Shown: one piece after another, positions 1 through 36,294 of the stretch
Layout: the number at the start of each line of letters is the position of its first letter
How positions within the stretch are numbered: the stretch's first letter is position 1
Assembly (NCBI GenBank): GCA_013203045.1
Contig: JABMQN010000136.1
Coordinates: 1-36,294 of the forward strand
Reading direction: 5' to 3'
Length of the DNA stretch: 36,294 nt
DNA from: Chloroflexota bacterium
Lineage (GTDB): Bacteria > Chloroflexota > Dehalococcoidia > SZUA-161 > SpSt-899
The notes under the pieces: generated by a model
What the model was told of the DNA's origin: nothing
Databases searched by the model: none
The model's input: the letters and a program-made list of their open reading frames with translations, nothing else
Translations under genes and position numbers: made by a program

Positions 1-2
1 AA

Positions 3-79
3 GGCGGCGTAGCTCAGGTGGTCAGAGCGTGGGCCTCATAATCCCAAGGTCGATGGTTCGAGTCCATCCGCCGCTACCA
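3..79 (+). tRNA. tRNA-Met (CAU anticodon), elongator type
   Basis: A full cloverleaf is visible: the 7-bp acceptor stem GGCGGCG/CGCCGCT (first pair G-U), D stem GCTC/GAGC, anticodon loop CTCATAA with anticodon CAT at 37-39, T stem GATGG/CCATC with loop TTCGAGT, discriminator A and an encoded CCA. The paired 1-72 position argues against initiator tRNA. The pair at 31-39 of the anticodon stem is a C-U mismatch (bases 34 and 42), which is slightly unusual. A tRNA-Ile whose CAU is modified to lysidine cannot be excluded from sequence alone. Confidence 0.93.
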
Positions 80-91
80 GATTTCACAGCT

Positions 92-130
92 AAAAAGCCT
101 GTCTCAGTAAAACTACTGGGCGGGCTTTTC
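92..130 (+). terminator. Rho-independent terminator after the tRNA
   Basis: The arms AAAAGCCTGTCT and GGGCGGGCTTTT pair with G-U wobbles, one bulged C and an AAAC loop, followed by TTTT. It lies 13 nt past the tRNA CCA and would end the tRNA transcript. Confidence 0.75.
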
Positions 131-185
131 TAGTTTTCAGCTTTCGACATTGTGTGAGTCATTAGTTATAGTCAAAATGGATTTG

Positions 186-215
186 TTGACAATGAGCAGA
201 TGAGTTGACTATACT
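186..215 (+). promoter_or_regulatory. Sigma-70-type promoter for the RDD gene
   Basis: TTGACA (186-191), an 18-nt spacer and TATACT (210-215) lie 34 bp before the RDD start. Both boxes are near consensus, so the broken gene downstream probably still has a working promoter. Confidence 0.6.
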
Positions 216-248
216 TACACAAATACAATACACAGATAGGGTTTTGCG

Positions 249-806
249 ATGGAATTTGAAACAGTTAGAGAAACCAAAGAGTGTGAGTATTGTGGTAATG
301 TCAACGAAGACTGGTGCTGGGTTTGTGCCAAGTGTGGCAAAGGATTACCTGCAGAACGTGTAATCAATACCGTTAGATGGGAAGCTGAGCTTGCCAATTT
401 TGAATCAAGGTTTAAAGCATGGTTTGTTGATTCATTAATCGTTCTTATTGTGAGCAGAATACCGGTGGCAGCAGTTAACTTCTCAAATGATGAGCCGGAA
501 AAAGTATTTTACTAATACAATTTGGTTTTTATTGCATTTATTTTTATTGTCCAGGCTTTGTATCATATCGGTTTCTGGACATTCGGCGGGCAAACACCCG
601 GAAAGATGTTGGTTGGAATAGCTGTTATCCGTGATGATGGAAGCCCTATTGGATTTCTTGGTGCCATTGGTCGTTACATAGGATATTTCGTATCGGAAGC
701 AACTCTTGGTATTGGTTATCTGATGATATTATGGGACCGGAAAAATCAAGGTCTTCACGATAAAATTGCAGATACTCTTATTATAAGGGATACGAAGTAT
801 AGATAA
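249..806 (+). pseudogene. RDD-family membrane protein with N-terminal zinc ribbon, interrupted by one in-frame stop
   Basis: Reading from the ATG at 249, the frame has a zinc-ribbon-like start (CEYCG, then CWVCAKCGK), the RDD first helix signature (SRFKAWFVDSLIVLIV), then a TAA at 513-515 (codon 89). The same frame carries on without any shift through a second hydrophobic helix (FIAFIFIVQALYHIGFW), the RDD hallmark GGQTPGKMLVGIAVIRDDG and a terminal helix ending LHDKIADTLII, to a natural stop at 804-806. Read through, the product would be about 185 residues, a normal RDD length with nothing obviously missing. RDD proteins are small multi-helix membrane proteins of poorly defined, possibly transport-related, function. 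One point mutation, a sequencing error or stop readthrough would each explain the pattern. A TTG at 522 could restart translation, but the product would lack helix 1. Confidence 0.8.
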
Positions 807-840
807 AGATTACTACTCTTAATCCCCAGACTCATTCATT

Positions 841-1773
841 TCAATATTGATCATATATTTTGAGATGTTCGTGTAGAAACTCTATCTCTAGCCTCACAGT
901 CTGTTCGAAAAACTCTCCTGTATATGGCGCAAAATGATTGCAGGGTAGTTCAATGTAAGTTCTCTTAGCCATTTTACGTGCCGCTTGTTTCACCATTTTT
1001 GAAGGGATCAGTGAATCATATTCTCCTGCGATAAGCAAAGCCGGACAGGTCACTTTTGCAGCCGAACGCATAGGGTTATAGAAGGCCAATTTAAATAAAC
1101 TCCTGGCCGGGATCAGGTTATCCCACGATAAACCATCGGGAATAATTGAGTGATACCCATCCCAGCATTCCTCCGTGGTCAGAAAGGCAAATGCGCCGGG
1201 AGTACCTACAACTGGAACACAAAACGGCCCTCGACCAATAAGCATCTTTCCCATATCCTGCAAAGCAGCCATAGTTCCTCTGATGGTGTTCTTGAATTCA
1301 AACAGGTCCTTGTTGGGACCAACGTATGGCACTTGGGCCACAATAGCGCTGATCCCTTTTTGACGGGCCGCTGTGACTATTACATGTCCCCCACTCAACG
1401 ATGTCCCCCATAAAGCGATTCGCCCTGTATCGATCTCGGGTAAAGACCAGACATGAGCGATGGCTGATTCCCAGTCCTGACAATGGCGCGCAGGATCAAC
1501 CAGGTTTCGTGGTTGACCTTCACTATCACCGAAGTTCCTGTAATCGAAAAGAAATACCGCCATCCCGTTCTGCGCGAATCTCTGGGCAAAAACTGGGAGC
1601 CCAAATGTTCGCTCTCCGGCAAAGCCATGGGCCATTATTACAATCGGAGGATTGAGCACTTTCCCGGGGCGAAACAGCCAGCCAGCACATCGTACGCCTT
1701 TACTCAGAAAATCAGAATCATGTCTTACAATGTTTGAGTCTTGATAAACCATTTTCACATAATAAGCAATCAC
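841..1773 (-). CDS. Alpha/beta-fold hydrolase
   Basis: A cytosolic serine hydrolase of about 310 residues. The fold is shown by the oxyanion motif MAHGFAGER near residue 48, FLFDYRNFGDSEG at 74-86, the nucleophile elbow GTSLSGG with Ser125, a late acidic residue in AGEYDSLIP and the catalytic His in CNHFAPY. This order (Ser-Asp-His) matches the dienelactone hydrolase/FrsA-like group rather than lipases with secretion signals; no signal peptide is seen. The substrate cannot be read from sequence. The frame opens with GTG at 1773, overlapping the stop of the upstream zinc-ribbon gene by 4 nt (GTGA), which suggests translational coupling. The ATG at 1752 (MVYQDSN) is an alternative start. It converges on the RDD gene. 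Confidence 0.85.
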   Translation of the reverse strand: MIAYYVKMVYQDSNIVRHDSDFLSKGVRCAGWLFRPGKVLNPPIVIMAHGFAGERTFGLPVFAQRFAQNGMAVFLFDYRNFGDSEGQPRNLVDPARHCQDWESAIAHVWSLPEIDTGRIALWGTSLSGGHVIVTAARQKGISAIVAQVPYVGPNKDLFEFKNTIRGTMAALQDMGKMLIGRGPFCVPVVGTPGAFAFLTTEECWDGYHSIIPDGLSWDNLIPARSLFKLAFYNPMRSAAKVTCPALLIAGEYDSLIPSKMVKQAARKMAKRTYIELPCNHFAPYTGEFFEQTVRLEIEFLHEHLKIYDQY

Positions 1774-2087
1774 TTTGAATGAGCTTCGAGAGTGGCCCTG
1801 TTACATATGAGAAGACCCCAGATAAACTCAACCACAATGAGGACTCCCACTGCTATAGCAATCGCTCCCAATATTGACAGTTGATCATCCCTATAAAACC
1901 GACTGAGGGAGAAACCAAGTGCAAATCCAATAGCTAAAGCTGTGATTAATGATAGTATGGTCCAGCCTTTTGGGCGAATCTTCGTCTTACATGAGGAACA
2001 AGAAAGATGTATCGGAGTGGGAGCGGACACGATTCGCCATATTGATATGGGTTGCTCGCAGGCCGGGCATGTTGCAGTTGTCTTCAT
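1770..2087 (-). CDS. Small zinc-ribbon membrane protein
   Basis: This 105-residue protein starts with two CxxC knuckles (CPAC at 8-11 and CSSC about 20 residues later), typical of a rubredoxin-like or zinc-ribbon module. Two hydrophobic helices follow (about 43-62 and 71-94), giving a cytoplasmic metal-binding head on a two-helix membrane anchor. The family was not recognised. It sits 56 bp behind the HtrA-like protease gene and its stop overlaps the start of the hydrolase gene, so the three may share a transcript. No function is proposed beyond membrane-anchored zinc ribbon. Confidence 0.7.
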   Translation of the reverse strand: MKTTATCPACEQPISIWRIVSAPTPIHLSCSSCKTKIRPKGWTILSLITALAIGFALGFSLSRFYRDDQLSILGAIAIAVGVLIVVEFIWGLLICNRATLEAHSK

Positions 2088-2143
2088 ATCGACTCCTTCT
2101 TGTGGAAACTTCGATTTACGTACACCGATGTACTAAATGAATA

Positions 2144-3667
2144 TCAATATTTATCGTAGAATGATTTTACAATGGTTCCAGGTTGCCCATCGAATATTGT
2201 GAGGGTGTTGCCATCTTTAGATAACTCAAAGGTGTAAACCTTCGTAGCCCCAACAGCATGGTCTTGGCAAGTGGAGTATTCCGCTGTCAAACGCATTACG
2301 CTTGATTTTACCTCAAGACTTCCAGAAACCGAACATGTACGGAGCAACTCAAAGGAATCTTCCGTAAGTATCAATGTTGTACTATCCTCATTGGTTAACT
2401 TGTCATTTGTATATGTAGCATCATGGATCCACATGCCAACATAGCCTTCTTCGCTATCGGTGCTGGGGTTTGTTGGGGTAGAGGTTGGTGCAGGTTTGTC
2501 ATTTGTAAGGGTGAAACTATCAATTATACTGCCAAACGTATCATCGAATCGTTCATACTGGTTATCCGGTGATGAACATGATATGCGATACAATGAAGGG
2601 CCGTTCATGACGTACTGATCCTTGAATTTGTATTTACCGCCGTCTTCTTCGTACTGAAGGGTGTAGACTATCTCACGATACTCCATGCCCATATCAAACA
2701 ATGTGCGGTTCGAAATCAATTCAAAGCCAATAGAGTCTTCTTTTAAAAGGTCAAGATCATCCTTCACCCATAATCCCAGTGACCATAGCCCGGCATTATA
2801 TGTGTCTATTTCAAACCCGGCATAATAATCACCTATCCATACGAAATATACTTCGGAATCGTTCACCTGCCAGGTAGCGGGATAATCCACGGAATAATCA
2901 CATGTCATGTTGTCATACGTCTCCCATTCGCTGGGCTTTTCTATCTCGACAAGCGTTGATTCCCCTTCCATTAGTTGAGGTATTTCCGATGCAACATCTT
3001 CAATAGCAATAGCAAAGTTCAACCCTTCAGTGTTCATCAGGATAAACGTGTTGATGCCCACTACTTCGCCATCCAAATTAATTAGAGGGCCGCCGCTATT
3101 GCCGGGATTAATGGCAGAGTCAGTCTGGATATGTGTAATACCTGCGTCTGCATCATCTCTGAATGCCGATACTATGCCTGTGGAGACTGTTGCCCCCCCT
3201 TCCAAATCCATAGGAAAACCCAAAGCCACAACATCTTCACCGAGCTTCAAATCGTAAGCTTGTCCCAATTCGGCCTCGGGTAAATCATCTGCTTCGATCT
3301 TAAGTATGGCTACATCCTTCACTTCTTCCCGCCCGACCACTACAGCCGATATTTCCTCTTCATCATCGGGCAAGGATACCGTAATACTCTCAGCGCCGGT
3401 AACAACGTGATTATTGGTGAGTATATAACCTTCTTCATCGATGATTACACCGGACCCCATACCGTATTCGGTAATTACTCGCACTACACACGGAAGTACC
3501 TCTTCAACAGCTGAAGATATCGAAGGGGCGGATGATGTGGAGTTCGACGTAGTAGTTGCTTCTGGGGTAACTGACACGAGTGTTGATACAGGTTCTGATG
3601 TACCTGAAGAACCGCAGGCTGTCAGAACCAATAACAGTGCTATTATGGGAAAGATAAGTTTTTGCAT
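2144..3667 (-). CDS. S1C-family (HtrA/DegP-like) serine protease, lipoprotein
   Basis: A surface lipoprotein protease of 507 residues. The ATG at 3667 is preferred over the one at 3715 because it follows a GAGGC ribosome site and opens a lipoprotein signal (MQKLIFPIIALLLVLTAC, lipid-modified Cys18). A Ser/Thr-rich linker leads to a trypsin-like domain with catalytic His87 (TNNHVV), Asp118 (DVAILKI) and Ser191 (NPGNSGGPL). No PDZ domain follows, unlike DegP, DegQ and DegS. Instead there is a region of about 140 residues with a PsbP/Mog1-like flavour (DYPATWQV, ITFGSI-like end), a second Thr/Pro linker, and a C-terminal beta-rich domain (MWIHDATYTN to the end) like those seen as lipocalin-type add-ons. 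The extra domains are inferred from pattern only. A likely job is cell-envelope protein quality control. It has its own promoter. Confidence 0.85.
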   Translation of the reverse strand: MQKLIFPIIALLLVLTACGSSGTSEPVSTLVSVTPEATTTSNSTSSAPSISSAVEEVLPCVVRVITEYGMGSGVIIDEEGYILTNNHVVTGAESITVSLPDDEEEISAVVVGREEVKDVAILKIEADDLPEAELGQAYDLKLGEDVVALGFPMDLEGGATVSTGIVSAFRDDADAGITHIQTDSAINPGNSGGPLINLDGEVVGINTFILMNTEGLNFAIAIEDVASEIPQLMEGESTLVEIEKPSEWETYDNMTCDYSVDYPATWQVNDSEVYFVWIGDYYAGFEIDTYNAGLWSLGLWVKDDLDLLKEDSIGFELISNRTLFDMGMEYREIVYTLQYEEDGGKYKFKDQYVMNGPSLYRISCSSPDNQYERFDDTFGSIIDSFTLTNDKPAPTSTPTNPSTDSEEGYVGMWIHDATYTNDKLTNEDSTTLILTEDSFELLRTCSVSGSLEVKSSVMRLTAEYSTCQDHAVGATKVYTFELSKDGNTLTIFDGQPGTIVKSFYDKY

Positions 3668-3686
3668 AATATTTGCCTCATTATGT

Positions 3687-3716
3687 ATTATAAGTCTCGC
3701 AATTGAGTTCCTCAAT
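3687..3716 (-). promoter_or_regulatory. Promoter of the HtrA-like gene with a palindrome over the -35
   Basis: Read on the minus strand: TTGAGG (3715-3710), a 17-nt spacer and TATAAT (3692-3687), 20 bp before the ATG at 3667. The palindrome ATTGAG-TTC-CTCAAT (3702-3716) covers the -35 box and could be a repressor site. Confidence 0.55.
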
Positions 3717-3915
3717 CGTATTTACCTTCATTTGTAGTGGTAGCCTACTTGTAGAAATGGTTTTAAGTATTATGACGTAATGTCGAAAACATGAGTTCCC
3801 TGCAGAAGCTAGAAAAGGTATTGCCATAATGAAGCAAATAATGGATGTCACTATTGACAAACGCGTGGCTCAGTGTAGAATGACAAGCAAACGTCTGATA
3901 GGAAGGAAGTGGAAT

Positions 3916-4608
3916 ATGAAAAGCCCGGGTAATGAAAACAAGAAAGATTTAAATGACATCGTGACAGGAGGATTGGCGGAGAGCATAAATCGCGCTGAAG
4001 AGGTCATGGCGCTGCGTGCACAAATCGGTGCCAATACCGCCATAGCCAGTGGCGCTGAGTTTGGATATCTGTTCGATAGGTTACAAGTAATGCTGGGACA
4101 ATATGCTATCCTTGTGGTTACGCGAATGTTCGAACCGGAGGAGGACGGTTTTCAACCGACCAGCATACCGGTAGCTCTGAATAATATGCGTTTCAATGCT
4201 GACTACCTCGAAATCCAGGATAGAGATTTTATTCTCAGGAAACTTATTAGTTTCGGGCACGAAGAAAAGGAGTTCGAAGGGATTCCTACCCCCTGGATTA
4301 CACAACTGGTACGCAAGGAATTTGCCGATCGTTTACCCGATATTCGAGAACCCGATGCTAATGATCTATCCAGAGCGCTGTTCAGTTTGAAACAGATGCG
4401 TGATGTATCCGCTAGTGACTCTGCCACTAGCCAAGAAGGTTTAAATACTGAGGAGTCTGATCGCAATCTAAAGACTCTCCTCATGTATGCCAGAGATTTT
4501 GTAGATACCATCGGGAGAGGATATCTTGGTGTAAGTCTGAAAATTGATACCAAGGTTGTTGAGAGCCAACTAAAACAACTGCTTCAACAGGCAGGAATAG
4601 TGTCATGA
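3916..4608 (+). CDS. Uncharacterised all-helical protein, possibly AbiU2/HEPN-like
   Basis: The ATG at 3916 is chosen because GGAAGG stands about 10 nt upstream; the frame stays open back to 3829, giving 29 more residues without a good ribosome site. The 230-residue product looks entirely helical, with no signal peptide or membrane segment. The stretch GAEFGYLFDRLQVMLGQYAI followed by TRMFEPEEDG resembles, weakly, AbiU2-type HEPN proteins, which are putative RNases of abortive-infection and toxin systems. The canonical HEPN RxxxxH motif was not found with confidence, so this is a guess and not a call. It lies divergent from the HtrA gene and 22 bp before a lipoprotein gene on the same strand. 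No antitoxin-like partner is adjacent. Confidence 0.65.
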   Translation: MKSPGNENKKDLNDIVTGGLAESINRAEEVMALRAQIGANTAIASGAEFGYLFDRLQVMLGQYAILVVTRMFEPEEDGFQPTSIPVALNNMRFNADYLEIQDRDFILRKLISFGHEEKEFEGIPTPWITQLVRKEFADRLPDIREPDANDLSRALFSLKQMRDVSASDSATSQEGLNTEESDRNLKTLLMYARDFVDTIGRGYLGVSLKIDTKVVESQLKQLLQQAGIVS

Positions 4609-4630
4609 CAATCTGGGAGATGAGCAGAAG

Positions 4631-5560
4631 TTGAAAATACTAGAATTTGTTGCGGTTGGCGTATTAGCACTTCTTAGCCTAACTGGATTTCTCTTGGTGG
4701 GATGTGAATCGGGCTCTGAATGCGAAGATACTGTCACAGGGAATGAGACTTTGAACCAAGAGAATGTCCAACTGCAACAAGAACTTGAATCTCTACGATC
4801 CGAATATGAAGTTCTGTCATCTGAAAGCGAATTTGCCAGCCGAGAGTTGGGGGAACTGAAGGTTACTTATAAGAGTTTGTTGGAGGAACCACTGGGTTCA
4901 GATCTCAAAAACCCTACATGGCAAGAGTTGAAACAATTTCTTGAACTCGACGAGACTGATTGTCAAGAATACATTACCGATAAATTCGATTGTGAGGGAT
5001 TCACAATTAGTCTCAGGGATAGTGCCTGGCGGCGAGGTTTCCGTTCTGCTTATGTTGCTATTGGATTTGGAGAAGGAAACACAGGGCATGCTTTGAATGC
5101 CTTTCAAACTGAGGACAAGGGGTTGGTTTATATTGATAATACCGAGCATGATGCGGTTGGCTATGTTGAGGTTGGTAAAATATACGGTACCATCGCACTG
5201 GATGGAGTGAAAGAGGAATTCATTGATACAACTAGTGAACCCGATGAATTCTGGGAATCTCTAGCTTACACTCGGTACGGTGGAAATGTGTTTGACTATG
5301 GGTATTACGGGACTTTTACCCAGAGACGGGAATTCTATGAGCAGAGTATTGATGCCTACAATACTGAAGTTGATGAATATAACCGTGCTGCAGTAGCGTT
5401 TAACCAAGATAACAACACGTACTCATTTTCTCAGATGGAAACTTGGGAAGGTAAGCTAGACAGTTGGGCAAAGAACCTGGAGCAACTGAGTGAAGATCTT
5501 GGAGCAAGCAAACTGGAACCTATGGGTATAGTAACCAGCATTGAAGTCTACTGGAATTGA
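4631..5560 (+). CDS. Predicted lipoprotein with coiled coil and cysteine-protease/transglutaminase-like core
   Basis: Starts at TTG 4631 after a GGAGATGAG ribosome site. Residues 1-25 form a lipoprotein signal ending LLVGC (lipid-modified Cys25). Residues about 38-85 are a Gln/Glu/Leu-rich coiled coil. The following domain holds a well-spaced Cys121 (DCEGF), His153 (TGHALNAF) and Asp169 (VYIDN), the order and local sequence used by transglutaminase-like and papain-fold enzymes. This points to an extracytoplasmic protease, amidase or crosslinking protein, but the family was not recognised and the triad is an inference. The C-terminal 90 residues are again helical (REFYEQSIDAYNTEVDEY). It follows the helical gene by 22 bp and is closed by a hairpin at 5598-5628. 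Confidence 0.7.
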   Translation: MKILEFVAVGVLALLSLTGFLLVGCESGSECEDTVTGNETLNQENVQLQQELESLRSEYEVLSSESEFASRELGELKVTYKSLLEEPLGSDLKNPTWQELKQFLELDETDCQEYITDKFDCEGFTISLRDSAWRRGFRSAYVAIGFGEGNTGHALNAFQTEDKGLVYIDNTEHDAVGYVEVGKIYGTIALDGVKEEFIDTTSEPDEFWESLAYTRYGGNVFDYGYYGTFTQRREFYEQSIDAYNTEVDEYNRAAVAFNQDNNTYSFSQMETWEGKLDSWAKNLEQLSEDLGASKLEPMGIVTSIEVYWN

Positions 5561-5597
5561 AGAAGCAAACTTAAAAGAAAAAACTGGAAGTTGAACA

Positions 5598-5628
5598 AAT
5601 GGGGTAGATGTGAGTTTACTACCCCATT
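5598..5628. terminator. Bidirectional hairpin between converging genes
   Basis: A perfect 10-bp stem, AATGGGGTAG (5598-5607) with CTACCCCATT (5619-5628), and an 11-nt loop. It lies midway between the stops of the lipoprotein gene (5560) and the MMPL gene (5660). Flanking T-runs are short, so its termination strength is uncertain. Confidence 0.55.
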
Positions 5629-5659
5629 CTCATTAATGAGGCGGATAATGGTTTTCGTT

Positions 5660-8221
5660 TCACTCTTTTTTTCGTGGTTCAGGCACAAAAACCTGGAGCA
5701 GACTTGGTAGTACGAACAAAGCCATAAATAATGAGAGGACGATCATGATTGCCGTCAGTATACCAAAAGTGGAAAACATAGGCATTGGAGCGAATGCGAT
5801 AACGGCGAACCCGACCATCGTGGTAATCGCGGCACTGAACAGGGCCAGCCCTGTTGTCTCGGCTGTGATACGAAGAGCAGGCATCTTGCCATGTCCTGCA
5901 GCCAGTTCCTCACGAAAACGCTCGGTGAAGTGGATAGAGAAGTCTATACCTACACCAATTGATATGGCAGCAATGGTGGCAGTAAGCATGTTTAGGGAGT
6001 ATCCGGCGAGATACATGAATCCATATAACCAGCAGGCTACCAGCAATACCGGAATGATAGTGACGACGGCATACCTGAACGAACGAAAAACTACAAGCAA
6101 TAATAATAGAACAGCAACTATGGCAACAATTAAGGATTTACTGAGGGATTCACTGATGGCGTCGAACTGTTCCACTCGTACGTCTCCAGAACCCGTGAGC
6201 CCATATCTTGTGATTGTCTCCGGATAGATGCCCTCCATGGCATTATCCAGATCCTCGTTCAGTTCAACTGAAGCCAATTTGACGATCTCCTGCTCTCTTG
6301 TTCCGGGGACTCCGATGGTAATAATCGTGGCATAGCGGTTTGGTTCAAGCTGTACGAAAAGCTCTCCAATTTGCTTGGAATTATAGCGCATTGTGGTGTC
6401 ATCTTCTGGGAGACCATTGGCGAGGACATAATCGTAGACTGCCTGCAGTTGCTCTGGGCTATCGGGAATGAGATCGCCATCAGAGTCTGTGATTACGATA
6501 TTGGAAGCTGCTTCTATTTGCCCCCGAGCGTAATCGTTTTCAATTGACAATTCAAGTATATTCAGTAGTAGGGCGTGCACGTTGGGTTTACCGTCGACGG
6601 GATCTCGCCCAATGTGTTGGTTATCATCCATTTCTTCAATGGTTAACTTCATTCCATCAATGGCGGTTTGATTGGTAAAGTCGCCTTCATAATAGAGGAA
6701 CGATGGCTCTCCACCCTTGTCAGCTCCGTGTTCGTCCCATTTATCCAGACTAACCACAAAATCCGAATCCGGTTCGAGCGCATCTTTGGCATCAAATTTA
6801 GTTTCGACACCAGTCCATCCCCATGCGGCAAATGCAGTTATTATGAGTATGATAGGCAGCGTAATGTACCATCTGTTACTGAATGCAGTGACAGCTCTGC
6901 CCAGCCATCCACCACTTGTCATTTCTTTTCTAGATGTACTCTGCTGTTTCGTTGAGGGATTTCTACGCATCCTCCATCTCATGTTTACTGAGGGCACAAA
7001 TAATCCCAGAATCACAAACGATGCAAACATTGCGAAAGAAGCAGCTACCGCAAATCCAATGACAGATTCTATTCCGGATGTAGCATTTGAACCGAATGCC
7101 ACAATTGTGGTGAACATAGCTAATACTAAAGCTCGACCTACTCGATAAGTCGAACTCCCCAGGGCTTCAGCCGGAAGTAATCCTTTGTCCCTCTGTTGAC
7201 GATATCGGAACAGGGCCTGGATAGCATAGTCTACGCCCAATACAACAATGGTAATTGGCACAATAAGATCGAGAACTACCGATCCTTTAAGTCCTATGAG
7301 GTTAGCAAAGCCCTTGAGCCAGATGATAAGCATAAGAAGTCCGGCAATCGAGATTCCGGTGATCAACCATGAACGGAAGATCACCATCAACAGTATGGCA
7401 ATCAATATTAGCGCAACAAAAAGGAGCATGAAGCTTATCTTACCCTCATCCTCTATTTCCAACTCGAGATCAATGGCGATACCCCAGGACTGATTAAATT
7501 CCTCGTCTCCGCGCATAATCTCTTGTACTTCACGCGAAAATTTCTCCCGTGCCTTGGCTTTCTTTTCAGTGGAAGCATCTTTAATATCTCCGGACATGTA
7601 TTTCTGGAGGACTTTCTCGTCATCGGCGAAAACCGGAACTATTAGTGCCGGTGATATCCAGCCGTGTTTCCCATATTCCCGTTCGGCAGACATCGTTTCA
7701 TATAGGTCCTTTGCATTAGGGTCTTCTAGGATAATATCCACTATTTGTTTGATTTGTGCATCTGAAATTAACTCGGTTGAAAGATCCGCAACGCCATTGC
7801 TTTGTAAAGTGAGGGCTTGATTGATCGCATCGGCAAATGTAAACTCTACCCCTTTGGTTGTAGTACCGGCTACTTCGTCATATCGCGTATAAAGGAATTC
7901 AGCCAGATCACTTTCTCGGATCGCTTGTTCTCTCTCCCACAACTCATGGAGGTTTTTTCGGGTGAACATGTCACCATCTCTGGCTTCGACAATGAACCAA
8001 ATTCTAAGCACTTCAAGATCGAACGTGTCCTCAATATCATCTGCCAGCTTCACCACCTCATTACCAACCGGGGTATCACTGGCCTGCTCAGTGGGGGACA
8101 TCATGGCAAGTGGGTAAAGCAGCAATAGAGTCACCAATAGTGTTACGATAATTACCCATTTGGAGTGATGTTCGAGGGTGTTACCTAGCCATCCGTAGAA
8201 CCCTGTTCTTGCTTCACTCAT
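5660..8221 (-). CDS. MMPL/RND-superfamily transporter (HAE3-like)
   Basis: An 853-residue polytopic membrane protein with the duplicated RND layout: one N-terminal helix (WVIIVTLLVTLLLLYPLAMM), a large external domain of about 200 residues, a block of five helices containing VPITIVVLGVDYAIQALFRYRQ, then the same pattern again (helix FAAWGWTGVETKF, external domain, and helices with ISIGVGIDFSIHFTERFREE). The GVDYA and GIDFS motifs in helix 4 and helix 10 carry the acidic residues used for proton coupling in this family. Such proteins export lipids, hopanoids or hydrophobic drugs; the substrate here is unknown. It follows the MFS gene by 40 bp and has AGAGGAA upstream of its ATG, so the two exporters are probably co-transcribed. 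Confidence 0.9.
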   Translation of the reverse strand: MSEARTGFYGWLGNTLEHHSKWVIIVTLLVTLLLLYPLAMMSPTEQASDTPVGNEVVKLADDIEDTFDLEVLRIWFIVEARDGDMFTRKNLHELWEREQAIRESDLAEFLYTRYDEVAGTTTKGVEFTFADAINQALTLQSNGVADLSTELISDAQIKQIVDIILEDPNAKDLYETMSAEREYGKHGWISPALIVPVFADDEKVLQKYMSGDIKDASTEKKAKAREKFSREVQEIMRGDEEFNQSWGIAIDLELEIEDEGKISFMLLFVALILIAILLMVIFRSWLITGISIAGLLMLIIWLKGFANLIGLKGSVVLDLIVPITIVVLGVDYAIQALFRYRQQRDKGLLPAEALGSSTYRVGRALVLAMFTTIVAFGSNATSGIESVIGFAVAASFAMFASFVILGLFVPSVNMRWRMRRNPSTKQQSTSRKEMTSGGWLGRAVTAFSNRWYITLPIILIITAFAAWGWTGVETKFDAKDALEPDSDFVVSLDKWDEHGADKGGEPSFLYYEGDFTNQTAIDGMKLTIEEMDDNQHIGRDPVDGKPNVHALLLNILELSIENDYARGQIEAASNIVITDSDGDLIPDSPEQLQAVYDYVLANGLPEDDTTMRYNSKQIGELFVQLEPNRYATIITIGVPGTREQEIVKLASVELNEDLDNAMEGIYPETITRYGLTGSGDVRVEQFDAISESLSKSLIVAIVAVLLLLLVVFRSFRYAVVTIIPVLLVACWLYGFMYLAGYSLNMLTATIAAISIGVGIDFSIHFTERFREELAAGHGKMPALRITAETTGLALFSAAITTMVGFAVIAFAPMPMFSTFGILTAIMIVLSLFMALFVLPSLLQVFVPEPRKKE

Positions 8222-8261
8222 TGTTATTCCTCTAGTACCGGAGGTTTTATGATATCAGGTT

Positions 8262-9797
8262 TTAATCTTCCTTTGACGGCTGTACGTTTTTAGGAAGGAT
8301 GATAAAGGTCAAAACAGCCGTAACCATCATAATAATAAACGCAACAAAGAAAGCGTCAGTCATTCCGGTAACAAAGGCCTGATCAGCAGTGTCTATGATA
8401 GTTTGGGATACAGCAAGATCAGGTATGTTTCCTGCAACAATATGAGCCCCTTGAATACTGCTCTTGATACCTTCAAGAGCTTCTTCAGAAAGCTTGGGAA
8501 TCTGCTCTTTCAAGCCTTCGATCTTGTTCAGATAAATACCGTTTAATATAGTACCGAGTACAGCGATACCCAGAGCACCACCCACTTGCCGTGTGGTATC
8601 GTTCATTGCGGACCCTACCCCGGCTTTGTTGACCGGGACCGACCCCATTATTGAATTGGTAGCCGGGCTCATTGCAGTACCCATACCCATGGGCAGGACA
8701 CATAATCCAATAAGAAGTACCCAATAATCTGTATCCACTTCAGGTACCTGCGACAGGAACAATAGGCCACATCCCGCCATGAATATTCCTATGCTAACCG
8801 TTAATTTGGTGCCGATACGGTGAGCCACTCTCGCCGAGTTGATTGCAAAGATGAATGATACAATCGACATTGGGAACATATATATCCCTGTCTCCCAGGG
8901 CGTATAGCCTAAAACCGTCTGAAAATACTGGGTCATGAAGAAGAAGGTTCCAAACATACTGAACATGACCAGCGTCAAAGCGATATTTGCACCAGTGAAA
9001 GACATGTTTTTAAAGAACCTTAACGGTAACATTGGATTCTTGGCATGTAATTGCCACCAGCCAAATATACTCAACAAAAATAACCCTACACCTAAGGAAA
9101 GTAACACATCATCGTTGGTCCAGCTTCCCTTGCCTGCTTCGATAATGCCGTAGACCAGGGCAAATAAGCCTGCAATAGATAAAACTACACCGAGAATGTC
9201 CGGTTTTCGCGCCATTTCATCTTTCGATTCCTGAATGAAGAAATAACCGCCGATCAAACCAATGACAACAACAGGAATGTTAATGACAAATACGGAAGGC
9301 CACTCGAAGTGTTCAAGCAATCCGCCGGAGATAATTGGCCCGAAACCCATTCCCAATGCAAATGATCCTGCCCAGATTGCAATAGCCTGGGCTCTTTCTT
9401 TAGGGTCGCGGAAAGTGGCGGTCAGAAGAGACAGTGTGGAGGGCATGATCATGGCTGCCCCAATACCAAGAAATGATCGAGCGGCGATCAGCATTATTGT
9501 CGACGTCGAAAGCATGGCCCAAACCGAGCCGATTCCAAAAACCAGTAATCCGGCCTGAAGTAACTTCTTTCGGCCAAATCTATCACCAATAGCTCCCATA
9601 GTGAGAAGCAGGGCTGCAAAAACCAATACATAGGCAGCGACGATCCATTGCAACTCGCTGGCGCTGGCGCTTAGGTCTCGTGAGATTGAAGGAAGAGCAA
9701 CATTCAGGACAGTGTTATCCAGAGCAATAATCAGCAGAGATACCATTAAAAATGCTAGCGCAAACCACCGTTTTTTATAAGCCTGTTCTTCATCCAT
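8262..9797 (-). CDS. MFS transporter, DHA2 (EmrB/QacA, 14-helix) family
   Basis: A 511-residue drug:proton antiporter. Helix 1 holds the DHA2 signature LDNTVLNVALPSI; motif A is GAIGDRFGRKK (about 68-78) between helices 2 and 3; motif C is GMGFGPIISGG in helix 5. Length and spacing fit fourteen helices. Known relatives export cationic or lipophilic toxins. Its start (ATG 9797) lies 64 bp after the ArsA-type ATPase stop and its stop lies 40 bp before the MMPL start. No TetR- or MarR-type regulator is adjacent, which is unusual for a drug exporter. Confidence 0.92.
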   Translation of the reverse strand: MDEEQAYKKRWFALAFLMVSLLIIALDNTVLNVALPSISRDLSASASELQWIVAAYVLVFAALLLTMGAIGDRFGRKKLLQAGLLVFGIGSVWAMLSTSTIMLIAARSFLGIGAAMIMPSTLSLLTATFRDPKERAQAIAIWAGSFALGMGFGPIISGGLLEHFEWPSVFVINIPVVVIGLIGGYFFIQESKDEMARKPDILGVVLSIAGLFALVYGIIEAGKGSWTNDDVLLSLGVGLFLLSIFGWWQLHAKNPMLPLRFFKNMSFTGANIALTLVMFSMFGTFFFMTQYFQTVLGYTPWETGIYMFPMSIVSFIFAINSARVAHRIGTKLTVSIGIFMAGCGLLFLSQVPEVDTDYWVLLIGLCVLPMGMGTAMSPATNSIMGSVPVNKAGVGSAMNDTTRQVGGALGIAVLGTILNGIYLNKIEGLKEQIPKLSEEALEGIKSSIQGAHIVAGNIPDLAVSQTIIDTADQAFVTGMTDAFFVAFIIMMVTAVLTFIILPKNVQPSKED

Positions 9798-9861
9798 TAT
9801 AAATTTTGCCTTTCATTGTCCGAGTTATTTGATATTCCCTGCTCAAGTGCTTAACGAGTAA

Positions 9862-10749
9862 TTACGAGAATATAGCCTTGCCAATCTCCTCTATCCTTTG
9901 GACTCCTTTTATCTCATAGGGGAAAAGCGGGACTTCTATTGTCTTCATTCCACTGGAAATTGTATGAATTTGATCGATATATCCGTGCTGCTGTTTGCTT
10001 TTGGTACGCAGGAACTCCGAGTCATCTGCTTTAATGACATTGTTAATGATAAGTTGACTGAATTTGAAACCATGTGCATTAAATTCGAAAAAAACCCCTT
10101 CCAATTGTTGGACGGCAAGCGCTTCCGCAATAGTTACCATAGTAAACTCTACCTCAGTTCGGAGAAACTCCATATCCTCGGCTGAGATTTCTGACCAGTC
10201 TTCCAGTATTTTCAATATGGGGCGTTTGCTCAAACTTCCCAATTTCAATCGAGAATATATCTTCGGTGCAGGCTTTAGATGTTCACTCAGCATTTCCGGC
10301 ATATTGAGTAGATGCATGGTTTGACCCAGTGGTGCTGTATCCCACACAATTCTCTCGTAGGTTCCACTTATAGCCAGTTCACGTATGTAGTCGATCATGA
10401 ATTCTTCCTGTAAACCCGGCAGGATCGATGTGATGAAATCGACAAACTCATCGTATTCGATGGATACAAGTGATGAAAAGACCTCATAAACCTCATGCCC
10501 GAATTTCTTATCCCACATCTGTTTGACTTCCTGCGTGCCGAGTTCCGCTAAATGAAGATTGTCTGTTATCTTGATGGGCTTTTGTGTATCTACAGCTTCA
10601 AAGATATCAGAAAGCGAAGGTGTGGGATCAGTGGAAATAACTAGTGTGTTAAGTCCATTGCGGGCGAAGTGCAAAGCAGTTGCCCCTGCACAGGTTGTTT
10701 TACCGACTCCGCCTTTCCCGCTGAACATGAATACGTTCTTTTCAGGCAA
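9862..10749 (-). CDS. ArsA/Get3-family ATPase
   Basis: A 295-residue soluble ATPase. The deviant Walker A motif GKGGVGKTT (11-19) near the N terminus, the switch I aspartate in STDPTPSLSDIF and the A-loop-like DTAPLGQTMHLLNMPE place it in the ArsA/Get3 branch of SIMIBI P-loop proteins. Only one ATPase half is present, unlike classical ArsA (two halves). No ArsB, ArsR or ArsD is nearby and no CxxC zinc motif of eukaryotic Get3 was seen, so arsenite transport is unlikely. The start is TTG at 10749 behind GGGAGAA; an ATG at 10756 is out of frame. It begins 14 bp after the pyrB stop, suggesting readthrough from the pyr promoter. Confidence 0.85.
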   Translation of the reverse strand: MPEKNVFMFSGKGGVGKTTCAGATALHFARNGLNTLVISTDPTPSLSDIFEAVDTQKPIKITDNLHLAELGTQEVKQMWDKKFGHEVYEVFSSLVSIEYDEFVDFITSILPGLQEEFMIDYIRELAISGTYERIVWDTAPLGQTMHLLNMPEMLSEHLKPAPKIYSRLKLGSLSKRPILKILEDWSEISAEDMEFLRTEVEFTMVTIAEALAVQQLEGVFFEFNAHGFKFSQLIINNVIKADDSEFLRTKSKQQHGYIDQIHTISSGMKTIEVPLFPYEIKGVQRIEEIGKAIFS

Positions 10750-10763
10750 TGGTCATGTTCTCC

Positions 10764-11954
10764 CTAATTCTGTGCCAGCCAGTCACAATAGTAACACCGT
10801 AACAGTTTGGGTGAGCCGGGGACTTTATAAAATTTTGGGGTGGAGTACTGTTCTTTGTTGGTAATGCAACGTTCGTTAATACACCTGAGATTGGAGGTAT
10901 CTTTGGCTATCTTTACGGTCGCTTCATGTGTAGTCAGTGCTTTCTTGGGTTCTGCTACCCCGAGCAGCAGAGCTATCAAAGCCATCCTTACCGGAATTCC
11001 GTATCCGGCTTGCCTGAAGTAAGCTGCTCGCTTGTCCTGATCAACCTCATAAGCCAACTCATTAATGCGAGGCAAGGGGTGCATGATTACAGCATCGTCT
11101 CTGGATTTAGCCAGCAATTGCTTGTTAATTCGATAGCTTTCTTCACCGGCGACAGAGCTTTCCTGAGTATCGAATCGTTCCCTTTGTAGTCTGGTGAAAT
11201 ACAGCACGTCAAGGCTCTCCAACAGAAAGCTCATGAATCCTTCCTGATGAGTTTTACCTGTTTTCGGTTGATGTACTAGTAACGAGCCATCATCGGCGAT
11301 TTCTTCCAGTGAGCTATACTCCGTGATTTTACATTTGTAATTGTTTAGAATATCGCGAATGTGATCCGGCAACTCAAAACCGGGAGGGGCGATACACGTA
11401 ATTTCAGCTTTAAATCTGGCAAGCGCAACAGCTAGAGAATGCACTGTCCGGCCGTGGCGCAGATCGCCACATAGAGCTACGTTTTTCCCTTCTATCCCGC
11501 CCTTCTCTTTTAGTATGGTGTAAAGGTCAAGCAGGGTTTGAGTGGGATGCTCGTGGGCTCCATCTCCTCCACTAATAATGGGAACGGATGAATGTTCAGC
11601 AGCCAGCCTGGTGGAGCCGTCAAGCGGGTGGCGCATGACGATTACGTCAGCATATTTCTCCAGGGTCCGCACGGTATCAGCAATAGTTTCACCTTTGGCA
11701 ACTGAAGAGGTTACCTGCGCCTCTGCGTGGCTCACTACGGTACCACCCAGTCTGTGCATAGCTGTCTCAAATGAGCTACGTGTGCGAGTGCTAGGTTCGT
11801 AAAAAATGGTGTACAATTCCTTTCCCTGGCATAGATCGAGACGTTTCTTTGCCTCAAGGGCGGAATCCATCTCTTGAGCAAGATCGAGCACTGCCTCGAT
11901 TTCCTCGTTGGAGAAATCGTTAATCGAGATCAGATGCCGGCCAGTAAACGTCAT
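10764..11954 (-). CDS. pyrB: Aspartate carbamoyltransferase with C-terminal PyrI-like zinc tail
   Basis: Catalyses carbamoyl phosphate plus aspartate to carbamoyl aspartate, the first committed pyrimidine step. The 396-residue product starts at ATG 11954, with GAGGAGGT 8 nt upstream. Carbamoyl-phosphate residues are in STRTRSSFE (55-63), HPTQTLLDLYT (136-146) and DLRHGRTVHSL; the aspartate-binding HPLPRINEL is at 292-300. The catalytic fold ends near residue 335, where most PyrB chains stop. The extra 60 residues carry Cys358-x4-Cys363-x23-Cys387-x2-Cys390, the same spacing as the structural zinc site of E. coli PyrI (109, 114, 138, 141), with PyrI-like words CINERCI and LRCYYC. The nucleotide-binding domain of PyrI is absent. 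It lies 13 bp after pyrR in the PyrR-controlled operon. Confidence 0.95.
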   Translation of the reverse strand: MTFTGRHLISINDFSNEEIEAVLDLAQEMDSALEAKKRLDLCQGKELYTIFYEPSTRTRSSFETAMHRLGGTVVSHAEAQVTSSVAKGETIADTVRTLEKYADVIVMRHPLDGSTRLAAEHSSVPIISGGDGAHEHPTQTLLDLYTILKEKGGIEGKNVALCGDLRHGRTVHSLAVALARFKAEITCIAPPGFELPDHIRDILNNYKCKITEYSSLEEIADDGSLLVHQPKTGKTHQEGFMSFLLESLDVLYFTRLQRERFDTQESSVAGEESYRINKQLLAKSRDDAVIMHPLPRINELAYEVDQDKRAAYFRQAGYGIPVRMALIALLLGVAEPKKALTTHEATVKIAKDTSNLRCINERCITNKEQYSTPKFYKVPGSPKLLRCYYCDWLAQN

Positions 11955-11967
11955 TTCATCCACCTCC

Positions 11968-12516
11968 TCAGGCTGTTGATGAGTTATCTTTAATAATTGC
12001 AACTTCATCCTTGCCATCGACTTCTTTTAATCTCACCTGAATCCTTTCATGCAGGGAAGATGGTATATTCTTGCCCACGAAGTCAGCTTTTATGGGCATT
12101 TCACGATGTCCGCGATCGATTAGCACTGCAAGCTGAATAGATTTGGGTCGGCCCCAGTCGATGAGGGCATCAATGGCAGCACGCGCACTTCTTCCGGTGA
12201 AGAGGACATCATCTACCAGGACCACTCTTTTATCAGCAATCATGGTGGGAATATCGCTAGGCTCTATAGTGAGGTCTTTTGGCAGTGAATCCAGATCATC
12301 CCGGTAAAGGGTAAAATCCAAGACTCCAACCGGTATTTCTTTACCTTCTATGCCAGCGATCTCGGAGGCAATGCGTTGCGCCAGGGGGAATCCGCGAGTA
12401 CGTACGCCGATGAGGATCAAAGAATCCAATTGATCGCCATTTTCGATGATCTCGTGTGCAATACGTGTCAGCGTTCGGCTGATGTCTATTTCTGAGAGGA
12501 TTATACTCTCAGCCAT
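11968..12516 (-). CDS. pyrR: PyrR: pyr operon attenuation protein / uracil phosphoribosyltransferase
   Basis: A 182-residue RNA-binding regulator with the type I phosphoribosyltransferase fold. The PRPP loop [10 protein letters not shown] is at 101-110, [12 protein letters not shown] at 35-46 and the family sequence [12 protein letters not shown] at 64-75. With UMP bound it stabilises the binding loop in pyr leader RNA and promotes termination; many members also make UMP from uracil. The ATG at 12516 abuts a run of seven U in the leader, so AAGAGG of the terminator stem is the only candidate ribosome site (7 nt away). That implies direct autoregulation. It is first in the operon pyrR-pyrB-arsA-like. 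Confidence 0.96.
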
Positions 12517-12548
12517 AAAAAAACCTCTTACCAGTATTCAGCAAGAGG
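12517..12548 (-). terminator. pyr leader terminator, overlapping the pyrR ribosome site
   Basis: On the minus strand the arms CCTCTT (12548-12543) and AAGAGG (12529-12524) form a stem followed at once by seven T and the pyrR ATG. The 3' arm AAGAGG is also the best Shine-Dalgarno for pyrR. The hairpin would therefore stop transcription and hide the ribosome site at the same time. Confidence 0.85.
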
Positions 12549-12600
12549 GATTCGCATTGCTTCAAGTCAACTATTTTGCACTTACTTTGAGTCATATTTT

Positions 12601-12628
12601 GTTTCCCCTTGCTGGTCTCTCGGGACTA
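12601..12628 (-). promoter_or_regulatory. PyrR RNA-binding loop (anti-antiterminator)
   Basis: On the minus strand the sequence TAGTCCCGAGAGACCAGCAA, followed by GGGG, fits the known PyrR-binding consensus (a UCC-n-GAGAG core with a 3' CAAGG). Its 3' half, AGCAAGGGG, is complementary to CCCTCTTGCT, the 5' side of the terminator at about 12540-12549, with one bulged base. This pairing is the expected antiterminator. All three mutually exclusive structures are thus visible in about 110 nt. Confidence 0.8.
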
Positions 12629-12650
12629 GCTTAAAGGCAACTCTGGACTG

Positions 12651-12679
12651 ATTATAGCAGGAGAGTTATCCTTTTCCAA
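12651..12679 (-). promoter_or_regulatory. pyrR: Promoter of the pyrR-pyrB operon
   Basis: Minus strand: TTGGAA (12679-12674), a 17-nt spacer and a perfect TATAAT (12656-12651). Transcription would start near 12644, giving a leader of about 125 nt. The -35 box lies inside the last codons of hisF. Confidence 0.7.
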
Positions 12680-13481
12680 TATTCCTTATTGGAATCCCTT
12701 TCGAGGATAGATAATCCTTTACCTGTCCAATGGAGTAAGTTCCGTAATGAAAAAGACTGGCGGCCAGCACTGCATCAGCTTTGCCCTCAACAACAGCATC
12801 ATAGAAATGTTCGAACTTCCCAGCACCTCCGCTGGCAATTACCGGGACATTCACTGCCTCTGATATGGCCCGGGTTAGCTCTAAATCGTAGCCGTCTTGA
12901 TGTCCATCGCAATCCATACTGGTAAGGAGTATCTCACCCGAACCCAATCGAACTATTTCTTTGGCCCATTTGACAGCATCGATTCCCGTGGGCTTGCGAC
13001 CACCATGGGTGTAAATCTCCCATCTGGAATCCTTATCGATATCATAAGGACCCTCTTTGACAACCTGAATCTCACCCTCGATTCGCTTGGCATCGATTGC
13101 CACCACAATACACTGGTTGCCGAATTTGGCTGCCCCTTCTGCGATGATCTCCGGAGTAAACACAGCAGCAGTATTGAGAGAGACTTTGTCTGCTCCGGCC
13201 TCCAGAATCTGGCGCATATCTTCGACGTTTCTGAGTCCACCCCCGACTGTGAAAGGTATGAAAACCTCATTGGAGACTCGTTCAACCACATCGATCATAA
13301 TCTGGCGAGCATCTGATGATGCCGTGATATCAAGGAAGACAAGTTCGTCAGCGCCTTCTTGATCGTACAGGGCTGCCAGGTCCACCGGGTCGCCGGCATC
13401 CCGTAATTGTACGAAACTGACACCTTTGACCACACGACCACCGGTAACATCGAGACAGGGAATTATGCGTTTAGTTAACAT
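12666..13481 (-). CDS. hisF: Imidazole glycerol phosphate synthase, cyclase subunit HisF
   Basis: Converts PRFAR plus ammonia (from HisH) to imidazole glycerol phosphate and AICAR in histidine synthesis. The 271-residue (beta/alpha)8 barrel has the catalytic aspartates at exactly the canonical positions, Asp11 (IPCLDV) and Asp130 (VVAIDAKR), plus phosphate loops FTVGGG (77-82) and VIASGGAG. A stretch around [13 protein letters not shown] is the usual loop contacting HisH. It follows hisH by 7 bp. Only these two his genes are present here; the remaining histidine genes must be elsewhere, which is a common split. Confidence 0.97.
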
Positions 13482-13488
13482 AGCTAGG

Positions 13489-14103
13489 CTACTTTGAGTT
13501 CGTATTGAGTTTCAGGAAATTACTGAGCAGTTTCAACCCTGTTTCACCACTCTTCTCGGGATGGAACTGGGTTGCTACCATATTGTCTTTAATGATCATA
13601 CTGCAAAAATTCACTCCGTAGTCTGTCTCGCCGGCAACTACAGATTTATCAGCAGGATCAACATAGTAACTATGTACGAAATAGAAATTGCTCATATCCG
13701 GTATCCCCTCGAAAATGGGATGTGATATCTTTTGCTTAAGCTGATTCCAGCCCATCTCGGGCACCTTGAGGTTTGGCGGTAGTAACCTGACTATCCCTGG
13801 GATCAAATTAAAGCATTCATACCCGCCACTTTCCTCGGTAGAGGTAAGTAACACCTGAAGTCCCAGGCAAATCCCGAAGAATGGTTTGGCTTCTTTGATC
13901 ACTCGCTTTATTGGTTCTACCAATTCAAGTTTTTGCAGACTGTCCATTGTGTCTCCGGCAGCGCCGACGCCGGGGAGGATCACTATATCGGCTTCCAATA
14001 CTTTATTGGGATCACTGGTGATCTCTACTTGATAACCCAATTTGGTAATGGCTTTGGCCACACTCCGCAGGTTTCCAGCACCATAATCTATAATAGCTAT
14101 CAT
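13489..14103 (-). CDS. hisH: Imidazole glycerol phosphate synthase, glutaminase subunit HisH
   Basis: Class I glutamine amidotransferase that supplies ammonia to HisF. The 204-residue chain has the nucleophile Cys79 in FFGICLGLQ, the oxyanion strand PGVGAAGD (44-51), and His and Glu in TQFHPEKSG near residue 183. The start [15 protein letters not shown] is typical of the family. It is the first gene of the hisH-hisF pair. A possible extended -10 element (TGCTACAAT on the minus strand) lies at 14151-14159. Confidence 0.97.
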
Positions 14104-14150
14104 CAGTTCAGTACTTTCTCATGGAATATTGGATCGTGAAATACCTGTGT

Positions 14151-14159
14151 ATTGTAGCA
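14151..14159 (-). promoter_or_regulatory. Possible extended -10 promoter of hisH-hisF
   Basis: TGCTACAAT on the minus strand matches TGn plus a near-consensus -10, about 50 bp upstream of hisH. No convincing -35 is seen. Confidence 0.35.
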
Positions 14160-14277
14160 CATTCCATCTAGCCTGACATTTGGAAAATCGGGTTTAGAAG
14201 ACATAATTGATTTGGATTCTGCAGGAAACAGGAATTTTACTTTGAGGGTGTATCCCAATGCCCAGATTATCAGGGTC

Positions 14278-14286
14278 TGCTATAAT
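14278..14286 (+). promoter_or_regulatory. Extended -10 promoter of the redox cassette
   Basis: TGCTATAAT (14278-14286) combines a perfect -10 with the TG extension, about 44 bp before the thioredoxin-fold gene start. No good -35 is present, as is common for extended -10 promoters. Confidence 0.5.
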
Positions 14287-14329
14287 CAAAATATAGGCAC
14301 TAAATTTGAGGGGTGAGCGGTTCGTTAAT

Positions 14330-14788
14330 ATGAAAACCAAAGCGGTAATATTTGCATTATGTGCTACTATTCTCATGATCGGTATTGCGAGTTGTGATCG
14401 AACTAGTGGGGATAGTGTTTCCGCACTGACGTGGCTACGTGATTGGGACGAAGCAAAAATGCAGGCTCAAGAACAAGACAAACCAATAATGATAAACTGC
14501 TACACGGATGTGTGTCCTGCATGTAGGGAACTGGATAGCAAAACTTTTACTGATATTGAATTGGGAGCATTCTTGAGCGATAATTTTGTCAATTTGAAAA
14601 GCAATGCGAACGACAGCGGCTTATGCACAAACTATGGTGTCTTCGGAGTTCCGACAACCGTTTTCACTGAACCTGATGGAGAGTACATTGGGGAGATCAG
14701 AGGATACTATCCTCCAAAGCAGTTCTTTATTGGGGTGCAAGAAGCCGTTAATCGCTGGGAAAGCATTGCTGAGTTAGGTAATCAGTAA
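14330..14788 (+). CDS. Thioredoxin-fold lipoprotein (DsbD-gamma/thioredoxin_7-like)
   Basis: A 152-residue extracytoplasmic thiol protein. Starting at ATG 14330 gives a clean lipoprotein signal (MKTKAVIFALCATILMIGIASC, cut before Cys22); the in-frame TTG at 14306 would spoil it. The thioredoxin domain has the active site CPAC at 62-65 (TDVCPACRELD) and the cis-proline loop GVFGVPTTVF. The layout with WDEAKMQAQEQDKPIMI before the active site resembles the C-terminal domain of DsbD and thioredoxin_7 proteins, which pass electrons outside the membrane. An extra Cys57 lies just before CPAC. It is followed after 3 nt by a tiny CxxC membrane protein and then a membrane ferredoxin, which suggests one electron-transfer unit. 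Confidence 0.85.
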   Translation: MKTKAVIFALCATILMIGIASCDRTSGDSVSALTWLRDWDEAKMQAQEQDKPIMINCYTDVCPACRELDSKTFTDIELGAFLSDNFVNLKSNANDSGLCTNYGVFGVPTTVFTEPDGEYIGEIRGYYPPKQFFIGVQEAVNRWESIAELGNQ

Positions 14789-14791
14789 AGC

Positions 14792-14959
14792 ATGTTTAAG
14801 AAAAAGGTGTTCTGCCTCCGTCTCTTTCTGCTGGTAGTATTTTTGGCTTCACTTGGCATTACTGTGTCGTCTCAGTATGACAAAGCGCGCAGTACTGTCA
14901 CCCAACCCTGTTGGGATTGCCTGGGAGTCGAGGTCAAAAAAGGATTCATCTTCGAATGA
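14792..14959 (+). CDS. 55-residue membrane-anchored CWDC protein
   Basis: A short gene between two redox genes: ATG at 14792, 3 nt after the stop of the thioredoxin-fold gene, and TGA at 14957-14959 overlapping the ATG of the membrane ferredoxin. The product starts KKK, then has one hydrophobic helix (residues about 7-26) and a short exposed tail with QPCWDCLGV (Cys40 and Cys43). The tight packing on both sides, the CxxC pair and the membrane helix support a real gene. The family was not recognised. A role as a thiol relay or metal ligand between its two neighbours is inference. Confidence 0.7.
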   Translation: MFKKKVFCLRLFLLVVFLASLGITVSSQYDKARSTVTQPCWDCLGVEVKKGFIFE

Positions 14960-15756
14960 AGCGATTGGGCATTTTTCGGTTGGCTAGCCAGTTCCTGGCA
15001 CTGATAATATTCAATCTGGGATTTACTCATTCGTTAAAAACAGGCGTTCTTTGCCCCGGCTTCTACTGCTACGGTTGTCCCTGGGCTTTATTTGCATGTC
15101 CAATTGGGGTAGTGCAAACATCAAATCCATTTGGTTCAATCCACATTGGATTGTTTTTTTACGCCATTGGATTGCTGGGAATATTTGGGCTGGTCTTGGG
15201 CAGAACCTGGTGTGGGTGGGTCTGCCCTTTCGGTACTGTCCAAGATTTGGTATCGAAGATCAGAAGGAAAAAAGATGTGGTAAGCCTCCCTTCGATTCCA
15301 TGGATGAAATACTTGTCATTGGTTAGTATACTTATTGTAGCGTGGATCACCGCGGAAACACTCTTTTGCAAGGTATGCCCGGCAGGGAGCCTTTTTGGAG
15401 CCATTCCCAACCAGTTTACTTCGTCAGCGGACGAGTTTGATATTGGAACATTTTTCTGGGTGCATCTGATAACACTGGCAGTTTCGCTGGTACTCTTTGT
15501 TTTTATCGGGCGTTTCTGGTGTAGATATTTATGTCCCCTTGGAGCAATCTACGGCATGTTCAACAGGATTAGTATCGTGAAGGTGAAATTGGACTGGGAT
15601 AAATGCACTAATTGCGAACAGTGTCTGGAAGTTTGTCCAACAAATCTTAAAAAGGCTGATGATATCGGCAAATCCTCTGATTGCATCCAGTGCGGGAAAT
15701 GTGTTGAGGCCTGTCCTACTGAGGCTATCAGAATAGTCGCCTCAGTCCACAGTTAG
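14956..15756 (+). CDS. NapH-like membrane polyferredoxin
   Basis: A 266-residue membrane iron-sulfur protein. The ATG at 14956 overlaps the upstream stop (ATGA), preferred over the distant TTG at 14911. It has four to five hydrophobic helices, with paired cysteine motifs CGWVCPFG (after helix 2) and CRYLCPLGA (after helix 4) as in NapH, RdxA and NosR C-terminal regions. An additional N-terminal cluster CPGFYCYGCPWALFACP (about 33-50) is not part of ordinary NapH. Two 4Fe-4S ferredoxin motifs close the protein (CTNCEQCLEVCP and CIQCGKCVEACP). Known members move electrons between quinol or ferredoxin and periplasmic partners; here the partner is probably the thioredoxin-fold lipoprotein. Confidence 0.88.
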   Translation: MKRLGIFRLASQFLALIIFNLGFTHSLKTGVLCPGFYCYGCPWALFACPIGVVQTSNPFGSIHIGLFFYAIGLLGIFGLVLGRTWCGWVCPFGTVQDLVSKIRRKKDVVSLPSIPWMKYLSLVSILIVAWITAETLFCKVCPAGSLFGAIPNQFTSSADEFDIGTFFWVHLITLAVSLVLFVFIGRFWCRYLCPLGAIYGMFNRISIVKVKLDWDKCTNCEQCLEVCPTNLKKADDIGKSSDCIQCGKCVEACPTEAIRIVASVHS

Positions 15757-15893
15757 CATGTTACTTCCGATTGATCCCCTGTATTGAGATACGGATTCAA
15801 ATGAGTTATCATCAGTTCTGAATTTGCATGAACGTGTGAGAATCAAGATTCATTTTTGATTAACTTCCCTACTTTCATGATAAGGTAATTCAC

Positions 15894-15902
15894 TGTTATA
15901 AT
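15894..15902 (+). promoter_or_regulatory. Extended -10 promoter of tig-clpP1-clpP2
   Basis: TGTTATAAT at 15894-15902, a perfect TATAAT with TG extension, 27 bp before the tig start. The -35 position is weak. Confidence 0.5.
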
Positions 15903-15928
15903 ATAGAGTTGACGTCAGGAGGATTGAT

Positions 15929-17311
15929 TTGAAAGTAACATCAGAAAGGCTCGAAGGTTGCCTTGTTGCCCTAACGGTGGAAATCGAGCCAGAGGAAATG
16001 GAAAAAGCTCAAGAGGGAGCATATCGGCGGCTGATAAAAAAAGTCGATGTTCCCGGATTCCGAAAGGGCAAAGCCCCACGTGCATTACTGGAACTCCATG
16101 TAGGGAAAATTTCTTTCGATGCTGAAGCATTAGATCGATTGGTTCCGGAACTCTATGATCAAGCGATTGAACAAGAGAAGGTTGAAGCTATTGGGCAACC
16201 TGATTTGGAGATGACTCAGGCTGATCCACCGATATTCAAAGCAACTGTTCCGGTACGCCCTGAAGTAGAGTTGGGTGACTATCATTCCATCAGGGTAACA
16301 AAAGATAAGGTAGAGATCACTGATGAGAATGTTGAACAGGGTATAGAGAACCTGCGCCAAATGCAAGCCATCTACGAGCCTGTCGAGCGTGAAGCGGACA
16401 TTAATGATATGGTGACCATAGATGCCGAGGGCATCGTTGAAGAAAAGACCGTCCTTGATTCAAAGGGTGGCCAGTACAGGATATCCGAGAATTCTGTTGT
16501 ACCTGTGGCCAGATTTGCGGAGCAACTACAGGGGATGAAAGCTGGGGACCAGAAGGAATTCACGTTGCCCTTCCCTGAAGATCATGAGAGTGAAGAATTG
16601 GCTGGGAAGGACTGTCTGTTCAAAGTATCGATGTCTGACGTTAAAGAAGAGAAATTGCCTGAAGTGGATGATGAGTTCGCCAAAAGCATGGGGCAGGGAA
16701 TCGAAACCGTGGAGCAACTCAAGGAAAGACTTCGAGAGAACATTACAACTGCTGCAGAACGGGATTCACGAGCCAAGCTGGAGAACGAAGTAATCGATGC
16801 AGTGGCGGCCATGTCAAAGGTGGAGTTTCCCGCTATATTCACAGAACAGGAAATCGATCGTCTTGGGAATGAGCAGATGATGAGGCTTGGTGGAATACAG
16901 GTGCAGGATTTTCTCAAGTACCGAGGGATTACCGAAGAAGATTTTCGAAACGAACTGAGACCAGCAGCCGAAAAAAGGGTTATGAGCTCGTTAATTTTAA
17001 ATAAAGTCCACGATGCTGAAAACGTTGAGGTCAGCGGTGCTGAAATTGATTCAGAGATTGAAAAAATTGTAGAAGATGCAGGAGAAGAACAGGCTGAGGC
17101 AGTAAAGAAAATGTTTGAGACGGCAGACGCTCGAGAATCAATAAGTGGGCGTCTTCTAACAGAGAAGACAATTAACTTATTGATTGACATTGCTACTACA
17201 GATGAGGCTGCACCTGTAGAAGAGGCAGCTCTGGAGCAGGAAGTTGCTGAGGAAGTAACTCAGGAAGAGGATCAAAGTGAGCAATCCCCGAATGAGGAGG
17301 ATAGCGAATGA
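15929..17311 (+). CDS. tig: Trigger factor (ribosome-associated chaperone, PPIase)
   Basis: Binds the ribosome exit tunnel and folds nascent chains. Start TTG at 15929, placed by AGGAGG 6 nt upstream. The N-terminal ribosome-binding loop [13 protein letters not shown] (about 43-55) is the family signature. The middle FKBP-like region (about 155-240) and the helical C-terminal arms follow. At 460 residues it is slightly long because of an acidic Glu-rich tail of about 45 residues. Its stop overlaps the clpP1 start (ATGA), a common genomic pairing of trigger factor and Clp protease. Confidence 0.96.
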
Positions 17312-17928
17312 TTGTAAGACCACAAAACCTTATCCCAATGGTAGTGGAGACTAGCAGCAAGGGGGAGCGTGCCTTTGATATATTCTCGCTTCTCTTGAAA
17401 GAACGGATCATTTTTCTTGGTTCGCCCATCGATGATCACATAGCAAATTTGATCGTGGCTCAACTTCTATATCTCGAACGGGAAGATCCTGATAAAGATA
17501 TCAGCATGTATATCCACAGCCCCGGTGGATATGTATCCTCAGGGCTGGCAATTTATGACACAATGCAGCTTGTCCGATGCGATATTTCCACCATATGCGT
17601 TGGCATGACTGCCAGCTTGGCTGCAATCATTCTTTGTGCCGGTGCCAAAGGTAAGCGCTATTCCTTGCCGCATGCAAAGGTCATGATGCACCAGCCCACC
17701 GGTGGTGTTGGAGGACAAGCCTCGGATATCAAGATTCAGGCCGAAGAAATTATAAAGACCAAGACCATGCTCAATGAGATAATTGCCAAGCACAGCGGTA
17801 AGAGCGTTGAATTTGTTAAGCAGGAAACTGAGCGTGACCGATATCTGAGCGCAGAAGAGGCCAAGGAATGGGGTCTTATCGATGAAATTTTAAGCAGCGA
17901 AGTTGCAGAAGTTAAAGAGGCAGAGTAG
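17308..17928 (+). CDS. clpP: ATP-dependent Clp protease proteolytic subunit, first copy
   Basis: Serine protease of the two-ring ClpP barrel that degrades proteins fed by a Clp ATPase. The catalytic triad is visible: Ser103 (GMTASLAA), His128 (MMHQPTGG) and Asp177 (TERDRYLS). The usual GMAASM around Ser is changed to GMTASL. The 206-residue chain starts within the tig stop codon (ATGA overlap), so translation is probably coupled. A second ClpP follows 19 bp downstream. No clpX or clpC gene is in the window. Confidence 0.96.
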
Positions 17929-17947
17929 CGATAGGGAGGAATCCAAG

Positions 17948-18562
17948 ATGGATAGAGTAGATATATCTGATTTGCAGCCTGTAGTGATAGAGAGTACCGA
18001 TGTAGGAGTATTGGGCTATAGCATTTACTCACGATTACTTAAAGATCGAATTATCTTTCTCGGGGGCGGTGTTGATGATGAAAAGGCAAACTCCATTGTT
18101 GCGCAGATGCTGTTTCTAAGCAATGAAGATCCCAAGGCGGATATCCAGTTTTATATCAATTCCCCCGGTGGATCCGTATCGGCTGGTCTGGCGATATATG
18201 ATACTATGCAGTCTGTAAACTGTGATGTAAGCACTTGTTGTGTTGGGATGGCCGCGAGCATGGGAGCTGTACTGCTGCTGGGTGGCACCAAAGGCAAGCG
18301 CTATTTACTTCCTAATTCCAGGGTGTTACTGCATCAGCCTTTGATGGGAACAATAACTGGTCCGGCAACTGATCTGGAAATTCAAGCGGAAGAGATGCTG
18401 CGAATTCGTGATCAGCTATACAAGATTATCAGTAATCATACCGGCCAAAACATGGAACAAGTAGAGAAGGATTGTGATCGTGACTACTGGATGGATGCCG
18501 GGCAGTCACTTAAATACGGTATTGTTGACAGTATCCTGGAAAAACTACCTAGTAGCAGTTAG
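17948..18562 (+). CDS. clpP: ATP-dependent Clp protease proteolytic subunit, second copy
   Basis: A second ClpP of 204 residues, starting at ATG 17948 with GGGAGGA 7 nt upstream; the open frame before it lacks support. The triad is Ser104 (GMAASMGA), His129 (LLHQPLMG) and Asp179 (CDRDYWMD). It differs clearly from ClpP1 over most of the chain, so the pair looks like ancient paralogues rather than a recent duplication. In Mycobacterium and Listeria such pairs form mixed rings with distinct ATPase-docking and cleavage faces; that may apply here but cannot be read from sequence. Confidence 0.95.
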   Translation: MDRVDISDLQPVVIESTDVGVLGYSIYSRLLKDRIIFLGGGVDDEKANSIVAQMLFLSNEDPKADIQFYINSPGGSVSAGLAIYDTMQSVNCDVSTCCVGMAASMGAVLLLGGTKGKRYLLPNSRVLLHQPLMGTITGPATDLEIQAEEMLRIRDQLYKIISNHTGQNMEQVEKDCDRDYWMDAGQSLKYGIVDSILEKLPSSS

Positions 18563-18589
18563 TATATTAGGCAGATAGTCGTGGACTTG

Positions 18590-18625
18590 AAAGCTTTGTG
18601 ATCGTAAAAGGTCATGCAGCTTTTT
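18590..18625 (+). terminator. Terminator of tig-clpP1-clpP2
   Basis: A long stem from AAAGCT (18590-18595) to AGCTTT (18618-18623), continued inward by TGATC/GGTCA with one mismatch and two wobbles, loop GTAAAA, then TTTTTC. It ends at the stop of the converging formyltransferase gene. Confidence 0.65.
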
Positions 18626-19420
18626 CTAATTCACTATCTGGTCGATTTCTTCAGACAGATCATATCCGGTAATAGGGTTGCCGCTGCTATCAATAATCTT
18701 ACCGCTTTCTACTTTCACCCTGCCTTCACTGAATGCCTTCACGGTACTCACAATCAACGGGAACTCTCTTTTGAGTCCATGCTGGCGTATGAGCCTGAAA
18801 AGCTCTATTTCTTCGCCCTCCTGCACCTTTACAGATTCTAGTGACTGGTTATTCAATTTGTCCCAATGTTCATCGAAGGGTTCGCCCCTGATGCTAAACC
18901 TGCAATAGCTTACCGGTGGCCCTTCGTCCAATTCTGGAGTTGCCAGATGCATCATCACCCCGGTATGTTCTGCTCTGGATTCAATTAGTTCCCATATCAC
19001 TTCACGCCAAGTACCCTTTGGGCCACCGGGTTCTGCAGGATGAAGATTGATCATCGTGTACTGCCGGCACATTTCAGGACCGACAACGAGCATGTATCCA
19101 GCCAAAACAGAGAGTTCGACTTCGAAATCGGCGAGGCGTTTCATTACTTCCCTATCGTACTCTATTCGCCAGTTTGCCAGCCGTTCGTTATCCAGTGTGT
19201 CTCGGAATTTCAGTGATGAAAAACAGACGAGTGGTATCCCGTATGATCTAACCTGGTCGAGGAAGATATCGGTCTCTTCGAATTGTCCTGGCTCTCGATT
19301 ACAGAAAACGAACTCAATCCTAGCCTTTACGTTTCCGCTCTCGATGTTATGATGCATTGTCTTCAACAATTCACGGGAACCTGAACCTCGCCCGCTGGAG
19401 AACCATCCAATCTTATACAC
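18626..19420 (-). CDS. Formyltransferase-family protein (PurN/Fmt fold)
   Basis: A 264-residue cytosolic protein whose N-terminal 170 residues fit the formyltransferase fold that uses 10-formyltetrahydrofolate. The catalytic Asn-His-Asp set is at Asn125 and His127 (INLHPA) and Asp165 (LDEGPPVSY), spaced as in PurN. The start KIGWFSSGRGSGSRELL resembles PurN's phosphate loop. GPKGTWRE replaces the usual PurN substrate loop, and about 90 residues of extra C terminus have no clear counterpart, so the substrate may not be GAR. GTG start at 19420, overlapping the PHP gene stop by 8 nt. No other purine genes are nearby. Confidence 0.8.
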   Translation of the reverse strand: MYKIGWFSSGRGSGSRELLKTMHHNIESGNVKARIEFVFCNREPGQFEETDIFLDQVRSYGIPLVCFSSLKFRDTLDNERLANWRIEYDREVMKRLADFEVELSVLAGYMLVVGPEMCRQYTMINLHPAEPGGPKGTWREVIWELIESRAEHTGVMMHLATPELDEGPPVSYCRFSIRGEPFDEHWDKLNNQSLESVKVQEGEEIELFRLIRQHGLKREFPLIVSTVKAFSEGRVKVESGKIIDSSGNPITGYDLSEEIDQIVN

Positions 19421-20072
19421 TGTGGTGACTCCTCAACCGCTTTGGTAATGTGCTTATCCCAGTCGCTATGCGATCGATAACACTGTTTCTTCGTCCAAAT
19501 ATCTGGCCTTCGCCAAGGGCAATTTTAAATTCATCCGGACCATCGAATTTCGGCATATCCACATATGCGTTGCCAACTTCCCTTGCAGAATGGGCATCAC
19601 TGCCGGCACTGCAAAGAAACCCGTGCTGTTTGGCAAACGACCGGGCTTGCTCGGAAAAGTTATTCCTGAGGGAACGAGCATTGAATACTTCGATAATATC
19701 GATCTGGGATAACAACTCTTCTCTATACTCTGCTTTCAGGGGATATCTACCAAAACCATCAAAAGGATGAGGAAGGCATACCAGCCCTCCCTGATCTTTA
19801 ATTAGTGAGACTGCTTCCTGTGGTGAAATGCCTTTCGGTATTTCCTCCTTAAGAAAATACCCCATGATTTCCCCGGCTGAACTCATGATTTCTTCACCGA
19901 CGATGATGGGAAAAGGGGATATCTCTCGCATTCTGAGAGCCCCTTCGATAGTGTTGTGATCGGTGATGGCTAAACAATCAATCCCCAATCGTTTGCAGCG
20001 TTCAATAATACTTTCAAGTGAGGCATTGGAGTCCGGGGAATAGATGGTATGCAGATGCAAGTCTACTTTCAT
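19413..20072 (-). CDS. PHP-domain metal-dependent phosphoesterase
   Basis: A 219-residue PHP (polymerase and histidinol phosphatase) domain. Metal-binding motifs are in order: HLH (residues 6 and 8), ITDHNTIEGA near 36-45, GEEI near 58, CLPHPF near 100 and the terminal SAGSDAHS. Stand-alone short PHP proteins of this kind act as phosphatases or nucleotide phosphodiesterases (TrpH/YciV group). It is translationally coupled to the formyltransferase gene and lies 81 bp after efp. Confidence 0.88.
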   Translation of the reverse strand: MKVDLHLHTIYSPDSNASLESIIERCKRLGIDCLAITDHNTIEGALRMREISPFPIIVGEEIMSSAGEIMGYFLKEEIPKGISPQEAVSLIKDQGGLVCLPHPFDGFGRYPLKAEYREELLSQIDIIEVFNARSLRNNFSEQARSFAKQHGFLCSAGSDAHSAREVGNAYVDMPKFDGPDEFKIALGEGQIFGRRNSVIDRIATGISTLPKRLRSHHSV

Positions 20073-20153
20073 ATCTGAAACGATTGAGCGGGAATACTTC
20101 CAACAAGTTATCGGGTGACAACAGGATGACGAAATCGAGGATACCTTTACACC

Positions 20154-20711
20154 CTATGCCCTTTCAACATATGTTCCGGTACGGGTATCAACCTTTATCA
20201 TATCACCGGTATTGAGAAACATCGGAACTAGGACAGTGATGCCAGTTTCCATTACCGCGGGTTTTGTACCACCCTGCGCAGTATCCCCTTTGAAGCTTGG
20301 CCCGGTTTCAGTAACCTCAAGTTCAACTGCGATCGGGAGATCAATGCCGATAGCATCGCCTTCATAAGTTGAAAGCTGTACTATCATTCCTTCTTTGAGG
20401 TAGTTCAGAGCATCTCCCAGTTTCTCTCTGTTCATCGGGGTTTGATCAAACGTTTCCTGATCCATGAAATGGAAAAAATCTTCATCACTGTAAAGATATT
20501 GAGCGGAACGTTGTAAAACCTGCACATCATTGAGTCTATCACCCGACTGGAAGGTCTTTTCAGTAGTATGCCCGGCGCGGATATCCCGAAGTTTTAGTTT
20601 AACCGTCGCCGAACCGCGACCTATTTTAATATGTTGATATTCAATTACAGAATAAAGGTGCCCGTCCATCTCGAAAGTTGTACCTTTTCGTGCATCTGTG
20701 ACGTCTTTCAT
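20154..20711 (-). CDS. efp: Elongation factor P (arginine type)
   Basis: Relieves ribosome stalling at polyproline. The 185-residue length and three-barrel layout are standard, with the C-terminal signature around GDMIKVDTRTGTYVERA. The residue at the tip of the first loop, which enters the peptidyl-transferase centre, is Arg32 in IKIGRGSA, where E. coli has beta-lysylated Lys34. The preceding proline of KPG is Ile here. EarP-type enzymes rhamnosylate such arginines in some bacteria; no earP is in this window, so modification is open. AGGAGG stands 5 nt before the ATG and pepP ends 8 bp upstream, a very common pepP-efp pairing. Confidence 0.96.
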   Translation of the reverse strand: MKDVTDARKGTTFEMDGHLYSVIEYQHIKIGRGSATVKLKLRDIRAGHTTEKTFQSGDRLNDVQVLQRSAQYLYSDEDFFHFMDQETFDQTPMNREKLGDALNYLKEGMIVQLSTYEGDAIGIDLPIAVELEVTETGPSFKGDTAQGGTKPAVMETGITVLVPMFLNTGDMIKVDTRTGTYVERA

Positions 20712-20719
20712 GGATCCTC

Positions 20720-21799
20720 CTAGAGATTTGCCTTTTTTGCATTAGTGAGGGGGCGAGGTCCCTTCTCTTCCAATAATACCATATCTTCGATTCTTACACC
20801 TCCCCATCCCTCGATGTAAATCCCTGGCTCCACCGTGAAGACCATGTTCGGTTCCATAACGTCTGTTGAGTTTGGACCGAGCCTGGGATATTCATGCTCA
20901 TCCAGGCCAACTCCGTGGCCGAGGCTATGCCCAAATGAATTGCCATAGCCAGTTTTTTCAATGATATCCCTCGCTAGCTGGTCAGACTCTTCTCCTTTCA
21001 TCCCTACACAAATGCTATTCATTGCTGAAGCCTGAGCTTCAAGAACGATGCGATAAATACGAGAAAGGTCATCACCTGGTTTGCCATAGCAAATAGTGCG
21101 AGTGATGTCACTGCAATAACCATTTACCCGAGCTCCAAGGTCTACTACGACTGGTTCTCCTTCCTGAATAGGTCGATCGGTTGGTTGGGCGTGGGGAAGT
21201 GCCGAGTTTGGTCCGGATGCCACGATAATCGGGAATGGCAAGTTTTGGCTGCCTTCCTCCCTAAGGAACTTTTCCAAAATCCAGGCCAGTTCTTTTTCAG
21301 TCATCCCGGGCTTCAGTTGAGTACTGGCATAGTCTTCTGCGGCATCAGCTATCGCTGCGGCCTTTTTGATTGATTCCACTTCTTCGGTTTCTTTGACAGC
21401 ACGTAGCCGTTCAACTATTCCCTCTGTCGATATTAGGCGAGGCCGCGATTTTGGTGAAGTTTTCCTGGCTGCTTTTACGATTTGTTGGTATGTGGTCAGT
21501 GCAACATCGTCACCCTCGAAACCGAGGGATTTTACACCCAAATCGGATATCAGTTTTGTAAACCAGCTATTTAATTGCCCGCCAATTTGAATAATCTGAA
21601 AATCCGGGGCTTGCGTTTTGGCCTGTTGGACATAACGGAAATCGGTGGCCAATATGGCATCCTTGTGTGTTACTATTAGATATCCCGCTGAACCTGTAAA
21701 CCCAGACAAATAGCGCCGATTAATTGCCTGGGAAACGAAAAGCGCATCAAGACGTTGCTCAGAAAGTGTACTACGGAGGTTATCGAGGCGGGAAGGCAT
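20720..21799 (-). CDS. pepP: Xaa-Pro aminopeptidase-like M24 metallopeptidase
   Basis: Cleaves N-terminal residues before proline. Starting at ATG 21799 (MPSRLDNLRS), 2 bp after the aroQ stop, gives a typical length of 359 residues; the frame extends farther upstream only within aroQ. After a creatinase-type N-terminal domain, the pita-bread domain shows the two-metal ligands: Asp in VVDLGARVNGYCSDITRTI (two), His in GHSLGHGVGLDEHE, Glu in FTVEPGIY and Glu in VRIEDMV. Its position between aroQ and efp fits the Firmicutes/Chloroflexi aroQ-pepP-efp order. Confidence 0.94.
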   Translation of the reverse strand: MPSRLDNLRSTLSEQRLDALFVSQAINRRYLSGFTGSAGYLIVTHKDAILATDFRYVQQAKTQAPDFQIIQIGGQLNSWFTKLISDLGVKSLGFEGDDVALTTYQQIVKAARKTSPKSRPRLISTEGIVERLRAVKETEEVESIKKAAAIADAAEDYASTQLKPGMTEKELAWILEKFLREEGSQNLPFPIIVASGPNSALPHAQPTDRPIQEGEPVVVDLGARVNGYCSDITRTICYGKPGDDLSRIYRIVLEAQASAMNSICVGMKGEESDQLARDIIEKTGYGNSFGHSLGHGVGLDEHEYPRLGPNSTDVMEPNMVFTVEPGIYIEGWGGVRIEDMVLLEEKGPRPLTNAKKANL

Positions 21800-21801
21800 T
21801 C

Positions 21802-22242
21802 TCAATTCCCTTTTGATAGTTCGCGGGCCAGTACTTCCAGAGCCATGGTATATCCCTGCCAACCTTCGCCACTGATTTGATGCCTCGATATAGGTTCAAT
21901 AACTGATATTTTCCGAAATTCCTCACGCGAGTGTATATCAGAGATATGAACCTCAATTATTGGCAGATGGGCGTCAATCAGAGCATCCATGAGCGAGAGT
22001 CCATAATGAGTAAGTGCTCCAGGGTTGATGATTATCCCGTTAGCCTGCGAAGAATGCTCTTGAATAAAATCGATTAGTGCACCTTCGTGGTTTGATTGGT
22101 AAGTGATTATCTCCATACCAAGTTCATTGGCCTGTTCCACAAGCGACGCATTGATCTCATCGAGAGTCTTACTGCCATAAAGCGTTTGATCGCGCTTGCC
22201 CAGCATATTCAAGTTTGGCCCGTTAATTACCAGTATTTTCAT
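21802..22242 (-). CDS. aroQ: Type II 3-dehydroquinate dehydratase
   Basis: Third step of the shikimate pathway. The 146-residue chain opens with the signature INGPNLNMLG (6-15); catalytic Tyr22 is in LYG, Asn73 and His79 region in INPGALTHY, and the catalytic His99 in VHISDIHSREEFR. These are the expected positions for the dodecameric type II enzyme. A weak internal promoter may lie just upstream. It is followed after 2 bp by pepP. Confidence 0.96.
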   Translation of the reverse strand: MKILVINGPNLNMLGKRDQTLYGSKTLDEINASLVEQANELGMEIITYQSNHEGALIDFIQEHSSQANGIIINPGALTHYGLSLMDALIDAHLPIIEVHISDIHSREEFRKISVIEPISRHQISGEGWQGYTMALEVLARELSKGN

Positions 22243-22252
22243 GATTTTTCAT

Positions 22253-22282
22253 AGTATATCAGTTAGGAAATGGACAGCACAA
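22253..22282 (-). promoter_or_regulatory. Possible internal promoter before aroQ
   Basis: Minus strand: TTGTGC (22282-22277), an 18-nt spacer and TATACT (22258-22253), 10 bp before the aroQ ATG, in the 56-bp gap between xer and aroQ. The start site would leave almost no leader, so it is doubtful. Confidence 0.25.
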
Positions 22283-22298
22283 GAACAGGGGTGAAGGA

Positions 22299-23228
22299 TT
22301 AGACATCCGAAGATGCAGGGGAAGTGGGTTTGATTGATTCGCTGCTACGAGGGTGTGCCTCTAGATATCTGCTTCGCATCTGGCTTCGGGTCACATGCGT
22401 ATAAATTTGTGTGCTAGCCAAATTGGAATGTCCTAGAAGCTCCTGCACAACTCGTAGATCTGCTCCACCATCGAGCATATGGGTGGCAAACGTATGACGC
22501 AACATGTGGGGATGTACTCGTGTCTTTATGCCGGCTTTTTCGGCATATTTTTTAATAATATACTGTATGCGGCGTTCGGCAATGCGCTTACCATACCGAT
22601 TCAGAAAAAGAGCATCCGTAGTATTTTGACCGAGAAGTTGTTTCCGTCCATATTTGAGGTATTTTTCTAATACGAGCGCTGCCGGCTGGCCCATAAGAAC
22701 CATTCTCTCTTTTGAACCTTTCCCCCATACACGGACTTGACGAGTTTCCATATCGACACTTCCTATATTGAGAGAAGTAATTTCGCTAATGCGCAGGCCT
22801 GAAGCATACAGCAACTCCAATATTGCCAGGTCACGAATTCCTTGCGTTGTTGAAATATCGGGAGCACTCAGCAGACTGATGATCTCTTCAGAAGTTAGAA
22901 AAGAAGGTAATCGCTTTTCTCGTTTTGGCCCGGATATCTTACTAACGGGATCTTCGGTCAAAACACCTTGATGGTTTAAATATCGGAAAAAGGATCGGAG
23001 AGCGCTCATTTTTCTAGAAATGCTGGCCCGTACAGTCCCGTTATCCATGAGTTGTCCGAGGTAATTCCGTATGGTTGAGTGATCAACATCAACAAGTGAT
23101 TTGATCTCTTCCCGCTTAAGGAAGTCGTTAAAACCGAGGATGTCAGTGGAGTAATTTCTAATTGTGAATGGAGATAGGTTACGTTCTACCTTGAGATGGC
23201 ATATATACCTGTCAAGATATTCCTCCAT
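22299..23228 (-). CDS. XerC/XerD-type tyrosine recombinase
   Basis: Site-specific recombinase expected to resolve chromosome dimers at dif with FtsK. The 309-residue chain has the SAM-like N-terminal domain (ERNLSPFTIRNYSTDI) and the full catalytic set: Arg146 (ASGLRISE), the lysine of GKGSKER (169-175), His241 and Arg244 (HMLRHTFATH), His267 (LLGHSNLASTQ) and nucleophile Tyr276 (IYTHV). GAGGGG precedes the ATG, 14 bp after the topA stop. The topA-xer order is that of housekeeping XerC/CodV genes, not of an integrase on a mobile element. C or D cannot be decided from this copy alone. Confidence 0.93.
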   Translation of the reverse strand: MEEYLDRYICHLKVERNLSPFTIRNYSTDILGFNDFLKREEIKSLVDVDHSTIRNYLGQLMDNGTVRASISRKMSALRSFFRYLNHQGVLTEDPVSKISGPKREKRLPSFLTSEEIISLLSAPDISTTQGIRDLAILELLYASGLRISEITSLNIGSVDMETRQVRVWGKGSKERMVLMGQPAALVLEKYLKYGRKQLLGQNTTDALFLNRYGKRIAERRIQYIIKKYAEKAGIKTRVHPHMLRHTFATHMLDGGADLRVVQELLGHSNLASTQIYTHVTRSQMRSRYLEAHPRSSESIKPTSPASSDV

Positions 23229-23242
23229 GGAGCCCCTCTTTC

Positions 23243-25357
23243 TCAGGCCGATACTGGTTCTTTTTCGGTGAGTTCTTCCATGCTTCCCTCATAGTCACAT
23301 TTGGCACATTTGGCCATCATCTGCCCTTTAGGAATCATGAGGCCACCGCATTCGGGACAGGGAACTGAAAGAGGTTTTTCCCAGACTGCGAAATCACAAT
23401 TTGGATAGCTGCTACAGCCGAAAAATACACGCTTGCGCTTGGTGCGCCGCTCCACTAGTTTGGATCCGCATTTCGGACAATCAGCTTCAATGTGGGTTTG
23501 TAATGGCTTCGCATTCTTACATGTTGGGAAATCACTGCAGGATAGAAATCTGCCAAATCGACCACGCTTGATCACCATTGGGCTTCCGCATTGTTCACAC
23601 ACCTGGTCAGTAGGCTCTGGGGCAGGCTTGACCTTTGGCATGTTAATAGAAGCCTTCTCCAATGCTGCAGAGAATGTTTTGTAGAAGGCCTCTAATGTAG
23701 ATATCCAATCACGGTTTCCAGAGGAAATTTCATCCAATTTCTCTTCTAAACGAGCCGTGAAACTGGTATCGACTATTTCAGGGAAATGATCGGCAAGAAG
23801 ATCGGTGACGACGAATCCCATCTCATTAGGTTTGAAGTGAGACTTTTCTTTTTGGACATAATCTCGGTCTTGAATCGTCGAAAGAATTGGGGCATAAGTA
23901 CTGGGTCTGCCGATACCGTTTTCTTCCAAAGCCTTGATCAATGTGGCTTCAGTATAACGTGCTGGAGGTTTGGTGAAGTGTTGATCGGGGATGATCTTCA
24001 TAAGTTCTAGAGCATCACCCTGAGCCAATTCAGGGAGGGATGTCTTCTTGTCTTCGTTTTCTTCTTCGTCCTTTCCTTCACGGTAAAGAGTAAGGAATCC
24101 AGGGAATGCAAGGGCCGAACTTGTGGCCCGAAGAAGGTATTTCCGGGTATCAACGGTAGCTTGAATGTTTACTGTTGTACCATCATACATAGCAGCTGCC
24201 ATCTGGCTGGCAACCATTCGTTTCCAGATAAGGTCATACAACTTGGATTGATCCGCCGACAGATACGGCTGCATTTTCTGGGGTTCTCTTCTAACCGATG
24301 TAGGGCGAATAGCTTCATGGGCCTCTTGTGCCCCTTTCACTTTCTTTTTAAATAGCCGTGGCGATTTGGGAACATAATTGGCTCCGTATGTCTCTTTTAT
24401 GTAATCTCTTGTTTCATTCAATGCTTGAGTGGCCACATGAGTTGAATCTGTACGCATGTAGGTAATCAATCCCTCGGGTTCTTCTTCACCAATGGGAATT
24501 CCTTCATAGAGGGCCTGTGCCGCTGACATCGTACGTTTGGCGCTGAAACGGAGCTTACGCCAGGCTTCTTGCTGCAGAGTACTGGTGATAAATGGTGCTA
24601 CGGGCTGTCTGAGAGTAGACTTTTGCTGGACTTTGGATACCACATAGTCTGCTTGTTGGAGATCTGCACAGAGCTTATTAGATTCTTCTTCATTTTCGAT
24701 GGAGAGTTTTTTATCCTTTCCAATCCCTATAAGTTCTGCTCGAAAGGACTCCTTGTTTTTCTTGAGTTCGGCTTCAATTGACCAGTATTCAACTGAAACA
24801 AAACTTTCGATTGCCCGTTCCCGTTCAACGACCATTCGCACAGCCACTGATTGCACTCGACCAGCCGAAAGACCTTTCATAACCTTCCGCCACAAAATAG
24901 GGCTTATTTTATAACCGACCAGTCTATCAAGTATACGGCGAGCCTGTTGGGCGTCGACCAGTTTCATATCGAGCTTTTTCGGGTGACGAAATGCCTCTTC
25001 CACAGCTTCTTTGGTAATTTCGTGGAAGACCACACGTTTGGCAGGCAGATTCTGCAATTTGGCAGCTTGAACAATGTGCCAGGATATGGCTTCTCCCTCT
25101 CGGTCCGGGTCAGTGGCGAGATATACAACTGAAGCATTCTTAGCAGCAGCTTTTATCTCGTTAATGACTTTTTGTTTGCCTTTGGAAGTGACGTATTTGG
25201 GATCAAATCCTTTTTCCGGATCTACACCCAGTTCCTTTTCCGGCAGATCACGAACGTGCCCAAGAGTAGCTTTTACTATGTAGTTGTCCTTCAGGATACG
25301 TCCGATAGTCCTTGCTTTAGCTGGTGATTCAACAATTACTAGACTCTTTGACATCAT
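23243..25357 (-). CDS. topA: DNA topoisomerase I (type IA)
   Basis: Relaxes negative supercoils. The 704-residue chain starts with the Toprim domain (VIVESPAKARTIG at 7-19; acidic DPDREGE at 83-89), continues with the cleavage domain (catalytic Tyr300 in LITYMRTDSTHVA) and ends with three zinc ribbons, each with four cysteines: CEQCG...CSDFPTC, CPKCG...CSSYPNC and CPECG...CAKC. ATG at 25357 overlaps the dprA stop (ATGATG reading frame), so the two are coupled. Gene order dprA-topA-xer is typical for Gram-positive-type genomes. Confidence 0.98.
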   Translation of the reverse strand: MMSKSLVIVESPAKARTIGRILKDNYIVKATLGHVRDLPEKELGVDPEKGFDPKYVTSKGKQKVINEIKAAAKNASVVYLATDPDREGEAISWHIVQAAKLQNLPAKRVVFHEITKEAVEEAFRHPKKLDMKLVDAQQARRILDRLVGYKISPILWRKVMKGLSAGRVQSVAVRMVVERERAIESFVSVEYWSIEAELKKNKESFRAELIGIGKDKKLSIENEEESNKLCADLQQADYVVSKVQQKSTLRQPVAPFITSTLQQEAWRKLRFSAKRTMSAAQALYEGIPIGEEEPEGLITYMRTDSTHVATQALNETRDYIKETYGANYVPKSPRLFKKKVKGAQEAHEAIRPTSVRREPQKMQPYLSADQSKLYDLIWKRMVASQMAAAMYDGTTVNIQATVDTRKYLLRATSSALAFPGFLTLYREGKDEEENEDKKTSLPELAQGDALELMKIIPDQHFTKPPARYTEATLIKALEENGIGRPSTYAPILSTIQDRDYVQKEKSHFKPNEMGFVVTDLLADHFPEIVDTSFTARLEEKLDEISSGNRDWISTLEAFYKTFSAALEKASINMPKVKPAPEPTDQVCEQCGSPMVIKRGRFGRFLSCSDFPTCKNAKPLQTHIEADCPKCGSKLVERRTKRKRVFFGCSSYPNCDFAVWEKPLSVPCPECGGLMIPKGQMMAKCAKCDYEGSMEELTEKEPVSA

Positions 25358-26451
25358 ATCCCTTTTATTTCTCGTACTGCAACGTAATTCATGGCGCCTA
25401 ATTGATTTACCATACCTTTAAGTTCCATCATTGTCAAGGCGCTGCTTACAGTGGAAATAGGAAGGGATGAAGAGCGACATAATTCGTCGATATGTACCGG
25501 TCCCTCTGATAGATGCTTTAACAGCACGGACTCAACATCGTTCTCGGGAAGAAGCTCGGTCAATTCCAGTTGTTGGGGAATTGTGCTCAAATTCAGTTCT
25601 TCCAGAATATCAGCTACATCAAGTACTGTTTTTGCGCCGTCATGGATCAGGAGGTTACTACCTTTGCTTGTTGCTGAGAGAATACTGCCAGGTACAGCAA
25701 ATACCTCACGATCTTGTTCCAATGCCATTCTAGCGGTGATCAGAGCCCCGCTTTTCTCGGTTGCTTCAATCACCAGTGTTCCCAGACTGAGCCCACTCAT
25801 AATGCGGTTGCGCCTGGGAAAGTGTTCTGGTTTCGGTTTGGTTCCTAATGGATAATCACTAACAAGTACTCCGTGCTCTATGATTTCCTGGGACAGTCCC
25901 TGATTCTCTGCAGGATAGACAATATCCAATCCGGATGCCAATACCGCTATGGTTTTGCCATCGGTAGCCAGCGCTGTTCTGTGAGCGACCGTATCGATTC
26001 CTCGGGCCAGCCCGCTTACGATTGCCACCTTGTTTCTCACGAGATCGGTCACCAGTCGCTCTGTTACCTCTCGTCCATATGATGTTGCACGCCGTGAGCC
26101 AACCACTGCGAGAGACCATTTCTTGTCGGGCATGAGCACTCCGCGCACGTAGAGCACTGGTGGGGCGTCATAGATTTCTTTGAGCCTTGCAGGATACGCG
26201 GCATCATCTTGAATTAAAACTTTGACCTTATATCGATCGAGTTTTTCCATCTCGGAATCGAGATCTATAGCAGGTCGCCGATGCACGATGGCTTGAACCG
26301 ACTTGGGTTCAAGACCAGCAGCTTTGAGTTCAGCTGCATCAGCGTCCCAAGCCTCCTGCAAATCACCGAAATACTCGAGGAGTCGGCCGAACTTGGCTCG
26401 GCCTATACCCGGAATAACATTGAATCCAACCCAATATTTAATCTTGGACAT
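25354..26451 (-). CDS. dprA: DNA-processing protein DprA
   Basis: Loads RecA on incoming single-stranded DNA in natural transformation. The 365-residue chain has an N-terminal helix-hairpin-helix-like part (FNVIPGIGRAKFGRLL), the Rossmann domain with VVGSRRATSYG, SGLARGIDTVAHR, GLDIVYPAEN and PRRNRIMSGLS, and a C-terminal winged helix (about 300-360). It is immediately followed by topA with overlap, and starts 53 bp after the DUF5343 gene. No other competence genes are in view. Confidence 0.96.
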   Translation of the reverse strand: MSKIKYWVGFNVIPGIGRAKFGRLLEYFGDLQEAWDADAAELKAAGLEPKSVQAIVHRRPAIDLDSEMEKLDRYKVKVLIQDDAAYPARLKEIYDAPPVLYVRGVLMPDKKWSLAVVGSRRATSYGREVTERLVTDLVRNKVAIVSGLARGIDTVAHRTALATDGKTIAVLASGLDIVYPAENQGLSQEIIEHGVLVSDYPLGTKPKPEHFPRRNRIMSGLSLGTLVIEATEKSGALITARMALEQDREVFAVPGSILSATSKGSNLLIHDGAKTVLDVADILEELNLSTIPQQLELTELLPENDVESVLLKHLSEGPVHIDELCRSSSLPISTVSSALTMMELKGMVNQLGAMNYVAVREIKGI

Positions 26452-26504
26452 TGTCGTTCTCTCGGGAAAACCAGGTGCGGAAGGGGAGTGTGGTTACGTG
26501 GAGG

Positions 26505-27164
26505 TCAATCTTCGTTGGCCTTGGCCAGGGCCGTTTTCAGCTTCTTGAAGAACTGGGCAAGCTGATCTGTATCCATTGCTGCCATTTCAGGTGTCAATGC
26601 CAGGATCAGTGGAAACTGGTTTGGCATGACTGTTTGAATTTGCCCATGTCCCAAGTCCTGCTTCCGGCTGCCATTCGGGCTTTTAATTGATCCGTTTGAC
26701 GGTTTTTCATTGCCGTTGAATCCGAGATCGATTTCAGCGAGCTGGCAGAGTTGTATAAAGAAGCGAGTTGTTTTAGCGGCCATCTCGGTTCCAAGGTAAT
26801 GTTCGGTGACAAAGTGGTTATAGATGTCATCATGAGAATATTTACTACCATCGAATCGATGAAAAAGATCTTTATATGCGGTTCGAATTATGTCCTGTAG
26901 TGCGGAGGTAAAAGGAGCCCCCTTTGTTTTCAGAAGACGGCTATTATCTGTAGGTTTCCCATCCTCATCGATGATTCCCAAGAACCTGAGAGCTCCGATG
27001 ACTTTGTATTCATTTCCAGGAGCTATTTTATTCAGACGAAGGAAACTACCGTCAACTTTAGCAGGAGTGCTTTTGCGCATCAGCTGCAATGCTTGCATCA
27101 TACCTTTTGTCGGCCCGTATGGTAGAGTCAGTCCCTGATCGACGTTTTTTGATGCTTCTGACAC
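26505..27164 (-). CDS. DUF5343-family protein
   Basis: A 219-residue protein with no signal peptide or membrane helix. LPYGPTKGMMQALQLMRK, KIAPGNEYKVIGALRFLGIIDEDGKPT and the later AYKDLFHRFDG stretch match my memory of DUF5343, a family of unknown biochemical role whose fold suggests a winged-helix-like N terminus; this assignment is from recall, not search. GTG start at 27164 with GGAGAG 8 nt upstream. It is the first gene of the long minus-strand run and its promoter region holds the repeated GGACT/AGTCC motif, so it could be an autoregulated DNA-binding protein. The C-terminal third is Asn/Gly/Lys-rich then acidic helical. Confidence 0.75.
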   Translation of the reverse strand: MSEASKNVDQGLTLPYGPTKGMMQALQLMRKSTPAKVDGSFLRLNKIAPGNEYKVIGALRFLGIIDEDGKPTDNSRLLKTKGAPFTSALQDIIRTAYKDLFHRFDGSKYSHDDIYNHFVTEHYLGTEMAAKTTRFFIQLCQLAEIDLGFNGNEKPSNGSIKSPNGSRKQDLGHGQIQTVMPNQFPLILALTPEMAAMDTDQLAQFFKKLKTALAKANED

Positions 27165-27177
27165 GCGTTTTCTCTCC

Positions 27178-27403
27178 AGTCCGTACTTACAGTAGTCCGT
27201 GTAGCCGAAAGTATAGCATCGTAAATTTGGACTGTCAACCAGTCCTGTGGTCAGTTGTTAAGTGCGGACTGCACATTTAGTAAAGGTAATACATATAAAA
27301 TTATTGTGAAACTTTTGATACAGTCCGTCCAGGATAATGGGTATTTAGTCCGCAGTAGAGCTGGCCGTTCGTGCTGGAGGTGCCGGTGAGGATTGTGCGG
27401 ACT
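27178..27403. repeat. Cluster of eight GGACT/AGTCC motifs over a promoter
   Basis: The 5-mer occurs at 27178, 27194, 27229, 27241, 27266, 27322, 27347 and 27399, in both orientations, usually as CGGACT/AGTCCG. About 0.4 would be expected by chance in 226 bp. The pair at 27229-27245 (GGACTG-TCAAC-CAGTCC) is an inverted repeat across the -35 box of the DUF5343 promoter; the copy at 27266 is itself in GTGCGGACTGCAC. Two copies lie just downstream of the predicted start site. This fills the whole 271-bp gap between genes. Confidence 0.6.
27210..27238 (-). promoter_or_regulatory. Strong promoter of the DUF5343-dprA-topA run
   Basis: Minus strand: perfect TTGACA (27238-27233), a 17-nt spacer and TATACT (27215-27210). 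Start near 27203, giving a leader of about 40 nt to the GTG at 27164. The -35 is embedded in the GGACTG/CAGTCC inverted repeat. Confidence 0.7.
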
Positions 27404-27435
27404 GCTGTTTTGGGCTATTGTACAGCGGATAATTC

Positions 27436-28554
27436 TCAATTAATGATGTCGAGGGCCATAGTAGATATTAGCCTCGCAATAGCTGGTGAAGCGGTTAGTC
27501 CCGGGGATTCGATACCGACCAAATTGATCAGGCCATAAAGGCCTGCCTGATCCTCATGTTCAATGACAAAATCGCGAAACATTTCACCAGGAGCCTGCAA
27601 TTTGGGACGTATGCCCGCAAAATCGGGCTGGAGATCGTTTGAATCGATGAATGGGAGCAAACGCTTAGCGGATTCAAAAAACGCTTCCTTTTGGGCATTG
27701 TCGACCTTATAGTCGATTGTATCAACATAACGCGCATTGGGACCGAGGCGCATCATACCATCCAATGACAGGACTACGTGAACTCCCAGGCTCGCTTGCT
27801 CCGGTGTGGGATAGACCAGCCTGTTGACACTGCCCCGATGTCTCGGACTCAGGCTGAAGTATTCACCTTTGCAATAATGGATACGGTATTCTTCATTCTC
27901 GATCCCGGCCAGTCGGGCGATTTTATCGGAATTAAGACCAGCACAGTTTATCACTACCTGCGCAGAGAGTTCAGATATCCCTTCCCAATCACGGACGCTG
28001 ACTTTCCATCCATCACTTGTTTTATCCAACCCTACTACTTCAGACTCAAAAAGGAATTCTGTGCCGTGTTCAACTGATTTTTTGTGAAAAAACTGCATCA
28101 GTGAGTGGGTATCGATAATCCCGGTGGAAGGGGAAAGAATCCCGGCCCTGCCCTCGACATTGGGCTCCAATCTCTTGATATCAGCTTGTGAAAGAAGCTC
28201 CAGATCATTGACGCCGTTCTTTGCCGCCTGTTCATAAATTTTCTCCAGCCAAGGGATTTCCTCCTCGCTGACGGCCAGAATAATTTTCCCCAGCTTCTTG
28301 TGAGGAATATCGTGTTTTTGGCATAGTTCATAGAGCAGTCGATTGCCTTCAACGCAAAGCTTTGATTTAAGGGAATCTTCCGGATAGTATATCCCTGCAT
28401 GGATTACCTCGCTGTTTCGACTGCTGGTTTCCTGCCCAAAGGTGCTGTTGCGTTCAAAGACAAAGACACTTCTGCCTTGTTCTGCAACTTCGGCGGCTAT
28501 GGCCAGGCCAACAACCCCAGCCCCAATAATTACTACGTCAACTTCGATTGCCAT
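27436..28554 (-). CDS. FAD-dependent oxidoreductase, L-2-hydroxyglutarate oxidase (LhgO)-like
   Basis: A DAO-fold flavoprotein of 372 residues. The ATG at 28554 is chosen because the FAD-binding VVIIGAGVVGLAIAAE (GxGxxG at 11-16) should be near the N terminus and GAGAG stands 8 nt upstream; an ATG six codons earlier is possible. FERNSTFGQETSSRNSEVIHAG and the C-terminal GLINLVGIESPGLTASPAIA are hallmarks of the LhgO/YgaF group, which oxidises L-2-hydroxyglutarate to 2-oxoglutarate; glycerol-3-phosphate dehydrogenase relatives look similar. Neighbourhood with an NrpR-like 2-oxoglutarate sensor and a GOGAT-like enzyme fits, but is circumstantial. A hairpin separates it from the upstream gene. 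Confidence 0.85.
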   Translation of the reverse strand: MAIEVDVVIIGAGVVGLAIAAEVAEQGRSVFVFERNSTFGQETSSRNSEVIHAGIYYPEDSLKSKLCVEGNRLLYELCQKHDIPHKKLGKIILAVSEEEIPWLEKIYEQAAKNGVNDLELLSQADIKRLEPNVEGRAGILSPSTGIIDTHSLMQFFHKKSVEHGTEFLFESEVVGLDKTSDGWKVSVRDWEGISELSAQVVINCAGLNSDKIARLAGIENEEYRIHYCKGEYFSLSPRHRGSVNRLVYPTPEQASLGVHVVLSLDGMMRLGPNARYVDTIDYKVDNAQKEAFFESAKRLLPFIDSNDLQPDFAGIRPKLQAPGEMFRDFVIEHEDQAGLYGLINLVGIESPGLTASPAIARLISTMALDIIN

Positions 28555-28581
28555 TTGCGGTCTCTCTAACATTATATAACA

Positions 28582-28611
28582 GGACGGGCTCCGATTTCCC
28601 GGAGCCCGCCC
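28582..28611 (-). terminator. GC-rich hairpin after the glutamate-synthase-like gene
   Basis: A 9-bp perfect stem CGGGCTCCG/CGGAGCCCG, a 6-nt loop, an A-C mismatch and two more G-C pairs. It starts 28 bp past the stop of the upstream minus-strand gene. The T-run is poor (TGTTAT), so it may be a partial terminator or an mRNA 3' stabiliser. Confidence 0.55.
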
Positions 28612-28638
28612 GTAGACTAGTCACTTGTGAATAGATTA

Positions 28639-30231
28639 TTAGCCGTTGAGAATCTTCAGGGCCTCATCACGAGAATGCTCCATGAGGTACGGGATACCTG
28701 TAACCTTGGCACATTCATCGGTCAGAGACATCAGGTCCTTTCTGGCAACAGCGGGCAGGCTGAAACAGCGGGCACCGGCCATTAATTGCTGCAGCCCAAC
28801 GGTCAGTTTCTGAGCATAACTGTACATGCCAATAGCACCCAGTGGGATACTCTTGATCTCGCTGGAACCAACTAGATCTTTCACATCTTCGTAGTTGACA
28901 AAGATTTCTTCAACGGTCGAACCGAACCGACCGACAGTGTTCGGCAACTTGCCGTCTTTCATCCACTGATCGATGTTCTTGCCGACCATGCCCGGGATCA
29001 TCATCGCCCGGCCCATGCAAACGGCCTTTACGTACGGAGCACCGAGAGCCAGTGCCTTGAAAATACCGTCTTCACTTGAGAAACCACCTGCAAAAGCAAG
29101 GTCAGGTACGCGCTCGCCCTTGTCATCCACGATCTTGGCGAATTCGTACGCTGCCGCATGCAGATAGATACTGGGCATACCCCACTCTTCCATCATGCGC
29201 CACGGGCTCATACCGGTTCCTCCGGGAGCGCCATCGATGGTCAGCAGGTCAATCTTAGCCTTCGAGCACCACTTGATGGCCATAGCCAACTCTCGCAGAC
29301 CATAGGCACCGGTTTTAAGGGTAACGCGTTTGAAGCCAAGGTCACGCAGGCGCTGGACTTCAGCGTAGAAGCCTTCCTCATCAATGAAGCCAAGTCGGCT
29401 GTGACGCTCGAATTCTTTGATAGCGCCGCTCTTGTAGGCTGCCTGGTTGATCGGGTCAGATGGGTCGGGAGTAACGATATAACCACGTTTCTGAAGTTCG
29501 AGAGCGCGTTCCAGACTATTGACTTTGATCTCGCCGCCAATACACTTGGCGCCCTGTCCCCACTTGAGCTCAATGGTGTCAAGTCCATGTTTCTTGGAAA
29601 CATATTCGGCCACACCTAGTCGAGTATCCTCGACGTTCATTTGGACGAGGATTTCACCATAACCCTGATGATACCTTCGATACTGCTCGATTCTACGATC
29701 CATATCCGGGGAAAGGGTAATTTTACCATTAGAATCTAGTTCAAGTTGCGGATCAATGCCGCATACGTTTTCACCGCACACACAGGTGATACCAGATATG
29801 GCTGCACCCACAGCGAAATGGTCCCAGTTTTTGCGGGCGATCTCAGTAGAACCCAGGGCACCAGTGAAGACCGGGGTCTTCATCTTAACTTTGATGTCCC
29901 AGCCATAATCTGTTTCTGTATTCACCGAAGGGAAAGTGGCAGTATCAGGATCACCGGTAACTCCAGCGGGCAGCCCTTCAGCACCCAGAGCATATCCCTG
30001 GATATTGAGATGAGAGTAATCGATGGGATAATCCTTGTCTCCACCGGCAGTAATATCGCCAAATGGGCCCGGATAAATCAACTCCCTGCCGCGAAATGTT
30101 GCCTTGAACACCTCGCAGTTACCAGTACATCCGTCAATGCAGCGGGTGCACAGACCACTCATAGGTACAACGCTCTTGGAGCGATTGGCAGTCATGGTGG
30201 CATCGTTTGAATTTGGTCTTTGAAGATTCAT
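28639..30231 (-). CDS. FMN-binding glutamate synthase-family protein
   Basis: A 530-residue flavoenzyme of the GOGAT central/FMN domain class, lacking the glutaminase domain. The FMN barrel is shown by ELKWGQGAKCIGGEIK, VTLKTGAYG, the hallmark TIDGAPGGTGMSP and FAGGFSSEDGIFKALALGA. The N terminus has a cysteine cluster Cys28-x2-Cys31-x3-Cys35-x3-Cys39 (GLCTRCIDGCTGNCEVF), which looks like an iron-sulfur site, and a second group CVCGENVCG near residue 150. Related stand-alone proteins occur in archaea and anaerobic bacteria and may take electrons from ferredoxin. Start ATG 30231 with GGGGGAAG 5 nt upstream. It follows the NrpR-like regulator gene by 15 bp, so regulator and enzyme are probably co-transcribed. 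Confidence 0.88.
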   Translation of the reverse strand: MNLQRPNSNDATMTANRSKSVVPMSGLCTRCIDGCTGNCEVFKATFRGRELIYPGPFGDITAGGDKDYPIDYSHLNIQGYALGAEGLPAGVTGDPDTATFPSVNTETDYGWDIKVKMKTPVFTGALGSTEIARKNWDHFAVGAAISGITCVCGENVCGIDPQLELDSNGKITLSPDMDRRIEQYRRYHQGYGEILVQMNVEDTRLGVAEYVSKKHGLDTIELKWGQGAKCIGGEIKVNSLERALELQKRGYIVTPDPSDPINQAAYKSGAIKEFERHSRLGFIDEEGFYAEVQRLRDLGFKRVTLKTGAYGLRELAMAIKWCSKAKIDLLTIDGAPGGTGMSPWRMMEEWGMPSIYLHAAAYEFAKIVDDKGERVPDLAFAGGFSSEDGIFKALALGAPYVKAVCMGRAMMIPGMVGKNIDQWMKDGKLPNTVGRFGSTVEEIFVNYEDVKDLVGSSEIKSIPLGAIGMYSYAQKLTVGLQQLMAGARCFSLPAVARKDLMSLTDECAKVTGIPYLMEHSRDEALKILNG

Positions 30232-30246
30232 TCTTCCCCCTTTGTT

Positions 30247-31257
30247 TTATTTTTCTCTGTTAAGCAGGTCATCAAATCTGATCAGATTCTCATAATCTAT
30301 GATGGCGCTCATAGCCTGATTATCGGCTTCAAATCCGGCTTCTTCGGCAGCGGCTACAGGGTTCATGCCGCCAACTAAAATCATCCCGATCTTGTTAAGT
30401 TCCACCGGTATCTGGCAAATCGGCTCGCTGGTATTGCCCATCAGGAACAATCCTCCCAGACCAGATTCCCTGAGTCCCTCAACCGTCTCTTCGACTATGG
30501 GACGGCAAATAGCCGGAACCTCCCGGAAATTGGAAAGAACCTTGCCGTTTCCCAGCCTGGCCGCCTTCCGGACCGAAGTCATTTTGCCTCGGATGAATAC
30601 TTCAGAAGGGTCAAGTGAAGAACCGGAATAATGGATGAGTTCCACGAACCTCAGCGGCCGCTTGTTTTTAATTTGGAGGATACCGCCAAAACGGGAATCC
30701 ATGGGAATGCCGGCCTTGAGCAGTACTCCGTTGATCAGCACACTGCAAATCGTAGCCAACCCGACTTTCCCTTCAGGTATGGTAATCTCTCCCAGTTTCT
30801 CCCCTTCATGAGCCACCGCCACCATATGTCCGGCGCAAAGCCCGGCTTTGAAAGCGACGCTCATCGCATCCACTGCTTTGCTGAATTTTCCTTTGTGGAA
30901 GAATGATATATTGACCGGAACCGAACCTGACTGAGTTTTCCAGTCAAAGGTAGTCTGGAAAGCCTGCATTTCGATTTTGGAAAGTACCAGCCCCACTTTA
31001 TCCTGCACCAGGGCGCTTTTGAGTTCTTCGATTCCCAGCTCGGTGATCACTCGGCCATCGCGTCCTTCAAGTGAAGTAAGCCCGCGCTCATCCATCAGCT
31101 TAAGATGATAGCGGACTGCCCTCTCCGTAAGTTCAATGCCAAAATACTGCAACCTTCTAGCCACAATTCTGGCGCCTACAGGATCCTGAGATTCGCTGAC
31201 AATCCTTAAAATTGAGAGAACTTTCCGTTCAACTTCGTGAGTTTCCGAGCCAATCAC
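30247..31257 (-). CDS. NrpR-like nitrogen regulator (HTH plus DUF128)
   Basis: A transcriptional repressor of 336 residues. The N-terminal winged helix (ERKVLSILRIVSESQDPVGARIVARRL to about residue 70) is followed by one NrpR/DUF128 domain (from about 85: GLVLSKIEMQAFQTTFDWKTQSG, AGLCAGHMVAVAHEGE, GLATICSVLINGVLLKAGIP, GGILQI). In methanogens NrpR binds GGAA-N6-TTCC operators and is released by 2-oxoglutarate during nitrogen starvation. Here a single sensing domain is fused to the HTH, as in NrpRI of Methanosarcina. GTG start at 31257 with GGGAGGAT 10 nt upstream. Next gene is GOGAT-like, so control of ammonium assimilation is likely. No GGAA-N6-TTCC site was seen in either adjoining gap. Confidence 0.88.
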   Translation of the reverse strand: MIGSETHEVERKVLSILRIVSESQDPVGARIVARRLQYFGIELTERAVRYHLKLMDERGLTSLEGRDGRVITELGIEELKSALVQDKVGLVLSKIEMQAFQTTFDWKTQSGSVPVNISFFHKGKFSKAVDAMSVAFKAGLCAGHMVAVAHEGEKLGEITIPEGKVGLATICSVLINGVLLKAGIPMDSRFGGILQIKNKRPLRFVELIHYSGSSLDPSEVFIRGKMTSVRKAARLGNGKVLSNFREVPAICRPIVEETVEGLRESGLGGLFLMGNTSEPICQIPVELNKIGMILVGGMNPVAAAEEAGFEADNQAMSAIIDYENLIRFDDLLNREK

Positions 31258-31283
31258 AGTGGTGTATCCTCCCTCTGGTATGG

Positions 31284-31312
31284 GCAGTAGGCAACTGTTT
31301 ACCGACTGTCAA
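31284..31312 (-). promoter_or_regulatory. Possible promoter of the nrpR-like gene
   Basis: Minus strand: perfect TTGACA (31312-31307), a 17-nt spacer and a weak TACTGC (31289-31284), 27 bp before the GTG start. A weak -10 is compatible with an activator-dependent or low-level promoter. Confidence 0.35.
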
Positions 31313-31421
31313 CCATTACCCATGATACACAACCCAAAAAGGTTTGTAAAGAGGGTGGATTTAATCTATGGCAAGGCAATCGCGTATCTCAATTGAGCAA
31401 AGGCTTAAAGATGGATATGTC

Positions 31422-31601
31422 ATTCCGGGCCATGCAGGCTGTGTCACAATGTCTTCGCGAGGAGCCACAGTCGACGTGGCGATCTCCCAAATCCCCCTCT
31501 TTCCCCCTTTCGTAAAGGGGGATGAAAGGGGGATTTACTCGCAATGACATGGCAAAATCGGTGGTGATTTAGATTATGACACAGTCTGCTTGACCAGGAA
31601 T
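31422..31601. mobile_element. MITE-like palindromic element, 180 bp
   Basis: Terminal inverted repeats of 29 bp, 31422-31450 and 31573-31601, agree at 24 of 29 positions and share the core CTGTGTCA. Two further nested pairs are present: ATGTC-TTCGCGAG against the inverse of CTCGCAATGACAT, and AAATCCCCCTCTTTCCCCC against AAAGGGGGATGAAAGGGGG, around a central CG. The left arm also contains GCGAGGAGCC and CGTGGCGATCTC, words typical of dispersed bacterial repeats. No transposase is encoded. It fills most of the 362-bp gap between the nrpR and GAF-LuxR genes. No clear target duplication was found. Confidence 0.7.
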
Positions 31602-31619
31602 CCAGACCAGCCTCAATTT

Positions 31620-32609
31620 CTACTTTCCTTCCCACATGCTCAATTGCAGGAAGGTCGCCAGATTAACATCCTGATTGGTGATATTGAGTTTTCGTCGAAT
31701 CTTTTCCCGATGGCGATTGATGGTGGCCGCAGATACGCTCCGAGCTTCCGCGATTTCTTTGGTCTGCATTCCGTTGCGAATCATATTGCAGATGCCGATT
31801 TCTGTTGGAGTCATTGACTGATATGAACGGGACAATTGATTGATGAATGGTGAGGTGATTTCCTCAAGATTAGTCTGGAGTATTTCCCCATATTTTTTCT
31901 GAGCTGGGGATAGTTGCATGGACAAGGCTTGCAGGGTCGGCATCAAGATTTTTTCAACGTTCATATTGATGTCCCGGTAGATTTCCTGTTTCTCTTGCTC
32001 GATCCGGGCCAGGACTATTCTCATCGCCGTGTTCGATTCCTGTAAGGCCTCGCGCTCCAATGTCAATTGACGGTTGGTCTCCTGCAACTCCAAGTCTGAT
32101 GATATCCGGGTGGCAATGGTGCCGATCTGCTCGGCCACCGCGTCCAGAAGAGCTCGCTCTTCTTCCAGAAAAGGACCTTCATCGGCCGGAAGGCATTCTT
32201 CCAGGTAAAAAATCCCAACCTCACCTACTGCCTCATGGTACATGTAGATCCGTGACGACTGTCTCCAGTTAGTCACCTTAAATCTATCGCTGGTGTAGGT
32301 TTTCCCCTTATGAATGATTCGGGCGCAGGTAATCTCGGGATATTGCCATGAATGGGGCAAAAAGTTGACAATCTCCTCCAGAAGATTATCCAGAGAATAG
32401 AGATTACGCTCAGCTAGTTGCGAAACCCCGTAAAGGCAGTTTAATTCCTTGATACGTTCTCTCAGCGCGGACTCTATTTTATCGGGTTCGATTTCGGTAG
32501 GAAACGGGATTCGCCACAAAAGAGCCAGCTCTTTCGATGGAAAAGATACCGGGTGACTGTCGGTTCGAGACGGAGTATTTTCTTTATTTCCCATTGAATC
32601 ATAACTCAT
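31620..32609 (-). CDS. GAF-coiled coil-LuxR-type transcriptional regulator
   Basis: A 329-residue cytosolic regulator. Residues about 55-175 look like a GAF sensor (ELNCLYGVSQLAERN, FLPHSWQYPEITCARIIHKG), a type usually found in sensor kinases; 175-225 is a coiled coil; the C terminus is a LuxR helix-turn-helix (LTPTEIGI-like SMTPTEIGICNMIRNGMQTKEIAEARSVS and TINRHREKIRRKL). No receiver or kinase domain is fused, so the GAF probably senses a small ligand or redox state directly. The ATG at 32609 has AGG 6 nt upstream and lies inside a perfect palindrome; ATG 32594 lacks a ribosome site. It is divergent from the NADH-module genes, which it may control. Confidence 0.88.
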   Translation of the reverse strand: MSYDSMGNKENTPSRTDSHPVSFPSKELALLWRIPFPTEIEPDKIESALRERIKELNCLYGVSQLAERNLYSLDNLLEEIVNFLPHSWQYPEITCARIIHKGKTYTSDRFKVTNWRQSSRIYMYHEAVGEVGIFYLEECLPADEGPFLEEERALLDAVAEQIGTIATRISSDLELQETNRQLTLEREALQESNTAMRIVLARIEQEKQEIYRDINMNVEKILMPTLQALSMQLSPAQKKYGEILQTNLEEITSPFINQLSRSYQSMTPTEIGICNMIRNGMQTKEIAEARSVSAATINRHREKIRRKLNITNQDVNLATFLQLSMWEGK

Positions 32610-32637
32610 AATGCCTATTTATTATAGGCATTATGAG
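32605..32637. promoter_or_regulatory. Perfect 14-bp palindrome over the regulator start codon
   Basis: CTCATAATGCCTAT (32605-32618) and its exact complement ATAGGCATTATGAG (32624-32637) flank a 5-nt loop. The left arm contains the start codon of the GAF-LuxR gene and its ribosome site is in the stem. It also sits in the divergent gap shared with the NADH-module operon. It could be a protein-binding operator for autoregulation or an mRNA hairpin that blocks initiation. Confidence 0.7.
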
Positions 32638-32668
32638 TGCATTTATTCAGTATTTACGGCACTGATCC

Positions 32669-32694
32669 TATCAAGTATTTTAAGAAATATCAAG
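32669..32694 (+). repeat. Direct repeat TATCAAG upstream of the NADH module
   Basis: TATCAAG occurs at 32669-32675 and 32688-32694, a 19-bp period close to two helix turns, 32 bp before the nuoE-like ATG. It may be an activator site; no consensus promoter was recognised here. Confidence 0.3.
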
Positions 32695-32725
32695 CGTAGT
32701 CTCTACCATTTATAAGGAGGTCAAT

Positions 32726-33217
32726 ATGTCGCCCCTAGCAATCGATCAAATTCTGGATGGACGTCGAAGTCAACCGGATCAACTCATTGAGGTACTCCAT
32801 GACGTTCAGGAAAAGGACGGATATATTCCCGAGGAGGCTATGCAAGCCGTATCCCAGGGTCTCGGGGTGCCGATTATGGAAGTCTACCGCGTGGCTTCCT
32901 TTTATAAGGCCTTCAGGTTAAAACCAGCCGGCAAGAATGTGCTCACCATATGTATGGGTACAGCATGCCATGTCCGAGGCGCTCGTCTTCTGCTTGATCA
33001 GGCCACAGGTCAACTCGGGATTGAGCTTGGTGACGTGACTCCAGATGGGCTCTTCTCCATCGAACGTGTCAACTGCCTGGGGACTTGCGCACTGGGACCG
33101 ATTGTCACTGAAAACGAGACCTATCATCACCATGTGACACCTGGAAAGCTTCGCAAACTCATCGACACTATTGGCGGTCAGCAACCGGAGGAGACGCAAC
33201 ATGCCCAGACTCAATAG
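32726..33217 (+). CDS. NADH dehydrogenase/hydrogenase NuoE-like 2Fe-2S subunit
   Basis: The thioredoxin-like 2Fe-2S subunit of NAD(P)H-oxidising modules (NuoE, HndA, HoxE). The 163 residues include the helical N terminus (LIEVLHDVQEKDGYIPEEAM) and the cluster ligands Cys76-x4-Cys81 (CMGTAC) and Cys117-x3-Cys121 (CLGTC), exactly the family spacing. AAGGAGG stands 8 nt before the ATG. It overlaps the NuoF-like gene by 17 nt. The last 15 residues (PEETQHAQTQ) are an extension beyond the usual end. Confidence 0.94.
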   Translation: MSPLAIDQILDGRRSQPDQLIEVLHDVQEKDGYIPEEAMQAVSQGLGVPIMEVYRVASFYKAFRLKPAGKNVLTICMGTACHVRGARLLLDQATGQLGIELGDVTPDGLFSIERVNCLGTCALGPIVTENETYHHHVTPGKLRKLIDTIGGQQPEETQHAQTQ

Positions 33218-35054
33218 TCATCGCGAACTGGAACACCTCCGCGAACAGATACGCGAGCAGAGGGAAAACATTACCACTACGATAATGCTATGCGGGGGAC
33301 CTGGCTGCCAAGCCTCGCAATCGCAGACCGTTGTTGAAGCATTCAGGGAAGAATTATCTCAGCAGGGATTAGATTCCAGTGTGCGTCTGCGCGTTACAGG
33401 ATGCCAAGGCTTTTGCGAGCAGGGCCCAGTCATGGTCATTGAGCCGGGCAATATATTCTACTGCAAAGTCTCGCCGGAGGACGCTTTTGAGATTGTACAT
33501 CAGACCGTAATAAAGGGCGAGTTGATCGAGCGGCTGCTCTATGAAGATCCGGTTTCGGGTGAACGAGTTAAGACCGAGTCGGAAGTTCCCTTTTACCGGG
33601 CGCAGAATCAGCAGATCCTCTCCCAGAACCGCCTGGTCGATCCCCTATCGATCGAAGACTACATCGCGGCGGGCGGCTATTCCGCTCTAGTCAGGGCATT
33701 GAATGGTGTATCACCAGAGAGTATTATTGGTGAGATCAAAGCATCAGGGCTGCGTGGGCGCGGCGGTGGCGGATTCCCGACTGGCCGAAAGTGGGCGGAA
33801 TGTAGTGAAGCTCCTGGGGATGAGAAGTATGTCATCTGCAATGCTGACGAGGGTGATCCCGGGGCCTACATGGACAGGGCCGTACTCGAAGGTAATCCTC
33901 ATCTAGTCCTGGAAGGCATGATGATTGGCGCCCGTGCAGTTGGCGCGCAAAAAGGATACATTTACGTTCGCAATGAATATCCTCTCGCTGTGAAGCATTC
34001 GCGGATTGCCGTCGATCAGGCTCGTGAGTTGGGCCTTCTTGGAGACAATATTTTGGGCTCATCATTCTCGTTTGATGTAGCTATCGCCCGGGGAGGAGGT
34101 GCTTTTGTCTGTGGAGAATCAACGGCTCTTATGGCATCCATAGAAGGCAAAGTCGGCGAGCCCCGGGCCAAGGATGTCCACACTGTGGTGGACGGTCTTT
34201 TTCACAAACCAACGGTACTTAATAATGTCGAGACCTGGGCCAATGTTCCATCCATTATATCGAACGGTTCGTCATCATTTGCCTCCATTGGAACGGAAAG
34301 TAGCAAAGGGACCAAGATTCTGGCTCTGACTGGCCGCATCAAAAATACCGGGTTGGTTGAAGTCCCGATGGGCACATCCATTCGCGAGGTTGTGTTTGAT
34401 ATCGGTGGTGGCGGGATCAACGGTAACTCAATAAAAGCAGTTCAGACCGGTGGCCCATCAGGCGGATGTCTGCCGGTGGAGAAGTTCGACCTCCCGCTAG
34501 ACTTTGACGTTCTCTCCGAAGCTGGCTCGATGATCGGCTCAGGCGGTATGGTGGTAATGGATGAGGCGTCCTGCATGGTGGATGTTGCCAAATATTTCCT
34601 GACATTCCTGCAGGATGAATCGTGCGGTAACTGCTTGCCCTGCCGTGTGGGGATCGATCGCATGCTCGAGATGATTACCGATATCACCGAAGGCCGCGGA
34701 ACACCGGGGCAGCTTGATCTTCTGGCAGAATTGGGAGAAACAATATCCGAGACTGCTCTGTGTGGCCTGGGCAAAACCGCGCCGAATCCTGTTCTTTCCA
34801 CCCTGCGTTATTTCCGTTCGGAATACGAGGCACATATCAATGAGAATAAATGTCCGGCCGGAGTTTGTAAGGCTCTGATCACCTACTCGATTGATCCTGA
34901 CAGGTGTAACGGATGTGGCGTTTGTCTGAAAGGATGTGTATATCAAGCCATCACCGGCGAGAAAAAACAGCCGCATGTTATTGATGTCCAACTTTGCCAG
35001 AAATGCGGGATTTGCCGAAGTGAGTGCAAGTTTGATGCTATTCAAGTTGTCTGA
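33201..35054 (+). CDS. NuoF-like NADH-binding flavoprotein with extra Fe-S domains
   Basis: The 617-residue protein oxidises NAD(P)H at FMN. Start at ATG 33201 after GGAGGAGA, inside the end of the NuoE-like gene. Domains in order: thioredoxin-like 2Fe-2S (Cys31, Cys36, Cys68, Cys72), the FMN/NADH core (GLRGRGGGGFPTGRKW near 180 and CNADEGDPGAYMDR near 215), SLBB, the 4Fe-4S motif SCGNCLPCRVG near 475, and a C-terminal two-cluster ferredoxin (CNGCGVCLKGC and CQKCGICRSEC). This extended form is that of HndC/HydB-type subunits in NADP-reducing and electron-bifurcating complexes, not of respiratory complex I. Confidence 0.95.
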   Translation: MPRLNSHRELEHLREQIREQRENITTTIMLCGGPGCQASQSQTVVEAFREELSQQGLDSSVRLRVTGCQGFCEQGPVMVIEPGNIFYCKVSPEDAFEIVHQTVIKGELIERLLYEDPVSGERVKTESEVPFYRAQNQQILSQNRLVDPLSIEDYIAAGGYSALVRALNGVSPESIIGEIKASGLRGRGGGGFPTGRKWAECSEAPGDEKYVICNADEGDPGAYMDRAVLEGNPHLVLEGMMIGARAVGAQKGYIYVRNEYPLAVKHSRIAVDQARELGLLGDNILGSSFSFDVAIARGGGAFVCGESTALMASIEGKVGEPRAKDVHTVVDGLFHKPTVLNNVETWANVPSIISNGSSSFASIGTESSKGTKILALTGRIKNTGLVEVPMGTSIREVVFDIGGGGINGNSIKAVQTGGPSGGCLPVEKFDLPLDFDVLSEAGSMIGSGGMVVMDEASCMVDVAKYFLTFLQDESCGNCLPCRVGIDRMLEMITDITEGRGTPGQLDLLAELGETISETALCGLGKTAPNPVLSTLRYFRSEYEAHINENKCPAGVCKALITYSIDPDRCNGCGVCLKGCVYQAITGEKKQPHVIDVQLCQKCGICRSECKFDAIQVV

Positions 35055-35071
35055 CAAAAAGAGGTAATAAA

Positions 35072-35758
35072 ATGCAGCAATATGTAAATGTTAATATAGA
35101 TGGAGCCATCATTCGTGCTATCAGGGGCACCAGCGTGCTTGACACTGCGATCGAATACGGTATCTGCATTCCCCACCTGTGTCATGTTCCCGGCCTAACC
35201 GATATTGGTGCGTGTCGACTATGCATCGTAGAACATGTGGTTAATGGCCGTTCCAAAGTCACGACTTCCTGCACTTTGAACGTGGAAGAGGGTATGGTGA
35301 TTCTGACGAGTACGGACAAGATCAGGAAACTGCGCCACAATCTTGCGGAGTTGCTAGTTGCTCAGGCACCTAACTCTCGTGCCATTCAGGATATTGCCGT
35401 GCGTTGCGGGGTCACCAGTGTCCGCTACCCGTTTCGTAATGCGGACTGTGTTTTGTGCGGACGTTGTGTACGAACTTGCACTGAAATCTGGAAAGCCCGC
35501 GCTATCGGCTTTGTGGGAAGGGGTAAGGACCGTCATGTGGATTACCCGTTCGGCATTCAACCTGAGTTCTGCAAGCAATGTAATAATTGTATTCAGATTT
35601 GTCCCATGACCATCACACCCTGTAACGGTCCCATGAAACCTGGGGAAGAGTACCTTTGCGGCCAATGTGAATCGCAGCTCATCGTTGCCGACGAGACGCC
35701 TGGTAGTTGCGTCTGGTGCGAACTGGGTGAAGGATTTGCCTGCGGACGATACGCCTAG
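35072..35758 (+). CDS. HoxU/NuoG N-terminal-like iron-sulfur subunit
   Basis: The 228-residue small electron-transfer subunit of the NADH module. It has a plant-type 2Fe-2S domain (Cys37-x10-Cys48-x2-Cys51-x15-Cys67) and two 4Fe-4S motifs (Cys126/129/132/136 and Cys167/170/173/177). The His-Cys3 cluster between them, normal in NuoG and HoxU, has lost its cysteines: RHNLAELLVAQAP is followed by none. A C-terminal extension has five more cysteines (CGQC, CVWC and a last one in FACG), perhaps a zinc ribbon or rubredoxin-like site. No molybdopterin or H-cluster domain follows. GAGG precedes the ATG, 17 bp after the NuoF-like gene. Confidence 0.9.
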   Translation: MQQYVNVNIDGAIIRAIRGTSVLDTAIEYGICIPHLCHVPGLTDIGACRLCIVEHVVNGRSKVTTSCTLNVEEGMVILTSTDKIRKLRHNLAELLVAQAPNSRAIQDIAVRCGVTSVRYPFRNADCVLCGRCVRTCTEIWKARAIGFVGRGKDRHVDYPFGIQPEFCKQCNNCIQICPMTITPCNGPMKPGEEYLCGQCESQLIVADETPGSCVWCELGEGFACGRYA

Positions 35759-35901
35759 AAGTTCTTCCAAGACAGCCTATTCATAGGTCGTTGCTTGAAG
35801 TGTTTGTTGGAACATAATTATAAAAACCATTTTGCCACACTACAATATGGCCGGAAAACAACAAGATGATTCAGCGAAATTCTATAGGGAGGTCATAACT
35901 C

Positions 35902-36159
35902 ATGAGTGAGCGAGCTTATGTATTAATCAAGGCAGAAAAGGGCCAAGAGCCTACCGCAGTTACTGAATTGGGCAATCGGCCAGAATTGTTGTCAGTGGAT
36001 CGCGTGTTTGGACAGTACGATATTGTGGCATTGATCGAAGCAGAAGATATTGACGGATTGATTAGAATTGTGGGGGATGACATTGCTGCAGCAGATCACG
36101 TTATGCGTACCGAAACACTATTTATAACTTCCGGAAGGAATCCTAATCCCAAAAGCTAA
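35902..36159 (+). CDS. Stand-alone Lrp/AsnC ligand-binding (RAM) domain protein
   Basis: An 85-residue protein equal to the RAM domain of Lrp/AsnC regulators without the DNA-binding part: AYVLIKAEKGQEPTAVTELGNRPELLSVDRVFGQYDIVALIEAED. Such orphans form ring assemblies that bind amino acids or other small ligands and may modulate enzymes or full-length Lrp proteins. GGGAGGT stands 9 nt before the ATG. It lies 143 bp after the HoxU-like gene on the same strand; TACAAT at 35841-35846 may be its own -10. Confidence 0.88.
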   Translation: MSERAYVLIKAEKGQEPTAVTELGNRPELLSVDRVFGQYDIVALIEAEDIDGLIRIVGDDIAAADHVMRTETLFITSGRNPNPKS

Positions 36160-36214
36160 CCAATAGAAACGATCTGCTACGATGAGACGCTTTTTCGGTA
36201 CGATCTGAAGTCAC

Positions 36215-36294
36215 TCAATATGGGCAGCCATAACCGTCACCTTCTTTGTGGGACAGATATTTTTTAAACGAATCACTATCAAAATCAATTCCTG
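36215..36294 (-). CDS. Possible C-terminal end of a minus-strand gene (partial)
   Basis: Reading the minus strand from the window edge, one frame is open for 25 codons to TGA at 36217-36215 and ends FKKYLSHKEGDGYGCPY, which has protein-like composition. A second frame is also open, so the call is weak. No family was recognised. Confidence 0.3.
   Translation of the reverse strand, partial: GIDFDSDSFKKYLSHKEGDGYGCPY

Follow-up and report, generated by a model that had tools for sequence, protein, structure and literature searches.

A conserved thioredoxin, small CxxC protein and NapH-like polyferredoxin operon as a candidate transmembrane thiol-reducing relay

Introduction

What do a thioredoxin-fold lipoprotein, a very small single-helix protein and a membrane polyferredoxin do together when their genes are packed into one operon? 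The question is raised by a 36,294-nucleotide stretch of DNA from a Chloroflexota bacterium (contig JABMQN010000136.1, referred to here as the window), for which a preliminary description had proposed an electron route from ferredoxin to extracytoplasmic thiols as an alternative to DsbD/CcdA. In DsbD/CcdA the transfer is carried out by cysteine pairs inside one membrane protein. From the comparisons described below, we consider the operon likely to encode a transmembrane thiol-reducing relay that couples an Fe-S wire to a dedicated dithiol adaptor.

Results

Layout of the operon

The three genes lie on the + strand exactly where they had first been placed. Gene A (14330..14788) encodes a thioredoxin-fold lipoprotein of 152 aa with a CPAC motif and the lipobox IASC. 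After a gap of 3 nt, gene B (14792..14959) encodes a 55-aa protein with one hydrophobic segment and the motif QPCWDC, the sequence PCWDCLG following the helix. Gene C (14956..15756), which overlaps B in the tetranucleotide ATGA, encodes a NapH-like membrane polyferredoxin of 266 aa with CPGFYCYGCPW near its N-terminus and a ferredoxin domain at its C-terminus. The operon is flanked by hisH (13489-14103, - strand), which is transcribed away from it, and on the other side by a trigger-factor gene (from 15929), both named from a reading of their translations, and promoter and terminator calls around the operon returned nothing of note. Elsewhere in the window, two tandem ClpP-like genes (17308-18562), the second frame overlapping the first, lie directly 3' of the trigger-factor gene, and an aspartate carbamoyltransferase-like protein (10764-12017) carries a four-Cys zinc-ribbon-like C-terminal tail (CINERC...CYYC) that resembles a PyrI domain fused to PyrB.

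The small protein B and its family

No Pfam or NCBIfam model matches the product of B, for which PHROGs gives a single insignificant hit (0.049). Nonetheless B is a real gene, as follows from three lines of evidence. Firstly, when a profile built from 25 small CxxC partners of other genomes, with the window's B left out, is run against the complete six-frame set of reading frames in the window, the frame at 14789-14956 is the only significant match (E 2.7e-4; next-best frame 0.78). Secondly, a frame of 47-55 aa comprising a helix and then C-x2-C-LG stands at the same position in three genomes of the same order, with counterparts at this operon position in further Chloroflexota; the preliminary description would have given up the small gene had the frame been absent or broken in orthologous loci. 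Finally, near pairs within the family show dN against dS of 0.14 vs 1.3, 0.17 vs 1.85, 0.05 vs 0.25 and 0.08 vs 0.42, ratios of ~0.1-0.2 that indicate purifying selection.

The family alignment contains an invariant C-x2-C-[LIV] near the C-terminus, and B shares 24-40% identity with its relatives. These end no more than a few residues after the CxxC-L/I-G motif, whereas the window's B alone continues after CLGV with a tail, EVKKGFIFE, that overlaps C. The small protein had been called unlisted, which holds for B itself and not for the wider family, part of which is listed as the CD1871A family CXXC motif-containing protein (NF040920). Neither B nor its relatives in loci L016, L018 and L019 give any match to this model (curated cut-off 32 bits), although B has the general features of the family, namely a single helix, a CxxC-[LIV]-G after it and a 4Fe-4S membrane protein as neighbor. 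A Chloroflexota relative (genome G421) reaches 31.3 bits, just under the cut-off; it is the near-cut-off match found in 1 of 400 Chloroflexota genomes, and the gene order there is small protein, C, ResA-like thioredoxin. Position, shape and this intermediate sequence join the two families, and B is a divergent relative of CD1871A, sharing its size, single helix, C-terminal CxxC-[LIV]-G and closeness to a thioredoxin and to a NapH-like 4Fe-4S protein, and differing in the missing model match, the PCWDC sequence and the C-terminal tail. In two C. difficile papers the names CD1871/CD18710 denote a gene for an ABC transporter permease and a gene of a conjugative transposon, neither of which belongs to the CD1871A family.

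The three genes recur together

A search of 84,980 genomes that used aligned C sequences as the query yielded 60 NapH-like loci. Since these were fetched by patterns from C, one of them covering part of its N-terminal motif, they are a non-random sample of NapH proteins, within which the following contrast stands. The N-terminal motif C-x2-CP-x5-CP-x-G is present in 13 of the 60 loci, and a small partner lies beside C in 12 of these 13 as against 0/47 without the motif (Fisher p 9e-12), the latter count being the same with a profile-free pattern. At the lone motif locus that has no partner (L026) the contig ends inside C. Among the 12 partnered loci, three archaea carry the small partner as a fusion. 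The order is A-B-C in the Chloroflexota loci L016-L021 and L027, and B-C-thioredoxin in L022, from a Bathyarchaeota-type archaeon, and in L015 (G421).

In a Bacillota-related phylum, sampled as 199 genomes around Candidatus Frackibacter, NF040920 finds matches in 27 genomes, 23 of them above its cut-off. At these 27 loci C is adjacent in 26, and a thioredoxin lies within the ~3 kb fetched in 19. The same small protein is also seen in L096, where C starts ~250 nt downstream, and in L095, where the fetched stretch holds no C. Lack of co-occurrence had been named as the result that would break the idea of a system; instead the set recurs, the small partner occurring together with the N-terminal motif of C, and these loci support A, B and C as a conserved unit in several bacterial and archaeal phyla. 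In four Chloroflexota loci (L017, L020, L021, L027) a HoxU/NuoG-like iron-sulfur protein, which might be a cytoplasmic electron donor, is encoded just upstream of the thioredoxin.

Polyferredoxin C carries four additional cysteines

C matches Fer4_5 at 7.9e-24 and the NapH/MauN model TIGR02163 with 105.8 bits (E 2.6e-30) against a cut-off of 213; by sequence it is homologous to NapH/MauN and not a member of TIGR02163. With NapH/MauN it shares four helices, two inner CxxxCP motifs (C has two Fer4_5 regions) and a C-terminal 8-Cys ferredoxin domain of the 2x[4Fe-4S] type. It differs in four additional outer cysteines, in its CxxC small partner and in that no nitrate reductase genes were seen nearby. 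Three of the four cysteines (C38, C41 and C48) lie in CYGCPWALFAC (codons 38-48; 15067..15099, + strand), which is predicted at the outer face and is invariant in the Chloroflexota and archaeal relatives. The proposed fourth outer ligand, C141 (15376..15378, + strand), lies between helices 3 and 4. In an alignment of 68 C proteins C141 is conserved in 8/8 Chloroflexota, 24/24 archaeal and 33/36 other rows, these last being a mixed group that may include distant NapH-like proteins. All four cysteines are present in every Chloroflexota and archaeal row and in nearly all others, the exceptions being confined to the mixed group, and C86, C90, C189 and C193 are present in all 68 rows. In archaea conservation does not extend to C138, which precedes C141 by three residues. 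The other two Fer4_5 loci of the window's genome (contigs C17 and C34) show on inspection neither extra cysteines nor a small partner.

The helices of C are predicted at residues 3-29, 64-89, 115-135 and 163-183 in a low-confidence AlphaFold model, of which the helix count alone is usable (mean pLDDT of 53 for C from 13 rows, and of 40 for the archaeal fusion from 3 rows). Helix order and the positive-inside rule place C38, C41, C48 and C141 at the predicted outer face and C86, C90, C189 and C193 at the predicted inner face. Further cues to topology are the basic N-terminus of B ahead of its helix, the lipoprotein signal on A and the basic loop that joins helices 2 and 3 of C, so that all thiols of A and B and the extra cysteines of C are predicted to fall outside. 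A [4Fe-4S] site usually consists of four conserved cysteines that lie on one face, and C38, C41, C48 and C141 may thus hold an outer-face cluster.

Lipoprotein A is related to the C-terminal domain of DsbD

A scores 46 bits (6e-12) against Thioredoxin_7 (PF13899), above the gathering cut-off of 27 bits, and has both the CxxC and the cis-Pro expected of a member. The active-site cysteines are C62 and C65, the cis-Pro is P108 and the lipobox cysteine is C22; C62, C65 and P108 are invariant. The nearest solved relatives are DsbD C-terminal domains (4ip1, 1.7e-9). Two Chloroflexota loci (L020:4217-4828 and L021:4352-4813) encode the set's thioredoxin with a TGA codon in frame exactly where the first active-site Cys belongs (FYTDT-U-PAC and FYTDT-U-PWC), most simply read as a probable selenocysteine. 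A GGC-UGGAY-GCC hairpin-like stretch follows the TGA in both, and neither Rfam nor folding z-scores supported a SECIS element there.

Fusion of the small domain with a thioredoxin-like domain in Thermoplasmatota

Thermoplasmatota genomes carry, in 31 of 194 cases, a protein of ~210 aa whose N-terminal part is the small domain; this protein directly adjoins C in 20/20 cases inspected. The two cysteines of its first motif (C-L-S-C) are invariant, as are the second C-x2-C and a proline that occupies the cis-Pro position. Its second part aligns to the A family weakly and in register (hhalign E 4.7e-4, probability 32%). Such a fusion points to joint action of the small domain and the thioredoxin on one and the same side of the membrane.

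Relation to DsbD/CcdA

The set and DsbD/CcdA (PF02683) have in common their proposed task, the supply of an extracytoplasmic thioredoxin with electrons from across the membrane, with A resembling the C-terminal domain of DsbD. They differ in that no Pfam match to DsbD_TM is found in A, B or C, in place of which the set would have Fe-S clusters and a separate one-helix CxxC protein. Among the Bacillota-related genomes, many of which are split into many contigs, DsbD_TM is found in 9/27 with CD1871A and in 133/172 without it (p 1.1e-5, with shared ancestry still contained in the figure), while the control membrane family PF02690 is found in 19/27 and 134/172, respectively (p 0.46). The Thermoplasmatota show no such depletion with the fusion, the trend there being in the opposite direction (9/31 vs 23/163, p 0.06). 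DsbD_TM occurs in 3 of the 17 set-bearing genomes of Chloroflexota and archaea and is rare in the window's own order (4/18 genomes), so that its absence there says little. The only DsbD_TM protein of the window's genome is encoded beside an ACR3-type arsenite transporter gene (contig C197); here (L107:173-3314) genes for a permease, for small CxxC thioredoxin-like proteins, for the DsbD_TM/CcdA-like protein and for the ACR3-like transporter follow one another, probably as an arsenic cluster.

Given complementarity in one phylum and none in Thermoplasmatota, it is plausible that the set replaces DsbD/CcdA in part of its range, and the proposal of an alternative to DsbD/CcdA is retained in this narrower form and not as a general rule.

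Discussion

In the relay that we favor, a cytoplasmic low-potential donor, putatively ferredoxin or similar, would pass electrons to the two [4Fe-4S] clusters of the C-terminal domain of C, and these to an inner-face cluster held by C86, C90, C189 and C193, as in NapH. NapH relatives may use quinol. From the inner face the electrons would reach an outer-face cluster at C38, C41, C48 and C141, which ordinary NapH does not have, and this cluster would reduce the disulfide of B, whose CxxC lies just outside its single helix. B would in turn pass the electrons to A by thiol-disulfide exchange, and lipoprotein A would reduce extracytoplasmic disulfides. Placed between C and A, B would turn one-electron Fe-S chemistry into two-electron thiol chemistry. 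The genes, their conservation and co-occurrence, the fusion and the conserved cysteines are observed, whereas the clusters, the sequence of transfer steps, the direction in which electrons flow and the substrates are what we infer. The thiol route first proposed for the locus agrees with the predicted topology, with the outer cysteines of C, with the likeness of A to the C-terminal domain of DsbD and with the complementarity to DsbD_TM seen in one phylum.

Each component is related to a known family, that of the small protein being listed, and in the open-access papers searched on CD1871A, on NapH with extracytoplasmic thioredoxins and on alternatives to DsbD neither the set nor the function of the small family is described. 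NapH-like Fe-S proteins have been presented as modular transmembrane electron donors in work on NapH-like and DsbD-like flavinylation systems (PMC8238504). Those systems differ from the set in feeding flavinylated FMN-binding domains, and the passages of PMC8238504 consulted describe no set of NapH, thioredoxin and small CxxC protein.

Other roles can be assigned to the same proteins. B could be an accessory or assembly factor for C, acting in cluster insertion or docking, with A keeping the outer cysteines of C reduced for cluster assembly; the set would then make a single membrane electron-transfer protein with its real partner elsewhere. The linkage of B to C is indeed tighter than that of A to C in the Bacillota-type loci (26/27 vs 19/27), but the fusion partner of the small domain in the archaeal cases is a thioredoxin-like domain and not C, and no further extracytoplasmic redox enzyme consistently accompanies the set, making this role unlikely. 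The relay might instead run in the oxidising direction, A or B oxidising extracytoplasmic thiols while C takes the electrons inward, to an acceptor in the cytoplasm or to a quinone. An Fe-S wire can in principle run either way and the sequences do not fix the direction; even so, the resemblance of A to the reducing C-terminal domain of DsbD, and the tendency of the Bacillota-type holders to be without DsbD/CcdA, the reducing route, make oxidation quite improbable. That B is a spurious short frame, with A and C neighbors by chance, is scarcely credible for all its divergence and want of a library match, given the held-out profile match, the constant position in orthologous operons, the purifying selection on relatives and the 12/13 vs 0/47 association.

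Returning to a reducing relay, the broader proposition is that the set represents a widespread and undescribed type of transmembrane thiol-reducing system beside DsbD/CcdA, found in bacteria and archaea and in some cases using a selenocysteine thioredoxin, in which an outer Fe-S cluster reduces the disulfide of a one-helix protein; for this we see the balance as even. Anaerobes without DsbD/CcdA need electrons for their extracytoplasmic thiols, and the set would supply them. The relay, if true, gives a function to a small-protein family that bears just a locus-tag name, with relatives in Bacillota-type bacteria of which some are perhaps culturable and genetically tractable.
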